From Planctomycetota bacterium (GTDB taxonomy: Bacteria > Planctomycetota > Phycisphaerae > Phycisphaerales > UBA5793), in assembly GCA_963205185.1 (NCBI GenBank), contig CAUJHZ010000023.1:1-64000 (forward strand): a DNA stretch of 64,000 nt, in the 5' to 3' direction. The translations under genes were made by a program, and so were the position numbers. Positions within the stretch are counted from its first letter, which is position 1, and each line of letters opens with the position of its first letter. The notes below the pieces were generated by a model. The model searched no databases. It had not been told where the DNA came from and was given only the letters and a program-made list of their open reading frames with translations. Shown one piece after another: positions 1-64,000 of the stretch.

Positions 1-1611
1 CGGGACGTGCACGGTCTTATTCAGCAAGCCCTGCGCGTCGGCCCGGCCGGAGGTGAGCAGCGCCGGCTGGGCGAGATCGAGCGTGACGTTGAGCTGACGG
101 ACAAACGTCGAGCCGAACCCGCGCAGGCTGTAGACGATGTATTGGCTGCGATTCGGCGTGGCGTTGACGATCGTGAATTCGGCGTCGGAGCCGCCCACGA
201 GGTTCTGTACGCTCAGGGAGTACGTGCTGCCGCCGAGAGAGTCGTATTTAATGAGCAGGTAGTTCTTCTCGCCGGTATTGACGTTGACCGTGCCGCCGCC
301 GATGAGCAGATTCTCCTGCGCGTCAAGCACGAGCGACCCGATGCCGTAGCCTTCATTCTGTGTGGGGGCGAGCACGCCGCGGTCGGTTTCGAGGCCGGTA
401 ATCGAATCGAGCACGAACAGCAGCATGTGGCCCGAGTAGGGCGCACTGAGCGACGTGCCCGCGAGCAGCACGTGACCTGCACTGTCGGCGACGATGTCGC
501 CTGGAATGTCCGAGCAGTACAGGCAGTTCGCGCCGTACTCGTGCGACCAGAGCTGCGAGCCGGTATTGGCGTCGAGTTTCACGGAATAGAAGTTGTCGTT
601 GGCGTTGCTGCGGTCGCCGTCCGGATCGACGCTGCCGGTGACGTACACGCCGCCGCGCCCGTCGATGGAGAAGCCGCGCTGAGCGTTGTGGTAATCGCGC
701 CCCGCGTAGTTCTCCCACAGGATGGCGCCGTCGCCGCCGCGCACGCGGATGGTGCCGTAGCGGTTGTTGCCTTCGAGGGCCAGGGCGATGCCGCACACGT
801 AGATGTCGCCGTCGGCGTCGATGATCATCTCGTTGGGGAAGTCGTCGCCGGCGAGTCCCCAGTGCCTCTCCCAAATCGTCGCGCCGGTAGTCGGGTTGTG
901 CTTGATGATCACGTAGTCCGCGTGGTTGTTCGCGGCCATGCCGTCGATCATCGCCACGAGATTGCCATCCGGCGCCAGCGCCAATTGCTGCAGGTGGTCC
1001 TGCGAGAACGGGCCAAAGGCGGCGCCATCCCAGGTCTTGCGCCAGCGCAGGTTCCCGGCCGGGTTGAAACTGAGAACGTAGACGTCCGAGCCGTCTCCGT
1101 TTGTGCCCCCGCCGACGTAGATGTTGCCCGCCGCGTCTACCGCGATGGACTGCGCATGTTCAGCGTAGAACGGGTCGCTCGTGTACTCGATCCGCCGGAG
1201 CAACGCGCCGGTCGTGCGATCGTACTTGAGCGCCAGAACCTTGGCGCGGCTGTCGGCTGCGGGCGTGTTGCCGCAGACCCAGAGCGAGCCATCGGCGCCG
1301 AGGGTGATGCCCCGCCCCTGGTCGTGCCAGTTGTAGGTGCCGTTGAACGTGCTCGTCCAGAGTTCCGCTCCGTCCGGCCCGAACGCGGTGGTGATGATGT
1401 CAACGTTGCTCGATGAGCCGCCGGTGCCGGTCATGTAAGTGACGCCGGCGCTATCGACGACCATGCCGCCGAGTCCGGCGCTGAGCGAGAAACCGATAGG
1501 CAGTCGCGCGATCCATGCAGGCTGAAGATCGGCCCGGCTACTGGCTGTCGAACCAAGCAGGAGAGACGCGGCACAGAAGAGCGAGAATCTGGAAGTGAAT
1601 CCTGCGGACAT
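1..1611 (-). CDS. Secreted beta-propeller protein (partial, C-terminus outside window)
   Basis: The reading frame opens with an ATG at 1611 and stays open to the window edge, giving 537 codons without a stop. An N-terminal signal peptide ends near an Ala-Ser-Ser-Arg-Ala stretch. The body consists of repeated blade-like segments in which hydrophobic strands alternate with D-x-x-G-N/D turns (for example VDAAGNIYVGG, DADGDIYVCG, DGRGGVYVTG), typical of SBBP/PQQ-like secreted propellers. The last visible region (VNATPNRSQYIVYSLRG) resembles the start of the C-terminal module in the two other secreted proteins at 8257-9312 and 24582-26069. A GAGGA ribosome-binding site lies 7 nt before the ATG. 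It is probably extracellular or cell-surface; no catalytic residues are evident and I cannot assign a substrate. Confidence 0.75.
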   Translation of the reverse strand, partial: MSAGFTSRFSLFCAASLLLGSTASSRADLQPAWIARLPIGFSLSAGLGGMVVDSAGVTYMTGTGGSSSNVDIITTAFGPDGAELWTSTFNGTYNWHDQGRGITLGADGSLWVCGNTPAADSRAKVLALKYDRTTGALLRRIEYTSDPFYAEHAQSIAVDAAGNIYVGGGTNGDGSDVYVLSFNPAGNLRWRKTWDGAAFGPFSQDHLQQLALAPDGNLVAMIDGMAANNHADYVIIKHNPTTGATIWERHWGLAGDDFPNEMIIDADGDIYVCGIALALEGNNRYGTIRVRGGDGAILWENYAGRDYHNAQRGFSIDGRGGVYVTGSVDPDGDRSNANDNFYSVKLDANTGSQLWSHEYGANCLYCSDIPGDIVADSAGHVLLAGTSLSAPYSGHMLLFVLDSITGLETDRGVLAPTQNEGYGIGSLVLDAQENLLIGGGTVNVNTGEKNYLLIKYDSLGGSTYSLSVQNLVGGSDAEFTIVNATPNRSQYIVYSLRGFGSTFVRQLNVTLDLAQPALLTSGRADAQGLLNKTVHVP

Positions 1612-1923
1612 GGGCGTTCCTCTGTCTTGAATCAGAACTAATCGATGCGGGCCGCGCGGCACGCTTCCTCAAGCCATATGCAACGGCCATACCGAGTTCG
1701 CCGTGATTGCCCGGAGACTCATCCAGATCGGGGCAACTTCCCGCGTCCATCGGCCCAGTCCCCATCAAAAACGCCGGCTGCCCGGTTGGGTCGGAAGGCA
1801 GGTACTGGGCCCCGCGACCGGCTTCGGCGCGGCGGTGGTGAAAAGTTTGGCCAGCGCCGCCGATTTCGGTTCAGCCGCATCAAGTGACTACGCTTTGCTC
1901 TGGCGACCTCGCGGAACCGGAAC
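1612..1923. other. Intergenic region between divergent genes
   Basis: This 312-bp gap separates the leftward propeller gene from the rightward GH2 gene, so both promoters should lie here. I see the ribosome-binding site of the leftward gene at its left edge. I see no convincing -35/-10 pair, hairpin or small gene in the rest. Confidence 0.5.
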
Positions 1924-4650
1924 ATGCCCTTGCTCAACGCTGCGCACGCAACTTCCCCTCCACCTTCCGCCCCGCAGATCGACCTGTGCGGCTCGTGGTT
2001 CATCCGGCCCGATCCCGGCAACGTCGGCCTCGCGGAGAAGTGGCGGAGTGAACCGCTGAATCAGCCGCCGTGGCGACCCGTGCAGGTGCCGGCGGCGTGG
2101 CAGCGCGACCTGGGAGTCCACTTCCACTCCTTCGCGTGGTATCGGCGCAAGGTGGCGCTGCCAACGTCTTGGAACTGGAGCCGCACGCTCCTGCAGTTCG
2201 AAGCAGTTGCCACTGAGGCCACGGTCTGGGTGAACGGTCAGCGCGTCGGCTCGCACTGCGGCGACTACGTGCCGTTCGAAGTTGATCTCACGACACACGC
2301 CGCCCCCGATGGCGAACTCGACATCCTCATCCGCGTCGATGAAAGACCCGGCCACATCACCAAGGGCTTTCACGACATGCTCAGCCTGCACCACGGCGGT
2401 ATCTGGCAGCCGCTGCGGATCATCGGCTGCGGCGCGCTGCACGCGCGGCCGGATGGCGTCGCCGTGGTCGCCGGCGCGGCGACCGGGCAGGTGCGTTTCA
2501 CCATCGAACTCGACGGCCCGGCGGCGAGCGCGGGCGCCGCTCGCGCCTCCATCGATGGCCAGGCGATCGAGATTCCGATCGCCCCGGGCGCGATGACCGC
2601 CTGTGGCACATTGTGCGTGCCTTCGCCGCGCCGCTGGTCGCCGGCCGAGTCGAACCTCTACGAACTCCACGTCGAATTGCACGACGCCGGCGACCAGGTT
2701 GAATCGCATCGCGCTGCCTTCGGCTTTCGTGATCTTCAGATCGAGGCCGCGCGCATCATCCTCAACGGCTCGCCGCTGCACATTCGTGGCGTGCTGCACT
2801 GGGGTCACGAGCCACAGCACATGGCCCCGGCGCCGACGATCGAACAGGCGCGAGAGGAGTTCGAGACGCTCCGCGCGATGGGGTTCAACTGCGTGTGCCT
2901 GTGCATGTGGTATCCGCCGCGCTGGTATTTCGACCTGGCGGATGAGATGGGCATGCTGATCTGGCAGGAGCACCCCAACTGGCATGCGCCGATGGATGAG
3001 CAGCATCTTCCCGAATACCGGCGGCTCTATGAAGCGTTCATGCGCCGCGACCGCAATCACCCCAGCGTGATCATCGTCAGCGCGACGTGCGAGCATCCGT
3101 GCTTCCATCCGGACCTGGCGAAGTGGTGGTGGGAGACGGCGCGGGCCATGCTGCCCGGTAACCTGCTGCAGGTGCAGACGGCCAGTTTCGCGTGGGCCGA
3201 CCACGAACGCACCGACCTGCATGATGAGCACACCTACGACAACAACAACCGCTGGGTGAACTACCTGGCGGACCTGCAGGACACGCTGGCGGGCATGGCC
3301 GTCAAGCCGTTTGTGATGGGCGAGACGATCGCGTTTTCATCGTGGCCGGATTTCGACGCGATCGCGCAGCGCATCGGCGGCGAGCGACCGTGGTGGCTGC
3401 CGGGCATGTTCGAGACCGGCCGGCGCTACGAGCGGCAGCTGCGCGAGCGCTACGGCGGCGAAGTGGTCGATCGATTCCGCCGGCAGAGCGACCGCCATCA
3501 CCTGCTCGGCCGGCAGTTCCAGATCGAACGCTTTCGCGAGTATCCGAACCACGGCGGCATCGTGATGAACCACTTGCGCGATGTGGCGGTGTGCACCTGC
3601 GGCTTCAAGGATGATCTCGACCGCTGGCGATTCACGCCTGCACAGACACGCGGCTGGCTCGCCGATGCGCCGCTGATTCTGAGAACACCCGACCACCGGC
3701 GCTCGTTCGTCGGCGGCACGCGCGACCGGGTCGAAGTGCTGTTGTCGAACTTCGGTGGTGCTGCGTTTGACGGCAAAGTGACGCTGCTGTTCGATGGTCG
3801 AGAAGTCGGTGCGGCCCATATGCGCTGCTCTGAGGGCGAAGTGGCGGCAGCACCGATTGAGGTGCAGTGGCCGGCGGCGACGGATCGGCCTCGCCGCGTG
3901 CGCATCGAAGCGACGGCCGAAGGGCTGCGGCGCAATGCGTGGGATGTGTGGGTGGTTCCACCCGCATCTACCGCACCGGCGGGCGCGTACCGCCTTGATG
4001 GTCTGCCATTTGACGCGGCTGACAGCGAACCCGATGAACTCGAGCGGGGCTACTCGCGCGGCTTCGGACTTCCCGTCACGCGCTGGGTCAATCGCCTGCC
4101 TGATCCCGCGCGACTCATGCCGGAGCTGCCGGCGTGGCGGCATGATGAGCCGATCCCACGCGACGCCACGGCAATTCTCACGCACAAACTCACGGCGCCA
4201 CTGCTTGATTTTCTCAGCTCGGGCGGCCGCGTCGTGCTTCTTGCTTCAAAGACTCGAGGCGGACTCGGCACCAACTACGAATGGCTGTTTGGCCAATGTC
4301 CGCTGGTCATCGAAGAGGCGCCGTTGCAGGCCGGGGACAGCGAGTGGATCGTCGATCTGCTCGGCATGGACCTCACGCGAACCTATGCCCGGCTCATTCC
4401 GGTCGAAGACCTCGGCTTGGTAGACTGCGTCGATCCGCTGGTGCGCTGTGTGTACACACACGATCAGCGCCGGCCGCGCCTCTTCGACATGCTCTTCCAC
4501 ACGCGCGTCGGCAAGGGATTGTTCACGGTCAGCAGTCTCGACCACAGCGACCCGGCGGGGCGGTACGTGCTGGAGCGGTTGATCGGTGCGTGTGATGTCG
4601 AGTGTCGCACGGCGCTTGGTGCGAGTGTGCTGCAGAAATGCGTCGTTTGA
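1924..4650 (+). CDS. Glycoside hydrolase family 2 protein
   Basis: A 908-residue protein with GH2 architecture: an N-terminal jelly-roll sugar-binding domain (about residues 15-180, with the FEAV..EATVWVNGQ signature), an immunoglobulin-like sandwich (about 190-285), then a TIM barrel opening with the LNGSPLHIRGV motif. The RDRNHPSVII strand leads to the expected acid/base Glu390, and VMGETIAF supplies the likely nucleophile Glu467. The residue before Glu390 is Cys rather than the Asn usual in this family. The C-terminal 350 residues look like accessory beta and Rossmann-like domains. No signal peptide is visible, so it is probably cytoplasmic. It converges on a sugar ABC transporter operon, which suggests it acts on the imported oligosaccharide. 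The specificity (galactosidase, mannosidase or glucuronidase) cannot be read from the sequence. Confidence 0.85.
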   Translation: MPLLNAAHATSPPPSAPQIDLCGSWFIRPDPGNVGLAEKWRSEPLNQPPWRPVQVPAAWQRDLGVHFHSFAWYRRKVALPTSWNWSRTLLQFEAVATEATVWVNGQRVGSHCGDYVPFEVDLTTHAAPDGELDILIRVDERPGHITKGFHDMLSLHHGGIWQPLRIIGCGALHARPDGVAVVAGAATGQVRFTIELDGPAASAGAARASIDGQAIEIPIAPGAMTACGTLCVPSPRRWSPAESNLYELHVELHDAGDQVESHRAAFGFRDLQIEAARIILNGSPLHIRGVLHWGHEPQHMAPAPTIEQAREEFETLRAMGFNCVCLCMWYPPRWYFDLADEMGMLIWQEHPNWHAPMDEQHLPEYRRLYEAFMRRDRNHPSVIIVSATCEHPCFHPDLAKWWWETARAMLPGNLLQVQTASFAWADHERTDLHDEHTYDNNNRWVNYLADLQDTLAGMAVKPFVMGETIAFSSWPDFDAIAQRIGGERPWWLPGMFETGRRYERQLRERYGGEVVDRFRRQSDRHHLLGRQFQIERFREYPNHGGIVMNHLRDVAVCTCGFKDDLDRWRFTPAQTRGWLADAPLILRTPDHRRSFVGGTRDRVEVLLSNFGGAAFDGKVTLLFDGREVGAAHMRCSEGEVAAAPIEVQWPAATDRPRRVRIEATAEGLRRNAWDVWVVPPASTAPAGAYRLDGLPFDAADSEPDELERGYSRGFGLPVTRWVNRLPDPARLMPELPAWRHDEPIPRDATAILTHKLTAPLLDFLSSGGRVVLLASKTRGGLGTNYEWLFGQCPLVIEEAPLQAGDSEWIVDLLGMDLTRTYARLIPVEDLGLVDCVDPLVRCVYTHDQRRPRLFDMLFHTRVGKGLFTVSSLDHSDPAGRYVLERLIGACDVECRTALGASVLQKCVV

Positions 4651-4688
4651 CGGAATGGGAGCCCCCGCGGTTCAGCAAGTCGGGTGCT

Positions 4689-4810
4689 GTGGTCCGAAGG
4701 GAGGCTTTGCGAGCGGAGGGCCACGTCTTTGCACGGACAGATGAGAACCGTGGTTCGATCGCGACTAGCGCCCCCGCGTGGCCTGCGCTTGCAGAGCCTC
4801 GCTTGACCAC
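4689..4810. repeat. Large imperfect inverted repeat between convergent genes
   Basis: The arms 4689-4725 and 4777-4810 are imperfectly complementary, with cores GAGGCTTTGCGAGCG and CGCTTGCAGAGCCTC and outer ends GTGGTC/GACCAC. A smaller inner pairing (GCACGG/CCGTGG) lies in the loop. The structure fills the gap between the 3' ends of the GH2 gene and the binding-protein gene. It could be a bidirectional terminator or mRNA-stabilising hairpin, but it has no U-tract. Confidence 0.55.
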
Positions 4811-4832
4811 GGCACCCCTTGGCGTAACGCGA

Positions 4833-6248
4833 TCAATCGCGCCGGATCGCCGGCAACCCCTTCGCGGCGCGGTCCCGATCAATGATCGCGTGCACCTCCG
4901 CGGCCACCCTGTCGAGTGCCGCCTTCGGGTCCACGCCATCGCGCACCGCCGCCACCAGTGCGTTGGTGATCGCACTCTGCAGATCCATCTGGTATCGCGA
5001 CGCTTCGACAAAGCCGGGGCGCCGGCCCGTCTGCGGATCGGGCGTGATCGCGTATTCCAGCCACGCAGCGCGCAGCGGATACTGCTCGCGGCGCATCGGC
5101 GGCACGCGCACCACGCCATCTTCCGTCACGAGCCCCGGCGTCGATCGAAACGCCTCGGACTGCACCACGCTGATCCGCGCCGGCGGCGCGACGCGCAATG
5201 CATCCCAGTAGCGCAGCGACTGCTCTCGATTGGTCATCCACTTGATCATCTCCCACGCCTTGCGCGGCTCTTCGCTGTGACTGCTGATGGCCCAGAGCAC
5301 GCTGCCGCTCACGACGGCCCGCTCCCTGCCGTGCGGCAGCGGCGCGATGGCGTAATCAAGATCGGGGTTGTCGAGTTCGAGATTGGGCGCCCGCCACGAG
5401 CCATCGAGCAGCATGGCGAGCGAGCCGACCTTGAAGAGTTGTGCCGGGCTTGCCGCCGAGTCCGCCAGTCCGATCGCCTTGATCGGCGCATCTTCAGGAA
5501 TGATGGAGACGAGATACGTCAGCGCCTCGACGCCCTCGGGCGAATTGACCCGCGTCGTCGTGCCCGCTTCGTCCCAACACGTGCCGCCCGCCTGGCGCAG
5601 AAACGCCATGAACGGCCAGGCCCAGAGGTCGAACATGATGCCGTACTGCACCGTGCGGCCGCGCTCGTGCTTTGTGGTGAGCAAGTTCGCGGCTCGCTCG
5701 AGATCATCCCACGTCCACCCGCTGGTGGGGTAGTCGATCGGCGCATCGGGATGCGCCGCGTTCCACGCGTCGAAGACGGTTCGGTTGTAGTAGAGGCCGT
5801 ACTGGGCATTGTCGCTGGGCAGGGCGTAGATCTCCCCGCCGAGTTGCAGTTGCCGCCAGATCTGCGGAAAATAGTCGGCGATCTCGGCCTCGCTCAGGCC
5901 GACCTCTGGATCGTGGATGAACTGGTTGAGCGGCGTGAGCATGCCCTTGTCAACGAAGGCGTGGTAGGAGTCGATGCCGACGCGCATGACATCGGCCCCG
6001 CGCTGCTGCACGTGCCACGCATTGTACTTTTCGACGATCTGCGTCTGGCGCTGGTAGTTGATGCTCCAGCCGGGGTTGAGGTCTTCGAAGCCGCGCGCGT
6101 AGCCATCGCGGAACAGGCGGTCTTCAAAGGGCATTCCCCAGACCGCCATGGTCAGCGTGTCACTCTCCACCGGCACCGCCGCCGGCGGAATGAGCACCGC
6201 CAGCGTGCTGAGGACGATCCCGAGGATGAGGGCGATGGAGACTTTCAT
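4833..6248 (-). CDS. ABC transporter extracellular sugar-binding protein
   Basis: A family 1 type extracellular solute-binding protein of 471 residues. It has an N-terminal hydrophobic export segment starting MKVSIALILG. The rest has classic binding-protein signatures: LTMAVWG early, YALPSDNAQYGLYYNR in the middle, then the KVGSLAMLLDGSWRAPNL and GSVLWAISSHSEEPRKAWEMIKW regions that form the hinge and C-lobe. I chose the ATG at 6248; an in-frame TTG at 6272 would add eight residues, and neither start has a clear ribosome-binding site. There is no lipobox, so it may stay anchored by its uncleaved N-terminus or be released into the periplasm. It is the last gene after two permease genes, behind a 165-190 bp gap that contains repeats. 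It is expected to deliver an oligosaccharide to the permeases. Confidence 0.85.
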   Translation of the reverse strand: MKVSIALILGIVLSTLAVLIPPAAVPVESDTLTMAVWGMPFEDRLFRDGYARGFEDLNPGWSINYQRQTQIVEKYNAWHVQQRGADVMRVGIDSYHAFVDKGMLTPLNQFIHDPEVGLSEAEIADYFPQIWRQLQLGGEIYALPSDNAQYGLYYNRTVFDAWNAAHPDAPIDYPTSGWTWDDLERAANLLTTKHERGRTVQYGIMFDLWAWPFMAFLRQAGGTCWDEAGTTTRVNSPEGVEALTYLVSIIPEDAPIKAIGLADSAASPAQLFKVGSLAMLLDGSWRAPNLELDNPDLDYAIAPLPHGRERAVVSGSVLWAISSHSEEPRKAWEMIKWMTNREQSLRYWDALRVAPPARISVVQSEAFRSTPGLVTEDGVVRVPPMRREQYPLRAAWLEYAITPDPQTGRRPGFVEASRYQMDLQSAITNALVAAVRDGVDPKAALDRVAAEVHAIIDRDRAAKGLPAIRRD

Positions 6249-6275
6249 CCAGTTGAAGACCCGCGGCCCCAATGA

Positions 6276-6410
6276 CTACCGCGAAGAACACAAAGAACAC
6301 CAAGGGCGCACAAAGGGTGGCTTGTGATGCATGGTAGCGATTCTGGCGTTGATGATGTCTGATCCGCTTACTTCGTGTCTCTCTTCGTGTCTTTGTGTCC
6401 TTCGTGGTGA
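6276..6410. repeat. Inverted pair of 9-nt-periodic A-rich repeats
   Basis: At 6276-6319 the top strand reads a GAAGAACAC/AAAGAACAC-type repeat with a period of about 9 nt. At 6371-6410 the complement of the same pattern appears (CTTCGTGTCTCTCTTCGTG, then CTTTGTGTCCTTCGTGG). The two blocks are roughly 80 percent complementary over about 28 nt, so the transcript can form a long hairpin with a loop of about 70 nt. The element lies between the last permease gene and the binding-protein gene of the ABC operon. There it could alter mRNA stability or the ratio of binding protein to permease. Confidence 0.6.
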
Positions 6411-6437
6411 ATGCAGGGCGCCCGATACTGCAAAGCC

Positions 6438-7298
6438 TCAACCCTTGATGCCTGTGAGTGTGATGCCCTCGACGAAGGCGCGCTGGAAGAGCAGGAACAC
6501 CAGAATCAGCGGCACGGTGATGATCGTCGCCGCGGCCATCTGCACCGGCCACGAGTCGGTGTAGTACTGGCTCGACAGCGAAGCCACGGCCAGCGGCAGC
6601 GTCGCCATGTCATTGCTGTCGATCACGATCAGCGGCCAGAAGAACGAGTTCCACGACGCGATGAACGTGAAGATCGCCAGCGCCGCCACCGCCGGCTTGA
6701 TCGACGGCACAATGATGTACGCGAAGATTTCAAAGTCGCCAAAGCCGTCGATGCGACCCGCGTCGAGCAGGTCATCAGGCACCGACGCGATCGCCTGGCG
6801 CATGTAGAAGATGCCGAACGCACTGGCGAGGAAAGGCACGATGAGCGCCTGGTAGTTGTCCACGTAGCCCAGCCAGCCGCAGATGACGTACGCGAAGATG
6901 AACGACACCTGCACGGGCAGCATCATCACCAGCAGCAGCATGGTGAACGTGGCCCTTCTGCCGGCGAAGCGCATCTTGGCCAGCGCGAATCCAGCCAGCG
7001 CGTTGTGCACGCCGGCCAGCAGGGTGACCACGATCGCCACCACGGCGCTGTTGATGTAGTAGCGCCCGAGGTTGGCCGTCTCCCACGCCTGCGCGTAGTT
7101 GTCCCATTGCCACTGCCACGGCCAGCCGGGCGGCAGCAGCGTGGGCGTTGAACTGATCGCCTCGCCGCGCGTCTTGAGCGACGTGGCGATCATCCACGCG
7201 AAGGGAATGAGCATGGTCAGCGCGATGGCGTAGACGGCCGCGTGAATGAGCCAGCGGCTCAGCGGATTCGGCCGCAGGATGGCGTGCCGCTCGCTCAT
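6438..7298 (-). CDS. Sugar ABC transporter permease, MalG type
   Basis: A 286-residue inner-membrane permease of the MalG/carbohydrate-uptake CUT1 class. It starts with a short cytoplasmic tail and TM1 (AAVYAIALTMLIPFAWMIATSLK) and has about six membrane segments. The EAA loop that docks the ATPase is seen as VPDDLLDAGRIDGFGDFEIF..IIVPSIKPA, about 90 residues from the C-terminus. The ATG overlaps the stop of the upstream permease in an ATGA tetranucleotide, so translation is likely coupled. Together with the upstream MalF-type gene it would form the heterodimeric channel. No ATPase gene lies nearby, so a shared MsmX/UgpC-like ATPase must be encoded elsewhere. Confidence 0.9.
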   Translation of the reverse strand: MSERHAILRPNPLSRWLIHAAVYAIALTMLIPFAWMIATSLKTRGEAISSTPTLLPPGWPWQWQWDNYAQAWETANLGRYYINSAVVAIVVTLLAGVHNALAGFALAKMRFAGRRATFTMLLLVMMLPVQVSFIFAYVICGWLGYVDNYQALIVPFLASAFGIFYMRQAIASVPDDLLDAGRIDGFGDFEIFAYIIVPSIKPAVAALAIFTFIASWNSFFWPLIVIDSNDMATLPLAVASLSSQYYTDSWPVQMAAATIITVPLILVFLLFQRAFVEGITLTGIKG

Positions 7299-8176
7299 GC
7301 GCCTGCCTCGGCGCCGCCCAGCGAGCGCCACTGGATGGCGGTGATGATGATGGTCAGCAACAGGATGATCACGCCGATGGCCGACGAGTAGCCGAGCCGA
7401 TTGAGCGTGAACTCGCGATAGAGATAGAGGTTGAGCACATCCGTCCAGCCGGTGGCGCTGGTGCCGATCATGACGAGCACGATGTCGAAGACCTGCAGCG
7501 CGCCGATCATGCCCGTGATGAGCAGGAAGAACGTCATCGGCCGCACGCCGGGCCACGTGATGTGCCAGAGCGTCTGCCACGAGGTTGCGCCGTCCACGGC
7601 GGCGGCGTCGTACATCGAGCGCGGCACGCCGCCCAGCGCCGCAAGATAGAGCACCACGGCAAAGCCCAGGCCGCGCCAGATCGAAACGCCCATGATCGTC
7701 ACCAGCCCCCACGGCCCGTGGCCCAGCCAGTCGGGCAGTGCGCTGCGCTCCAGGCCAAACCACTCGAGCGCATGATTGAGCAGCCCGGCCGGCGAAGGGT
7801 CGAGCACCCAGCGCCAGATGAAACCGATCGCCACGATAGAGACGATGGTCGGAATGAACAGCACGGTGCGCAGCGTCGTGCGCCCGCGAAACCACTCGGC
7901 GTTGAGGGCCGCGGCAATGAGAAACGCCCCGCCCGTCGTGATGGGCACCGTCACCAGCGCGAAGACCAGCGTGTTGCGCAAAGCCGGGGCGAACGGTCCC
8001 GACGAGGCGAGAGCGCGGTAGTTCTCCATGCCGATGAAGCGCGGCGAGCCGCCGCCGGACCACTCGAAGAACGAGAGCACGATCCCGGCCAGCGAAGGCA
8101 GCGCGACGAAGAGGGCGATGATCGCCAGCGGAAAGGCAAGAAAGGCCCACGCGTTGCGCGACTGGCTGCGGCTCAT
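7295..8176 (-). CDS. Sugar ABC transporter permease, MalF type
   Basis: A 293-residue membrane protein with six hydrophobic segments. TM1 is AWAFLAFPLAIIALFVALPSL and is followed by the SFFEWSGGG...FIGMENYRAL region typical of MalF/UgpA partners. The EAA motif is seen as VPRSMYDAAAVDGATSWQTLWHITWPGVRP. I chose the ATG at 8176 because the residues upstream of it are not permease-like and overlap a terminator hairpin. There is no Shine-Dalgarno sequence; a TACAAC hexamer ends 9 nt before the ATG, which suggests an almost leaderless transcript. It is the first gene of the three-gene transporter operon. Confidence 0.9.
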   Translation of the reverse strand: MSRSQSRNAWAFLAFPLAIIALFVALPSLAGIVLSFFEWSGGGSPRFIGMENYRALASSGPFAPALRNTLVFALVTVPITTGGAFLIAAALNAEWFRGRTTLRTVLFIPTIVSIVAIGFIWRWVLDPSPAGLLNHALEWFGLERSALPDWLGHGPWGLVTIMGVSIWRGLGFAVVLYLAALGGVPRSMYDAAAVDGATSWQTLWHITWPGVRPMTFFLLITGMIGALQVFDIVLVMIGTSATGWTDVLNLYLYREFTLNRLGYSSAIGVIILLLTIIITAIQWRSLGGAEAGA

Positions 8177-8185
8177 CGGTTGGTT

Positions 8186-8191
8186 GTTGTA
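8186..8191 (-). promoter_or_regulatory. Possible -10 element of the ABC transporter operon
   Basis: TACAAC on the minus strand ends 9 nt before the MalF-type start codon and lies just after the terminator of the upstream gene. Only 24 nt separate the terminator from the start codon, so any promoter must lie here or overlap the hairpin. No -35 match is visible. Confidence 0.35.
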
Positions 8192-8200
8192 GCCTGTGGA

Positions 8201-8228
8201 AAAGCCCAGGCAAGGCTGCCTGGGCTTT
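8201..8228 (-). terminator. Intrinsic terminator
   Basis: A perfect 12-bp stem (AAAGCCCAGGCA paired with TGCCTGGGCTTT) closes on a 4-nt loop. It lies 29 nt after the stop of the minus-strand gene at 8257-9312 and ends in a short run of T on that strand. It separates that gene from the transporter operon. Confidence 0.85.
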
Positions 8229-8256
8229 GAGTGGACCAAACGCGTTGCAGGCGGTG

Positions 8257-9312
8257 TTACGGAATCTGCGCCACGTTGCTCGTGTTGCACGAGCCTGACT
8301 CGACGAGTTGCAGGTAATGCCCGCAGGCGGATGTGCCGGCCTGGCCGTTAACGCTGCCCGAGCCGTTGCCGGTGCCGACGGTGTTGACCAGCCGCACGTT
8401 GCCGGCAATGCCGAGCATGGTTCCCGCGCACGGGCCGCCGGGGATGATGGTGCTGCCCTGGCTGTTGCCGAAGACGATTCCCTGCTGGCGGCTGGGCGTG
8501 GCGTTGCTCCAGGAGACGGTCAGGGTTCCCGGGCACGAGCCGGAGATGCGCAGCGTGTAGCGTGGCTGTCCGCCGCCCGCCTGGAACTCGGCGCCGAGGA
8601 TGTTGGCCGCGATACCGGGGATAGTCAGGGTCTGCAGCGCTGCGCCGCTGGTGGAATACTGGTAGATCTTGCCCGCCGTGCCGAAGGCGCCGGTGAGCCA
8701 GAGCGTGTCGTCCGCCGCGTCCCAGGCGATGCCGTAGCCGCCGCCGCTCTGAAGCGACACCGGGAACTCCGACAGCACGTTGCCGTTGAGGTCGAACTGC
8801 TGCACGCGGTCGCTGCCGCCGACGTTGTTGCTGATCCAGAGACTGTTTCGGCTGGAGTCGTACGCGATACCGCTGCTGCGGTTGACGGGGACGAAGAGCA
8901 CCTGGAGGTTCTGCCAGTCGGCGTCTCCCTGTACGACGGCAAAGTTGGTGGCGAAGTCGTTGTGCGCGATGCTCCAGTTGTTCACGCCGTCGGTCGCGCC
9001 GTCATAGAGGCTGGCGTACGATGGGTTGGTGTAGGTTCCCGAAAGCGGGGCGCCGTTGAGGTCGTACTCGCGACCGACGGAGCCAGCATCCTGCCCGATG
9101 CACTTGATGCTGCTCTGGACGACGAGACCGGGGCCATCGGAGTCCGACGACCGGTTGAACTGGCGCACGATGGCGCCGTTCTGAACCACGAACGTTTGCG
9201 GCGTATCCCAGCTGGTCAGGTAGAGTTCGCTGGTCTGCCCCAGCGCGGTCCCCGAGGTCGCGGTTGCAGCAAGCAATGGTATGATGAACGCTTTGGTGAT
9301 CGGCCTGGTCAT
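8257..9312 (-). CDS. Secreted NHL/YncE-like propeller protein with C-terminal Cys module
   Basis: A 351-residue exported protein. The signal peptide MTRPITKAFIIPLLAATATSGTALG ends before Gln. The middle (about residues 30-250) holds propeller-like repeats such as SGIAYDSSRNSLWISNNVGG and YGIAWDAADDTLWLTGAFG. The last 100 residues form a separate module with four cysteines (SCPG, PCAGT, ACG, SCNTSNVAQIP), shared with the protein at 24582-26069. The ATG at 9312 is supported by a strong AGAGGGAGAAG ribosome-binding site; a longer upstream frame has no such site. The gene ends at a perfect hairpin terminator, so it is probably monocistronic. It is probably located at the cell surface; its ligand is unknown. 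Confidence 0.8.
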   Translation of the reverse strand: MTRPITKAFIIPLLAATATSGTALGQTSELYLTSWDTPQTFVVQNGAIVRQFNRSSDSDGPGLVVQSSIKCIGQDAGSVGREYDLNGAPLSGTYTNPSYASLYDGATDGVNNWSIAHNDFATNFAVVQGDADWQNLQVLFVPVNRSSGIAYDSSRNSLWISNNVGGSDRVQQFDLNGNVLSEFPVSLQSGGGYGIAWDAADDTLWLTGAFGTAGKIYQYSTSGAALQTLTIPGIAANILGAEFQAGGGQPRYTLRISGSCPGTLTVSWSNATPSRQQGIVFGNSQGSTIIPGGPCAGTMLGIAGNVRLVNTVGTGNGSGSVNGQAGTSACGHYLQLVESGSCNTSNVAQIP

Positions 9313-9666
9313 GTTTCTTCTCCCTCTTCTTGTTGATGGCACTTGGACCCGGGCCCAGACCCGGGCGCTGATGAGACTAATTATGCGCTCGTAAGGACAG
9401 GTATCCATGCCCGGATGGGCATTCGCTCAAGCATCTCGGTCGACACAATCGGGGATTCCACCCCCCGGCAGGCCGTCACAATCCGGACGCGGGGGCTTGC
9501 GCCTGAGCGACAACGTCTCGGTCCGAATCCACCCGTAGACCCGCCGCGCTTCACGCGACGGAGCAGGCCCGCGCCGGCGCGCGGGCCCTCTTTCTTTTCT
9601 GGTTCACATCAGGCGGTTCGCCCGATAACGCTCATCGTATCGATGCAGTGGTGAGGATGTGGGGCG
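9313..9666. other. Intergenic region with orphan plus-strand terminator
   Basis: This 354-bp gap separates the leftward secreted-protein gene from the rightward glycan operon. It contains a short palindrome (ATGCCCGGATGGGCAT, near 9408-9423), a doubled CCCGGG block near 9347-9365, and a terminator-like hairpin at 9566-9600 on the plus strand. No protein gene or tRNA is recognisable, so an unannotated small RNA is possible. Confidence 0.45.
9566..9600 (+). terminator. Terminator-like hairpin with no gene upstream
   Basis: A 9-bp GC stem (GGCCCGCGC paired with GCGCGGGCC) with loop CGGC is followed by CTCTTTCTTTTCT on the plus strand. The gene to the left runs on the opposite strand, so no annotated transcript ends here. 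It could end a small RNA or an antisense transcript, or act in the leader of the following operon. Confidence 0.55.
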
Positions 9667-11826
9667 GTGATTTCAGATTCGGTTCAATCCCGGGGGCTCG
9701 CCCTCCAGCCTGATCTGCTCAGGCGGAATCTCTCGGCGCTTCAACATCGCCACCCCGCGCTCCATCGGCTGCTCGCGTCTGTGTCCGGTGCGAGCGCGAT
9801 CGCGCGGCCCGCGCTGGCTGCTGATGGTGAGGCGACAATTGTTCATGCTGCTGACGGGTGCGAACCGGTCATCCTGTCTCCCGGCGCCCAGCCGCGCGCC
9901 GCGGCGGCGGCGATCATCGACGCCCTCGCTGATGACATCAAGCGCGGTCGGTGCCTGGCGCTGTGCGGCGTGGGGGATGGGTACGTACTCACTCGCCTCG
10001 CTGCAAAGCCGGCTCAACTTGTACTCGGCCAGCAGCAGTGCATCCACATCATCGAGCCGCACCCTGAAGTGCTCCTCGCGGCACTGATGATTCATGACTG
10101 GACCGGCTCAATGGGGCCGATCGAGGATCCACGCTTCCAGTGGTGGGTTGGGACGGACTGGGCTCCGGCGCTGCATGCGGCGCTCGAAGCGGACGCCTAT
10201 CTGCCGTTGCCCGAGCGGCCGGTTCAGCAGGGGGTCGAGGCGGAGAAGTCTGTCGCGGCCTTGCGTGAAATCATCGAGATGATTCAGTGCGGCGAGCAGC
10301 GCCTTCTCGGCCGGGCCAGGCGCCGCTATGCACGAGGTCCCAGCGATCGGATCGCGTCGATGGTGGGCGCTCGGCCTCCGCGTCAGCCGCGCGTGCTGCT
10401 GCTGACAACTCGCTTCTCGACAGTCCTGCAGCATTCCACGCGTGATCTCGCCGCCGCTTTCGAGCAGTTGGGATGGACGACGCGAATCCCCATCGAGCCC
10501 AGCGCCTATCACCGCAACTCGCAGCGCAATCTGCTGCGCCACGTCGTGGACTTCCAGCCTGATCTCGTCGTGCAGATCGATCATCTTCGGCACGAACACC
10601 GCGGGGTCTTCCCTCCCCAGCTGCCCTTTGTCTGCTGGATCCAGGATGATCTGCCCAACCTCACGAAGCGGCAGGCCGGCGCGGCCATCGGCCCGCGCGA
10701 CTTTGTCCTCACCACCACCGCCGCCGTCTACGAGCATGACTACGGCTATCCGGCGCGACAGTGCATCTACATGCCCAAGGCCACGCGCCTGCCCGATCTC
10801 GACGCCATTCCGACGCGCGAAGCGCCCGATGTCGTCTACGTCTCCAACGCCTCGGCGACGGCCGGCTCGTTGACGGATGAACTCGTCGCCGAGTGCAGCA
10901 GCCAACCCGAACTGGCCCGGCTCGTGCGGGCGTGCTGCGACGCAATCGCGGCGTGCTACGCGCGCGGGCAGAGCCTGTGCACCATCGGCGAAGTGGATGG
11001 CATCGTTCGCGGCTGCGCAGCGGAACTGAATCTCGACCTGGCCGGCGGGAGCGGGCCGGCGCGGCTGGCCATGCGCCTGTTCGCCTCGGTCAACAACGCG
11101 CTCTACCGCCAGCAGGCGCTTCAGTGGGCGGCCGCGGCGTGCGACCGGCTGGGGCTGAGCCTCGGCCTCTACGGCACGGGCTGGGACAACCATCCGACGC
11201 TGGCTCGCTTTGCGCGCGGACCGGTGCAGTACGGGGCCGAACTCGAATCGCTCACGCGCAGCGCGGCGATCAACCTGCAGGTCGTGCCCTACATGTTCCT
11301 GCACCAGCGGTGGCTCGATGGCATCGCCGCGGGCGGATTCTTCCTGGTGCGGGCACATCCGATGGATACGCTGGCGCCGGAGATTGCGGATTTCATTGAC
11401 GAGCACTTCGACGAGTCGATCGAAACGGCCACGCAGGCCGAGGCGGCGCTGAAGGGTGAGGCAAAGGAGCGCTGGCGCGAGTTGATCGAGCGCCGCCGGC
11501 GCTACGACGACCATCGCGGCACGGATCCCGTGGCGCTCTACCGCGCCCATCGCCGCGAAGGACGCGATTACATCTACGAATCGCCCGCCGATCTCGATCA
11601 GGTTCGCTTCGCGGACGGCGCGCAACTCGACGCACTGCTCGAAAGGTTCGGCCGCGATGAACCCGCGCGACGGGCGATTGCGCAGAGACAGCGCCGCTAC
11701 GTTGAGCAGCATCTGACGTATTCAGCGGGTCTCAGCCGCGTGCTGCGGCGCATCCACGAACTGCTGCAGGAAGAAGCGCGCAGTGAAAACTGCCAGCCGG
11801 AAAGGCAAGCCGCGCCGTGCGCCTGA
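9667..11826 (+). CDS. Glycosyltransferase, CgeB/DUF3880-like
   Basis: A 719-residue cytoplasmic protein. Residues about 60-250 contain an alpha/beta region (ILSPGAQPRAAAAAIIDAL, then CLALCGVGDGYVLTRL) reminiscent of the N-terminal part of DUF115 motility-accessory glycosyltransferases. Residues about 255-620 match a GT-B layout: PRVLLLTTRFSTVLQHSTRDL, PFVCWIQDDLPNL (DUF3880-like), LYGTGWDNHP and then the donor-site stretch MFLHQRWLDGIAAGGFFLVR seen in CgeB-type transferases. The start is a GTG at 9667 behind a purine-rich stretch. It is the first gene of the glycan operon, and the next gene overlaps its end by 10 nt. Donor and acceptor are unknown. Confidence 0.7.
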   Translation: MISDSVQSRGLALQPDLLRRNLSALQHRHPALHRLLASVSGASAIARPALAADGEATIVHAADGCEPVILSPGAQPRAAAAAIIDALADDIKRGRCLALCGVGDGYVLTRLAAKPAQLVLGQQQCIHIIEPHPEVLLAALMIHDWTGSMGPIEDPRFQWWVGTDWAPALHAALEADAYLPLPERPVQQGVEAEKSVAALREIIEMIQCGEQRLLGRARRRYARGPSDRIASMVGARPPRQPRVLLLTTRFSTVLQHSTRDLAAAFEQLGWTTRIPIEPSAYHRNSQRNLLRHVVDFQPDLVVQIDHLRHEHRGVFPPQLPFVCWIQDDLPNLTKRQAGAAIGPRDFVLTTTAAVYEHDYGYPARQCIYMPKATRLPDLDAIPTREAPDVVYVSNASATAGSLTDELVAECSSQPELARLVRACCDAIAACYARGQSLCTIGEVDGIVRGCAAELNLDLAGGSGPARLAMRLFASVNNALYRQQALQWAAAACDRLGLSLGLYGTGWDNHPTLARFARGPVQYGAELESLTRSAAINLQVVPYMFLHQRWLDGIAAGGFFLVRAHPMDTLAPEIADFIDEHFDESIETATQAEAALKGEAKERWRELIERRRRYDDHRGTDPVALYRAHRREGRDYIYESPADLDQVRFADGAQLDALLERFGRDEPARRAIAQRQRRYVEQHLTYSAGLSRVLRRIHELLQEEARSENCQPERQAAPCA

Positions 11827-13034
11827 GCGTCGTCATCGTCACGTGCAACCGCCGCGCCGCCCTGCGCTACACGCTCGATCAGTTGGCCCGGAACGCGTCG
11901 CTGCCGCACGGTTCGATGGAAGTGATCGTCGTCGATAACGGCTCGACCGACGGCACGCGGCAAGAGGCGAGCCGCGATGATATCGACGTCAAGTGCATCG
12001 CCCGGCTGCGCAACGAAGGCGTCTGGGCGCGCAACCACGCCTTTGCAATCGCGCAGGGGCAGTACATCCTGCTCATCGATGATGACAGTTACCCGATCGG
12101 CGACGCGGCGGCGCGGAGCATGGCCCATCTCGATCGCGAGCAGCGCGTCGGCGCGGTGGTGGGGCGGGTGGTGCTGCCTGATGGGCGCCTCGAAGCCAGC
12201 GCCCTGCCGACCGTGATCGCCAACGGCGCCGTCGTGCTGCGCAAAGCGGTCATCGACGAGGTCGGCGGCTTTCCGACGGACTTCTTCCGACAGGCCGAGG
12301 AGTACGACCTGAGTTTCCGCATCTGGAACGCCGGCTGGCGCATCGACCGGTTCGAGGACCTGATCTACCGGCACGAAAAAGTCGCCGGCAACCGCGCCTC
12401 GGCGCTCATCCACCGCCTGGACATGCGCAACAACCTCGTGGTGGTCGATCGCTACATCCCGGCGCCATGGCGGCGGGCGATCCGCGCGGACTGGGCCCGG
12501 CGCTACGCGGCGCTGGCTCGCCACGCCGGCTGCTCGCTCGCCGCGATCACTGGGCGGGCGGGGGCAAGGTGGCAGTCGGTCCGCGACCTGCCATACGGCC
12601 GGCAGCCGCTGAGCCCGGCTGCGTTCGAATCGATCTTCGGCTTCAATGAGCAGGTACAGCGCATCGCCGAGTGGGCCCGGCGGCACCGCGTTCGCCGCGT
12701 CGTCATCGCCGATTGCGGCAAGAACCTGCTGGCCACCTGGCGCGGCTGCCGGGAGGCGGGGCTGAACATCCTGGCGGTTGCCGACGACCATCCGGCCTTC
12801 GCCGACATCACCTACCGCGGCCTGCGCGTCGTGGACACCTCGCGCGCCGCGGCCCTCGAGGCCGACGGCGTGGTGCTGGCCAACATCAACCCCGCGCAGG
12901 TGCAGCGCCGTGCTGAAGAACTCGCCTCCCGTTTCGACGGGCCGGTTCTCTCGCTCTGGCAGCCGCGGCTGCTTGAGCCGGCTGCCGAATCGGGCCCCGA
13001 TCAGCCGGGTTTGTTCAGGTCCGACGCCGCGTGA
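11817..13034 (+). CDS. Family 2 glycosyltransferase with C-terminal Rossmann-like domain
   Basis: A 405-residue protein. The N-terminal 230 residues are a GT-A family 2 domain, starting RLSVVIVTCNRR, with VVDNGSTDGT for nucleotide binding, the metal-binding LLIDDDS and the downstream EEYDLSFR acceptor region. Residues about 270-390 look like a small Rossmann fold (RVVIADCGKNLLATWRGCREAGLNILAVADD), not a standard part of GT2 enzymes; it may sense or bind another nucleotide sugar. The GTG start overlaps the preceding gene and has an AAAGG sequence upstream. It probably transfers a sugar during synthesis of a surface glycan. Confidence 0.85.
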   Translation: MRLSVVIVTCNRRAALRYTLDQLARNASLPHGSMEVIVVDNGSTDGTRQEASRDDIDVKCIARLRNEGVWARNHAFAIAQGQYILLIDDDSYPIGDAAARSMAHLDREQRVGAVVGRVVLPDGRLEASALPTVIANGAVVLRKAVIDEVGGFPTDFFRQAEEYDLSFRIWNAGWRIDRFEDLIYRHEKVAGNRASALIHRLDMRNNLVVVDRYIPAPWRRAIRADWARRYAALARHAGCSLAAITGRAGARWQSVRDLPYGRQPLSPAAFESIFGFNEQVQRIAEWARRHRVRRVVIADCGKNLLATWRGCREAGLNILAVADDHPAFADITYRGLRVVDTSRAAALEADGVVLANINPAQVQRRAEELASRFDGPVLSLWQPRLLEPAAESGPDQPGLFRSDAA

Positions 13035-13103
13035 TCCGATAAAAGCACGGCGAGGCCACTTTGGCCTGCGCCGATCCTGCGCCCGGACCGCGGAGAGCCG
13101 TCG

Positions 13104-14615
13104 ATGACCCGAGTCATGCTCGTTCAGCCCTGGAACTACCACGACGAAGGCGTGCGCGAGCACGACCTCTCGCGGCAGTGGCGCAATGGGCCCTACTCGC
13201 TGCTGCTGCTCGCGACGCAACTGCGAAAGCACGGCCACGAGGTGCGCATCGTGGACATGATCCGCGACCTCGTCGTCCGCCGTGGGCAGGTCGAGGCCTG
13301 CCTGAATGATCTGCGGACGCAGATCCACGAATTCAAGCCCGACATCATCGGCTTCGGGTTCTTTTCGATTCACTACTTCGAAGTGAAGAAGGCCGTGACG
13401 GCGGCGCGAGCGGCGTGCGCGGAGATCGGCCTCAAGCCGCTCTTCATCGCCGGCGGCATTCACGCTTCGACCGAGCCGCACAAGACGATCAGCGAACTTG
13501 GCTTCGACTATTCGTTCAAGGGCGAGGCGGATCTGGGCATCGTCGAACTCGCCGACGGCGCGGCGCCGGTCACGGTGCGCGGCGTCGTGGGCAAGACGTC
13601 GCTCATGCCCTCGGCCGGCGATGAGGTCAAGCCGCTCGACGATCTGCCGTTCCCCGACTGGTCGCTGTGCGATTACAGGTTCTACGCGCACCCGACGTAC
13701 GCGCGCATGAGCATCCGCAAGACGAGCAGCCTGGACATGATCATGGGGCGCGGCTGCGTGTACAAGTGCGCCTTCTGCGCCTACAACGCGCTTTCGGCGG
13801 TGCGCTTCTACAGCGCCGAGTATCTCGTCGAGCAGATGGAGTACATGCACAAGGCGTTCGGCAACACCGCCGTGTACTTCACCGACTCGACGATCGGCAA
13901 CAACCGCAAGCTCATCCGCGCCATGTGCGAACTCATGCTGCAGCGCGGCACGCACAAACGCGTCGAGTGGTACGCCAACATCCGACCCAACCAGGTGAGC
14001 GAAGAATCGCTCAAGCTCATGTGGGCCGCCGGCTGCCGCTATCTTTTCTACGGCTTCGAATCCGGCAGCCAGCGCGTGCTCGATCTCATGGTCAAGAAGT
14101 GCCCGGTCGAGGCGAACTACGAGGCGGCCGAGTTGCACAACAGGCTGCAGTTTCCCTATCACGCGAGCATGCTGCTGGGTTACCCCGGCGAGCGCGAGGA
14201 AGACATCGAGGCGTCGTTCGAGTTTCTCCGGCGCACCCAGCCGCCGAGCATCGGTGTGAACTGGTACGTGCCGCTGCCGGGCAGCCCGGACTATGACAAG
14301 CTGCGCGCCGAGGGCGTGATCAACACTGAAGACCCGCAGGAGTGGCGGCGCATCGGTGAGGTGAACAACTGCCGCGTCTACGCCGATGTGCCCGAAGAGC
14401 GCTTCCGGCAACTGTTCAAGCAGATGGAGCGGCTGGCATACGTGGAGATCGCCCGCTCGCCATCGCGCGCCGCGTGGGGATGCATCAGTCCGCCGCAGAG
14501 CGAAGCGCCCCAGCCGGAGGAGCGCGGCAGCCAGTCCGCAGAGGCGCTCGTCGAAGCCGCGCGCAGCCGGGCGACCTATGGCACGACGCCGGTCGAATTG
14601 AAACAGAGTGCATAA
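13104..14615 (+). CDS. B12-binding-domain radical SAM protein
   Basis: A 503-residue protein. Residues 1-155 form a cobalamin-binding-like Rossmann domain, with the FKPDIIGFGFFSIHY and PLFIAGGIHAS strands. The radical SAM barrel follows, with its [4Fe-4S] cysteines at Cys218, Cys222 and Cys225 (motif GCVYKCAFC), the glycine-rich YFTDSTIGNN strand and the FYGFESGSQRVLDLM region. It belongs to the class that methylates or rearranges unactivated carbons, as in hopanoid, bacteriochlorophyll and antibiotic pathways. A GGAGAG ribosome-binding site precedes the ATG. Its position between glycosyltransferase and methyltransferase genes suggests modification of a sugar or lipid carrier. The substrate is not evident. 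Confidence 0.85.
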   Translation: MTRVMLVQPWNYHDEGVREHDLSRQWRNGPYSLLLLATQLRKHGHEVRIVDMIRDLVVRRGQVEACLNDLRTQIHEFKPDIIGFGFFSIHYFEVKKAVTAARAACAEIGLKPLFIAGGIHASTEPHKTISELGFDYSFKGEADLGIVELADGAAPVTVRGVVGKTSLMPSAGDEVKPLDDLPFPDWSLCDYRFYAHPTYARMSIRKTSSLDMIMGRGCVYKCAFCAYNALSAVRFYSAEYLVEQMEYMHKAFGNTAVYFTDSTIGNNRKLIRAMCELMLQRGTHKRVEWYANIRPNQVSEESLKLMWAAGCRYLFYGFESGSQRVLDLMVKKCPVEANYEAAELHNRLQFPYHASMLLGYPGEREEDIEASFEFLRRTQPPSIGVNWYVPLPGSPDYDKLRAEGVINTEDPQEWRRIGEVNNCRVYADVPEERFRQLFKQMERLAYVEIARSPSRAAWGCISPPQSEAPQPEERGSQSAEALVEAARSRATYGTTPVELKQSA

Positions 14616-14639
14616 GCCGATCAGCATGGAGGCTGATTC

Positions 14640-15434
14640 ATGATCACCAGAGCCGATGCAGCCGTCTTCCTGGATCGCGACGCCCCGCACCGCTGGAACC
14701 CGCGCGACCGTGAGTCGCTCGAGGCGCTGCGCAACAAGTGGCAGACCGTGCCCGCCGCAGCCGATGGCCGCGTGAGCACCGCCGACCTTGCGTCAATGAC
14801 AGACGCCCAGCTCATTCGCTACTGGCAGCAGCAGGTGCTGGTCAGCACCACCGGCGAGAATTACTCAGTTCGCGGCTGGTACCACGACCTCTACAAGGAT
14901 GTCCTGCGCGGCAAGCGCGTGCTCGACGTCGGCGCCGGCATGGGCATCGACGGCCTGACTTTCGCCCAGCATGGCGCGGAGATGATGCTGCTGGATATCG
15001 TGCCCTCCAACGTGGCCAACACCAAGCGGCTCGCGCGCCTGCTCGGACTGTCGAATTGCCAGTCGTTCCTCATGGAAGATATTGATTCGCTCAAGGCCCT
15101 GCCGCGCGACTTCGACGTGATCTGGTGTCAGGGCTCGCTCATCAATGCGCCGTTCGAGTTCATCCGCGCCGAAGCGCAGGCGCTGCTCGAGCATCTGCGC
15201 GTCGGCGGCCGCTGGATTGAGCTGGCGTATCCGAAGCAGCGCTGGGAGCGCGAGGGCCGCCTGCCCTTTGAAAAGTGGGGCGAAAAAACGGACGGGGAAG
15301 GCACGCCCTGGGTCGAGTGGTATGACCTGGAGAAGTTGCGTGCAGCCCTGGCGCCGGCCGAGTTCGACGTCGCGCTGGCGTTCGACTTTCACAACGACGA
15401 CTTCAACTGGTTCGATCTCGTCCGCCGAGCGTGA
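14640..15434 (+). CDS. Class I SAM-dependent methyltransferase
   Basis: A 264-residue enzyme with a Rossmann methyltransferase core: motif I VLDVGAGMGIDG (about residues 99-110), motif II acidic end in MLLDIVPSN, and the FDVIWCQGSLINAPF motif IV strand. A GGAGG ribosome-binding site lies before the ATG. It overlaps the next gene by 4 nt, so it belongs to the same operon as the radical SAM gene. The acceptor is unknown; a sugar or glycolipid is plausible from context. Confidence 0.8.
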   Translation: MITRADAAVFLDRDAPHRWNPRDRESLEALRNKWQTVPAAADGRVSTADLASMTDAQLIRYWQQQVLVSTTGENYSVRGWYHDLYKDVLRGKRVLDVGAGMGIDGLTFAQHGAEMMLLDIVPSNVANTKRLARLLGLSNCQSFLMEDIDSLKALPRDFDVIWCQGSLINAPFEFIRAEAQALLEHLRVGGRWIELAYPKQRWEREGRLPFEKWGEKTDGEGTPWVEWYDLEKLRAALAPAEFDVALAFDFHNDDFNWFDLVRRA

Positions 15435-16282
15435 GCCGGGCAACAGCAGTGATGAACACCGCGAAAGCCAATTCCGTCGCGAAGTGCGACGACCATTCGA
15501 GACCACTCGCGCCATCGCATCCCGCCGATCGGCTGCACGAACGTCTGCACTTCCCCGTCGCATTCGCCCCTCCATCTGAGAGTCGAACGCGTGCCCTGCA
15601 CGAATGGCGCATGGAAGAGAACGATGCGCCGATCCTGCGGTATCTCTACCGCCATGCGCGGCCGCGCCGGCACCTCGAATTCGGCACGTGGGAAGGCCGC
15701 GGGGCGCTCGCCTGCCTGCAGGAGTGCGACGCCGCCGTGTGGAGCATCAACCTGCGCGACGGCGAGACTGATGACCAAGGCCGCTGGGCCTACGACGCGT
15801 GGCTGGATGATTTCACTCCCGCGAGCGCATCCGCCATCATGACGCGCACCGCGCGCAACGGCCGCACCGTCGTCCGGACCGATGCGCTGGGTGCGATCGG
15901 CCGCCTCGTGCACGAGGCCGGCCTGGGCCATCGTCTGTGCCAGATCTATTGCGACAGCCGGCGGTGGGATCGCGCGAATCTGCCCGACGGATTCTTTGAC
16001 AGTGCCCTCATCGACGGCGGACACGCGGAAGATGTCGTCGCCAGCGACACGCTCAACGCGCTGCGGCTCGTGCGCAGCGGCGGCCTGCTGCTGTGGCACG
16101 ACTACTGTCCCGATCCGCTGGCTCAGGAAACGTGCGCCTCGATACGCGGCGTGGTCGATGCGATCAATCGACTCGCTGCGACGATCAGGCGACACTGCAG
16201 CGACTGGTTCTGGATCGAGCCGAGCTGGATCCTGCTGGGGGTGCGAAACGATCGGGTGTTTGATCCTGGAGACGTTCGATGA
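15431..16282 (+). CDS. Methyltransf_24-like methyltransferase
   Basis: A 283-residue protein with a class I fold of the cephalosporin hydroxylase/macrocin O-methyltransferase type. It has HLEFGTWEGRGALACLQ for cofactor binding and DSALIDGGHAEDVVASD, whose acidic and His residues usually hold a divalent metal, followed by SGGLLLWHDY. A GTG start overlaps the preceding stop (GTGA); an ATG at 15452 is an alternative seven codons in. It is translationally coupled to the next gene as well. It probably modifies the same glycan as its neighbours. Confidence 0.7.
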   Translation: MSRATAVMNTAKANSVAKCDDHSRPLAPSHPADRLHERLHFPVAFAPPSESRTRALHEWRMEENDAPILRYLYRHARPRRHLEFGTWEGRGALACLQECDAAVWSINLRDGETDDQGRWAYDAWLDDFTPASASAIMTRTARNGRTVVRTDALGAIGRLVHEAGLGHRLCQIYCDSRRWDRANLPDGFFDSALIDGGHAEDVVASDTLNALRLVRSGGLLLWHDYCPDPLAQETCASIRGVVDAINRLAATIRRHCSDWFWIEPSWILLGVRNDRVFDPGDVR

Positions 16283-17373
16283 GCGCGGATCGCGCAACGC
16301 CGTATCTCAGCATCGTCGCCACGGCGCGCAACGACAACCACGGCGGCGACCTGCTGCGGCGCATGCAGCTGTTCGTCGATGGCCTGCTCGCGCAATGCGA
16401 GCGCTACCGCCTGCCGAGCGAAGTGGTCCTGGTCGAGTGGAATCCGCCGGCCGACCGGCCGCGCCTTGTCGAGGCGCTCGACTGGTCGAACCAGGGTTCG
16501 CACACGGACGTGCGGATCATCGAAGTGCCGCCGGCGCTGCATCGAACGCACCAACATGCTGAGCAGCTGCCGCTCTTTCAGATGATCGGCAAGAACGTCG
16601 GCATCCGCCGGGCTCGCGGCTCGTTCGTGCTGGCGACCAACATCGACATTCTCCTGTCTAACGAACTCGTCGCCCACATCGCGCAGCAGCAGTTGCGCCC
16701 CGACCGCATGTACCGCCTCGACCGCTGGGATGTTGATCCGAACGTGCCCATGAGCGCGAGTGTTGATGAGCGCCTCGCGTGGTGCCGGTCGCACTGCATC
16801 CGTCTGGAAGCGCGCGATGGAACGAGCGATCTGCGGACCGGGCAGTTTCACCGGATCTACTGGGAGCCGACGTGGCGCGTGCGCCTGCTCGAGGCGCTGC
16901 AGGACTGGAGCATCGTGCCGACCGTGACGCGCAGGCGGCTGCATCTCAACGCCTGCGGCGACTTCACGCTCATGCACCGGCAGCGCTGGTTTGATGTGCG
17001 CGGCTACGCCGAACTGCAGATGTACTCGATGCACCTCGATTCAGTTCTGTGCACGGCGGCCCACTTCGCCGGGGCCCGCGAACATGTCTGGCGCGATCCG
17101 CTGAGCATGTTCCATATCGAGCATGGCACCGGCTCGGGCTTCACCCCAGAGGGCCAGGCCGCGCTCGATGCACGACTGGCCAAGGCCGGCATTCCTCAGC
17201 TCAGCCACGCCGAGTTTCACAAGTGGGCGATCGAAATGCGCCGTACGGGTAAACCGATCATTTTCAATGAAGAGGACTGGGGGCTGGCCCGCGAGAGTCT
17301 GCCCGAATGCTCGCCTGGCAGCGCCGCTGCGCAGCCTCATGCCTCAGGTTTCAAGTCTCTCACCGCTGCTTAG
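16279..17373 (+). CDS. Glycosyltransferase-like protein (GT-A fold)
   Basis: A 364-residue protein that begins with a GT2-like strand (YLSIVATARNDNHGGDLLRRM) and has an acidic ATNIDIL motif where family 2 enzymes place the DxD. The middle region (MYRLDRWDV) and the late CGDFTLMHRQRWFDVRGY segment are typical of glycosyltransferases that read an acceptor. A GGAG ribosome-binding site and an ATGA overlap with the previous gene support this start. It is part of the glycan operon; donor and acceptor are unknown. Confidence 0.7.
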   Translation: MSADRATPYLSIVATARNDNHGGDLLRRMQLFVDGLLAQCERYRLPSEVVLVEWNPPADRPRLVEALDWSNQGSHTDVRIIEVPPALHRTHQHAEQLPLFQMIGKNVGIRRARGSFVLATNIDILLSNELVAHIAQQQLRPDRMYRLDRWDVDPNVPMSASVDERLAWCRSHCIRLEARDGTSDLRTGQFHRIYWEPTWRVRLLEALQDWSIVPTVTRRRLHLNACGDFTLMHRQRWFDVRGYAELQMYSMHLDSVLCTAAHFAGAREHVWRDPLSMFHIEHGTGSGFTPEGQAALDARLAKAGIPQLSHAEFHKWAIEMRRTGKPIIFNEEDWGLARESLPECSPGSAAAQPHASGFKSLTAA

Positions 17374-17376
17374 TTC

Positions 17377-18195
17377 ATGCTCACCCTCTTCACCATCCCC
17401 AAGCCGTTTCACGATCACATCGACGTGATTCAGCGCAACGCGATTCGATCGTGGACATGTCTGGGCAAAGATGTCCGCGTCATACTCTTCGGAGATGATG
17501 ATGGCACGGTCGAAACGGCGCGCGAGTTGAGCGTTCAGATTGTGCCGCAGGTCAAGCGCAACGAATATGGCACGCCGCTGCTCGATAATCTCTTCGAGCA
17601 GGCGCGTGACGTTGCGGATACGACTTATCTCTGCTACGTGAACGCCGACATCATTCTGATGTCCGACTTCGCGGTGGCAGCGCGCCGGGCGATCCGGGCC
17701 AAGAAGCGCGTGCTCATGGTTGGCCAGCGCACCGACTTTGACCAGCGCGAGTGCATTGACTTCATCGGCGACTGGGAAACGCCGCTGCGCCGCGCCGTCG
17801 CCGAGCGCGGCGTGCTCCACCGCCCCACGGGCATCGACTACTTCCTTTACCACCGCGATATCTGGGGGCGCGTGCCCCCCTTTGCCATCGGCCGCTTCTC
17901 GTGGGACAACTGGCTCATTCACCGGGCCCGGCAACTGCAGGTGCCGGTGATCGACGCGACCGCCTGCGTCGCCGCCGTGCACCAGAACCACGACTACAAC
18001 CACGCGCGGGGCGGCGCCAAGGGCGCCCGCAGCGGACCCGAGGCGAAGGAGAACTTTCGCCTCGCCGGCGGCCGGCAGCTTTCACTCACGATCTGGGACA
18101 GCACGCACATCCTCACGCCGACGGGTCTTGAGCGTCGCCAGTTCGACGCCGCGCTCGGCGGCGGCATCTGGTCGTACCGCCGCGCGGTGGGTTGA
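17377..18195 (+). CDS. Putative glycosyltransferase (GT-A-like)
   Basis: A 272-residue protein starting LTLFTIPKPFHDHIDVIQRNAIRSW, a pattern of nucleotide-sugar transferases that act on surface glycans. It contains GDDDGTVETARE and the strand TYLCYVNADIILMSDF, whose NAD triad may substitute for the DxD motif. The central RPTGIDYFLYHRDIW and FSWDNWLIHRA stretches are also found in related hypothetical glycosyltransferases. It lies 3 nt after the preceding gene and has no evident ribosome-binding site, so it probably relies on coupling. It is the last gene of the tight run. Confidence 0.65.
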   Translation: MLTLFTIPKPFHDHIDVIQRNAIRSWTCLGKDVRVILFGDDDGTVETARELSVQIVPQVKRNEYGTPLLDNLFEQARDVADTTYLCYVNADIILMSDFAVAARRAIRAKKRVLMVGQRTDFDQRECIDFIGDWETPLRRAVAERGVLHRPTGIDYFLYHRDIWGRVPPFAIGRFSWDNWLIHRARQLQVPVIDATACVAAVHQNHDYNHARGGAKGARSGPEAKENFRLAGGRQLSLTIWDSTHILTPTGLERRQFDAALGGGIWSYRRAVG

Positions 18196-18296
18196 TTAGC
18201 CGTTTGTGCAGCGTATTGGACTGAATCGACGATACCACCCCTTGGTGATGCTGCGCGCATGGATCGCGCGCAGCTCCGGAACGGGAAGGACCCCTC

Positions 18297-19688
18297 ATGC
18301 ACGAACCGACCATCAATTGCATCGCCGTCATCGGGCTGGGCAAACTCGGCTCGCCGATTGCCGCCTGCCTCGCCGCCAGGGGCTATACCGTCATCGGCGT
18401 GGATACCGATCCGGCGAAGGTCGAAGCGATCAACGCCGGCCGCGCGCCGGTTAGCGAGACCGACCTGGAAGAGATGATCGCCCGCAGCGGCGGGCGCCTC
18501 ACCGCCACGACGGAGATCGACCGCGCCGTTGGGCAGGCGGATGCGACGCTGGTCATGGTGCCCACGCCGAGCGATCCCGACGGTCGGTTCTCGCTCAAGT
18601 ATGTGCTCGGCGCGATCCGCTCGATGGGCCGGGCCCTGCGCAGCCGGCGCGGCTACCACCTCGTGAGCGTCTGCTCCACCGTGATGCCCGGCGCCACGGG
18701 CGGCGAGATCCGCGAAGCGCTCGAACTCACCTCCGGCCAGCGCGTCGGCGATACGCTGGGCCTGTGCTACAGCCCGGAGTTCATCGCCCTGGGCAGCGTG
18801 ATCCGCGACTACCTCAACCCCGACATGGTGCTCATCGGCGAGTCTGATCCGCGCGCCGGCGCTGCGCTCGAGCGCCTCTACCGCACCGTCTGCCGCAATG
18901 AGCCGGTCGTGCAGCGGATGAGTTTCGTCAATGCCGAACTGACCAAGATCGCGGTGAACTCGTACATCACGACCAAGATCACCTTTGCGAACATGATCGC
19001 CGGCATCTGCCAGAACCTGCCCGGCGCGGATGTGGATGTCGTCACCGGCGCGCTGGGCTGCGACAGCCGCATCGGCCGCAAGTATCTCAAGGGCGCGGTC
19101 GGCTACGGCGGGCCGTGCTTCCCGCGCGACAATGTGGCGCTGGCGCGCGCTGCCGAACTGGCCGCCGCGGGCGCGGACCTGGCGCGGAGCGTCGATACGA
19201 CGAACCGGGCCGAGGTGCGCCGGCTGGCCGACCTCGTCCGCACGCACCTGACCGACTCGCAGCATACCGTCGGCGTGCTCGGCCTGTCTTACAAGCCGCA
19301 CACCGAAGTCATCGAGCAGTCGCAGGGGTTGCTGCTCACGCAAGCGCTGGCCGGAGACGGCCTGCCCGTGATCGCGCACGACCCCGCAGCGCTGGCTCAC
19401 GCGCGGGCCGTCATGGGAGATGACATCCGCTTTGCGCAAACGCTCGAAGAATGTCTTGCCGCGGCCGACGTGCTGGTCATTACCACGCCCTGGCCGCAGT
19501 ACACGCAGATCACAAGCGCCATGCTCGCCGGTTCCGGGCGGCGTCGGAAGGTCATCGACTGCTGGCGCTGCATCGAGGACGCCGCCCTGCGCGAAAGCGG
19601 CGATTACATCGCCATCGGCATCGGGCCGCGCGAAGCGGGCGTCGTGCTCGATGTCAAAGTCAATGCCGCATCACTGCAGGTGGCGTAG
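18297..19688 (+). CDS. Nucleotide-sugar dehydrogenase (UDP-glucose/GDP-mannose dehydrogenase family)
   Basis: A 463-residue enzyme that oxidises a nucleotide hexose at C6 to the uronate with two NAD+. It has an N-terminal NAD-binding GLGKLGSPIA, the VPTPSDPDG loop, the central helical domain (YSPEFIALGS), catalytic Cys274 in GGPCFPRD, and a C-terminal UDP-binding domain (VLGLSYKPHT). A GGAAGGA ribosome-binding site supports the ATG. The family includes UDP-glucose, UDP-ManNAc and GDP-mannose dehydrogenases and I cannot separate these with certainty. A UDP-glucuronate product would feed the decarboxylase at 30084. Confidence 0.88.
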   Translation: MHEPTINCIAVIGLGKLGSPIAACLAARGYTVIGVDTDPAKVEAINAGRAPVSETDLEEMIARSGGRLTATTEIDRAVGQADATLVMVPTPSDPDGRFSLKYVLGAIRSMGRALRSRRGYHLVSVCSTVMPGATGGEIREALELTSGQRVGDTLGLCYSPEFIALGSVIRDYLNPDMVLIGESDPRAGAALERLYRTVCRNEPVVQRMSFVNAELTKIAVNSYITTKITFANMIAGICQNLPGADVDVVTGALGCDSRIGRKYLKGAVGYGGPCFPRDNVALARAAELAAAGADLARSVDTTNRAEVRRLADLVRTHLTDSQHTVGVLGLSYKPHTEVIEQSQGLLLTQALAGDGLPVIAHDPAALAHARAVMGDDIRFAQTLEECLAAADVLVITTPWPQYTQITSAMLAGSGRRRKVIDCWRCIEDAALRESGDYIAIGIGPREAGVVLDVKVNAASLQVA

Positions 19689-19712
19689 CAGGCCTGGCGC
19701 CGGGGCGTAGTT

Positions 19713-20705
19713 CTAGGCTGCTGCCGTGCGGACTCCGGCGAGTTTCATCGACTTGGCCACTTCGCCTTCGATCCACTCGTAAGTCTTGGCGAGGCCTTCC
19801 TCGAGATCGATCGTCGGCTCCCAGTGCAGCACGCGGCGCAGCTTCGAGTTGTCCGAGTTGCGGCCGCGCACGCCCATTGGCCCGTCGATGTGCCTGATGC
19901 GGATGTCAATGCCGGCGATTGACGCGATGAGCAGCGCGAGGTCATTGATCGAGATGAGCCGGTCGGAGCCGAGATTGAGCGGCTCGCCGCAATCCGACTG
20001 CATGATCCGATAGATGCCCTCAACGCAGTCGTCGATGTAGCAGAACGAGCGCGTCTGCTCGCCGTCGCCCCAGAGTTCGATCTCGTGGGTGCCGGTGAGT
20101 TTGGCGATCGCAATCTTGCGGCTGAGCGCGGCCGGCGCCTTCTCGCGGCCGCCTTCCCACGTGCCCAAGGGGCCGTAAATGTTGTGGAAGCGGGCCACGC
20201 GCGTCGGCAGGCCGTAGTCGCCGGTGTAGTGCTCGCAGAGTTTTTCCGTAGTCAACTTCTCCCAGCCGTAGGCGTCCTGCGGTTGCGCGGGGTACGCGTG
20301 CTGTTCAGCCAGGGGCGTGACGTTCGTTTCCGTCTGGCGGTACTCCGGATATACGCACGCCGAGGAGGTGTAGAAGTAGCGCGACACGCCGTTGGCCCGC
20401 GCCGCCTCGATGGTGTGCAGGTTGATGAGCAGGTTGTTGCTGAGGATCTCGGCATGGTGGCAGGAGATAAAGCCCATGCCGCCCATATCCGCCGCGAGCG
20501 CGTAGACCTCATCAACGCCGCGCGTCGCCTTCAGGCAGTCGTCCCACCGGCGAAGATCGCAGATCTGAAAGTCATCCGCGTCGGTGCGGCTGAATTCTGG
20601 ATACTTCAGATCCGCCCCGCGCACCCAGTGCCCTCTTGCGCGCAGGAAGGTGACGAGGTAGTGGCCGATGAAGCCGCCGGCTCCGGTGACGAGGATGCGC
20701 GCCAT
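19713..20705 (-). CDS. GDP-mannose 3,5-epimerase-like SDR enzyme
   Basis: A 330-residue extended short-chain dehydrogenase with NAD motif TGAGGFIG and catalytic Tyr146-x3-Lys150. Several stretches match the plant GDP-D-mannose 3,5-epimerase almost word for word: ADMGGMGFI, YTSSACVYPE with Cys117, NIYGPLGTWEGGREKAPAA with Lys189, and GVRGRNSDN. The Cys and Lys correspond to the acid/base pair of that enzyme, so the likely products are GDP-L-galactose and GDP-L-gulose. I chose the ATG at 20705 over an in-frame TTG at 20717. It runs opposite to the glycan operon and converges on the dehydrogenase gene. Confidence 0.82.
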   Translation of the reverse strand: MARILVTGAGGFIGHYLVTFLRARGHWVRGADLKYPEFSRTDADDFQICDLRRWDDCLKATRGVDEVYALAADMGGMGFISCHHAEILSNNLLINLHTIEAARANGVSRYFYTSSACVYPEYRQTETNVTPLAEQHAYPAQPQDAYGWEKLTTEKLCEHYTGDYGLPTRVARFHNIYGPLGTWEGGREKAPAALSRKIAIAKLTGTHEIELWGDGEQTRSFCYIDDCVEGIYRIMQSDCGEPLNLGSDRLISINDLALLIASIAGIDIRIRHIDGPMGVRGRNSDNSKLRRVLHWEPTIDLEEGLAKTYEWIEGEVAKSMKLAGVRTAAA

Positions 20706-20902
20706 GTGAGGCCCCAAATCTGCAGGAAAGGCTGGTATGTGCGGGCGGAATACCGTCGTCCGCCCGTGCGGTGTTATCGGCTATTGCCAGGGCGGACATG
20801 CGAATTCTGTCGAGCGGTTCTCAGGCATCGGCGGCGCGAAGCGCAAGCGGCGGGTCTGCGAAACTGAATCCGTTGCCCGCCGCGGGCCGATAACAGACGG
20901 CA

Positions 20903-22501
20903 ATGGCCCCGTCCGCCTCGACTCAGAGCAAGATCGTCAGCCTGCCCACGCTGCTGGCCCGCTGCCGCGAGGCGCGCGAGCAGGGCCGGCAGATCGTCCA
21001 CTGCCACGGATGCTTCGACCTGGTCCATCCCGGACACGTGCGGCACCTCGAGTTCGCCGCGCGCCTCGGCGACATCCTCCTCGTCACCATCTCCGGCGAC
21101 GGGATGATCGACAAGGGAACCGGCCGGCCGCTCATTCCCGAAGCTCTCCGCGCCGAGAACCTCGCGGCCCTCAACTGCGTGGACTGGGTCTACATCGATC
21201 CACACCCCACCGCGCTGGAGGTCATCAACCAGGTCAAGCCGGATGTCTACCTCAAGGGACGCGAGTACGAGAGCAACCGCGACCCGCGCTTCCTCGCCGA
21301 GCGCGAGGCCGTCGAGAGCCATGGCGGGCGCGTGGTGTTTTCGAGCGGCGACATCGTCTTCAGTTCCAGCGCGCTCATCGCGGCATTGACGGACAACCAC
21401 GACCCGATCGATCGAGCACTCGAGCAGCTCAGTGAAGTCAACGACCTGCGGCCATCCACACTCGAAGGCATTGTGGACCAGTTCGCCGGCAGGCGCATCG
21501 TCGTCATCGGCGAGCCGATCATCGACCGCTACGTGCACTGCGAGCGTCCCGAAGTGGCGTCAGAGAGCCCCGTCATGACGCTGCGGCCGCTGCAGAGCCA
21601 GACGTTTGACGGCGGGGCGGCCATCATCTGCCGCCACATCGTCTCTCTCGGCGGACAGGCGGAACTCGTCACCGCTCTGCCGCATCGTGATGACGCCGCG
21701 GTGCTCTTCGTCGAGCGCTTGCGGGCGCAGGGCATTGCGGTGCGCAGCATCGAGAGCGACCAGAGCATCACCGAAAAGCAGCGCTACCTCGTCGGTGCGC
21801 AGAAGGTCATGAAAGTGGACCTCGGCCGGCCCATGACCATCGACGAGCGCGGCCGGGCGCAGTTCGTCCGGCTTGCGCTCGAAGCGGCGACGCAGGACGG
21901 CGGCGCCGACGGCGTCATCTTCGCCGACTTCGGTCAGGGACTGCTCACGCCCGCGACGCTTGACCGGCTGATCCAGCAGTTGCGGCCGCGCGTGCGCATC
22001 ATGGCCGGCGACGTTTCCGGCAAGCGCGCCAGCCTGCTGCGCCTGCAGCAGATGGACCTGGTCTGCCCAACGGAAGATGAACTGCGCGAAGCGATGAGCG
22101 ACTTTGCCGAAGGCCTTGGCGCGGTGGTCTGGCGCTGGCTTGAGCGAACGAGCGTGCAGTCGGCCCTCGTGACGATGGGTGCTGAAGGCGTGATCGCGTT
22201 CTCCCGTCGCACTGCCGGCCAGCCGCGCCTGGCGGATCTCCCCGCGCGCCTCAAGAGCGATCACATTCCCGGGCTCGGGCCGATCGGCATCGATCCGCTG
22301 GGTTGCGGCGACGCCATGCTCTCAACCGCCACGCTGGCCCTGACGGCCGGGGCTGAACTGGTGCAGGCCGGCTATCTCGGGAGCCTTGCGGCGTCGATCG
22401 AGTCGCGGCAACTGGGCAACGTCCCCGTCGGCGCCGCCGGCCTGCGCGCCGAATGGCAACGCCTCGCCGCCCGCCACCTGCTCATCGCCTCGGCGGTATG
22501 A
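20903..22501 (+). CDS. HldE-like bifunctional protein, nucleotidyltransferase-kinase order
   Basis: A 532-residue fusion. Residues 30-165 are a cytidylyltransferase-like nucleotidyltransferase with HGCFDLVHPGHV (HxGH at 42-45) and the KGREYESN motif of the RfaE C-terminal domain. Residues 190-525 are a PfkB-family sugar kinase with ESPVMTL, a SITEKQRYLV substrate loop and GCGD (467-470) in place of the usual GAGD anion-hole motif with its catalytic Asp. E. coli HldE has the opposite order, kinase first. It probably makes an ADP- or CDP-activated sugar, such as a heptose, for the glycan locus. No isomerase, phosphatase or epimerase of the heptose pathway is in the window. Confidence 0.8.
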   Translation: MAPSASTQSKIVSLPTLLARCREAREQGRQIVHCHGCFDLVHPGHVRHLEFAARLGDILLVTISGDGMIDKGTGRPLIPEALRAENLAALNCVDWVYIDPHPTALEVINQVKPDVYLKGREYESNRDPRFLAEREAVESHGGRVVFSSGDIVFSSSALIAALTDNHDPIDRALEQLSEVNDLRPSTLEGIVDQFAGRRIVVIGEPIIDRYVHCERPEVASESPVMTLRPLQSQTFDGGAAIICRHIVSLGGQAELVTALPHRDDAAVLFVERLRAQGIAVRSIESDQSITEKQRYLVGAQKVMKVDLGRPMTIDERGRAQFVRLALEAATQDGGADGVIFADFGQGLLTPATLDRLIQQLRPRVRIMAGDVSGKRASLLRLQQMDLVCPTEDELREAMSDFAEGLGAVVWRWLERTSVQSALVTMGAEGVIAFSRRTAGQPRLADLPARLKSDHIPGLGPIGIDPLGCGDAMLSTATLALTAGAELVQAGYLGSLAASIESRQLGNVPVGAAGLRAEWQRLAARHLLIASAV

Positions 22502-22521
22502 AGCCGGATGCGGCTGCGGGC

Positions 22522-22905
22522 TCAGTCGAGCCGTCTCACTCGAACGCGAACATTTTCCGCCTGGCGAACCGCAACGAGAACGAACGGCGGATGCAGCTCC
22601 AGGTCATCGGCGAGTATGAACCGCAGCGTTTCGATCGTACCCTTTGGATCGATGTGGCCCGGCCGCAGGAACACGATGCCCACGACCGGCCGGAATCCTG
22701 CTACGGCGATCGTTCCGAAATCAGCGTCATGCGTGAGCACGACACGGCTCTCTTCAAACGCGCGCTGAAGGATGGCTTCGTCGCTGGCGCTCTTGAGCGC
22801 TTTGTCATCGGTGACTGTCACGACATCTAAGGCGGCGTCGCGCAGGAATGCCACTACTTCGGGATGGATGTTCTCGTCGGCGAGCAATCTGAATCGCTGC
22901 AGCAT
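22522..22905 (-). CDS. DUF5615-family PIN-like protein (putative toxin)
   Basis: A 127-residue protein of the DUF5615/Mut7-C-like PIN family. It has FRLLADENIHPEVVAFLRDA at the N-terminus and VVLTHDADFG in the middle, giving two clustered acidic sites typical of PIN-like nucleases. The ATG shares its A with the stop of the upstream DUF433 gene (TGATG), so the two are translationally coupled. Such pairs are generally regarded as toxin-antitoxin-like modules, with this partner as the putative RNase. Confidence 0.8.
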   Translation of the reverse strand: MLQRFRLLADENIHPEVVAFLRDAALDVVTVTDDKALKSASDEAILQRAFEESRVVLTHDADFGTIAVAGFRPVVGIVFLRPGHIDPKGTIETLRFILADDLELHPPFVLVAVRQAENVRVRVRRLD

Positions 22906-23156
22906 CACGACGCCTTGGCGGCGGACTGCGTCACGACTTCATGCTCCAGAAAGCGGGCCGCATAGAGAACCGCTTCGCTCACGTCATCCACGGTGAGCTG
23001 GGGATACGCGCGAACCACATCCTCTCGACTGGCGCCGCTGGCGATTAGCTCGAGAATGAACTCGACGCTCAGGCGGGTCCCGCGAATGCATGGTTTGCCG
23101 CGAAGCACGGCGGGATCCGAAACGATTCGCGGAAATGCTGCGGGCAGATCGGCCAT
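22905..23156 (-). CDS. DUF433-family antitoxin-like protein
   Basis: An 83-residue DUF433 protein: [35 protein letters not shown] is the family core, followed by the [19 protein letters not shown] helix. It is thought to be the DNA-binding or neutralising partner of the DUF5615 gene it overlaps. The ATG at 23156 has no ribosome-binding site but a TAGGAT hexamer (23162-23167) ends 5 nt before it. A longer frame upstream has no family similarity. Confidence 0.8.
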
Positions 23157-23161
23157 GGATA

Positions 23162-23167
23162 ATCCTA
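23162..23167 (-). promoter_or_regulatory. Possible -10 element of the DUF433/DUF5615 pair
   Basis: TAGGAT on the minus strand ends 5 nt before the DUF433 ATG, a spacing that would place transcription start at or next to the start codon. No -35 box is evident. Confidence 0.35.
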
Positions 23168-23284
23168 GGCCCGGTGAGTCCGGTCGCCTCCGATCCGCTG
23201 TTCGCGGTCGCGGCTGGACATCGCGCATATCCTGACCCTTGCACCGCCTTCACCGCGCCTGCCGCTCATCAAGGGAGAAAAGCC

Positions 23285-24412
23285 ATGCTCGCCGATCCGC
23301 GCTACTCGAAACTCGCCGACCTGCTCATCAACTTCTCGACCGACCTGCAAAAGGGCGAGCACATCCTCATCGAGGCCTTTGACCTGCCCGAAGAGATGAT
23401 CATCGCCTGCATCCGCGCTGCCCGGCGGCGCGGCGGGCATCCGCACGCGGCCATCCGCAACGGCCGCGTCATGCGCGAACTCAACCGCGCTGCCGGCGAC
23501 GATCAACTGACGACATGGGCCGCTTACGACCGCAACCGCATGGAGAAGATGGCGGCCTACCTCGGCCTGCGCGGCTCGCAAAATGTCAGCGAAGCTTCCG
23601 ACATCGATGACGATCAGATGAAGAAAGTCGGCAGACTCTACGCCAAGCCCGTGCACTTTGAGCAGCGCGTCAACCACACGCGCTGGTGCGTGCTGCGCTG
23701 GCCCACGCCGAGCATGGCCCAACTCGCCCAGATGAGCACCGAGCAGTTCGAAGACTTCTACTTCGACGTGTGCACCCTCGACTACTCGCGCATGGAGTCC
23801 GCCTGCCTGAAACTGCGCGACCGCATGAATCGCACCGACAAGGTCCATCTCAAGGGGCCCGGCGACACCGACCTCACGTTCTCCATCAAGAACATCCCGG
23901 CAATCCCCTGCTGCGGCCGGCGCAACATCCCGGACGGCGAGTGCTTCACGGCTCCGGTGCGCGACAGCATCAACGGCGTCATCCAGTACAACTGCGCCAC
24001 GCTCTACAACGGACTGACGTTCGACAACATCCGCCTCACCTTTGAGAAAGGCAGGGTCGTGGACGCCAAGGCCGGCGACAAGACGGCCAAACTGAATTCG
24101 ATTCTCGACACCGACGACGGCGCCCGCTACGTCGGCGAATTCGCCATCGGCTTCAATCCTTACATCATGCACCCGATGAAGGACATCCTCTTCGACGAGA
24201 AGATCGCCGGCTCGATCCACCTCACGCCCGGCCGGTGTTACGACGAGGCGAGCAACGGCAACTCGTCGGAAATCCACTGGGACATGGTGATGATCCAGCG
24301 GCCCGATTACGGCGGCGGCACGATCGCCTTCGACGGCGAAGTGATCCGCAAAGACGGCCTGTTCGTGGTGGACGATCTCAAGGGGTTGAACCCTGAGGCG
24401 CTCAAAGGCTGA
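23285..24412 (+). CDS. M29-family aminopeptidase
   Basis: A 375-residue cytoplasmic metalloaminopeptidase of the thermophilic M29 (AmpS/aminopeptidase T) family. The N-terminal domain contains [14 protein letters not shown]. The C-terminal catalytic domain carries the expected metal ligands: Glu in [11 protein letters not shown], Glu in [10 protein letters not shown], His in [14 protein letters not shown] and the SEIHWDMVM His-Asp pair. The ATG at 23285 is preceded by AAGGGAGAAAAG, a strong ribosome-binding site; a longer upstream frame has none. It is a likely housekeeping enzyme of peptide turnover with no clear link to its neighbours. Confidence 0.88.
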
Positions 24413-24581
24413 TTGCTGCTCGAACTGATCAGGGAAACCGCCCCGTTTCGGCGCCGCACGGCCGCATTGCGCGCAGATTGAGGGGCACCGGCGTCCGACC
24501 ATGCAACGCCGCGGCGGGCCGGGCGTTAACATTCCGACAGATGGCGCTTCGTTGCGCGCCGGCTGCTGTGGAGTGAACGCC

Positions 24582-26069
24582 ATGATCCGTAAACCGATTC
24601 GATTCGCCCCAATTAGGCCGGCGCTCGTGCATGTCGTTGCCGGCCTGCTGCTGATTGCCGCACCGGTGCTGGGACAGACGCCGCACATTTCGTTCGAGCC
24701 GATGGTCTCTTTTGAAGCCTCCAACAGCGAGCCGCGCCGCATCCTGAGCGATGACTTCAATCGCGATGGACATCTCGACGCCGTCGTGTCGATGTGGGGC
24801 ACCGACAGCAGCCCGGGGCTTATCACCGTGCTCTACGGCGATGGATCGGGCGCGCTGGTCGATAACACCGACTTCGGCAACACGCTCCACTGGTGGGGGG
24901 TGGCCTCGGGCGATTTCAATCGCGATCAGCACCGCGACATCGTCGGCACCGTCGGTGGCAACGCGCAAACAGCGGTGCACGTCTACCGCGGGAGCGGCGG
25001 CGGCGCATTCGCGCTGATGGCCAGCCTCAGCGCCGGCCGTTTTCCCGTCGCCGCCGTTGCCGGAGACTGGAACGGCGATGGCATGGACGACCTCGCCATT
25101 GCCAACAACGTCACGCACGGCGCCACGGTGTTTCTCGGCCACGGCGACGGCACCTTCGAGCCCGCGGCGCACATTCCCGCCGCGGCCGGCCTGCTCGCCA
25201 CTGACATGTGCAAGGGAGACTTCAACCGCGACGGCAAGGCGGACCTGGCCATCTCGCACTACTCCGGCGTGACGGTGCTGGAGGGCGACGGCGCCGGCCA
25301 GTTCACGCTCTACGCGAGCACCGGCGGCTCGGCGCTCAAGCACGCCGTCGCAGCCGGAGACATCAACGGCGACGGGATCGATGACGTGATCACGGCCGAG
25401 CAGTACAACAACCGCATCATCGTCTGCATCAGCAACGGCGTGAACGGTTTTTCCAGCAACACCCCATACGCCACCGGCGGCACGGTGTCGGGGGTCGCGA
25501 CGACCGATCTCAACCGCGACGGCCAGGTCGATGTCTGCGCCGCCACTGGCGACAGCACCGGAGCCGAGGTGTTTCTCAACACCGGCGACAGCAGCGGCAC
25601 ACTCATGCCGCGCGTCGAGTTCGCCGCCGGCACGCAGCCGACCGGAGTCGTCGCGGCGGATCTGAATGAAGATGGCTTCGACGACCTGCTCATCACCTGC
25701 CGCAACTTCGGCGACACGCCCTCGATCTCGGTGCTGCTGCAGGTGCCGCAGCTGGCGCTGGCGGTGGATGCAAGTTGCCCCGAGGGCGGCGCGATGACGA
25801 TTACCTGGTTCGGCGCCACGCCCAACGCGCAAGTTGGGCTGACCTTCGCCGCGGAACTGGGTTCATACGTCATCCGTCCCGGCAGCCCGTGCGCCGGCAC
25901 GGCGCTGGGACTGGGCGCAGCGCAACTGCGCGTGGCCTATCGCGGCGCTGCCGGCCCGCGCGGCACGCGGACGATTAACGCGAACGTCGGCCCGGTCGCC
26001 TGCGGCAAATTCCTGCAATTGCTCGACGCCGCCAACTGCACGACAAGCAACGTAGCAACGATCCGGTGA
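24582..26069 (+). CDS. Secreted FG-GAP/VCBS repeat protein with C-terminal Cys module
   Basis: A 495-residue exported protein. The signal peptide ends at VLGQ. Residues about 40-385 hold FG-GAP/VCBS-type repeats with calcium-binding D-x-N-x-D-G turns (DFNRDGHLDAV, DWNGDGMDDLAI, DFNRDGKADLAI, DINGDGIDDVI, DLNRDGQVDVC, DLNEDGFDDLLI), so it should fold as an integrin-like propeller. The last 100 residues form the four-cysteine module (SCPEG, PCAGT, ACG, NCTTSNVATIR) shared with the protein at 8257-9312. A GGAG ribosome-binding site supports the ATG at 24582. It is probably a cell-surface or matrix protein. Confidence 0.85.
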   Translation: MIRKPIRFAPIRPALVHVVAGLLLIAAPVLGQTPHISFEPMVSFEASNSEPRRILSDDFNRDGHLDAVVSMWGTDSSPGLITVLYGDGSGALVDNTDFGNTLHWWGVASGDFNRDQHRDIVGTVGGNAQTAVHVYRGSGGGAFALMASLSAGRFPVAAVAGDWNGDGMDDLAIANNVTHGATVFLGHGDGTFEPAAHIPAAAGLLATDMCKGDFNRDGKADLAISHYSGVTVLEGDGAGQFTLYASTGGSALKHAVAAGDINGDGIDDVITAEQYNNRIIVCISNGVNGFSSNTPYATGGTVSGVATTDLNRDGQVDVCAATGDSTGAEVFLNTGDSSGTLMPRVEFAAGTQPTGVVAADLNEDGFDDLLITCRNFGDTPSISVLLQVPQLALAVDASCPEGGAMTITWFGATPNAQVGLTFAAELGSYVIRPGSPCAGTALGLGAAQLRVAYRGAAGPRGTRTINANVGPVACGKFLQLLDAANCTTSNVATIR

Positions 26070-26082
26070 ACTGCGGCGACGG

Positions 26083-26088
26083 TACAAT
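26083..26088 (+). promoter_or_regulatory. TACAAT hexamer before first tandem membrane gene
   Basis: TACAAT ends 8 nt before the ATG at 26097, which has no Shine-Dalgarno sequence. The same hexamer at nearly the same spacing precedes the next two paralogous genes. Confidence 0.5.
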
Positions 26089-26096
26089 CGCTCACG

Positions 26097-27083
26097 ATGA
26101 GCGAAGTGCTTGGCCGAGCCGTTCACGATGCAGCCGACGCGACGCCTGTGGCTCCGCCTCCCGTCGTCGTCGTCAAATCCCAGTCCGGCGCCACGACGCT
26201 TGCTTATGCCAACAACCTCGTCGGCGGCATCCGGATGGCGCTCTACGTGCTCGTCGGCATGACCGGAGGTGTGATGCTGCTCAACTGGCTGCGCGGCTCG
26301 GGCATGACGCTGAGTGTCATTGCGATCGTCGTCGGACAGTCCGCGGTCTTTGCACTCCTCGTCGTTCCCGGCATGATCCGCCGCAGCCGCCAATGGCGCG
26401 AGGATTCGCGCATTCACAACGAGAAGCCGCTCGACCCTGATGATCGCTCAGCCGTGGTGCGCGGGGCGCTGCTCGAAGTCGGCGGTTTGGCCCGGCAGCA
26501 CTGGCTCACCGGCCGCGCCGATACGCGCTGGCGGCATCGGTTCCAGGAACTGCTGCGAAGCGCTGGCCTCCCGCCCGCGCTGGTCATCCTTCAACACGAG
26601 GTGAGCAACCCGGTCCAGGCGATCCACCTGGATGACGCCTTCGTCGAGCCCGAGCGGATGCTCGGCGGCATGTCGCGCCGATCCCGGCAGTACTGGTTCC
26701 AGATCGTGTTCCTCTTGTTCTTTCTGTGGCTGATGATCAGCAGCGCCATGCGCGGCGACTTGATCGTCACGGCCTGTCTCGCGGTCGGCGTGGCGGCGTT
26801 CGGCGTCCAGCTTCTCCGCGCGCATGGCGTGCACGTGTCCGAAGCCCGGGCGCCCGTGCTGGGCATGGGCGTCTACTCCGACTGGAAGGGTCGGCGCTGG
26901 AGCATTCTCGATTCCACCGTCTACATCTACTCGATGCGCGTGGGTCTCAATGACTTGTTCGCTGCCGAACTCGTCGGCCCGCAGGGCCATACGGTTGTGC
27001 CCTTTCAGGGCCTCGACGACCCCGCCCTGAAGATGTTCTGGCAGCGCTGGATGCACCCGCATCCCCGGCCGGATCTGGTGTAG
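26097..27083 (+). CDS. Membrane protein of unknown function, tandem paralogue 1
   Basis: A 328-residue protein I do not recognise. It has a proline-valine-rich N-terminal segment, then two membrane segments (about residues 40-90), a soluble stretch with the GRADTRWRHRFQELLRSAGLPPALVI and FVEPERMLGGMSRRS motifs, two more membrane segments (about 200-240), and a C-terminal beta-rich domain with MGVYSDWKGRRW and DSTVYIYS. It ends in FWQRWMHPHPRPDLV. The gene at 28195 is a clear full-length paralogue and the one at 27116 a diverged one. The C-terminal domain resembles a small ligand-binding or PH-like strand pattern, but this is only an impression. Confidence 0.75.
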   Translation: MSEVLGRAVHDAADATPVAPPPVVVVKSQSGATTLAYANNLVGGIRMALYVLVGMTGGVMLLNWLRGSGMTLSVIAIVVGQSAVFALLVVPGMIRRSRQWREDSRIHNEKPLDPDDRSAVVRGALLEVGGLARQHWLTGRADTRWRHRFQELLRSAGLPPALVILQHEVSNPVQAIHLDDAFVEPERMLGGMSRRSRQYWFQIVFLLFFLWLMISSAMRGDLIVTACLAVGVAAFGVQLLRAHGVHVSEARAPVLGMGVYSDWKGRRWSILDSTVYIYSMRVGLNDLFAAELVGPQGHTVVPFQGLDDPALKMFWQRWMHPHPRPDLV

Positions 27084-27100
27084 ATTCTGGCGCTTGCAGA

Positions 27101-27106
27101 TACAAT
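27101..27106 (+). promoter_or_regulatory. TACAAT hexamer before second tandem membrane gene
   Basis: TACAAT ends 9 nt before the ATG at 27116, with no ribosome-binding site between them. It lies 17 nt after the stop of paralogue 1, so each tandem gene may have its own promoter. Confidence 0.5.
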
Positions 27107-27115
27107 GCGCCTCAC

Positions 27116-28081
27116 ATGCCTGAGAACGCGTCGCCCGCAGATCAATCGGAAATGCCTCAATGCGCTGCACACCCGCAGCGGGTGGTTCTGGCGAATCTGA
27201 AGGACCTGCGGGATCCGTGGGGAGACCTTCGTTCGGCGGCGAAGAGCGTGGTCGCGCTCGTCATACTCGCCATCTTCGGACTGGTGTTTGGCGACCTTTC
27301 CGCGCTGTCCATTTCGCGTGCTGAAGTCGCAATGCTGGCTGCCGGTATCGTGCTGATCTTCGTTCTGTTGTGGCCGGCAGCAGTCTTGTTGTCGTGGCTG
27401 AGAGACAGAAGCAAAGCGCGCGTCGAGCTGAGCAGGCGCGGCGAGCCGCGCGCTATCAGTGCAGACGTCGAAGCGCTCCTGCACACGGCCGGTGGGCTTG
27501 TGCCCAGGCCCTTCTGGAAGTCAGTCCGAGGGTACGATTCGAAATGGTTCCAGGAGTCGTTGCGCTCGCTCGAACATCCCGACACGATCACGATCGTTGA
27601 CTCGCGCTACCGCCGATTGATCGATTCGATCGATCTCGTTGATCGGTTCATGGAGCCGGAGACGATCGACAGCCGCCCGCGAATCGACACCACGCTCGCG
27701 GTGCTCTTCGGTCTCATGTTTCTCGCAGGCATCGCCACGGTATTCAATGGCATGACGTCGTGGACGAATCCAGTGCTCATCGCCGCCGGCGTTCTGATGT
27801 TCTGGCAACTGATGGGGCCCGTCATCTGGGTGCGCGCATTCGGAATCGGCGCGGGCTATGCCCCGGTGGCCAATATGGGAGTCGTGAGCGCAGGCGAGGA
27901 GCGACACTGGACCGTCAATGACTCGTGCATGCTGGTGCGAACCAACGGCCGCCGATTGCTTGCCGAGTTCATCGGCCCGGCCGGATACCTGCGGATCGAA
28001 TATCAGAACGCAGCAGATGCCGGCTTTCGCGAACTCTGGCAGCGCTGGATGCATCCGCATCCCCGGCCGGAGCTGGTGTAG
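27116..28081 (+). CDS. Membrane protein of unknown function, tandem paralogue 2
   Basis: A 321-residue protein with the same layout as its neighbours: two membrane segments near residues 45-95, a soluble linker, two more near 200-240 and a C-terminal strand-rich domain. It has diverged most. The YSD.KGRRW motif of the others is replaced by GEERHWTVNDSCML, and the FVEPER motif by FMEPETIDSRP. The C-terminal WQRWMHPHPRPELV is nevertheless conserved. I do not recognise the family. The strong conservation of this tail, even at DNA level, argues that the tail is functional or kept alike by gene conversion. Confidence 0.72.
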   Translation: MPENASPADQSEMPQCAAHPQRVVLANLKDLRDPWGDLRSAAKSVVALVILAIFGLVFGDLSALSISRAEVAMLAAGIVLIFVLLWPAAVLLSWLRDRSKARVELSRRGEPRAISADVEALLHTAGGLVPRPFWKSVRGYDSKWFQESLRSLEHPDTITIVDSRYRRLIDSIDLVDRFMEPETIDSRPRIDTTLAVLFGLMFLAGIATVFNGMTSWTNPVLIAAGVLMFWQLMGPVIWVRAFGIGAGYAPVANMGVVSAGEERHWTVNDSCMLVRTNGRRLLAEFIGPAGYLRIEYQNAADAGFRELWQRWMHPHPRPELV

Positions 28082-28179
28082 CTTTGCATTAGTGTACTAC
28101 GACGCGTTCCAGTTGCCAGACGTCGCACCTGCACGACGAGCAACGCAGCAACGATCGGCTGAGTCGCGCCGCCGTCGCG

Positions 28180-28185
28180 TACAAT
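28180..28185 (+). promoter_or_regulatory. TACAAT hexamer before third tandem membrane gene
   Basis: TACAAT ends 9 nt before the ATG at 28195, matching the arrangement before paralogues 1 and 2. No -35 box or ribosome-binding site is evident. Confidence 0.5.
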
Positions 28186-28194
28186 GCAGGCTGC

Positions 28195-29184
28195 ATGACA
28201 GTTTCTCCGGTTGATGCAGCCAGTCTTCAGCCGATGCAGGCGACGATCAGCCCGCCGCCTGTGGTCGTGCTCGACTCGCCGCGTTCAAAGTCGTACGCGT
28301 ATGAGCTCGACGTTGTCGGCGGCGCTCGCGTCTCGATTGGCGGCCCAGTGGGCGTGCTTACAGCGGTCGTGGGACTCAGCCTTCTGGAGGGGCGCAGTCT
28401 GTCCATGCCGCTGTGGATCGGACTCACCGTCTACCTCGCGATTTTCTCGCTCGTGAGTGCTTCCATGGTCTATGCGCGTCTGGGAGACTGGAAGGCGGAT
28501 CGGGCGGCGCATCGCGCTGACGCGGCAACGGCGAACACGAGTGATCCAAAGTGGGTCGTCAAGAGCACCCTGCTCGAGAACGGGGGACTGTGCGGCCTGG
28601 ACTGGCTGACCGGCCGGGCGAGACCCGGCAGTGTCGGACGTTTCCAGAGCGCTCTTCAGGAGGCCGGGCTGCCTCGCGCTCTTGTCATCGTGCAGCCTGA
28701 TGTAATGGCGGCGTTGGACGACATCCCGCTCGATGCAACATTCGTCGAGCCTGAGCGAGTGCTGGGCGCGATGTCGCGCCGATCCGGTGCGTTTTGGTTT
28801 CAGGCGGTATTGGCCGTCTACTTCACATGGCTGCTCACCAACGCCGCACTCCAAGGCAAGTGGGTCATGGCGGGGCTGTTTCTGCTAGGTATGGTGACAC
28901 TTGGAATGGAGCTGCTCAAGACTTTCGGCGTTCATCTCACGCAGGCGAATGCCCCGGTGATGGGCATGGGCGTCTACTCAGACGACAAGGGGCGCCGCTG
29001 GACGGTTCAGGATTCGACAGTCTATCTCTATCCATCCCGGGCTGGAGTGGGAAAAGGTGCGGTCGCCGAATTGATCGGTCCCGACGGGCACTGCACGCGA
29101 GTTTTCCATGGGCCGGGTGACCCCGCGCTGAAGATGTTCTGGCAGCGCTGGATGCACCCGCATCCCCGGCCGGAGCTGGTGTAG
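28195..29184 (+). CDS. Membrane protein of unknown function, tandem paralogue 3
   Basis: A 329-residue protein that aligns end to end with paralogue 1. Shared stretches include PPPVVV near the N-terminus, LTGRA, AGLPRALVI, FVEPERVLGAMSRRS, GMGVYSDDKGRRWTVQDSTVYLY and the terminal FWQRWMHPHPRPELV. It has four predicted membrane segments in two hairpins. No enzyme motif is seen. The gene follows paralogue 2 after 113 bp with its own TACAAT hexamer, so the three may be expressed separately. Confidence 0.75.
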   Translation: MTVSPVDAASLQPMQATISPPPVVVLDSPRSKSYAYELDVVGGARVSIGGPVGVLTAVVGLSLLEGRSLSMPLWIGLTVYLAIFSLVSASMVYARLGDWKADRAAHRADAATANTSDPKWVVKSTLLENGGLCGLDWLTGRARPGSVGRFQSALQEAGLPRALVIVQPDVMAALDDIPLDATFVEPERVLGAMSRRSGAFWFQAVLAVYFTWLLTNAALQGKWVMAGLFLLGMVTLGMELLKTFGVHLTQANAPVMGMGVYSDDKGRRWTVQDSTVYLYPSRAGVGKGAVAELIGPDGHCTRVFHGPGDPALKMFWQRWMHPHPRPELV

Positions 29185-29242
29185 GCGGGGCGCGCAGCAG
29201 GATCTTCGCGCGATCGTGCAACGTGAACGGCTTCAGCGGAGT

Positions 29243-30025
29243 ATGACACGCATGAACAATCTCGACTCCAGCAATCTCTCGCCTTCACTTTGGCTCATCC
29301 GGCTTTGCAGTGCTGCCTGCACCCTCGCCGCCGCGGCCGTGCCTGGCGGCTGCACGACCGGCGCCACCAGCGTGGCGCAATACGGCGCCATGCGGCAGGT
29401 CATGCGCGAAGGGCAGACTGAGCCTCGCATCCGCCTGACGGATGCCGTCGCCGTGCCGCATGCCTACGGCGTGGGCGCGCTGGAAGGCCTGACGGGCGAA
29501 GTCACGATCGTGGATGGATCGGTCTGGGTCGCCCGGGTGGCGCATGCAGGCGTGGATATGAGCGGACCGGCGCCGGCCGCACAGGATCAGGCCACGCTTC
29601 TGACGCTGGCCCATATTGCCCGCTGGGAGTCGGTTCCACTGACAACGACCATCGAAGGAGCCGCGCTTGAGTCGTACATCAAAGCCGCGGCGCGCGACAT
29701 GGGAATCGACACGAGCAAGCCATTCCCATTTGTGATCGAAGGCGACGCCATCCGCGTCGATCTGCACGTCATCAACGGCTACTGCCCCAGCGCGGTTGAT
29801 CCCGCGACCATGGACGCCCAGCCGTGGGTCTGGTCGAGTCCGGCGCCGGGGCGGGCGGTCATCGTCGGCTTCTACGCGCCCGACGCAGCCGGCGTCATGA
29901 CGCACCACGGCACAGCCGTGCACATGCACGCCGTTGTCGACATTGACGGGCGGACGGTTGCAGGGCACGTCGATGAAGCCGCTGCGGGCGCTGGCGCGGT
30001 GCTGCGCCTGCCTTCGGCGCGTTGA
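29243..30025 (+). CDS. Acetolactate-decarboxylase-like lipoprotein
   Basis: A 260-residue protein with a lipobox-like PGGC (Cys37) after a hydrophobic segment, so it is probably membrane-anchored outside the cytoplasm. Residues 55-110 contain AYGVGALEGLTGEVTIVDG, and the C-terminal part has HMHAVVDIDG...AGHVDE. The His227-x-His229 and His242 spacing resembles the zinc ligands of alpha-acetolactate decarboxylase (BudA), and the overall length fits. An exported form is odd because acetolactate is a cytoplasmic metabolite, so this may be a family member with another role. An AGCGGAG ribosome-binding site precedes the ATG at 29243; another ATG lies three codons on. Confidence 0.6.
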   Translation: MTRMNNLDSSNLSPSLWLIRLCSAACTLAAAAVPGGCTTGATSVAQYGAMRQVMREGQTEPRIRLTDAVAVPHAYGVGALEGLTGEVTIVDGSVWVARVAHAGVDMSGPAPAAQDQATLLTLAHIARWESVPLTTTIEGAALESYIKAAARDMGIDTSKPFPFVIEGDAIRVDLHVINGYCPSAVDPATMDAQPWVWSSPAPGRAVIVGFYAPDAAGVMTHHGTAVHMHAVVDIDGRTVAGHVDEAAAGAGAVLRLPSAR

Positions 30026-30083
30026 ACGATGCATCGTGCGGCGGCCTGCGCAGTGGCCCCCGGCCTTCGCTGCCGGCTCGCCC

Positions 30084-31064
30084 TCACCCGTTCGGCGTCG
30101 GCACACGGAACTGCGCCAGGTCCACGCCCTTGAAGTACTCGATCGTCTTGCCGAGTCCTTCGCGCAGCTGGATCTTCGGCTCCCAGCCAAGCTTGTCCTT
30201 CGCCAGGTCGATCACCGGCTGCCGCTGCGTCGGATCGTCTGCGGGCAGGTCCTCGTAGATGATCTTCGACTTCGTCCCCGTCATCTCGACGACCATCTCG
30301 GCGAGTTGTTTGATGGTGAACTCATTCGGGTTTCCGAGGTTGACCGGACCGATGAACGCATCCGGCCCGTTCATCATGCGGATGATGCCCTCGACGAGAT
30401 CATCGACGTAGCAGAACGAGCGCGTCTGGCTTCCGTCGCCGTAGATGGTGATGTCCTCGCCGGTGAGCGCCTGGCGGATGAAGTTGGACACGACGCGCCC
30501 GTCATACGGATGCATGCGCGGCCCGTAGGTATTGAAGATGCGAATGACGCGGATGTTCAGGCCGTTGGACCGGTGATAGTCGAAGCACAGCGTCTCCGCG
30601 GCCCGCTTGCCTTCGTCGTAACAGGCGCGCGGCCCGATGGGATTGACGTTGCCGCGATACGACTCGGGTTGCGGGTGCACCTCCGGGTCGCCGTAGACCT
30701 CGCTCGTCGAGGCGTGCAGCACCTTGGCGCGCGTCCGCTTGGCCATGCCCAGCACGTTGATGATCCCGATGACGCTGGTCTTCATCGTCTTGATCGGGTT
30801 CCACTGGTAGTGGATCGGGCTGGCCGGACAGGCCATGTTGTAGATTTCATCGACCTCGAGCCAGATGGGGTGAGTGACGTCGTGGCGGATGAGTTCGAAG
30901 TTGGGCTTGCCCAGCAGGTGGGAGATGTTGATCTTCTGGCTGGTGAAGAAATTGTCGAGGCAAATGACGTCGTGTCCCTGCGCGACGAGCCGGTCGCACA
31001 GGTGCGAGCCCAGAAACCCGGCGCCGCCGGTGACGAGAACGCGTTTCATTTTCGAGATCGACAC
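30084..31064 (-). CDS. UDP-glucuronate decarboxylase (UDP-xylose synthase)
   Basis: A 326-residue extended SDR. The NAD motif [19 protein letters not shown], the catalytic [13 protein letters not shown] and [11 protein letters not shown], and [12 protein letters not shown] are the standard signature of UDP-glucuronate decarboxylase, which converts UDP-glucuronate to UDP-xylose. I chose the GTG start at 31064 because GGAG lies 7 nt before it; the ATG at 31049 lacks a ribosome-binding site. With the dehydrogenase at 18297 it would give a UDP-glucose to UDP-xylose route for the glycan genes. It converges with the lipoprotein gene at 29243. Confidence 0.92.
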
Positions 31065-31162
31065 GGTAGTGCTCCGAAACTGATGACGCCGGCGGCCCTA
31101 ACGAAACGGCCCGCAACAGCATCGGCCGGATCAGCCACCGGAATGACAACAGTAGGCCCCGC

Positions 31163-31185
31163 CGGCGCCGAGCGAGTCGGCGCCG
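31163..31185. repeat. GC hairpin between sulfatase and UXS genes
   Basis: A perfect 9-bp stem (CGGCGCCGA paired with TCGGCGCCG) with a 5-nt loop lies after the sulfatase stop on the minus strand. No T-run follows, so it is not a typical intrinsic terminator; it could stabilise the mRNA 3' end. Confidence 0.45.
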
Positions 31186-31216
31186 TGAAGATCATCACGC
31201 GCACTGCGTGCGGCGT

Positions 31217-33223
31217 TCAATCGAGCGTCAGCCGCAGACCCGCGATGTTCATGAGAAATACCCGTTGATCTCCCTCGAGTCCGGGCAGAACATCCGCGAT
31301 GAGCACCACGCCGTCGTTCGACCACGGCCGATCGTGCCACTCCAGCACCAGATCCAGGAGGTCTTCATCGTGGCCGAAGCTCAGTGGCGTACCGAGCGTC
31401 AGCGGCACGCCGAACTGCTTCGGTCCTGGAGGGTTGGAAATGATGTGCGGCGGCAGATCGACTGCTCCCAGAGACGTCCCGCTGTCGTGTTCGTCGTTGA
31501 TATCTCGCCACCGGGTGTTGCCCGACGACGACCACGACTCGGTCATCTCATAGACGCGGATGACGCCGATGTCGGTCTCGTCGGGCTCCGTCGATTCGCG
31601 CGAAAACCCGAAGGCGATCTGCGCCGCGACGATGTCATCCACGGACTTGCCCTGAGGCAGGAGCGATTCGAGCCGACCGATGTCGAACTTGACGAGCACG
31701 CGGCATTCGCGCTCATCACTCCGCTGCGGGTGAAACGTGCCCAGCGCAAGAGTGGTGGTGCCGGTGTTGTCATCCTCGTCAATCCACATCACGTCGGCGA
31801 CGGGCACGTCGATCTGCAGTTCCGACCGCGTGCTCATGGCGCACGGCCAGTAGTCCACGAGTTCATCTCGCATGGCGAGATACTGCTCTCGCTCACTCGA
31901 ATTCATGCCGGAGCGGACGAGGTTGTCCAATTCGCCGGGGTCGGAATCGAGATCGTAGAACTCATCCGTCGAAAGCGGCGCCAGCGCGGGTCCGCCGCCG
32001 CGCGCGATGAGTTTGTACTCGCCGTCGGTCAGTGCGACGCGAGACTGCGATGGGTCATCCGGGTGGCCGTCAAACGCGACGCTCATCGTACGGGCCGCCC
32101 CGGTGCGCGAATAGCCGATCCGATCGGCGAAACTCCGGCTGTCGCGCGGCTCGTCGCCGCGGTTGCCCAGTGAAGCGTCGGCGACGTCGGCAATCGTTTC
32201 AAAGAGGTCCGCGGCGCTGACGGGGCGATCCTCGGCGCGGCCGTCGTGCGAAACATCTTCACCGAACACGAAGAGCGGCACGCGCGTGCCCGGCTCATAC
32301 AGGCTGCCCTTGGCCCGGTGGCCGTGCACAGACACCTGAGGCGGCGTGCCGTTGTCCCCCATGAAGAAAACAACCGTGTTGCTGCTCTCGCGATAGCGGC
32401 CGCGGCTGTCCACGACCTCAAGCTCCTGAAGCAGCCGCAGCAGTTCCGTGTCGAGCGCTTCCACCACGGCGCGGTAGCGATTGCGGTCGGTATCGTCCTC
32501 GTAGTAGCGTTCACCGCTGGGCAGCAGCCGCTCATCGGTCCTCCACCAGTCCCTCGGCTCGCGCCCCGAGGCGTCCTCGCGCTGGTGCGCGTCGATCGAC
32601 CAGAAGAACAGGGCGTATGGATCTTGTTGGTGCGGCCGATTCCGCACCGCATCCACCGCCTGATCTACCGAGAGGCTGATGTGCTCGTCTCCGACTTCGA
32701 GCGGGTCGTCGAGCAGGAGGGTGTCCTCATAGTCATAGAAAACGTCGAAACCCTGCTCTTCCGGCTGAATGCCGACGCCGTCGTCCCAGCCCAAGTGCCA
32801 CTTATCAATCAGGATGGTGTGGTAATCCTCCGCCCGGAGGACTTCGGCAATCGTCCTTTCCTGCGGCCGTAACGAGAGCGCCTGGCGAACGGGTGGCGTG
32901 GTGTCCGGCCAGATCACGCCGACAATGCCCGTGCGGAACGCCTCGCGGCCACTCATCAGCGCTGCCCGGGTCGGGGAGCAGTTGGGGTAGGAGCGGGCGT
33001 TGGTGAATGACCGCCCATTGGCCGCCCACTGGGCGAGGTTGGGAGTGTGGCAGTTGAGGGCGTTGTCCCAATGCGCGCCCTCGATCGCTTCGGTCCCCAC
33101 ATCATCAACCAGGATGAAGATGATATTGGGCGGGTCGGCCAGTGCAGCGCCTGTCGTAAGCAACAGCGACGCCGCAACCGCGGCCTCGAAGCGGGAAAAA
33201 AGCGATGTCAGACCCCTCTTCAT
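31217..33223 (-). CDS. Secreted sulfatase with C-terminal DNRLRE-like domain
   Basis: A 668-residue exported hydrolase of the type I sulfatase family. A signal peptide ends near ALAD. The N-terminal metal site is IIFILVDDVG, and the formylglycine motif CSPTRAALMSGR places the modified Cys at residue 82. Further metal ligands lie in FFMGDNGTP and the GHRAKGSLYEPGTRVP loop. The last 190 residues (CRVLVKFDIGRLESLL, then VIRVYEMTESWSSSGNTRW) look like a DNRLRE-type carbohydrate-binding domain. The ATG at 33223 has AAGGA 8 nt upstream; a TTG one codon earlier is less likely. It probably desulfates an extracellular polysaccharide. The radical SAM gene in the window is not a sulfatase maturase. Confidence 0.88.
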   Translation of the reverse strand: MKRGLTSLFSRFEAAVAASLLLTTGAALADPPNIIFILVDDVGTEAIEGAHWDNALNCHTPNLAQWAANGRSFTNARSYPNCSPTRAALMSGREAFRTGIVGVIWPDTTPPVRQALSLRPQERTIAEVLRAEDYHTILIDKWHLGWDDGVGIQPEEQGFDVFYDYEDTLLLDDPLEVGDEHISLSVDQAVDAVRNRPHQQDPYALFFWSIDAHQREDASGREPRDWWRTDERLLPSGERYYEDDTDRNRYRAVVEALDTELLRLLQELEVVDSRGRYRESSNTVVFFMGDNGTPPQVSVHGHRAKGSLYEPGTRVPLFVFGEDVSHDGRAEDRPVSAADLFETIADVADASLGNRGDEPRDSRSFADRIGYSRTGAARTMSVAFDGHPDDPSQSRVALTDGEYKLIARGGGPALAPLSTDEFYDLDSDPGELDNLVRSGMNSSEREQYLAMRDELVDYWPCAMSTRSELQIDVPVADVMWIDEDDNTGTTTLALGTFHPQRSDERECRVLVKFDIGRLESLLPQGKSVDDIVAAQIAFGFSRESTEPDETDIGVIRVYEMTESWSSSGNTRWRDINDEHDSGTSLGAVDLPPHIISNPPGPKQFGVPLTLGTPLSFGHDEDLLDLVLEWHDRPWSNDGVVLIADVLPGLEGDQRVFLMNIAGLRLTLD

Positions 33224-33226
33224 CAA

Positions 33227-33574
33227 GTCCGTCCTTTCAATGCTTCACCACGATCCGCTGGCCGCTTACAGACTCTCCCAAGCGGCAGGATACAGAATAC
33301 GCGAGACCGGCGTTCGAGCGGCGAAGTTTTCATTTTCTATGTCTCTTTCTGCGTTAATTCTTGCCGGCCGGGTCGCCCAGTTGCCCGACTCTGCCTGTTT
33401 CGCCAGCCTGCCAGTTCGACAGACTTATCCGGCTGCTGCGTCCAATCCGCAGCCGGCGGACGGGAGAACCCCGTTGGCTCGCCGAAAAGCGGCCTTTACC
33501 CGACTTCCACCCGGCCCGGGACTTGCTTCAATCCTTGGGGCGACGTTGCCCAACGCGCATCAGGGAGTCGGATA
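33227..33574. other. Intergenic region upstream of clpB
   Basis: This 348-bp gap lies between the divergent sulfatase and clpB genes. An AT-rich patch at 33329-33362 is the likeliest promoter area, leaving a long leader. A hairpin (CCGGCTGC/GCAGCCGG at 33429-33456) lies in that leader. I looked for a CIRCE inverted repeat and a clear heat-shock sigma factor site and found neither. Confidence 0.4.
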
Positions 33575-36184
33575 ATGAGGATGGATCGATTTACCGTGCT
33601 GGCCCAGCAGGTCCTTGCCGATGCCCAGCAACTGGCGTCGAGCATGCAGCATGCGGAACTCCGCCCGCTGCACCTGCTGGCGGCGATGCTCGAGACCGAC
33701 GGCCAGAGCGGCCAGTCCATCGCCCACTCGATTGTCGAACGCACCGCGGCCGACCCCGACCGGATCGGGGAAATCGCGCGCGGCGAGTTGCGGCGCCTGC
33801 CGACCGTCTCGGGCGCCCAGCCCTCCGCCGCCTCGGACACCATCGCCGTGCTCAACAAGGCCGACGCCGAAGCCAAGGCGCTGGGGGATTCCTACGTCTC
33901 CACCGAGCACCTGCTGCTGGCGCTGGCCGACGTCAAGTCCGACGCCAAGGAAGTGCTTTCCGTGAACGCCGTGAAGCGCGACGTCTTGCTCAAGGCCATC
34001 AAGGCGATGCGGCAGGCCTCCGGGGTGTCCAACGTTCACGACCCGGGCGCCGAGAGCCAGTACGAAGCGCTCAAGAAGTACGCCATCGACCTCAACGAGA
34101 AAGCCCAGGAAGGTAAACTCGACCCCGTCATCGGGCGCGACGAGGAGATCCGCCGCTGCATGCAGGTGCTCAGCCGGCGAACAAAGAACAACCCCGTCCT
34201 CATCGGCGAGCCGGGCGTGGGCAAGACGGCCATCGCCGAAGGCCTCGCCCAGCGCATCGTCAACGGTGACTGCCCGGCGTCGCTCAAGCAGTCGCGCATC
34301 GTCGCGCTCGACGTCGGCGCGCTTCTCGCCGGCGCCAAGTACCGCGGCGAGTTTGAAGAGCGGCTCAAGGCGGTCCTGCGCGAAGTCGCGGCGAGCAACG
34401 GCCAGATCATCCTGTTCATCGACGAACTGCACACCATCGTCGGCGCCGGCGCTGCCGAAGGCGCCGTCTCAGCCGGCAACATGCTCAAGCCCGCCCTGGC
34501 GCGCGGCGAACTCCGCTGTATCGGCGCGACGACCCTCGACGAGTACCGCAAGTACATCGAGAAGGACGCCGCCTTCGAGCGCCGCTTCCAGCCCGTGTTC
34601 GTCGGCGAGCCCAGTCTCGAAGACACCATCGCCATCCTGCGCGGCCTCAAGTCGCGCTACGAAGCGCATCACGGCGTGCGCATCACCGATCCCGCCCTCA
34701 TCTCCACCGCCACGCTCAGCCACCGCTATATCGCCGACCGCTTCCTGCCCGACAAGGCCATCGACCTGCTTGACGAAGCTTCAGCCCGCCTGCGCATCGA
34801 GAACGACTCGATGCCCAGCGAACTCGATGAACTCCGCCGCGAGATCATGCGGCTCGAAATCGAGCGCGAAGCCCTCAAGCAGGAGTCCGACGAAGCCTCG
34901 CGCAAGCAACTGGACGCGGTGCAGAAGGAACTGGCCGAACTCAGCGAGAAGAGTTCATCGCTCTTCGCCCAGTGGGAGGCGCAGAAGAAGGAACTCGACA
35001 CCGTCAAGGCGATGAAAGAGAAAATCGAGGCCAAGCACACCGAACTCGAGCAGGCCCAGCGCCTGGGCGATCTTGAGCGAGCGGCCCGCATCCAGTACGG
35101 CGAACTGCGCGACCTCGAGAAGAACGTCGAGGCCGCCGAAGCCGAGTTGCGCAAGCGCCAGGCGTCGGGCGCGATGATGGTGAGCGAAGAAGTCACGCCC
35201 GAACACATCGCCGAGATCGTGAGCAAGTGGACCGGCATTCCGGTCTCCAAACTCGTGCAGGGCGAGAAGGAAAAACTCGTTCACATGGAGGAATACCTTG
35301 GCCGCCGCATGGTTGGCCAGGACGAAGCCGTTCGCGCCGTGAGCGACGCCGTGCGCCGCAGCCGCGCTGGCCTTGGCGATCCGCGCCGGCCCATCGGCTC
35401 GTTCCTCTTCCTCGGCCCCACCGGCGTGGGCAAGACTGAACTGTGCAAGGTCCTCGCCGAGTATCTCTTCGACACCGAAGATGCGATGGTGCGCATCGAC
35501 ATGAGCGAGTTCATGGAGAAGCACTCCGTGGCCCGGCTGATCGGCGCGCCGCCCGGGTACGTCGGCTACGAAGAGGGCGGCCGCCTCACCGAGGCCGTGC
35601 GCCGCCGGCCCTATTGCGTCATCCTGCTCGACGAGATCGAGAAGGCGCACCCCGACGTGTACAACGTGCTGCTGCAGGTGCTCGACGACGGCCGGCTGAC
35701 CGACGGCCACGGCCGCACCGTGGACTTCAAGAACACCATCGTCGTGATGACGAGCAACATCGGCAGCCAGCACCTGCAGGAACTCGCCTCGCGCCAGGCC
35801 CCCGAATGGGAGATCGAGGCCGCCGTCAAGGATGAACTCAAGCGGACGCTGCGGCCGGAACTGCTCAACCGCATCGACGAGACGATCGTCTTCCATCAGC
35901 TCACCAGGGAAGAGATCAGAGAGATCGTGCACATCCAGGTCAACCTGCTCCGCAGGCGGCTTGCCGAGCGCGAGATCCACATTGACCTGACGGACGCGGC
36001 GATCGACGCGATTGCCGATCTCGGCTACGACCCGGTGTACGGCGCCCGCCCGCTCAAGCGCGTGATCCAGCAGCAGATCGAAAACGCCCTGGCGTCGCGC
36101 CTGCTCGCCGGCGAATTCGGCGCCGGCGACCAGGTCGAAATCGATTATCAGGGGCGGTCGTTCGTGTTCAACAAGGCCGCATAG
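33575..36184 (+). CDS. clpB: ATP-dependent disaggregase ClpB
   Basis: An 869-residue AAA+ chaperone of the usual ClpB length. It has an N-terminal Clp repeat domain (1-150), a first ATPase with Walker A GEPGVGKT (211-218) and [12 protein letters not shown], a long coiled-coil middle domain rich in Glu/Lys/Leu (about 405-535), a second ATPase with GPTGVGKT (614-621) and GYVGYEEGG pore loop, and a C-terminal domain. It works with DnaK to resolubilise aggregates. The ATG at 33575 has AGGGAG 7 nt upstream; a second ATG two codons later is possible. No nucleotide-binding residue is missing. Confidence 0.95.
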
Positions 36185-36295
36185 CGTGTCTTTTCGAGGG
36201 TTATGTCACCGGCTCTGACCCAACTGCGTTGGTATGCGCTGCGGCGAACGAGGCGCGGTTCATGAGTCTCGCGATGTGCAGCCGATACCGGTGCT

Positions 36296-37519
36296 ATGTC
36301 CACTGCTTCGCTCGCAGCCGTTCGCGCCTTCGATCCTGCTTTCCGGTGCTGGCGAATTGACGATGATTCCGCTTGCAGCGCGGTCATCGTGAGCCGCGCC
36401 AGCTTCGACGAGTCCAGGATCAACCCAGCCGACTGGCGCGATCGATTCCCGACGTACCTCCGCGACCTGCCCAACATCGGCCTCGTTGGCGCCAAGCGCA
36501 TCAGCGCTGATCGCCGGCTCGTGTCGATGGGCGAGTTCATCATTCATCCCAAGGGTTGTCACAGCCTCGGGCAGGGCTTGTCTGCCGATGCCTTCCGATT
36601 TCCGGAAGAGGTCGATGCCATCGCAGGCGGCGTAGTCGCCATCGATCGCAAGACCTGGGATGAAATCGGCGGACTCGATGAGTCGCTCGGCGAACTGGCG
36701 CTCGTCGACCTCTCACTGCGCGTCCGCCAACTCGGCAAGCGATGCCTCTGTGTGCCCGATGTGATCGTTACTGATACGACCCCGCTGCCCACTCAATCGG
36801 AATACGACGTCGAGTTCGAGAGGCGATGGGGCTTCGATCGCCGCAGCGCCGATCTGGACACCGTCCGGCAGCGCTACGCCGGCACTGGCCTGCTCTGGAA
36901 TCAGCGGTGGTGGGGGGCGGCGCTTCCGTTTGAAAAGTACGACCAGCGCCCGGCCCTGCACTGGAAAAGTTATGCCGAGGTCGAACCCTTCCGCCAGCGG
37001 GCGGACCACCTCGTGAAGATCATCCGCAGCCTCACCCCCGCCGGCCTGGCCATCGATCTCGGTTGCGGCGACGGGCTGTCTGCGCACCTGCTCGCCAAGC
37101 AGGGCGTCGAAGTCATCGGCCTGGACCCCGAGTCCAGCGCCATCGAGCAGGCGCGCCAGGCCACGGCGGCGCAGACGTATCCCGGCGCTCGGCCGCGCTT
37201 CGAGCGGATCAGCGCCGGCCCGCTACCGCTGACTGATGCGGCGGCGCAGACGCTGTTCATGCTCGATGTCATCGAGCACCTGCCCAATCCCACGGCCGTG
37301 CTGCGCGAGGCGGCGCGCCTCATCCAGCCCGGCGGGCACCTCATCGTCTCAACGCCCGCGTGGCAGTTCGGCGGCTGCTCCGATCCGACCTATCACGTGA
37401 CGGAATACACCATGCCCGAACTCGAACGCCAGATCGAGGCGGTCACGGCTATGCGCATCGTCAACCGCGCACAGATCACGGGCATCTATCGCGACATCAT
37501 TGCGATTGCGCGCAAGTAA
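36296..37519 (+). CDS. Glycosyltransferase-like/methyltransferase fusion
   Basis: A 407-residue protein in two parts. Residues 1-190 look like the C-terminal half of a family 2 glycosyltransferase: LVGAKRISADRRLVSMGEFI, an AIDRKTWDEIGGLDESLGELALVDLSLRVRQ acceptor segment and CVPDVIVTDTTP, without the N-terminal nucleotide-binding strand. Residues 230-405 are a Methyltransf_11 domain with motif I AIDLGCGDGLSAH and FMLDVIEHLPNP. No ribosome-binding site is clear. The missing N-terminal GT motif means the first part may only bind a glycan. It follows clpB by 111 bp and is distant from the main glycan locus. Confidence 0.75.
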   Translation: MSTASLAAVRAFDPAFRCWRIDDDSACSAVIVSRASFDESRINPADWRDRFPTYLRDLPNIGLVGAKRISADRRLVSMGEFIIHPKGCHSLGQGLSADAFRFPEEVDAIAGGVVAIDRKTWDEIGGLDESLGELALVDLSLRVRQLGKRCLCVPDVIVTDTTPLPTQSEYDVEFERRWGFDRRSADLDTVRQRYAGTGLLWNQRWWGAALPFEKYDQRPALHWKSYAEVEPFRQRADHLVKIIRSLTPAGLAIDLGCGDGLSAHLLAKQGVEVIGLDPESSAIEQARQATAAQTYPGARPRFERISAGPLPLTDAAAQTLFMLDVIEHLPNPTAVLREAARLIQPGGHLIVSTPAWQFGGCSDPTYHVTEYTMPELERQIEAVTAMRIVNRAQITGIYRDIIAIARK

Positions 37520-37531
37520 TGCCTCGCCGGC

Positions 37532-38473
37532 TCAGCCATCCGCGGGCGGCGGCGTGTTGGGCTGCATCGGCTGCGCTTCGGCGGGCGGCACATCAGGCGG
37601 CGGCGACGTGGGGTCGTCATAGAGCACCCACGCCGAGTAACGCTTGAACGGCCGATTGGCCGCCATGGTCACGACCGAGGTGAACGGATAGGGCGTGCCC
37701 GGCTTGGCGCCATCGACGCGCACGGTCGTCGTGCCGATCTGCGCGCCGGTTGCGTCGTAGAAGGCCAGCGCGACGGAGAGGTTGCGTTCTTCGGTTCCTG
37801 CGTGGATGACGCTGCCCGAGACGGTCATCTCGTTGTAGAGAATTTCTTCATCGCGATCGACGTACCAGAAGTCGATGAGCGGGCTGTAGCGAATTTCTTC
37901 GCGCGTTTCGGTCCGGTACGAGTAGCCCATCTCGCCGACGAAAATCCGATCGCCCACGCGCGTGTAGCCCGCCCGCCGGAGCACGTCGATGCGCTTGGCC
38001 AGCACGGTGTCCTCTTCCGAGGTCGCGCCGCTGCGCTGGCGCAGGCGCTCTTCGCGCTCCTGCTGCTGGCGGAGTTTTTCCGCCTCGCGCCGGGCCTGGG
38101 CCTCGGCCGCCTGGCGGGCCCGCTCCTCGCGCTCGGCTTTTTCGCGGAAGAAGGTGTACTGCTCGTAGTTCTGGCCGTACTCCTCATGATCGTGAATGAA
38201 GTTCTGAAGTTCATCGCGCTGCTTTTCGATCCGGGCCGCGTCGAGTTTGACGCGCGCGACTTCGGCAGCGAGGCGCTGGTTTTCGGCGACGAGCCGCTGA
38301 TTCTCCGCGGCGAGCTTGGCGTTGATGTCGATGAGTTCTTCAATCGCCCGCTTGGCGGTCACCTCGACGGGCGGCGGCGAGCCGGTCGGCTCCTGCGCGC
38401 CGGCAATGGCCGCGGCGATCAGCGCCCCTGCGGTCGTCAGCACCAGCATTCTCTTGAATCCCTGCAGCGTCAT
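37532..38473 (-). CDS. Secreted coiled-coil protein of unknown function
   Basis: A 313-residue protein. The signal peptide ends at AIAGAQ. Residues 40-155 form a long charged helix: an ENQRL heptad repeat, then an EREERARQAAEAQARREAEKLRQQ stretch that may be a coiled coil or single alpha-helix. Residues 160-285 look globular and strand-rich (RVGDRIFVGEMGYSYRT, FYDATGAQIGTTTVRVDG). The tail is proline-rich. No known domain is evident. An AGGAG ribosome-binding site supports the start. It converges with the fusion gene at 36296 and could be an envelope structural protein. Confidence 0.7.
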   Translation of the reverse strand: MTLQGFKRMLVLTTAGALIAAAIAGAQEPTGSPPPVEVTAKRAIEELIDINAKLAAENQRLVAENQRLAAEVARVKLDAARIEKQRDELQNFIHDHEEYGQNYEQYTFFREKAEREERARQAAEAQARREAEKLRQQQEREERLRQRSGATSEEDTVLAKRIDVLRRAGYTRVGDRIFVGEMGYSYRTETREEIRYSPLIDFWYVDRDEEILYNEMTVSGSVIHAGTEERNLSVALAFYDATGAQIGTTTVRVDGAKPGTPYPFTSVVTMAANRPFKRYSAWVLYDDPTSPPPDVPPAEAQPMQPNTPPPADG

Positions 38474-38626
38474 GGTCGTGCTCCTGGCTGTGCGCGTTCT
38501 CGCTCAAGGCGCATCCGGCCTTGTGGACGGGCCGGCCGCTCTCCAAAGACTAGACGAGTCAAATGGCGTGGATATTCGGCTTTTTGCAGGCCGGCGGCGC
38601 TTTGGCCGCAAATGCGGACGTTGGCC

Positions 38627-39106
38627 TCAGCCGCCGCTCTCCTCGGGAGCTGGCTCAGCCGCGTCGGGGCCGGTCGGCGACGCCTCGGCGGGCGGGCCCA
38701 TCTCCTGGTGCATGCGCGAACGCAGTTGCCGCGCCCGGTCGATCATCGCCGTCTCGTCGTCGTTCACCGGCAGCAGGGTGAAGTGCCAGTCGATCTGGCT
38801 CCTCAGCCGCACGGGCAGCAGGTCGGCCACCAGATCAGGGCCTGGCAGGTCATAAAGGGGCGGCGACGCCTCGGCCGGCCCCAGGTAGGGCTCGTAGCCG
38901 TCTTTGATTACCCGCACGTCATACGTGCCGTAGTGCAGAAACGCCGTCTCGCAGGGTGTGCGGCCGACCTCTTGGTCATTCACGTACACGAGCGCGCCTT
39001 GCGGATCGGAGGTGATGCGGATGGTGCGATCGACGCAGCCGGTGGCGAGAAGGGCCGTCAGGCCCATCGCGCCCGTTCGCATCAGACTCATCCACGCCGT
39101 CTGCAT
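38627..39106 (-). CDS. PEGA-domain lipoprotein
   Basis: A 159-residue lipoprotein with lipobox LLATGC and a PEGA domain directly after it (IRITSDPQGALVYVNDQEVGRTPCETAFLHYGTYDVRV). This beta-sandwich is common in surface proteins of Planctomycetota. The tail is acidic and proline-rich. The ATG at 39106 lacks a ribosome-binding site but has a TATGAT hexamer 6 nt before it. The gene is probably transcribed alone. Confidence 0.8.
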   Translation of the reverse strand: MQTAWMSLMRTGAMGLTALLATGCVDRTIRITSDPQGALVYVNDQEVGRTPCETAFLHYGTYDVRVIKDGYEPYLGPAEASPPLYDLPGPDLVADLLPVRLRSQIDWHFTLLPVNDDETAMIDRARQLRSRMHQEMGPPAEASPTGPDAAEPAPEESGG

Positions 39107-39112
39107 CGCGCA

Positions 39113-39118
39113 ATCATA
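39113..39118 (-). promoter_or_regulatory. Possible -10 element of the PEGA lipoprotein gene
   Basis: TATGAT on the minus strand ends 6 nt before the start codon, which has no Shine-Dalgarno sequence; the mRNA would begin at or next to the ATG. Confidence 0.4.
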
Positions 39119-39210
39119 CTCCGCCGGTTGCCGGGCTGCGACTGGCGGCGTTGGGGCGCCGGTGGAACCTCGGCATAGCCACACGAAGGGCGAGGCCGTG
39201 CTACGCGCGA

Positions 39211-40722
39211 TCACGCCAGGCCGTAGAGCGGGCGCAGTTTGCCTTCGAGGTGCCGCATGAGCGGGTCGGCGCTGAGCGGCTTGCCGGTGATGCGCTGGCA
39301 CAGTTCGCTCGCCGAGTAACGCCGGCCGTGCTGGTGGATGTTGTCCGTGAGCCACTGCCGCAGCGGCTCGAATTCGCCTTCGCGGAACATCGCGTCGAGG
39401 TCGCCGAGTTGTTGCCGTGCGGCTTCGAAGAACTGGCACGCGTAGAGGTTGCCCAGCGTGTAGGTCGGGAAGTAGCCGATCAGGCCGAACGACCAGTGCA
39501 CATCCTGCAGGCAGCCGTTGCTGTCCTTGTCCACTTCGATGCCGAGGTAGTCCTTGAACCGCTTGTTCCATTCGCGCGGCACGTCCCTGGTGCTCAGTTC
39601 GCCCTTGATCAGCGCCCGTTCGAGTTCGAAGCGCAGCATGATGTGCAGGTTGTAGGTTGCTTCATCCGCTTCGACGCGGATGTAACTGGGCTGCACGATG
39701 TTCTGAGCCGCGTAGATGGAATCCACCGTCTGGTTTTCCATGAGTTCGGGCATCAGGTTCTTCGCGTGGGGCAGGCACCATTCCCAGAACGCCCGGCTGC
39801 GGCCGACGAGATTCTCCCAGCCGCGCGACTGGCTCTCGTGAATGCCCAGGCTCACCGCGCTGCCGCACGGCGTGCCGAACGCCTCCTTGGGCAGGTTCTG
39901 CTCGTAGATGCCGTGGCCCGATTCGTGCATCGTCGAACTGAGCGCATCCATCACGTTGTTGTCGTGGAAGCGCGTGGTCATGCGGCAGTCGCCGGGGCCG
40001 AGCCCCGAGCAGAACGGATGAGCAGACACGTCGAGCCGGCCGTCTTCAAAACGGAACCCGATCCCCGCCGCGACAAAGCGCACGAACGCCTCCTGCTGGG
40101 CGCGCGATACATCGGTGGTGTGGATGGTCTGGTCAGGCTGCACGCTGCTGTTGGCGATGTCGTGGATCAACGCCGTGAGGCGCGTGCGCAGCGGCGCGAA
40201 GATCTTCTCGATCTGCGCGGCGGTCGCGCCGGGTTCGTAGCCTTCGAGCAGCGCGTCATACGGCTCGCCGCCTTCGGGCCATCCGAAGTACTTGGCGCTC
40301 TTGCGCGTCAGGTCGATCATCTTCTCCAGGTGCGAGGCGAAGATCGAAAAGTCCGACTCCTTGCGCGCCTTCTGCCACGCCTGCTGCGCCAGCGAGCGCG
40401 AGCGGCTGAGTTCCTCGACGTGCTCTTTGGGCAGTTTGCGGGCGCGATCGAAGTCGCGTTTCCACTCGCGCACGTTGGCGAACTCGACAGAGTCTTTGGG
40501 GATCTCTTCGCCGGCGCACTGCTCGAGCAGGTCACCGACTTCCTTGCTCGTGGCCCGCTCGTGGATGAGGCCCGAGAGCAGGGCGCACTGTTCGGAGCGC
40601 AGTTTGGCCCCGCCGCCGGGCATGAGCGTTTCCTGGTCCCAGTGCACGAGTTCATCGACGCTGCCAAGCAAGGCGGTCTGCCGCTGGAGGTTCACGAGTT
40701 TTTCGTAGGCTTTGCTGGCCAT
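39211..40722 (-). CDS. M32-family carboxypeptidase (carboxypeptidase Taq-like)
   Basis: A 503-residue cytoplasmic zinc carboxypeptidase of the usual family length. It has the HESGH motif (266-270, catalytic Glu267), HESQSRGWEN downstream with a further metal ligand, and IRVEADEATYNLHIMLRFELE, all hallmarks of M32. It removes C-terminal residues from peptides with broad specificity. A GGGAGAAA ribosome-binding site precedes the ATG. Gene order gives no pathway hint. Confidence 0.92.
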   Translation of the reverse strand: MASKAYEKLVNLQRQTALLGSVDELVHWDQETLMPGGGAKLRSEQCALLSGLIHERATSKEVGDLLEQCAGEEIPKDSVEFANVREWKRDFDRARKLPKEHVEELSRSRSLAQQAWQKARKESDFSIFASHLEKMIDLTRKSAKYFGWPEGGEPYDALLEGYEPGATAAQIEKIFAPLRTRLTALIHDIANSSVQPDQTIHTTDVSRAQQEAFVRFVAAGIGFRFEDGRLDVSAHPFCSGLGPGDCRMTTRFHDNNVMDALSSTMHESGHGIYEQNLPKEAFGTPCGSAVSLGIHESQSRGWENLVGRSRAFWEWCLPHAKNLMPELMENQTVDSIYAAQNIVQPSYIRVEADEATYNLHIMLRFELERALIKGELSTRDVPREWNKRFKDYLGIEVDKDSNGCLQDVHWSFGLIGYFPTYTLGNLYACQFFEAARQQLGDLDAMFREGEFEPLRQWLTDNIHQHGRRYSASELCQRITGKPLSADPLMRHLEGKLRPLYGLA

Positions 40723-40808
40723 GGCGCAGGTTTCTCCCGATCGAGGCGGCCTTGGGTCATGAGTTGTACAGATCGGGATGATAGCCGTTGAGGCTGCGGC
40801 GCGCGGCC

Positions 40809-41861
40809 TCAGGGCCCGTCGTCGGCCGGGTCGCCGGCGGGCTCTGCCTCTGCCGGTTGGCTGCCCAGTTGCCTGGCCAGCGCTTCGACTTCGGGCGCCG
40901 CTGCATCCAGCCGCTGGGCAAACGCCAGCCAGGAAAGCGCACCGTCGTGATCGCCCGCGAGTTCGAAGAACCTCGCCGCGGCGACGGCGCTGCTCAGCGA
41001 TTCAGGCCGGCGGTTCAGATACTCCACGTGCGTCTCGGCCGCCTTGCGCGGCATGAGCAGCATGCCCCAGCACTGGCCGATCTCATCGACCACTTCCTGC
41101 TGGTAGCGCGCCTGTTCGGGCAGAGCCGAGAGCAGCGTGATCGCCGCTTCGGGTTTGCCGCGGCGGCGGAGGATCTTCGCTTCGAGCACCTGCCATGTCG
41201 TGAACTGCGGCGCGAGTGTGCGCGCCTTGGCCAGGTGCTGCTCGGCGAGTTCGAGTTTGTTCTCGATGAACGCGATCTGCGCCAGCCCGCCCCACGCCTC
41301 GTGGATGTCCTTGTCGATGTCGATCACGTGCAGCAGTTCCGCCTGCGCCTTGGCGATCTCGTTCGTCTTGCGATAGAGGCTGGCGAGATAGAGCGGCGCC
41401 TGCACATCCGTCGGCGCCAGCCGCCGCGCCTGCTGAAGATGGATGATCGCCTCGTCGATCCGGTCGAGTCGCGCCGCGATCAGCCCCGCGTTGAAGCGGA
41501 TGTCGCGGCTGTCCACGCCGAGGTCGATGACCTTCGTGTAGATGGCGTACGCATCCGCCTGGCGGCCCTGGTGCAGGCGGACCTCGGCCAGCTGCTGCCA
41601 GACCTGCGGCTCATCGGGAAACTCCTTCGCGAGTTTTTCGAGGATCGTCGCCGCTTGCTCGTCGTGCTCGGTGTTGACGTACTGGGCCGCGGCTTCAAGC
41701 CCGGCCTGCAGCGCGGCGAGGCGCTGGGTCGTATTGGCTCCAGCCTGCTGAGGATCGTTGAGCACCGGCCGGCCGAGCAGCCACACGCCAAGACCCGAGC
41801 CCACGAGCAGCGCGACGGCGAGGACGGCGAGGGTGAAGATGGTGCGTCGATCAGAACTCAT
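40809..41861 (-). CDS. Membrane-anchored TPR protein
   Basis: A 350-residue protein with one N-terminal membrane segment (FTLAVLAVALLVGSGLGVWLLG), so the rest should face the periplasm or outside. Residues 45-325 contain about seven tetratricopeptide repeats (for example AATILEKLAKEFPDEPQVWQQLAEVRLHQGR and AIIHLQQARRLAPTDVQAPLYLASLYRK). The C-terminus is Ala/Glu/Pro-rich. An AGAGG ribosome-binding site is present. It is divergent from valS with 53 bp between. It is a likely scaffold or interaction protein of unknown partner. Confidence 0.85.
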   Translation of the reverse strand: MSSDRRTIFTLAVLAVALLVGSGLGVWLLGRPVLNDPQQAGANTTQRLAALQAGLEAAAQYVNTEHDEQAATILEKLAKEFPDEPQVWQQLAEVRLHQGRQADAYAIYTKVIDLGVDSRDIRFNAGLIAARLDRIDEAIIHLQQARRLAPTDVQAPLYLASLYRKTNEIAKAQAELLHVIDIDKDIHEAWGGLAQIAFIENKLELAEQHLAKARTLAPQFTTWQVLEAKILRRRGKPEAAITLLSALPEQARYQQEVVDEIGQCWGMLLMPRKAAETHVEYLNRRPESLSSAVAAARFFELAGDHDGALSWLAFAQRLDAAAPEVEALARQLGSQPAEAEPAGDPADDGP

Positions 41862-41900
41862 GCCAGCCTCTGATTCATCGGCCGTTTTCGACCGCTCGGC

Positions 41901-41906
41901 TACAAT
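41901..41906 (+). promoter_or_regulatory. TACAAT hexamer before valS
   Basis: TACAAT ends 8 nt before the valS ATG, with no ribosome-binding site in between, matching the arrangement at several other genes here. Confidence 0.5.
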
Positions 41907-41914
41907 CGGCTCTT

Positions 41915-44900
41915 ATGGGCGAATCTACGAGCAACCCGGGCGAACTGGCGAAATCCTATGACCCTGCAGTCGAAGAGCCCAAGGTTCGCGCCGCGTGGGA
42001 TGCGGCGCAGCCCTCTCACGCCGAGCCCGCGGCCGATGCCGACGGCCCGCCGCCGTACTGCATCCTCATCCCGCCGCCCAACGTGACGGCCGCGCTGCAC
42101 CTCGGCCACGCGCTCAATAACACGCTCCAGGACGTGCTCATCCGCTACCACCGCGCCCAGGGCCGGCCGACGCTGTGGATGCCCGGCACCGATCACGCCG
42201 GCATCGCCACCCAGGCCGTCATCGAAAAGCGCCTCTGGGAAGACCAGGGCAAGCGCCGCAAGGATCTCGATCCCGATCTCGATAAAGCGCGCGAGAAGTT
42301 CGTCGCCATCACTCAGGCGTGGAAGGACGAGTACGAAGCCACCATCATCCAGCAGCTCAAGATGATGGGCTGCTCGTGCGACTGGGAGCGCACGCGATTC
42401 ACGATGGATGAGATGTGCGCGCGTGCCGTGCGTGAGGCGTTCTTTCGCCTGTTCAAGGATGGGCTGATCTATCGCGGCAAGCGGCTGGTGAACTGGGACC
42501 CGGTGCTGCAGACCGCCGTTGCCGATGATGAGTGCTACGACGAGGAGATCGAGGGGCAGTTTTACTACCTGCGCTATCCGCTGATCCCGATTGACGAGCC
42601 GCGCCGGTCAGCAAGCGGGCATTTGCAGACGTACGAAGCCATGACGGGCGAGTCGTTCATCACCGTCGCCACCACGCGCCCCGAAACCATGCTCGGCGAC
42701 ACGGGCGTGGCGGTGAACCCGCGAGACCCGCGCGCTGCGGCACTCAAAGGAAGATTCGTCCGACTTCCCCTCGTGGGACGCGAGATTCCCATCGTCATCG
42801 ACGACTACGTCGTGCTGCCCGTGTCGATGGGCGGCGATGAGAAGGATCCCAAGGCACAGTTCGCCACCGGCTTTCTCAAGGTCACTCCCGCGCACGATCC
42901 CAACGACTGGGAAATCGGCCAGCGGCACAACCTCGAAGCCGTCAACATCTTCGCGCCCGATGCCTCGGTCTCCGACAAGCACGGCTGGAACGACGTCGGC
43001 GACGCCGGCTTCCTTGTCGGCCTCGACCGCTTCGAAGCGAGAAAGGCGATCGTCGGGCGATTCGAAGAGACGGGCGTGCTCGCCGAGCGCAAGCCGTATC
43101 GCCACAGCGTGTCGCACTCGGATCGCAGCAAAGCGATCATCGAGCCGTATCTGAGCGACCAGTGGTACGTGAAGGTGACGGATGACCGGATGCGCGGCGA
43201 CGCGCTGCGCGCGATGACCAAATCACAACGATCATCCGAAGCGAGCCCGAAGCGTGAGCGAGGATTCGAGGAGCACACATCCACAACGAGCCCGAAGCCT
43301 GAGCGAGGATTCCCCACCGATCTCGCCTACCTCATCACCTGGACCTGCAAAGGCACGTGGCTGCACGGCGATGAGCGCGGTTCCGTCGATGATGCGCACA
43401 ACACGCCCGGCGCGCCGCTGGTGCCCGCTGATGAAAACCGCCAGGCAAAGGCCGCCGAGCGATTGACGGATCACGCATTTCACATGAACGACGATGCACG
43501 CCAGATCATGTGTCGCACGATTGAAGAGGTGTGCGAGCATCGTGGCTGGATGCTGCTGGCTGTGAACGTGCGTTCAAACCACATTCACACGGTCGTCATC
43601 GCCGATGACAAGCCGGAACAGGTGATGAGTTCGTTCAAGGCGTACGGCACGCGCCGCCTTTGCGAGGCTGACATCATTGCTCGCGGCACAAAGCCTTGGA
43701 CCGAGCACGGAAGCACGCGGTACGTCAAAGGCGAACCGTCTATTCTGGCAGCGTGTCAGTACGTGTTGCATGAACAAGGTGATAACCTCGCTGGTGCAGT
43801 GGGCGGAAGACTGCTCGGGCGAAGCCCGAGTGATGTCCTCGCTCACGCTTCGGGCTCGCTTCGGACGCCTTCCTGGCAAGGCCAACTTCACTTCCATCCC
43901 GACCGCTACGCGAAGACGTTTGAGAACTGGCACGAGAACATCCGCGACTGGTGCATCTCAAGGCAGTTGTGGTGGGGGCACCGGATCCCGGTTTGGGGCG
44001 GTTGTGGATTGAGTGCGGTGGCTCGTGAGTACGCGCCTGGAGAGGATCGGACAGCCGAGTTTGCGCTAATCGAGCGTTGGGAACGCGAGGGCCGCATCGC
44101 TGTCCATCGTGCTGATGTCACCGAGATTTATGGTGATGGAGAAGCGGAGCTGAACGATCGGTCACTCCATTACTTTGTTTGTGTGCGTAATGCGGAAGCC
44201 GATGAAGAGGTTGTCGCACAACTCGAGCGTTGGGGCCTTAAACGCGACCCCGACGTCCTCGACACCTGGTTCTCCTCCGCGCTCTGGCCGCTTTCAACCA
44301 TGGGCTGGCCCGACCCTGAGAGTTACGAGGAAACGCGCAGCAACGACGGCCAGCCCAACCTCCTCGATTACTTCAACCCCACCAGCGTCCTGTGCACGGC
44401 GCGCGAGATCATCACCCTCTGGGTCTCGCGCATGGTCATGTTCAATCTCTACTTCACGCAGGACACCGACAAGGGGCAGCGCCTGCCCTTCCGCGATGTG
44501 TTCATCCACGCGATGATCCAGGATGGGCAAGGCCGCAAGATGAGCAAGTCGCTGGGCAACGGCGTCGATCCGCGCGACATCATCCGCAGTAAGGGCGCCG
44601 ACGCCATGCGCTTCACCCTCGTGCAGATGACCACGCAGACGCAGGATGTCCGCATGCCCGTCGAGTACGACGAGACCATCGGCGCCAACACGAGCCCGAA
44701 GTTCGAACTCGGCCGGCGTTTGTCCAACAAGATCTGGAATGCGACGCGCTTCGCGATCGGTATTCTCAGCTCACCCGCCGATGCCTCCACTTCATCTGCT
44801 GAGCCGACCCGCCTCGTTGACCGCTGGATGCTCTCGCGTCTGGCCCGCACACTTGGCGAAGTTGAAAAGTCGATCCACGATTACGACTTCAGCGTCTATG

Positions 44901-45652
44901 CCCAGCAGATGTACGACCTGTTCTGGCGCGACCTGTGCGACTGGTATCTCGAGGCGATCAAGCCCACGGTCCGCGAGGATGCGATCCAGCAGTGCGTGCT
45001 GCGGTCGGCCCTGGGCGCGGTGCACCGCATGTTCCACCCCATCATGCCGTTCGTGACTGAGTCGCTGCACGCGTCGATCGAGAGCCTGCCCGTCGAGCCG
45101 CTCAACGACGTCGAACTGCGGCCGAGCGATCTGGCGGCGACGGCGCCGTGGCCATGCGTGCCGTTGCTTTATGTCGATGATTCTGTGGAAGCCCGGTTCG
45201 CGCGCGTGCAGGAACTGGTCACGATCATTCGCGAAGTGCGCAGCGTCCAGAAGGTGCACGACCGCCGGCAGATCACGCTGCACGTCAGCGATGACGCGAC
45301 GATGGACCTGATCGCACAGGCGGAGGGCGTCGTCGAGGCCCTCGCGGGCCTGGGCAGGGTCAGTCGCGACGCTGCAGGCGCCGGCGGGGGCGTGACGTTC
45401 CTGTTTGGCAACGTCGAGCATCACCTGACCGACCTGACCGACGCCATCGACATCTCCGCCGAGCGCGACCGCCTGACGCGGCAGAAGGCCGATCTTGAGA
45501 AAAAGATCAATGGGCTTCAGGGCCGGCTCGCCAATAAGGGCTACATCGAAAAGGCCCCGCCAAAACTCGTCGAGGAGACAAAGCAGCAATTGTCTGAAGC
45601 GCAGGCCGAGTTGGACAGTATCATCCAGTCGCTGGAGCGGCTTGGCTCCTGA
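41915..45652 (+). CDS. valS: Valyl-tRNA synthetase with in-frame REP-transposase insertion
   Basis: A 1245-residue class I synthetase that attaches valine to tRNA-Val; family members are usually 880-1030 residues. HLGH (62-65) and KMSKS (875-879) are intact, the editing domain lies between about 190 and 420 ([26 protein letters not shown]), and the anticodon domain and C-terminal coiled coil are present. Between the end of the editing insertion ([18 protein letters not shown], to residue 434) and the conserved [24 protein letters not shown], about 220 extra residues encode a REP-associated tyrosine transposase with its flanking repeats. No stop or frameshift interrupts the frame, so a fused or loop-bearing enzyme is expected. 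If this is the cell's only valS, the enzyme must tolerate the insert. The ATG has no ribosome-binding site. Confidence 0.93.
   Translation: [1245 protein letters not shown]
43235..43264 (+). repeat. Left 30-bp inverted repeat of the RAYT element
   Basis: These 30 bp begin TCCGAAGCGAGCCCGAAGC and are the perfect reverse complement of 43836-43865. The core GCCCGAAGC is REP-like. The repeat is translated within valS as part of a Ser-Glu-Ala-Ser-Pro-Lys-Arg stretch. Confidence 0.85.
43287..43312 (+). repeat. Second, tandem copy of the left repeat
   Basis: CGAGCCCGAAGCCTGAGCG followed by AGGATTC repeats the left element with one mismatch, 45 bp downstream and in the same orientation and frame. 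It codes for a second Ser-Pro-Lys-Pro-Glu-Arg-Gly-Phe-like segment. Confidence 0.8.
43814..43830. repeat. Small perfect palindrome next to the right repeat
   Basis: CTCGGGC and GCCCGAG pair around a GAA loop, 5 bp before the right inverted repeat. This is the kind of hairpin that RAYT enzymes recognise in REP sequences. Confidence 0.65.
43836..43865 (-). repeat. Right 30-bp inverted repeat of the RAYT element
   Basis: A perfect inverted copy of 43235-43264, placed just before valS sequence resumes with Trp-Gln-Gly-Gln-Leu. It marks the right boundary of the inserted element. Confidence 0.85.
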
Positions 45653-45665
45653 TCGGGGATCGGGC

Positions 45666-46736
45666 ATGGCATTGGAATGGAATCGGTATCGAGGGCTCGC
45701 GCTGGGCGTCGCGCTGCTGAGCGCTGCCGTCGCCGGCGGCTGCACGAGCGGCCAGGCGGCGCGGCCCACGGTCCTCGCCTCGGCCGGCGAAGAAGACACC
45801 GGCGTGGAGACATGGGAGTTCGCCGGGATTCCGGGCACAATCACCCGCACGCCCAACTACCGCATCCACACCACCGCCGAGAGCAACGAGATGGCGCTGC
45901 GATTTCCCGACTTCGTCGAAGCGGCGCTGCAGCACTACCGCACCGTCATCGTCGAACTTCCTGCCCCGGAACGCCGGCTCGATTCATTCGTTTTCGCAAA
46001 TCGCCAGCAATGGATCGCCTTCACCGAGCAACTCATGGGCGATCGATCCTCGCAATACGAGCAGATCCGCCGAGGCGGCTACTCGACGGGCGGGCGGGCG
46101 GTGTTCTGGGACATCGGCCTGTTCGACACCATGGCCATCGCCGCCCACGAGGGCTGGCACCAGTACACCCAGCGCACTTTTAAAGACTCGCTGCCGGTCT
46201 GGCTCGAGGAGGGTCTGGGCACGTTCATGGAGGGGCACCGCTGGCGCGGCCGTACGCCCGAATTCCTGCCATGGTCGAATCCCGAGAGGTTCGACCAGTT
46301 GCGCCGGGCGTACTACCGCGATCAATTGACCCCACTGAGCGAACTGCTCAAGTCCCGGCCCGAGGACATGCTCGGCGGCCGCAACACCGACGTGCTCAAC
46401 TATTACTCGCAGGTCTGGGCCCTCGTGCATTTCCTCAACGAAGGCGAGAAGGGCAAGTACAACGAACGGCTGCAGACGATGCTGCTCGACGCCAGCCGTG
46501 GCCAGGTCCGCCAGCGCGTGAGCGCCACCGTGCGAAAGCGCGCCAGGGCGGGCGAGCACGGCGTGAGCGAAGACGGCAGCACGGCGCTCTTTGACGTCTA
46601 CTTCAACGACGACCTCGCCGCCGCTGACCGCGAGTACCGCTCGTTTGTCGGCATGATCGTCGCCTCGGGCGCCCGCCAGCGGATGCTCCAGGGTCGCAGC
46701 CCGATCACCTCATCCGTCCGAAGCGACGGCCGATGA
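45666..46736 (+). CDS. Peptidase-MA-like zinc metalloprotease lipoprotein
   Basis: A 356-residue lipoprotein with lipobox AVAGGC (Cys26). The catalytic motif is HEGWH (161-165) followed about 20 residues later by PVWLEEGLGTFMEG, whose Glu would be the third zinc ligand, so it is a gluzincin-type protease similar to DUF1570 proteins of Planctomycetota. The start ATG at 45666 lies 13 bp after the valS stop, and the frame overlaps the next gene by 4 nt (ATGA). It is probably located in the envelope; the substrate is unknown. Confidence 0.75.
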   Translation: MALEWNRYRGLALGVALLSAAVAGGCTSGQAARPTVLASAGEEDTGVETWEFAGIPGTITRTPNYRIHTTAESNEMALRFPDFVEAALQHYRTVIVELPAPERRLDSFVFANRQQWIAFTEQLMGDRSSQYEQIRRGGYSTGGRAVFWDIGLFDTMAIAAHEGWHQYTQRTFKDSLPVWLEEGLGTFMEGHRWRGRTPEFLPWSNPERFDQLRRAYYRDQLTPLSELLKSRPEDMLGGRNTDVLNYYSQVWALVHFLNEGEKGKYNERLQTMLLDASRGQVRQRVSATVRKRARAGEHGVSEDGSTALFDVYFNDDLAAADREYRSFVGMIVASGARQRMLQGRSPITSSVRSDGR

Positions 46737-47263
46737 ATGAGCACCGCTACGGCGCCGGGACGGTGCTGGGTCTGCTGACCGACAGCCACGGCCGGGCGGA
46801 CACGACCCGGCTCGCCGTCGATTGCCTTCTCGATGCGGGCGCCGACGTGCTGATCCACCTTGGCGATGTGTGTGCCGACACCGTGCTCGATGCCCTGGCC
46901 GGGACGCCCGCCCACGTCGTGTTCGGAAACTGCGACTGGGACTGGCGGCGTCTGGGCGAGTATGGCGCTTCGCTGGGACTGCACATCGACCACCCGTGCG
47001 GCCGGCTCGTGGTGGGTGAACGAACGCTCACCTACGCCCACGGCGACGTGCCGGCCCACGAGCGCCTCGCCATGGAGGCAGGCGATGACTACTTCCTCCA
47101 CGGCCACACGCACGTTTTCCGCGATGAGCGGGTGGGCGCCACGCGGCTGATCAATCCAGGCGCACTTTTCCGCGCGCCGCGTTATACTGTGGTAAGGCTC
47201 GAGCCCTGCGCCGGCCGGCTTGACGTGATCCCCGTGCAAGCCCACGCCGCGCGCCACGGATGA
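46733..47263 (+). CDS. YfcE/MJ0936-family metallophosphoesterase
   Basis: A 176-residue phosphodiesterase. It has the full motif set of the family: LLTDSHGRADT, HLGDVCADTV, GNCDWD, AHGD and HGHTHVFRD, which bind two metals. Family members hydrolyse phosphodiesters in vitro, with unclear physiological substrates. It overlaps the upstream metalloprotease gene by 4 nt and is followed closely by an acetyltransferase gene, so the three form one unit, perhaps with valS. Confidence 0.9.
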   Translation: MNEHRYGAGTVLGLLTDSHGRADTTRLAVDCLLDAGADVLIHLGDVCADTVLDALAGTPAHVVFGNCDWDWRRLGEYGASLGLHIDHPCGRLVVGERTLTYAHGDVPAHERLAMEAGDDYFLHGHTHVFRDERVGATRLINPGALFRAPRYTVVRLEPCAGRLDVIPVQAHAARHG

Positions 47264-47273
47264 AAGGCTGGCC

Positions 47274-47864
47274 GTGTCCAACGAACCTGAGACACCCGGG
47301 GCCGCTCAATCGCCGCGCGACGCCTATGGCCAGCGCCTGCGCGTCCGCACGGCCGAGGTCGAGCGCGACCTGCCGTCGATTGTGGCGCTCTTCGAGGCGG
47401 GCCTGGCCGGTGGCGACTGGATGGACAATGACACCGGCGCTGATGTGCACAACTTTCACGAGGCCTACTGCAACGACGAGGGCCGCTCGTGCTTCTGGGT
47501 CGCCGAACTGGCGCTGCAGGAGCGGGCGCGGCGGGGCGAAGCGCTGATCATCGGTATGGTCGGCGTGCAGTGCGAGGACGCGAACACCGCGGTCATCCGC
47601 CGCCTGCGCGTCGAGCCGGCCCACCAGCGCCGGGGCGTGGGCACGCGCCTCATTGAGAACGCCGTCTCCTTCTGCCGCGAGAAGAACTACCTCAAAGTAG
47701 TGCTCGACGCCCGCGTCACCCACGAGCGGGCGATCGCCCTCTTTGAGCGATTCAGTTTCCAGTTGAACCGCACCCGCACCGTGCGCGGCGAGCGGATTCT
47801 CGACTTCTACCTCGATCTCTACCGCGACCACGACCCCGACCACAACGGGCAGGGAAAGAAGTGA
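47274..47864 (+). CDS. GNAT-family N-acetyltransferase
   Basis: A 196-residue protein with a GNAT fold. The acetyl-CoA loop is seen as IRRLRVEPAHQRRGVGTRLIENAV, followed by the ALFERFSFQ strand. The start is a GTG with AAAGG upstream. An N-terminal extension of about 25 residues precedes the domain. The acceptor amine is unknown. It lies 10 bp after the phosphoesterase gene. Confidence 0.85.
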   Translation: MSNEPETPGAAQSPRDAYGQRLRVRTAEVERDLPSIVALFEAGLAGGDWMDNDTGADVHNFHEAYCNDEGRSCFWVAELALQERARRGEALIIGMVGVQCEDANTAVIRRLRVEPAHQRRGVGTRLIENAVSFCREKNYLKVVLDARVTHERAIALFERFSFQLNRTRTVRGERILDFYLDLYRDHDPDHNGQGKK

Positions 47865-47971
47865 ACGCCGCGCGCGGCTTTGCGGATGAACTCCTGAATG
47901 ACTGCAGCGATCGAGGCTGCTAAAAAGGAGCGGGCGCCGCTGCGCCGCAAACTCCATCGGGAGAGGATGCC

Positions 47972-49177
47972 ATGAACGCGAGTCTGGATCGATTCACCAA
48001 GCGCGCTGACGAAGTGCTCACCATGCTGCGCGACACGGGTCAATACAAGCATCTTCAGATGCTGGAAGGCCCGATGGACGCGGTCACGAAGATCAAGGGC
48101 TACGGCGAGTGTGCCGTATTCTGCTCGAACAACTACCTCGGCCTGGCGAACCATCCCGAGGTCGTCGCCGCCGGCGTCGAGGGGCTCAAGAAGTGGGGGG
48201 CCGGCACGGCGTCGGTCCGTTTCATCTGCGGCAGCTTCACGCCTCACGAGACACTCGAAACGACCATCGCGCGCTTCCTCGGCGTCGAGGCGGCCTACAC
48301 CTTCGTCTCCTGCTGGAACGCCAACGAGGCCATCTTCCCCACGCTGTGCGAACCCGGCGATCTGATCATCTCCGATGAACTCAACCACGCCTCGATCATC
48401 GACTCCATCCGCCTCACCAGCGTCATCAAGAAGGGCGTGCTCAAAACCGTCTACAAGCACAACACCATCGACGCCCTGCGCGAGACGCTGGCGGCGGCGA
48501 AGAAGAACCCGGAAGTGACCGGCGCTGTCTGGGTCGTCACCGACGGCGTGTTTTCGATGGAAGGCGACATCGCCGACCTCGCCGCGATGCGCACGGCCTG
48601 CGATGAGTTTGGCGCCATTCTCGTTGTGGATGATTCGCACGGGACCGGCGTGATGGGCCAGACCGGGCGCGGCACGCACGAGCACTGGGGCCTGCCGGGC
48701 AAAGCGATCGACTTCTACACCGGCACGCTGGGCAAGGCGCTGGGCGGCGCGGCGGGCGGCTACGTGGCCGGGACCAAACGCGGTATCGAACTGCTCGTGC
48801 AGCGCGGCCGGCCCACGCTGTTTTCCAACGCCCTGCCCGTCTCGGTCGCCTGCAGCGCCAACAAGGCCATCGAAATCCTCGCGCGCGAACCCGAGCGGGT
48901 TGCCAAACTGCGCGAAAACGTGCAGTACGCGCGCAAGGGCATCAAGGCCGTGGGCTTTGATGTGCTCGACAGCCCCACGGCGATCTGCCCGATCATCGTC
49001 CACGACACCGCCAAGGCGATCGCCATGAGCAAGCGACTGCTCGAACTGGGCGTGTTCGTCATCGGTTTTGGCTATCCCGTCGTGCCGGAGGGGCACGCGC
49101 GGCTGCGCGTGCAGATCTCCGCCGCCCACGAACGCGAGCATCTCGACAAACTCATCGCGGCGCTGAAGAAGTTGTGA
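47972..49177 (+). CDS. Glycine C-acetyltransferase / AONS-family PLP enzyme
   Basis: A 401-residue alpha-oxoamine synthase. FCSNNYLGLANHP, GTASVRFICGS, DELNHASIIDSIRL, VVDDSHGTGVMGQTGRGT and TGTLGKALGGAAGG with PLP-binding Lys255 are the family hallmarks. The sequence is closest to 2-amino-3-ketobutyrate CoA ligase (Kbl), which makes 2-amino-3-oxobutyrate from glycine and acetyl-CoA. A related 8-amino-7-oxononanoate synthase activity cannot be excluded; no threonine dehydrogenase or biotin gene is adjacent. A GGGAGAGG ribosome-binding site is present. Confidence 0.85.
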   Translation: MNASLDRFTKRADEVLTMLRDTGQYKHLQMLEGPMDAVTKIKGYGECAVFCSNNYLGLANHPEVVAAGVEGLKKWGAGTASVRFICGSFTPHETLETTIARFLGVEAAYTFVSCWNANEAIFPTLCEPGDLIISDELNHASIIDSIRLTSVIKKGVLKTVYKHNTIDALRETLAAAKKNPEVTGAVWVVTDGVFSMEGDIADLAAMRTACDEFGAILVVDDSHGTGVMGQTGRGTHEHWGLPGKAIDFYTGTLGKALGGAAGGYVAGTKRGIELLVQRGRPTLFSNALPVSVACSANKAIEILAREPERVAKLRENVQYARKGIKAVGFDVLDSPTAICPIIVHDTAKAIAMSKRLLELGVFVIGFGYPVVPEGHARLRVQISAAHEREHLDKLIAALKKL

Positions 49178-49186
49178 AGCTCTGGG

Positions 49187-49507
49187 TCAATCTGGGAACA
49201 CAATTTGCATCATCTCGCCTGCGCGTGACGCTCGAAGCGCGTCTCGAACGATCTCTGTGTGCATTCTGATCTTCCTCCAACTTGTGGTGGGGAGAATGAC
49301 CACGGCGAGGTCGGCATTCTTCAGATTCTGTTGATGCGGCATGTTTTGATCGGTGGTGAGCAGCACATCGAATCGATGGGAAGCGGCGCGCAACAGACCA
49401 CCATTCGTCAAAGTGCCCCAGCCCATCTCTGATGCCGTCGACACTTCGTGGCCAGCCAATTCGTGGCGCAGCGGAGCCGGGGTACCCTGGTCGAAGAGGA
49501 TCTTCAT
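49187..49507 (-). CDS. DUF5615-family PIN-like protein (putative toxin), second copy
   Basis: A 106-residue member of the family also seen at 22522. It has MKILFDQGTP, the early acidic site, and DVLLTTDQNMPHQQNL in the middle. It follows the DUF433 gene by 36 bp, in the usual antitoxin-toxin order. The putative RNase activity is inferred from family context only. Confidence 0.78.
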   Translation of the reverse strand: MKILFDQGTPAPLRHELAGHEVSTASEMGWGTLTNGGLLRAASHRFDVLLTTDQNMPHQQNLKNADLAVVILPTTSWRKIRMHTEIVRDALRASRAGEMMQIVFPD

Positions 49508-49543
49508 CAGCCACAGGTTAGCAGGTGGATTCGAACAGGCGAA

Positions 49544-49762
49544 TCACGCCGCGCTGAGGCTCTGCTCCATGTACTCAAGTACCTGGGCGACTTGATCGCG
49601 CGTTACGCCGGGAAACCACTCGACGAACTGGTCGATGCTGGCGCCATCCTCGAGGTTCTCAAACAGCGCTTTGACCGGCACGCGCGTTCCACGGAAGACC
49701 CATGCTCCGCTCACCCGCTGCGGGTCGCGCTCCACCGCCGGACACTTGCTCCATTCGAACAT
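49544..49762 (-). CDS. DUF433-family antitoxin-like protein, second copy
   Basis: A 72-residue DUF433 protein: PQRVSGAWVFRGTRVPVKALFENLEDG is the family core, then FPGVTRDQVAQVLEYM. The ATG lacks a ribosome-binding site and has TATCAT 5 nt upstream. It lies divergent to pyrB. It pairs with the DUF5615 gene downstream. Confidence 0.8.
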   Translation of the reverse strand: MFEWSKCPAVERDPQRVSGAWVFRGTRVPVKALFENLEDGASIDQFVEWFPGVTRDQVAQVLEYMEQSLSAA

Positions 49763-49767
49763 GCAGG

Positions 49768-49773
49768 ATGATA
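49768..49773 (-). promoter_or_regulatory. Possible -10 element of the second DUF433/DUF5615 pair
   Basis: TATCAT on the minus strand ends 5 nt before the DUF433 start codon, the same spacing as TAGGAT at the first pair. Confidence 0.4.
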
Positions 49774-49838
49774 TCGCCCAAGCCGGGGCAAAGGCTCCGC
49801 GCCGCCCCGGATCTCACCCGTCAGGGCACAAGCCTTCC

Positions 49839-49844
49839 TACACT
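49839..49844 (+). promoter_or_regulatory. Possible -10 element of pyrB
   Basis: TACACT ends 7 nt before the pyrB ATG, which has no ribosome-binding site. No -35 box is evident. Confidence 0.4.
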
Positions 49845-49851
49845 TCCCGGC

Positions 49852-50808
49852 ATGAAACAGGCGACTGCGCCCGCTGCCCCGCCGGCCATATCCTGGACCC
49901 GCCGCCACCTGCTGTCGCTTGAAGGCGTCGCGGCCGGGGAGATGCAGCAGGTTTTCGCGACCGCCGAACGCTACCTTCCGCTCGTGATGGAGCCGGGCCG
50001 CAAGTCCGACGACCTGCTCCACCGCTGCGTCGCCAATATCTTCTTCGAAGACTCCACCCGCACGCGCAACAGCTTCACCCGCGCCGCTCAACTGCTCTCG
50101 GCCGATGTCATCCAGGTCAGCGGCGAAGGTTCGAGCACCAGCAAAGGCGAGACCGAGATCGACACCGCGCGCAACATCGAAGCCATGGGCGTCGATGCCA
50201 TCGTGGTGCGCCACTCGAGCGCGGGCGTACCTGTGAATATTGCCGACAACGTGGACTGCGGCGTGATTAACGCCGGCGACGGACGACACGAACACCCCAC
50301 CCAGGGCCTGCTCGACATCTTCACCCTCCAGCGCCACTTCGGGCCCGACCTCTCCGGAAGGCGCATCGCCATCGTCGGCGACATCATCAACTCGCGCGTG
50401 GTGCGGTCCAACATCTTCGGCCTGCGCACGCTCGGCGCGAAAGTGATCGTCGTGGGCCCGCCCGCGCTGGCGCCGGCGTCGCTGGGCACGCTGGGCGTCG
50501 AGGTGGCGCACGACTTCGAAGCCGTGCTGCCGCAGGTGGACGTGGTGATGATGCTGCGCGTGCAGTTCGAGCGCCTCGCCGGCCAGGCGTTCGCCTCCAT
50601 CCAGGAATACCGCGACGGCTATGCCCTCACCGAGCGCCGCACGCGCCTGCTCCCCGAGCACGCCGTGGTCATGCACCCCGGCCCGATCAATCGCGGCCTC
50701 GAACTCGACAGCGAGGTCGCCGACGGCCCGCGCTCGATCATCCTGCGCCAGGTGACGCACGGCGTGGCGATCCGCATGGCGGTGCTCAAACTCATCATCG
50801 CCGGCTGA
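49852..50808 (+). CDS. pyrB: Aspartate carbamoyltransferase catalytic subunit
   Basis: A 318-residue enzyme of the usual length. It makes N-carbamoyl-aspartate in pyrimidine synthesis. FFEDSTRTR (64-72) binds carbamoyl phosphate, SSTSKGETEIDTARN is the 80s loop equivalent, HPTQGLLDIF and MHPGPINRGLELDSEVAD complete the active site. The ATG at 49852 is followed by a short Ala/Pro-rich extension. No regulatory PyrI gene or other pyr gene lies nearby. Confidence 0.95.
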   Translation: MKQATAPAAPPAISWTRRHLLSLEGVAAGEMQQVFATAERYLPLVMEPGRKSDDLLHRCVANIFFEDSTRTRNSFTRAAQLLSADVIQVSGEGSSTSKGETEIDTARNIEAMGVDAIVVRHSSAGVPVNIADNVDCGVINAGDGRHEHPTQGLLDIFTLQRHFGPDLSGRRIAIVGDIINSRVVRSNIFGLRTLGAKVIVVGPPALAPASLGTLGVEVAHDFEAVLPQVDVVMMLRVQFERLAGQAFASIQEYRDGYALTERRTRLLPEHAVVMHPGPINRGLELDSEVADGPRSIILRQVTHGVAIRMAVLKLIIAG

Positions 50809-50925
50809 CGCCGCGCACGTCTTGCGCCTGAACATCGCGTCAGGCGCGACACTCGCACTCAACTCACACTTGCGAAGCGCCGAGGAAACACGGCCCCGGC
50901 ATCATTCTCGGACTTCGGAGTGAAC

Positions 50926-51441
50926 ATGTCCCAGACCAGTCTCCAGATCGACGCTCCATCCAATCCGCGGCTGCGCAGCGATCGCAAGATCACCGCGTGC
51001 GCTGCCATCGTCCGCCACGACCACATCCTGCTCGTGCAGCAGGGGCGCGGGCCTTCGGCGGGTCGATGGACGCTGCCGGGCGGTCGACTGGACGCAGGAG
51101 AGACTCTTGCCGAAGCCGCGACGCGGGAGACGCTTGAAGAGACGGGGCTCAATGTCGGGATCGACGGCTTCGTCGGCGTCTATTCGTACTTCGGCAATTC
51201 GGGGCGCCAGCGAGCCCGCTTCTGTTTCAGCGCGTCGATCGCCGGCGGGCGGCCGCGCTTCGACGGCCGCGAGATCCGCGATCTCCGGTGGTTCCGCTTC
51301 GACCAGTTGCCGCTCGTGCACGAGGCGCTGCTCTGGAAGCCGCACGTGCTGCGCAAGATGCTCGGCGACATCCAGCGCGGCCAGCGCCTGCCGCTCGATT
51401 TGCTGCGCAATTTCGATCGTGCGCTGAGGTGCGCTGCCTGA
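50926..51441 (+). CDS. NUDIX hydrolase
   Basis: A 171-residue protein with a complete Nudix box starting at Gly53 (G-x5-E-x7-RE-x2-EE-x-G, residues 53-74). The strand KITACAAIVRHDHILLVQQGRG and the PLLVHEAL-like C-terminal helix fit the fold. It hydrolyses a nucleoside diphosphate linked to an unknown group; ADP-ribose or an oxidised nucleotide are common substrates. I prefer the ATG at 50926 to a GTG two codons upstream. Confidence 0.9.
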   Translation: MSQTSLQIDAPSNPRLRSDRKITACAAIVRHDHILLVQQGRGPSAGRWTLPGGRLDAGETLAEAATRETLEETGLNVGIDGFVGVYSYFGNSGRQRARFCFSASIAGGRPRFDGREIRDLRWFRFDQLPLVHEALLWKPHVLRKMLGDIQRGQRLPLDLLRNFDRALRCAA

Positions 51442-51459
51442 TGCGAAGCCGCAAGCGGC

Positions 51460-52437
51460 TTACCACCCAAGTACGTACGCAAAGATGAGCGGCGCGACGA
51501 TGGTCGCGTCGGATTCGATGACGAACTTGGGCGTTTTCTCGGCGAGTTTGCCCCAGGTGATTTTTTCGTTGGGAACGGCGCCGCTGTACGAGCCGTAACT
51601 CGTGGTCGAATCGCTGATCTGGCAGAAGTAGCCCCAGAGCGGCACGCCGGTTCGCCCGAGGTCCTGGTGCAGCATCGGCACGACGCAGATGGGGAAATCG
51701 CCCGCGATGCCGCCGCCGATCTGGAAAAACCCGAGCGAGTGCTTGCCGGTCAGTTCGGTGTACCAGTTCGCCAGTTCGATCATGTAGTCGATGCCGCCGC
51801 GCATCGTCGTCGAATTCCTGATCTCGCCGGTGATGACGTGCGATGCGAAGATGTTGCCCAGCGTGGAGTCTTCCCAGCCGGGCACGAACACGGGCAGTTT
51901 CTTCTTCGCGGCGGCCAGCAGCCATGAATCCTTCGGGTCGATCTGGTAGTACTGCTCGAGTGCGCCGCTGAGCAGGACTTCGTAGAAGAATTCGTGCGGG
52001 AACATCCGCCGCCCGGCCTTGTCTGACTTGAGCCAGTGGTCGAGCACCGCGCCTTCGAGGCGACGGATCGCTTCCTCTTCCGGAATGCACGTGTCGGTCA
52101 CGCGATTGAGGTGCCGCTCGAGAAGTTGCTGCTCGTCGGCGGGCGTGAGTTGCCGGTAGTGGGGGATGCGCACGTAGTGCTCGTGCGCGACGAGGTTGAA
52201 GATGTCCTCCTCAAGATTCGCTCCCGTGCAGCAGATGCCGTGCACCTTGTCCTGGCGGATCATCTCCGCCAGCGACACGCCCAGTTCCGCCGTGCTCATC
52301 GCCCCCGCGAGCGTGATGAACATTTTGCCGCCGCCGTCGAGGTGCTTGCGGTACGCCTCGGCGGCATCGACGAGCGCTGCGGCGTTGAAGTGGCGGTAGT
52401 GCGTGCGGATGAAATCGCTGATCGGCGTGCTGCTCAT
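51460..52437 (-). CDS. Deoxyhypusine-synthase-like protein
   Basis: A 325-residue enzyme of the deoxyhypusine synthase family. FITLAGAMSTAELG, ICCTGANLEEDIFN, FVPGWEDSTLGNIFASH and the C-terminal ITWGKL with Lys297 match the NAD- and substrate-binding motifs; this Lys forms the imine with the butylamine group in eukaryotic enzymes. Bacteria lack eIF5A, so bacterial homologues probably make homospermidine or modify another target. No polyamine gene is adjacent. The start has no ribosome-binding site; TATCCT lies 5 nt upstream. Confidence 0.85.
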   Translation of the reverse strand: MSSTPISDFIRTHYRHFNAAALVDAAEAYRKHLDGGGKMFITLAGAMSTAELGVSLAEMIRQDKVHGICCTGANLEEDIFNLVAHEHYVRIPHYRQLTPADEQQLLERHLNRVTDTCIPEEEAIRRLEGAVLDHWLKSDKAGRRMFPHEFFYEVLLSGALEQYYQIDPKDSWLLAAAKKKLPVFVPGWEDSTLGNIFASHVITGEIRNSTTMRGGIDYMIELANWYTELTGKHSLGFFQIGGGIAGDFPICVVPMLHQDLGRTGVPLWGYFCQISDSTTSYGSYSGAVPNEKITWGKLAEKTPKFVIESDATIVAPLIFAYVLGW

Positions 52438-52540
52438 GCGAAAGGATATGTGCTCTCAACGCGCCTGGCGAAGCAAACCACCGCCGTTTCGCCGCGCCCC
52501 GAAGTCTCGGCGAAGGGAAGCGCTACTGCGCGACCGGCAC

Positions 52541-53683
52541 CTACTCCACCAGCGCCGCCTCAATCGTCAGACCAGGTCCGAACGCGATCGCGACCATCGG
52601 CCGCGGCGCTTCGCGGCGCAACAGTTCATCGAGAATGAACAGAACCGTCGGCGAGGACATGTTGCCGAATCGCGCCAGCACCTCGCGCGAGGCCCGCAGC
52701 GCCGCGGGCGGCAGGTCCAGCGCTGCCGTGAAGGCGTCGAGAATGCGCGGCCCGCCGGGGTGCACCGCCCACGATCCCACATCGTCGATCGCCAGGCCCC
52801 GCCGCGCCAGCCACTGCTCCATCCACGGCCGGGTGGACTCGCGAATCCGCCCCGGCACATCGAGCGACAGGCGCATCTCAAAGCCGTGATCGCCGATGCT
52901 CCACGACATGCATTCGCGCGAATCCGGCGCGACGACGGAGGCGAAGTCGGCAAGCGCCAGCGGCGACCACGTCGGGCGTGAAGCGTGGTTGGACACCACC
53001 GCCGCCGCGGCGCCGTCGGCAAAGAGCGCGTTGGCCAGCAGGTGATCGCCATCGCCCCGATACTGGAAGTGCACGCTGCACAGTTCGACGCACACCACCA
53101 GCGCGGCCGCATCCTCCTGGGCCCGGCAGGCATCGCCCGCCAGGCGCAGCGCGTTGATCGCGGCGTGGCAGCCCATGAAGCCGATGTTCGTGCGCTTGAC
53201 GCCGCGCGGCAGGTCGAGTTCATCGATCAGGGCAATGTCCACTCCGGGCGCCTGCATCCCGGTGCACGAGACGGTGAGCAGGTGCGTGATGCGCGATGCA
53301 TCGCACCCGGCCTGCGCCAGCGCGTTGTCCGCGGCCTGCGCCGCCAGGCGGCTTGCCCAGAGGTTGTAGACCGCCAGGCGCTGAGCCGTGCTCGGGCCGA
53401 GGTCATCGTCGTGCAGTCGCGGCGGAAAGAAGGGCACGACGGGCTCGTCCGTGTGGATCGCAGCGCGGCCGTTGCGGGCACCACGCACGCTTGGCGCCGG
53501 GGCCGAGTCTGCGGCTACGACGAACTGGCGCCGGTCCACTCCGCTGTGCTCGAAAAGACGCCGCAGCCGATCTGCTTCTTCGGCCGTCGCGGCGCAACAC
53601 TGTTCGGCCAGGCGCAGGGCTTCGGCCTGATCGAGGCCGCCCGGCGGCGTAGCCAGCCCGATACCGGTCACCCGCGGCGTCAT
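52541..53683 (-). CDS. Type III polyketide synthase
   Basis: A 380-residue chalcone-synthase-like enzyme with the complete Cys172-His308-Asn341 triad (GFMGCHAAINAL, VHPGGPRIL, FGNMSSPTVLFIL). It condenses malonyl-CoA onto an acyl starter to give a polyketide that cyclises, for example to an alkylresorcinol or alkylpyrone. A GVDRRQ motif and LTVSCTGMQAPG are typical of bacterial members. The ATG overlaps the stop of the upstream FAD oxidoreductase (4 nt). It is the last gene of a three-gene operon. Confidence 0.92.
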   Translation of the reverse strand: MTPRVTGIGLATPPGGLDQAEALRLAEQCCAATAEEADRLRRLFEHSGVDRRQFVVAADSAPAPSVRGARNGRAAIHTDEPVVPFFPPRLHDDDLGPSTAQRLAVYNLWASRLAAQAADNALAQAGCDASRITHLLTVSCTGMQAPGVDIALIDELDLPRGVKRTNIGFMGCHAAINALRLAGDACRAQEDAAALVVCVELCSVHFQYRGDGDHLLANALFADGAAAAVVSNHASRPTWSPLALADFASVVAPDSRECMSWSIGDHGFEMRLSLDVPGRIRESTRPWMEQWLARRGLAIDDVGSWAVHPGGPRILDAFTAALDLPPAALRASREVLARFGNMSSPTVLFILDELLRREAPRPMVAIAFGPGLTIEAALVE

Positions 53684-54900
53684 GCGCTGCCTCGCGCCGG
53701 CGCCGCGCCGCTCATGATGACCGAAGTCGGACCGTGCACAAGGTTGACCACGAATCGCGACAGTTGCGGCCACGCGCGGCCGAGTCTCATGCAGCCGGAC
53801 TGCAGCAGACCGTGACGGAGGGCTTCGGCGATGACCCGGCATCGCCGCTGCCGCGCGGCAATGAACGCTGCGTGCGATCGCGTCCATTGCGTCTCCATCG
53901 CCGTACACCACGGCACGGCATCGCGCTTGAGAAAATCCACAGCGAGTGCGGCCGCAGCCCGCGCGCTCCCGACCGCCCACGCGATGCCCTCGCCGGTGAA
54001 TGGCTCGACGAACCCGGCCGCATCACCGATCGCCAGCACGCGCTGCCCGGCGATGCGCTGCGGCCGCCTGGTCAATTCCGGTGCGCCCAGCCATCGTGCT
54101 GAGGCGAGATCAGCCGGAGGCGCCTGCGCGCATTCTTCGAACACTTCCGCAGCCGCTGCCCCCAATCCGAGCGTGCGGACGCGCGGCGGGTCGAGCGCCC
54201 CGGCCACCGCGATGCGCCCGTCTTCGATGCGAGCCAGCCCCACGTACCCGTGCGCGCCCACCATCATCCGCACGGCGCCTGCTGGAAGATCGATTTCGGT
54301 TCCCGCGACAATGGTCGCCGCACCCAGCCGCGAGCGGCGCCACGGGCGGTCGAGGGGGCGCGCTCTGCCCGGGCCGCTGTCGAAGGAAAACCCAAGTCCG
54401 CCCGCGGCGATCACGAGTCTCGCCTTCGCGTGGAAATTGCTTCCCTCCGCTTTGAGCCGCACATGGCGGTACAGGTCATCCGGGGCGGTGACGCTTGCGA
54501 GACAGCGCGGCAGGAAGGCCGCGCCCGCGAGTATTGCCTCCTCGACCAAAGCCGCGTCAAACCGCCGCCGCGACAGCACCCGCCCCGGCGGCAGAGGCAC
54601 TTCGAGCGCCTGCCCCGCCGAACGGAGATCGAAGCGATCCATCGGTGCGGCGCCATGGTGATCCAGCAGGTGCGCCAGATCGAGCCTGGCCAGTGCGGCG
54701 ATGGCGGATGCAGCTACGCAGCACCCGCACGTCTTCTCGCGGGGAAACACCGCCCGATCGACGAGCAGCACTTCAAACCCCGCGCGGGCGAGCAGTATCG
54801 CCGCCACGCTCCCCGCGGGACCGGCGCCGATGACGATCGCATCCCACGGCGACCGGGCCGCGTCGCCTGCCGCGATGGTACAGTGGAGCGCGCCGGGCAT
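53680..54900 (-). CDS. FAD-dependent oxidoreductase, geranylgeranyl-reductase-like
   Basis: A 406-residue flavoprotein with an N-terminal FAD site (VIGAGPAGS, about 24-31), a conserved ARAGFEVLLVDRAVFPREKTCG region and the distal GDAAGFVEPFTGEGIAWAV motif. This is the geranylgeranyl reductase / PHBH-like monooxygenase superfamily. In phenolic-lipid operons such an enzyme hydroxylates the resorcinol ring, so a hydroxylase acting on the polyketide is the likeliest role; a reductase of isoprenoid double bonds is the alternative. The ATG shares an A with the stop of the upstream methyltransferase (TGATG). Confidence 0.85.
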   Translation of the reverse strand: MPGALHCTIAAGDAARSPWDAIVIGAGPAGSVAAILLARAGFEVLLVDRAVFPREKTCGCCVAASAIAALARLDLAHLLDHHGAAPMDRFDLRSAGQALEVPLPPGRVLSRRRFDAALVEEAILAGAAFLPRCLASVTAPDDLYRHVRLKAEGSNFHAKARLVIAAGGLGFSFDSGPGRARPLDRPWRRSRLGAATIVAGTEIDLPAGAVRMMVGAHGYVGLARIEDGRIAVAGALDPPRVRTLGLGAAAAEVFEECAQAPPADLASARWLGAPELTRRPQRIAGQRVLAIGDAAGFVEPFTGEGIAWAVGSARAAAALAVDFLKRDAVPWCTAMETQWTRSHAAFIAARQRRCRVIAEALRHGLLQSGCMRLGRAWPQLSRFVVNLVHGPTSVIMSGAAPARGSA

Positions 54901-55628
54901 CACGCCACGACCTTGTTGCAGGTGAGCAGAAAGCGGAACGGCCAGGCGCGCTGCACCTGCGCGCGGTTCCACCCGGCCTGCCGGGCGAGTTGGGTCGCTT
55001 CGTTTATGGTGAACGCCGCGCGCACCGAGCGCGGCCCGTCGGCGTGCACGACCGGCGAGCGCGTGAGCGCATGCGCAGCAATCTGCGTGAGCCACAGGCC
55101 GCGCGAGCATCGTCGCAGATCGCTGACGACGACCAGCCGCAGCGCCGCCGCGTGCATCATCTCGAGCAGTTGAATCGCCTGCGCCTCGTCGAGGTGATGC
55201 AGGAAAAGCGAGCACATGACGACGTCGAACTCGCCCGTCGGCCACGGATCTCGAAACACATCGCAGCGGCGAAAGTCGATGGTCTCGCCGACCGCGTCGG
55301 CTCGCTTGCGGCCGTGCGCGATCGCGTGCGCGTTGACATCGACAGCGGTGAACTGGACGTCGAGATCGACGCTCGCGGCCCGCTCGGTCAGCGCCAGCGG
55401 CAGATCGCCGGCGCCGGTGGCGATGTCGAGTACGCGGCAGGTCTTCCCGGGCATGCTTCTTGCGACCTCGCAGATCGCCGGCCAGACGATCCGCGCGCTG
55501 CCGGACCAGCGGTTGAGTCGCGCCAGCGCCTTGAGCGCCCGCTCGTGCAGCGATGGATCGAGGCCCGGCTGGTCCATCCACTCCGGCTCGCGATGTCGCT
55601 GTCGCAGATTGGGCGCGAGCGTGCTCAC
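54900..55628 (-). CDS. Class I SAM-dependent methyltransferase of the PKS operon
   Basis: A 242-residue enzyme with motif I VLDIATGAGDLPLAL, DVQFTAVDVNAHAIAHGR and the FDVVMCSLFLHHLDE strand, similar to UbiE/MenG-like methyltransferases. I chose the GTG at 55628, which has TACCAT 5 nt before it; an ATG at 55577 would shorten it by 17 residues. It is the first gene of the operon with the FAD enzyme and the type III PKS, and probably O- or C-methylates their product. Confidence 0.85.
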   Translation of the reverse strand: MSTLAPNLRQRHREPEWMDQPGLDPSLHERALKALARLNRWSGSARIVWPAICEVARSMPGKTCRVLDIATGAGDLPLALTERAASVDLDVQFTAVDVNAHAIAHGRKRADAVGETIDFRRCDVFRDPWPTGEFDVVMCSLFLHHLDEAQAIQLLEMMHAAALRLVVVSDLRRCSRGLWLTQIAAHALTRSPVVHADGPRSVRAAFTINEATQLARQAGWNRAQVQRAWPFRFLLTCNKVVA

Positions 55629-55633
55629 ACCCG

Positions 55634-55639
55634 ATGGTA
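55634..55639 (-). promoter_or_regulatory. Possible -10 element of the type III PKS operon
   Basis: TACCAT on the minus strand ends 5 nt before the GTG start of the methyltransferase. It overlaps the control region of the divergent prenyltransferase gene. Confidence 0.35.
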
Positions 55640-55667
55640 GGTGAACGGCGACGCGGCGCTCGCGGGC

Positions 55668-55673
55668 TACGAT
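55668..55673 (+). promoter_or_regulatory. Possible -10 element of the UbiA-family gene
   Basis: TACGAT ends 6 nt before the ATG at 55680, which lacks a ribosome-binding site. This favours that ATG over the GTG at 55641. Confidence 0.35.
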
Positions 55674-55679
55674 TCGCCG

Positions 55680-56618
55680 ATGGTTTCTGCGGCACCAGCC
55701 ACCTCGCTCACTGATTCCCCAGGTCCGGCCGCGTCGCTCAAGGCGCTGGCGGCAGACATCAAACTCAGCCATAGTCTTTTTGCCCTGCCCTTCGCGCTTC
55801 TCGCCGCCTTCATGGTCAGGCCCAGTGACGGCGCGTGGTCCCGCTTTGCCGGGCAGATGGCCCTGATTGTCGTCTGCATGGTCAGCGCCCGCACGTTCGC
55901 CATGCTCGCCAACCGCATCATCGACCGCGACATCGATGCGCTCAACCCGCGCACCAGCGGGCGGGCCCTGCCCAGCGGCCGCGTCGCCCTGCGGCACGCG
56001 CGCATGGCCCTGCTCTGGGCGGCGGGAATCTTCATCGTCTGCTGCATCGCGTTCGGCTTTGTCTTCGACAACTGGTGGCCGACGGTGCTGTCAATCCCCG
56101 TGCTCGCGTGGATCGGCTCGTACGGCTGGCTCAAGCGCTGGACGTGGATGTGCCACGCGTTTCTTGGTTCATCGCTGGCGATTTCGCCGCTCGCTGCCGC
56201 GCTCGCCATTGAGCCGTCCGCTCTCGCGGCGCAACCGGCGCTGTGGCTGCTCAGCCTCAACGTGCTCTGCTGGGTGGCGGGCTTTGATGTGGTCTACGCC
56301 CTGCAGGATGTGCAGATCGATCGGCAGCAGCGGCTCCACAGCATGCCCAGCCGCCTCGGCGTCGGCCCGGCGCTCTGGATCAGCCGGCTGCTGCACGCAA
56401 TCAGCGCCGGTTCGCTTATCTCGATCGTCATCATCGACGCCCGCTTCGGCGCGCTCTTCGCCACTGGCGTGGGCGTGGTCATCGTGCTGCTCATGGTCGA
56501 GCATGCCGTTACGGCGGGCGGAGCGACGGGCCGCATCCAACTGGCGTTCTTCACCCTCAACGGCGTGATCAGTTGCCTCCTTGGCGCCTTGGGAATTGCC
56601 AGCGTGGTGATGCACTGA
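55680..56618 (+). CDS. UbiA-family prenyltransferase
   Basis: A 312-residue integral membrane enzyme with eight or nine membrane segments. The two Asp-rich motifs are NRIIDRDIDALNPRTSGR (from residue 78) and DVVYALQDVQIDRQQRLHSMPSRLG, which bind Mg-prenyl diphosphate. The sequence fits 4-hydroxybenzoate-type polyprenyltransferases and MqnP-like enzymes of menaquinone synthesis. It is divergent from the type III PKS operon with about 50 bp between, so it could also prenylate the polyketide. A GTG at 55641 would add 13 residues. Confidence 0.85.
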   Translation: MVSAAPATSLTDSPGPAASLKALAADIKLSHSLFALPFALLAAFMVRPSDGAWSRFAGQMALIVVCMVSARTFAMLANRIIDRDIDALNPRTSGRALPSGRVALRHARMALLWAAGIFIVCCIAFGFVFDNWWPTVLSIPVLAWIGSYGWLKRWTWMCHAFLGSSLAISPLAAALAIEPSALAAQPALWLLSLNVLCWVAGFDVVYALQDVQIDRQQRLHSMPSRLGVGPALWISRLLHAISAGSLISIVIIDARFGALFATGVGVVIVLLMVEHAVTAGGATGRIQLAFFTLNGVISCLLGALGIASVVMH

Positions 56619-56637
56619 CGCACGCCTATCCTGCAAC

Positions 56638-57504
56638 ATGCCCGCAATAAGCGACTGGACGATCCCCGGCTGGCGCGGCCTGCCGATCTACGGCAACACG
56701 CACATCCCCGACGTGGACCTTGCCCGCGGCGTGGTGCTGCTCGTGCACGGTTTCATGGGATATAAGGATTACGGCCTGTTCCCCTTCGTCGCCGATCAGT
56801 TCGCACAGGCCGGATTCATCGCGCACCGCTTCAATCTCACGACCTCGGGCATCACGAATAACTTTTCCACATTCGAGCGGCCCGACCTGTTCGAACTCGG
56901 CACGTGGAACAACAACGTCATTGACATCGACGCCGTCATCGACGCCGTACACGGCGGCGAGTTGGAGGGAGGCGGGCGGCCGCTTGTCCTCATGGGCCAC
57001 AGCCGCGGCGGCGTGGGCGTGCTGCTCGCGGCCGGGCGGCGCTATCTTGAGCACCGCCAGCCGCTGCCGGCGGCGGTCATCTCCGCCTCGGCGCCGAGCC
57101 GGCCGTGGCGCTTCGCCCAGTCGCAGAAGCGAGAGATTCTCGAGCGCGGCTATCTGGCCGTCAAGAGCGGCCGCACCGGCCAGGACCTGCGCGTCGGCCG
57201 GGCGTTCCTGGATGAGCAGGAGGCCGATCCGGCGGGGCACGACATCGCGCGCCACGTCCGGGCCATCGAATGCCCCGTGCTGATCGTCCATGGCACGGCC
57301 GATCCCACCGTGCCGCCGCGCGATGCCTCGGAGATCGCGGCGATGGCGGATGAAGCAGTCGAGCATCGGCTGGAGCTGATCGATGGCGGCGATCACGTGT
57401 TCAACACCCCAAATCCTTTCCCAATAAGGGGTGAGCCCTCTCCGCAGTTGCGCGACTTTTTCACGACGGTCCTGGCCTTTTGCGATGACGCATTATCGTC
57501 GTAG
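56638..57504 (+). CDS. Alpha/beta hydrolase
   Basis: A 288-residue hydrolase. LLVHGFMGYKDYGLF gives the oxyanion hole, GHSRGG the nucleophile elbow, HGTADPTVPP the acid and DGGDHVF the catalytic His. No signal peptide is seen, so it is cytoplasmic. Esterase or lipase-like activity is likely; the substrate is unknown. It lies 19 bp after the prenyltransferase gene and may be co-transcribed with it. Confidence 0.85.
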   Translation: MPAISDWTIPGWRGLPIYGNTHIPDVDLARGVVLLVHGFMGYKDYGLFPFVADQFAQAGFIAHRFNLTTSGITNNFSTFERPDLFELGTWNNNVIDIDAVIDAVHGGELEGGGRPLVLMGHSRGGVGVLLAAGRRYLEHRQPLPAAVISASAPSRPWRFAQSQKREILERGYLAVKSGRTGQDLRVGRAFLDEQEADPAGHDIARHVRAIECPVLIVHGTADPTVPPRDASEIAAMADEAVEHRLELIDGGDHVFNTPNPFPIRGEPSPQLRDFFTTVLAFCDDALSS

Positions 57505-57513
57505 CCAGCTGCG

Positions 57514-57541
57514 TTGAAGGCGAAAGCCGCTCTCCTACACT
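57514..57541 (+). promoter_or_regulatory. Putative promoter of the DUF502 gene
   Basis: TTGAAG and TACACT are separated by 16 bp, giving a reasonable sigma-70-type promoter about 54 nt before the ATG at 57595. Confidence 0.4.
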
Positions 57542-57594
57542 TGTCCCGGTTCGGGGTCCGCGAGACGGCCGGACCAGGGAGTTCGCTGACGACG

Positions 57595-58530
57595 ATGAAG
57601 TTGCCCAAACGATCGTTCACCAGCGATTTCAAGGTGTTCTTCCTGCGTGGGCTGGCGATCCTGCTCCCGTCGGTCCTCACCATCTGGATCGTCGTCTACG
57701 CCTATCAGTTCGTCAGCACCCGCATCGCCGAGCCGATCAACTCGGTCACGCGCCTGGCGGTCATCAAGACCACGCCGTTAATCATTCGCGGCCCGGCGGA
57801 TGATGCGGAGTGGGCGGCGGCGCACTATCCCGAGTGGTACAACGTCACGCCGGAGGAGATCCAGGCGGAGATCGACCGCCGCAACGTGCAGAAATTGCCC
57901 CGGATCGAGGGTGATGCGCTCAAGGCCGAAATCCGCCGCAACGACCTCAAGACCTGGTGGGACCAGCACATCTGGCTCAACGCCATCGGCCTGATCGTCG
58001 CCGTGCTGCTGTTTTATCTCGCCGGCCGCATTTTCGGCGGTTTTGTCGGCCGGCGCATCGCCGCGCGGCTGGAGCGCATCGTCGCCAGCGTGCCCATCTT
58101 CAAGCAGGTTTACCCCTACGTCAAGCAACTCGTCGATTTCATGCTCGGCGAGACGAAGGTCGAGTTCAACCGGGTCGTCGTCGTCGAATACCCGCGCAAA
58201 GGCATCTGGTCGCTCGGCTTTCTGACGGGGCCCGCGATGACCGACATGGCTCGGATGGCCCAGACCGAGCCGACCGAACTCGTGACGGTGTTCATCCCCA
58301 GTTCACCCACGCCGTTCACCGGCTACACAATCACCCTTCCCCGCCGCGAGGTGTACGAACTGAACATCACGGTGGAGGAAGCGCTGCGATTCACCGTCAG
58401 CGGCGGAGTGCTCATCCCCGACCGCCAGGCGCTCGCGGCGGCGCAGACGGGGCAGGGAGCAGGCGCACCGGCGGAAGCCAAGCCTGCCAAGGCAAGGGCC
58501 CAGACGCCTGATCAGGGCAGCAGGCCATGA
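57595..58530 (+). CDS. DUF502-family membrane protein
   Basis: A 311-residue inner-membrane protein of the DUF502 family. It has TM1 GLAILLPSVLTIWIVVYAYQF, a large polar insertion (about residues 45-120, with YNVTPEEIQAEIDRR), TM2 LNAIGLIVAVLLFYLAGRIFGGF, and the conserved family region SVPIFKQVYPYVKQLVDFML followed by VVVVEYPRKGIWSLGFLTG. The insertion makes it longer than the usual 200-residue members. Function is unknown for the whole family. It is the gene before hpf-ptsN-ptsH. Confidence 0.85.
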   Translation: MKLPKRSFTSDFKVFFLRGLAILLPSVLTIWIVVYAYQFVSTRIAEPINSVTRLAVIKTTPLIIRGPADDAEWAAAHYPEWYNVTPEEIQAEIDRRNVQKLPRIEGDALKAEIRRNDLKTWWDQHIWLNAIGLIVAVLLFYLAGRIFGGFVGRRIAARLERIVASVPIFKQVYPYVKQLVDFMLGETKVEFNRVVVVEYPRKGIWSLGFLTGPAMTDMARMAQTEPTELVTVFIPSSPTPFTGYTITLPRREVYELNITVEEALRFTVSGGVLIPDRQALAAAQTGQGAGAPAEAKPAKARAQTPDQGSRP

Positions 58531-58560
58531 GCGGGCTCAGAAAGCAGAGACTCAACCGTG

Positions 58561-58590
58561 TTGACAAACCCGCCAATTCGGTGCTAAGGA
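58561..58590 (+). promoter_or_regulatory. Promoter of hpf
   Basis: TTGACA (58561-58566) is a perfect -35 box. Eighteen bp downstream, TG-C-TAAGGA forms an extended -10-like element. The predicted transcription start falls at or next to the hpf ATG. The AAGGA in the -10 region could alternatively serve as a ribosome-binding site. Confidence 0.5.
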
Positions 58591-58597
58591 TTCAGAC

Positions 58598-58900
58598 ATG
58601 CAGATCACAGTGACGGGAAAACATCTCGACGTCAGCGCCGCCATGGAGGACTACGCCTCCAAAAAGTGCGACCGGCTCACCCGCTTTTACGACCGCATCC
58701 AGCAGGTGGACGTGGTGATCGATAAGCCCGGCCGCGAGTTCGAAATCGAAGTCATCGCCCGCGTGGACCGGCATGATCCATTCATCGGACGCGAGCACGG
58801 CGCGGACTATCATGCCTGCATGGACTCCGTCGTCGATAAGTTGAGCCGCCAACTCGCGGAGTACAAGGAGATGACGCGGAACCGCAAGCATCCGGGCTGA
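58598..58900 (+). CDS. hpf: Ribosome hibernation promoting factor
   Basis: A 100-residue short HPF/YfiA-type protein. It has QITVTGKHLDVSAAMEDYASKKCDRLTRF, the VVIDKPGREFEIEVI strands and a basic C-terminal helix (DKLSRQLAEYKEMTRNRK). It would bind the 30S decoding centre and promote inactive ribosomes under starvation. It is followed by ptsN and ptsH, a gene order common near rpoN in other bacteria. Confidence 0.92.
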   Translation: MQITVTGKHLDVSAAMEDYASKKCDRLTRFYDRIQQVDVVIDKPGREFEIEVIARVDRHDPFIGREHGADYHACMDSVVDKLSRQLAEYKEMTRNRKHPG

Positions 58901-58922
58901 TGCGCCAGGCCGGGAACCGGGG

Positions 58923-58928
58923 TACAAT
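58923..58928 (+). promoter_or_regulatory. TACAAT hexamer before ptsN
   Basis: TACAAT ends 5 nt before the ptsN ATG, without a ribosome-binding site in between. Confidence 0.45.
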
Positions 58929-58933
58929 CGCCA

Positions 58934-59407
58934 ATGAAACTGCACGAGATCATGGTCGAGTCGGCTCTGGTGCCGTCTCTCGCAGCGGTCACCCGCGACG
59001 AGGTGGTGGCGGAGTTGGTGGATGCGCTGCTGGCCGCCGGCGTCGTTGAGAAAGGCCACCGGGACGAACTCATCGAGGCCATCCTCGAGCGCGAACGCCG
59101 CGGCTCGACGGGATTCGGCAAGGGCGTGGCCGTCCCCCACGTGAAGCATGCGTCGGTCAAGCGCATGGCGGCCACGATCGGCGTGAGCAGCAAGGGCGTC
59201 GATTTCAACGCCCTCGACCGCCAGCCAGTCTACTCCGTGGTGCTCCTGCTGAGCCCGAGCGATCAGCCCGAGGATCACCTCCGGGCCATGGAGATCATCT
59301 TCCAGAACCTCAGCCAGGATACGTTCCGCCGATTCCTGCGCCAGGTCTCGAGTGTGGACGACATCATCACCCTGATTCGCGAAGCGGACAATCAGCAACT
59401 GGGCTGA
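58934..59407 (+). CDS. ptsN: PTS EIIA-fructose/nitrogen-type protein
   Basis: A 157-residue EIIA domain of the PtsN/fructose class. The phosphorylated residue is His69 in GVAVPHVKH. It accepts phosphate from HPr and usually acts as a regulator of nitrogen and potassium metabolism when no EIIBC is near, as here. It lies 33 bp after hpf. It has its own TACAAT hexamer. Confidence 0.9.
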   Translation: MKLHEIMVESALVPSLAAVTRDEVVAELVDALLAAGVVEKGHRDELIEAILERERRGSTGFGKGVAVPHVKHASVKRMAATIGVSSKGVDFNALDRQPVYSVVLLLSPSDQPEDHLRAMEIIFQNLSQDTFRRFLRQVSSVDDIITLIREADNQQLG

Positions 59408-59505
59408 GCGGTCGCCGTTTCAGATCATGAGCATCGCACTTCATCCCAAGCGGCCCGGCCCACACACGCCGGCTGACCAGCAACGTCCTGCGGAGGTTTC
59501 GGCGC

Positions 59506-59778
59506 TTGTCCAACGCCACGGCCAAAGTGATCATCCGCAACCGGCTCGGCCTCCACGCCCGGCCGGCGATGTCCTTTGTCGAAACCGCCAGCAACTTCAA
59601 GTCTGACGTCTGCGTTCGCCGCGACGCCCAGAAGGTCGATGGCAAGTCGATCATGCAGATGATGATGCTCGCCGCCACCAAGGGCACCGAGCTGACCATC
59701 GAAGTGAGCGGCGAAGACTGCCAGCAGGCGCTGCAGGCGCTCATCGAACTCGTCGATCGGGGCTTTGACGAAGAGTGA
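59506..59778 (+). CDS. ptsH: Phosphocarrier protein HPr
   Basis: A 90-residue HPr. The active His17 lies in LGLHARPA, and Ser48 in VDGKSIMQMMML is the site that HPr kinase would modify in Firmicutes-type control. It transfers phosphate from EI to EIIA-type partners such as PtsN upstream. The start is TTG, supported by GGAGG ten nt upstream. No EI gene is in the window. Confidence 0.93.
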   Translation: MSNATAKVIIRNRLGLHARPAMSFVETASNFKSDVCVRRDAQKVDGKSIMQMMMLAATKGTELTIEVSGEDCQQALQALIELVDRGFDEE

Positions 59779-59801
59779 TCCGGCGCGCGGCGATTGCTTC
59801 C

Positions 59802-60518
59802 TCACCGCTCGAATATGTAAAAGCCAAAACCCATCGTCGTGCGGCCCCAGCGCTGGTACGCCGCATTCCACTTCCGCCAGTGCGCCGCCCTGATGATCGC
59901 GGCCTCGTCGTCGGGCGCTTCGGCCAGCCGCCTCTCAGCGGCGCACAAGAACCCGCCTTCGAACGCGTCCCACTCCTGCGTGGAACTGGTCTCCGCGTGA
60001 ATGAACTTGAGGCCGGCCGCGCGGCCCGTGGCGATGTTCTCCTCATGGCTGAGCAACTCACGCGCTTCGATCCCCGTGGCGTCCAGATAGGCCTGCGGCG
60101 GAGGATGCCGCCAGTAGCCCAGACCGATCAGAATGCGCCCGCGCTCGCGGATGAGTGATCGCATCTGCCCGAACGCGGCCGGCAGCGCCTCAGGCAGATG
60201 GCCAAACGCGTGTGCAGCGCCGACGCAAATCACTGCATCGCATTCCGATTCAAGAGCGACGTCTTCGAATCTGGCGCCATGCCAGATAAGCTGACCGCGA
60301 GAAGACGTCCGCGCGCGGGCGATGGCGATTTCCACCGGGTCGGGATCGAGTCCCGTGCCGACCGCGGCGTGCGTCTCGGCCAGCATCGCGAGCATTTCTC
60401 CGCGCCCGCACCCGATGTCGAGCACGCGTCCGCCTTGGGGGATCTGGAGTCGGTCCAGCAGGCCGGCAACGCGCTCCGCCGTTGCCGGAGCGTTGAAGAG
60501 CATTCCATCGACACCCAT
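59802..60518 (-). CDS. Class I SAM-dependent methyltransferase
   Basis: A 238-residue enzyme with motif I VLDIGCGRGEMLAML, LDPDPVEIAIAR, and CDAVICVGAAHAFGHLP. The C-terminal half contains EWDAFEGGF and WRKWNAAYQRWGRTTMGFGFYIF, seen in small-molecule methyltransferases of unknown substrate. No ribosome-binding site is clear; a TACGCT hexamer lies 6 nt before the ATG. It converges with ptsH. Confidence 0.85.
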   Translation of the reverse strand: MGVDGMLFNAPATAERVAGLLDRLQIPQGGRVLDIGCGRGEMLAMLAETHAAVGTGLDPDPVEIAIARARTSSRGQLIWHGARFEDVALESECDAVICVGAAHAFGHLPEALPAAFGQMRSLIRERGRILIGLGYWRHPPPQAYLDATGIEARELLSHEENIATGRAAGLKFIHAETSSTQEWDAFEGGFLCAAERRLAEAPDDEAAIIRAAHWRKWNAAYQRWGRTTMGFGFYIFER

Positions 60519-60555
60519 GGAGCAAGCGTATCACGGCATGGGCCGCAGATCTGAC

Positions 60556-61884
60556 TCAGCCCGCAGCGCCCGTGGCGTGGGCCGCGTCGCTGGGCACCTG
60601 GTCTTCGGGAACGCGCTCGATACTCGCGCCAAGAGCCCGAAGACGTTCTTCCATGCGCTGGTAGCCGCGATCGAGGTGATAGACGCGGTAGATGACCGTG
60701 CGGCCGCGCGCGGCAAGGCCGGCAAGAACCAGCGACGCCGAAGCGCGCAGGTCGCTCGCCATCACCGGCGCCCCGATGAGCTGCGGCACACCTGAAACCA
60801 CCACGGTCGAACCCTGCCGGTGCAGGCTCGCACCCATGCGGCTCAACTCTGCCACATGCAGGAAGCGCTGCTCGTAGATGCGCTCGGTCACGATGCTGTT
60901 GCCGTCGGCGAGGCAGAGCAGCGCCATCGTCTGCGCCTGGAGATCGGTCGGGAAGCCCGGATGAGGCTGAGTGGTCACCTGCACGGGGTTCAGCCGCCGG
61001 TTCGTCTCGACCACGACGCTGCAGCGGCTCGCCGGCTGGCCAGGGTCCAGGCGCGTCACCGACACGCCGATCTCTTCGAGTCGGTCGAGGACGGCGAGCA
61101 GCGAGTCGAGCGGGCAGTTGTCGATCGTCACCTGGCCGTTGGTGATGGCCGAAGCGATCATGTAGGTTCCCGCTTCGATGCGGTCGGGCATGATGCGCAT
61201 CTCGGCAGGTCCGAGTTCATCGACGCCGTGGATCGTGATGCGCGGCGTGCCGGCGCCTTCGATGCGCGCGCCCATAGCGCGCAGCGTGTCCGCGAGGTTG
61301 ACAATCTCCGGCTCGCACGCGGCGCACTCGATAATGGTTGTGCCTTTGGCCAGCGTCGCGGCGGACATGACGTTGGCGGTTCCGAGAACCGTCGAGCCCG
61401 CCGGCCCGCCGAGGAAGATCGTTGCGCCGGTGAGTTCGTCGGCGGTGGCGACGATGTCGCCGCCTTCGAGGTGGATCTCGGCGCCGAGCGCTCGCAGGCC
61501 GCGCAGATGCAGATCGACGGGCCGGTCGCCGATGGCGCAGCCGCCCGGCATTGAGACTCGGACCTTCTTGCGCCGGGCCAGAAGCGGTCCGAGAATGCAG
61601 ATGCTCGCCCGCATGGTGCGGACGATCTCGTATCGGGCGTGGCTTGCGGTCTCGTCGATAACGTGCAGCCGGGTGAGGTTGCCGTCCTGCTGGACGTCGC
61701 AGCCGAGTTCGGCGAGCAAACCCCGCATGTTGCTCAGGTCGCGCAGATCGGGCACATCGCGCAGCGTGAGCGGCTGATCAGTGAGCAGTGCCGCAGCCAT
61801 GATCGGCAGGGCCGCGTTCTTGGACCCGCTGACCGTCAGTCGCCCCTTGAGGCGTCGTCCGCCTTCGATGACAAAGGTATCCAT
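60556..61884 (-). CDS. murA: UDP-N-acetylglucosamine 1-carboxyvinyltransferase
   Basis: A 442-residue MurA of the usual length, the first committed enzyme of peptidoglycan synthesis. It has the SGSKNAALP motif (Lys22-Asn23), the active-site loop with Cys116 in MPGGCAIGDRPVD, and the FPTDLQAQTMALLCLADG region near the C-terminus. The presence of Cys116 predicts fosfomycin sensitivity. Its presence fits the finding that many Planctomycetota have peptidoglycan. The ATG at 61884 has a weak GGGG ribosome-binding site. Confidence 0.95.
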   Translation of the reverse strand: MDTFVIEGGRRLKGRLTVSGSKNAALPIMAAALLTDQPLTLRDVPDLRDLSNMRGLLAELGCDVQQDGNLTRLHVIDETASHARYEIVRTMRASICILGPLLARRKKVRVSMPGGCAIGDRPVDLHLRGLRALGAEIHLEGGDIVATADELTGATIFLGGPAGSTVLGTANVMSAATLAKGTTIIECAACEPEIVNLADTLRAMGARIEGAGTPRITIHGVDELGPAEMRIMPDRIEAGTYMIASAITNGQVTIDNCPLDSLLAVLDRLEEIGVSVTRLDPGQPASRCSVVVETNRRLNPVQVTTQPHPGFPTDLQAQTMALLCLADGNSIVTERIYEQRFLHVAELSRMGASLHRQGSTVVVSGVPQLIGAPVMASDLRASASLVLAGLAARGRTVIYRVYHLDRGYQRMEERLRALGASIERVPEDQVPSDAAHATGAAG

Positions 61885-62141
61885 AATCGCCCCGCTCACT
61901 TCGCCTGGCTGTGCACATCCTATCGCGCCCGGCCGCCATTGCATCGTCCGTGCGGGCTCGCCGGCTGCAGGAATCGCGGAAACTTTCGCCAGGCCGCACA
62001 GGCGTTACGGCTTCACGTCATTCGCCGGCTTTCTGATCTTCACTCCCGACAAGGCCCGGCAATGAATTGTACATTGGAGGGTGTTGGATTGAGAAGGCCT
62101 TGTCAAAGCCTTGCAGTCTGATCTGTTGATGGAAGGAAGCA

Positions 62142-63014
62142 ATGATGAAACGCAACCAAGCCTTGTTCGCGATCGTGGGAATGGGCCTTCTCGCGCCAAC
62201 GGGCGCACTGCTGGCTCAGGAGGCTCCTCCGGACACGCTCGAACTGTCGGGCGTCGTCCGCGACTTTATTGAGCGCACCAAGAACGGCGGCCACCCCGAC
62301 TTCGAAGCGGTGCCCGCCGGCGGCTACGGCCACTACATGGGCAACATCTCGTCCATGCTCGACGAGGAGCGCAAGCCGGTCTTCGTCGGCGGCGGCCACA
62401 AGGTGCTCAGCCAGTGGCGCAACTCAGCGGGCCAGGCCATTCTGCCCGCGCTCTACGACCACTCGATGGGCGACACCGCAGGCAGTCTGAGTTCGACCGT
62501 AGACAAGGGCGGCATCACCTCCGCCGAGTCGTTTGCGCAGTGGTACCGCGACGTGCCGGGCCTCAACCTCAGCCAGCCCATCACCGTCACCCTGACCAAG
62601 TCGGGCGGCACCGAAGAGATGCCCATCTACACCTACCAGAACAACTCGTTCTTCCCGCTCGACCACCAGTTGTACGGCAACTCGGGCGGCTCGCCGGACC
62701 ACAACTTCCACTTCACCATGGAGCTGCGCACGAAGTTCACCTACAAGGAAGGCGCCGGCCAGGTCTTCTCCTTCTACGGCGACGACGACGTGTGGGTGTT
62801 CATCAACGGTGAACTCGTCATTGACATCGGCGGCGTGCACGGCAAGGTCAACCAGGTGGTCGAACTCGACCGCCTCGACCTGACCGACGGCCAGCTCTGC
62901 ACGCTGGACTTCTTCTTCGCCGAACGTCACCGCACCGAGTCCAACTTCCGGATCGATACGACCCTCCAACTCGAATCGGACACCATGCCGACCGTCAGCG
63001 CTCTGTACGACTGA
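62142..63014 (+). CDS. Secreted fibro-slime domain protein
   Basis: A 290-residue exported protein with a signal peptide ending at LLAQ. The mature protein is one fibro-slime domain: LSGVVRDFIERTKNGGHPDFE at the start, then GQVFSFYGDDDVWVFINGELVIDIGGVHG and LDFFFAERHRTESNFRIDT. The domain is PA14-like and found in surface adhesins of Fibrobacter, slime moulds and Planctomycetota. A GGAAGGA ribosome-binding site precedes the ATG. The gene ends at a strong terminator and is probably monocistronic. A role in adhesion or glycan binding is likely. Confidence 0.88.
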   Translation: MMKRNQALFAIVGMGLLAPTGALLAQEAPPDTLELSGVVRDFIERTKNGGHPDFEAVPAGGYGHYMGNISSMLDEERKPVFVGGGHKVLSQWRNSAGQAILPALYDHSMGDTAGSLSSTVDKGGITSAESFAQWYRDVPGLNLSQPITVTLTKSGGTEEMPIYTYQNNSFFPLDHQLYGNSGGSPDHNFHFTMELRTKFTYKEGAGQVFSFYGDDDVWVFINGELVIDIGGVHGKVNQVVELDRLDLTDGQLCTLDFFFAERHRTESNFRIDTTLQLESDTMPTVSALYD

Positions 63015-63070
63015 TGCACAGCGATCGCGGCCTGTCCATGCGGGCCCGGTTGTTGGAGGATCGACACACG

Positions 63071-63107
63071 CGGCGCCCCGACAGTGTTCGGGGCGCCGTT
63101 CGTTTTT
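63071..63107 (+). terminator. Intrinsic terminator of the fibro-slime gene
   Basis: An 11-bp GC stem (CGGCGCCCCGA paired with TCGGGGCGCCG) with a 6-nt loop is followed by TTCGTTTTT on the plus strand, 57 nt after the stop. Confidence 0.9.
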
Positions 63108-63115
63108 CGACGCGG

Positions 63116-64000
63116 CTATGGCCGCTGATCGGTTTCGCCGGCGAACAGCGGCGTGCTCAGATAGCGCTCGCCGAAACTGCATGCAATCGTGACGATCTTC
63201 CTGCCGCGATACTCCGGACGCGCCGCGACGCGCAGCGCCGCGCAAACGTTGGCCCCCGTGCTGATGCCGCCCAGGATCCCCTCGTGCCGCGCCAGCCGCC
63301 GGCTCCACTCGAACGCCTCGTCATTGGTCACGGTAACCGTCTCGTTGAGCAGCGTCGTGTCGAGGTTGCGCGGGATGAATCCGGCCCCGATGCCCTGGAT
63401 CTTGTGCAGACCCGGCTTGCCGCCCGAAATCACCGGCGAGTCCGCGGGCTCCACGGCGATCGACTTGAAATCAGCATGGTGACGGCGGATGAATCGCGTC
63501 ACGCCGGTGATCGTGCCGCCCGTTCCCACGCCGGCGACAATCGCGTCGATGTCGCGCCCCGAATCCTCCCAGATCTCCGGCCCGGTCGTCGCCTCGTGGA
63601 TCGCCGGGTTGGCGGGATTGTCGAACTGCTGGGGCATGAACGCATTGGAATCGGCGGCGACAAGTTCGCGGGCCCGCTCGATGGCCCCGCCCATGCCCTG
63701 GGTCGCCGGCGTGAGCACGATCGTCGCACCCAGATGCCGCAGCATCGCGCGGCGTTCGAGGCTCATCGACTCGGGCATCGTCAGCGTCAGCTGGTAGCCG
63801 CGCGCCGCGCAGACGAACGCCAGCGCGATGCCCGTGTTGCCGCTCGTGGGCTCGATGATGTGGGTCTGGGCGTTGATTCGCCCGTCACGCTCGCCGGCTT
63901 CGATCATCGCCAGGCCGATGCGGTCTTTGACGCTCGCCAGCGGGTTGAGGAACTCGAGTTTGAGATACACCGACGCGCCGCCCTCGGGCGACAGCCGTTT
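63116..64000 (-). CDS. cysK: Cysteine synthase (partial, N-terminus outside window)
   Basis: The visible 294 residues cover most of an O-acetylserine sulfhydrylase. LEFLNPLASVKDRIG holds the PLP-binding Lys, PTSGNTGIALAF the acetate-binding loop, VGTGGTITGV the phosphate loop, and PDSPVISGG plus GIGAGFIP the C-terminal domain. It makes cysteine from O-acetylserine and sulfide. The frame stays open to the window edge; a GTG near 63970 is not the real start because homology continues upstream. Cystathionine beta-synthase-like activity is the alternative, but no regulatory domain is present. Confidence 0.92.
   Translation of the reverse strand, partial: KRLSPEGGASVYLKLEFLNPLASVKDRIGLAMIEAGERDGRINAQTHIIEPTSGNTGIALAFVCAARGYQLTLTMPESMSLERRAMLRHLGATIVLTPATQGMGGAIERARELVAADSNAFMPQQFDNPANPAIHEATTGPEIWEDSGRDIDAIVAGVGTGGTITGVTRFIRRHHADFKSIAVEPADSPVISGGKPGLHKIQGIGAGFIPRNLDTTLLNETVTVTNDEAFEWSRRLARHEGILGGISTGANVCAALRVAARPEYRGRKIVTIACSFGERYLSTPLFAGETDQRP

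Follow-up and report, generated by a model that had tools for sequence, protein, structure and literature searches.

The question raised by this locus is whether a UbiA-family prenyltransferase gene, transcribed divergently from a type III polyketide synthase (PKS) operon, belongs to the same pathway as the operon. The genes lie in a window of 64,000 nucleotides of a planctomycete of the order Phycisphaerales (contig CAUJHZ010000023.1, positions 1 to 64,000). The first-pass annotation of this window suggested that the four genes together could make a methylated, hydroxylated and perhaps prenylated resorcinol or quinone lipid. Our analysis makes it highly probable that the locus is a planctomycetal alkylresorcinol operon of the hidABC-like kind with an adjacent UbiA gene that is MqnP. 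The features of the region are the following.

51460–52437, minus strand: deoxyhypusine-synthase-like gene, flanking the operon on the side opposite UbiA; PF01916 over cut-off
52541–53683, minus strand: type III PKS, 380 aa, encoded last in the operon; Pfam PF00195/PF02797 (Chal_sti_synt_N/C) over cut-off
53680–54900, minus strand: FAD-dependent oxidoreductase, 406 aa, in the HidB position; GxGxxG and PRxKxCGxC motifs, no WxWxIP
54900–55628, minus strand: class I SAM-dependent methyltransferase, 242 aa, in the HidA position; GTG start; Methyltransf_25 (PF13649) over cut-off, PRK06202-like
55629–55679, no strand: divergent control region of 51 bp between the methyltransferase and UbiA genes
55680–56618, plus strand: UbiA-family prenyltransferase, 312 aa; UbiA Pfam and TIGR01475 over cut-off; assigned as MqnP

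All four genes are present at the positions given to them by the first-pass annotation, and the family searches agree with its naming except for the family membership of the FAD protein. The methyltransferase, FAD oxidoreductase and PKS genes follow each other in this order, all co-directional on the minus strand, with an overlap of 1 nt (TGATG) between the methyltransferase and FAD genes and of 4 nt (ATGA) between the FAD and PKS genes. The arrangement of operon and UbiA is kept in four species of the genus, and the pairwise dN/dS of the three operon genes (0.16–0.38) points to purifying selection; therefore the operon genes are real and functional and not chance open reading frames. By protein identity the FAD protein is the fastest-evolving member of the block. 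By far the most constrained one is the bacterial deoxyhypusine-synthase-like gene (dN/dS 0.02–0.08), the product of which scores under every curated NCBIfam cut-off. Composition is uninformative about a recent foreign origin of the operon: its genes are slightly high in GC (0.69–0.71 against 0.65) and ordinary in GC3. Farther along the window, a protein with a PA14 domain and an exported look is encoded at 62142–63014 (plus strand).

Operons of this kind are known among planctomycetes. A survey of 131 genomes of the phylum by Milke et al. (2024; PMC10896814) yielded 96 type III PKS genes; at 58 of these 96 loci the PKS stands last in an operon after a methyltransferase and an FAD-dependent oxidoreductase, an order likened by the authors to that of cyanobacterial hidABC (hierridin). 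PKSs of such operons produced pentadecyl- and heptadecylresorcinols (C15/C17) upon expression in C. glutamicum; with the methyltransferase and oxidoreductase of G. maris (mtr+fdo) added, the product carried one methyl group, probably bound to carbon (PMC10896814). The role of the oxidoreductase was left open in that work, and the genes flanking the operon were conserved no further than close relatives. The idea that such a product is not described in this phylum is thus superseded, since the 2024 study described this operon in Planctomycetota and tested part of it.

The present locus shares with the operon of Milke et al. (e.g. Gimesia maris PM8797T_03249/03244) the three genes, including the FAD enzyme and the methyltransferase, their order with the PKS last, the phylum, and flanks that are unconserved past close relatives. 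It differs in its host order, Phycisphaerales, in the class of which type III PKS genes have a smaller share according to these authors, and in its divergent MqnP neighbour. It also differs in the FAD protein of the genus, where the ADG motif reads AGG: Gly replaces the Asp that is kept by 37 of 56 relatives. The gene order is the same at 24 of 29 related loci, and among these 29 a UbiA gene was found in the flanks (up to 8 kb) only at that of a congener (L002). A variant layout occurs at another locus (L012, 6616–9588), where the PKS is convergent with the methyltransferase–FAD pair and is not last in one operon.

The likeness to hidABC (hierridin B, Cyanobium sp. LEGE 06113) rests on the order of the genes and on the classes of the three enzymes; the differences are the other phylum and the O-methyl groups made by HidA. 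With srsABC (Streptomyces phenolic lipids), which was the model chosen in the first-pass annotation, the locus shares the three reaction classes, i.e. type III PKS, methyltransferase and flavoprotein. The srsABC order is PKS, methyltransferase, flavin hydroxylase, with the PKS first and not last, so the order rules out an srs-type operon here, and srs is not the nearest relative. The proposed resemblance to phenolic-lipid operons therefore holds at the level of an alkylresorcinol class with a methyltransferase and a flavoprotein, the closest model being hidABC instead of srsABC.

The catalytic triad of the PKS (Cys173/His309/Asn342; numbering of a 381-residue query that begins one residue ahead of the ATG) is intact in alignments with the best-matching PDB entries, 1ted (PKS18, aligned over the catalytic domain) and 7cb3 (a chalcone/stilbene synthase); across 61 relatives the triad columns reach a conservation of 95% or more. 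The identity to PKSs of the phylum outside the genus is about 39–51%. Deep nodes of the PKS tree are not resolved, so no donor can be named. Most likely, the PKS would load a long fatty acyl starter and extend it by three malonyl units, which an aldol condensation would close to a 5-alkylresorcinol. The methyltransferase may then methylate either the ring itself or its hydroxyl groups, and oxidation of the ring, probably a hydroxylation, would fall to the FAD enzyme; the order of these two steps and their positions on the ring are presumed.

The methyltransferase is modelled with confidence as a class I fold (pLDDT 94.1). Its nearest folds according to Foldseek include CysG/BelI, NovO, CouO and Coq5, and in this list C-methyltransferases (NovO, CouO, Coq5) are mixed with other kinds, so that C-methylation is not to be told from O-methylation by this structure. 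The AlphaFold model of the FAD protein (pLDDT 87.5) finds its best Foldseek matches in FasV, 3nix (an uncharacterised flavoprotein), the flavin halogenases PltA/Bmp2/PltM, PqsL and QhpG. By sequence the best match is GG-red-SF (TIGR02032) with 116.9 bits, below the cut-off of 158.8 bits. The earlier description as "geranylgeranyl-reductase-like" is thus fair as to resemblance and shared fold, and membership in the geranylgeranyl reductase family is rejected. A flavin halogenase was considered as well: hierridin C is chlorinated, and the fold matches include PltM and Bmp2. Despite this, the halogenase motif WxWxIP is missing in all 56 members of the FAD family, which makes a classical halogenase unlikely; the PRxKxCGxC motif is present in 51 of the 56. 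Hierridin B is hydroxylated at position 4 according to Milke et al. (PMC10896814), and by this analogy ring hydroxylation would be the most likely role of the FAD protein.

The UbiA protein scores 216.4 bits with TIGR01475 (cut-off 180.8). With the NCBIfam MqnP models NF041584/5/6, which are of the "exception" type and named after lineages, it scores 163–187 bits against cut-offs of 375–430, the best clade-specific score being 186.7 versus 375 bits. MqnP itself was predicted, as the UbiA-like polyprenyltransferase of the futalosine pathway, by the same logic of co-occurrence that was used here (PMC4746308). The distribution of UbiA, Mqn and PKS genes was compared across a single set of 121 Phycisphaerales genomes. 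An orthologue of UbiA is found in 105 of them (one fragment match of 22 bits was scored as absent), and the radical-SAM enzymes of the futalosine pathway, MqnC/MqnE, found jointly with the MqnC model, in 107 (two very weak matches were excluded). Both are present in 105 genomes and neither in 14; two draft genomes have Mqn only, and none has UbiA only. The Fisher test gives 1.6e-16, a value uncorrected for shared ancestry, the losses lying in two families (f3 and f6). The PKS is distributed otherwise, being present in 50 of the 105 genomes with UbiA and in 11 of the 16 without it (p = 0.18).

Exactly 13 genomes have a MenD above the cut-off, and each of them is one of the 14 that lack Mqn. These 13, without Mqn and UbiA, are G002, G006, G036, G044, G047, G050, G059, G071, G080, G086, G089, G104 and G107. 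Within the order the menaquinone routes are thus strictly either/or, nearly all the remaining genomes having Mqn and no true MenD, and the route was switched at least twice (families f3 and f6). One assembly (G095) has neither Mqn nor MenD.

In four relatives a UbiX-family gene adjoins UbiA, and in a fifth MqnE lies ~4 kb away from it. At one UbiA locus (L112 of G003, 9647–11194, minus strand) a UbiX-family domain forms the C-terminal end of a 515-aa frame beside UbiA; it is possible that this is a fusion or merely an over-long open frame. In the host genome MqnE passes its cut-off with 440 bits, and an MqnC-like protein scores 397 bits against a cut-off of 428. A UbiD, a UbiX and a single protein of the MqnA/MqnD family (PF02621) were also found there; a search of this genome for MenD found none. 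The mqn genes of the host are scattered, and UbiA stands alone, away from them. Its four other UbiA-superfamily genes are of other types (heme o synthase, two EboC/SCO3242-like and one decaprenyl-phosphate phosphoribosyltransferase-like), so no other gene found in the host could prenylate menaquinone. The first-pass annotation had raised a separate menaquinone cluster that would need the UbiA gene. The host has MqnE, the MqnC-like protein and a single quinone-type UbiA; an mqn cluster containing UbiA is not found. In comparison with MqnP (PMC4746308), the protein agrees in its TIGR01475 membership, its occurrence only where Mqn genes are, and UbiX-family neighbours in relatives, and it differs in scoring under the three clade-specific NCBIfam cut-offs and in its location away from the mqn genes in the host. 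The UbiA gene almost certainly encodes MqnP, the polyprenyltransferase of the futalosine pathway, which would act on a dihydroxynaphthoate or naphthol intermediate, and is a neighbour of the operon by chance.

The adjacency of UbiA and PKS is limited to four species of one genus, and elsewhere the two are independent. Conservation of the four-gene neighbourhood is accordingly confirmed in these four species and does not extend to other relatives. A congener (G024) has UbiA and the deoxyhypusine-synthase-like gene directly adjacent with a gap of at most 160 bp. This gap can be aligned with the flank on either side of the operon, scoring 82 and 76 (shuffle maxima 54 and 51), the alignments including some coding sequence of the gene ends. 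No PKS and no methyltransferase match was found anywhere in this congener, and its FAD-protein match reaches only 31 bits, like the second matches in relatives. In the UbiA tree it is sister to the four operon-bearing species (94/81), and a sister genus (G014) has kept UbiA with the PKS absent. With the host family sampled by six genomes, these positions make a single gain of the operon in the four species a little simpler than its loss, loss in G024 being possible. Under both scenarios UbiA is retained where the operon is absent. In part of the genus the operon sits between UbiA and the deoxyhypusine-synthase-like gene, which is why UbiA adjoins it.

The shared divergent control region, estimated earlier at about 50 bp, measures 51 bp. 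A -10-like box, TACGAT, is located six to eight nucleotides ahead of the UbiA ATG in the four species, and a TACCAT-like -10 (a TAnnAT-like box in the four species) lies just ahead of the methyltransferase GTG. Both TACGAT and GATnnTAGGTGnACnGC are conserved in the region in the four species; TACGAT directly before UbiA is also kept in the operon-free congener. A generic sigma-70 scan of the control region found no promoter. The short distance of a few nucleotides between the boxes and each start codon suggests leaderless transcripts on both sides, and judging by conservation the region probably holds two facing promoters, both with leaderless transcripts.

The appeal of a common pathway, in which UbiA would add a prenyl group to the alkylresorcinol after its methylation and hydroxylation and so give a quinone lipid or meroterpenoid, lies in the divergent position over 51 bp, kept in four species of the genus, and in one hierridin-like cyanobacterial cluster reported with a prenyltransferase (PMC8086630). 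However, this adjacency is confined to a single genus, UbiA is present and the PKS absent in a congener and in the sister genus, UbiA never occurs without Mqn, over two thirds of the genomes lacking UbiA carry the PKS, and the host has no other gene that could act as menaquinone prenyltransferase. A prenylated four-gene cluster is rejected on the distribution and on the operon-free site, and we regard it as very improbable. The first-pass view of UbiA as a part of the PKS pathway is abandoned accordingly: in relatives UbiA associates with menaquinone genes, and the PKS operon is found without UbiA and vice versa. It would be most surprising if MqnP moonlighted in this genus by prenylating the hydroxylated alkylresorcinol, to give a prenylated phenolic lipid coregulated with menaquinone via the shared 51-bp region.

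As to the product of the operon, the PKS could be an alkylpyrone synthase like PKS18/ArsC, the operon then making modified alkylpyrones instead of resorcinols. By sequence, PKS18, an alkylpyrone synthase (PMC8086630), is indeed the nearest enzyme of solved structure, and the triad alone does not reveal the product type. In other planctomycetes, PKSs belonging to this three-gene operon nevertheless make alkylresorcinols (PMC10896814), and alkylpyrones appear unlikely. A respiratory role, with the oxidised product as a polyketide quinone replacing or supplementing menaquinone, would draw on the oxidisable ring given by a hydroxylated resorcinol and on mycobacterial polyketide quinones, described as alternate electron carriers in the title of a work that PMC10896814 cites. 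Against this, the PKS is independent of the menaquinone route (51 of the 107 Mqn genomes, 10 of the 14 others), and a menaquinone route of one or the other kind is present in genomes with and without the PKS; there seems to be very little chance of such a role.

The alkylresorcinol operon with MqnP as its neighbour thus adds a Phycisphaerales genus to the known planctomycetal alkylresorcinol operons. The four-gene reading is tempting but wrong: the adjacency reflects the position of the operon, and the neighbouring UbiA serves respiration. With four operon-bearing species and one operon-free site, the genus provides a clean natural comparison for the function of phenolic lipids.
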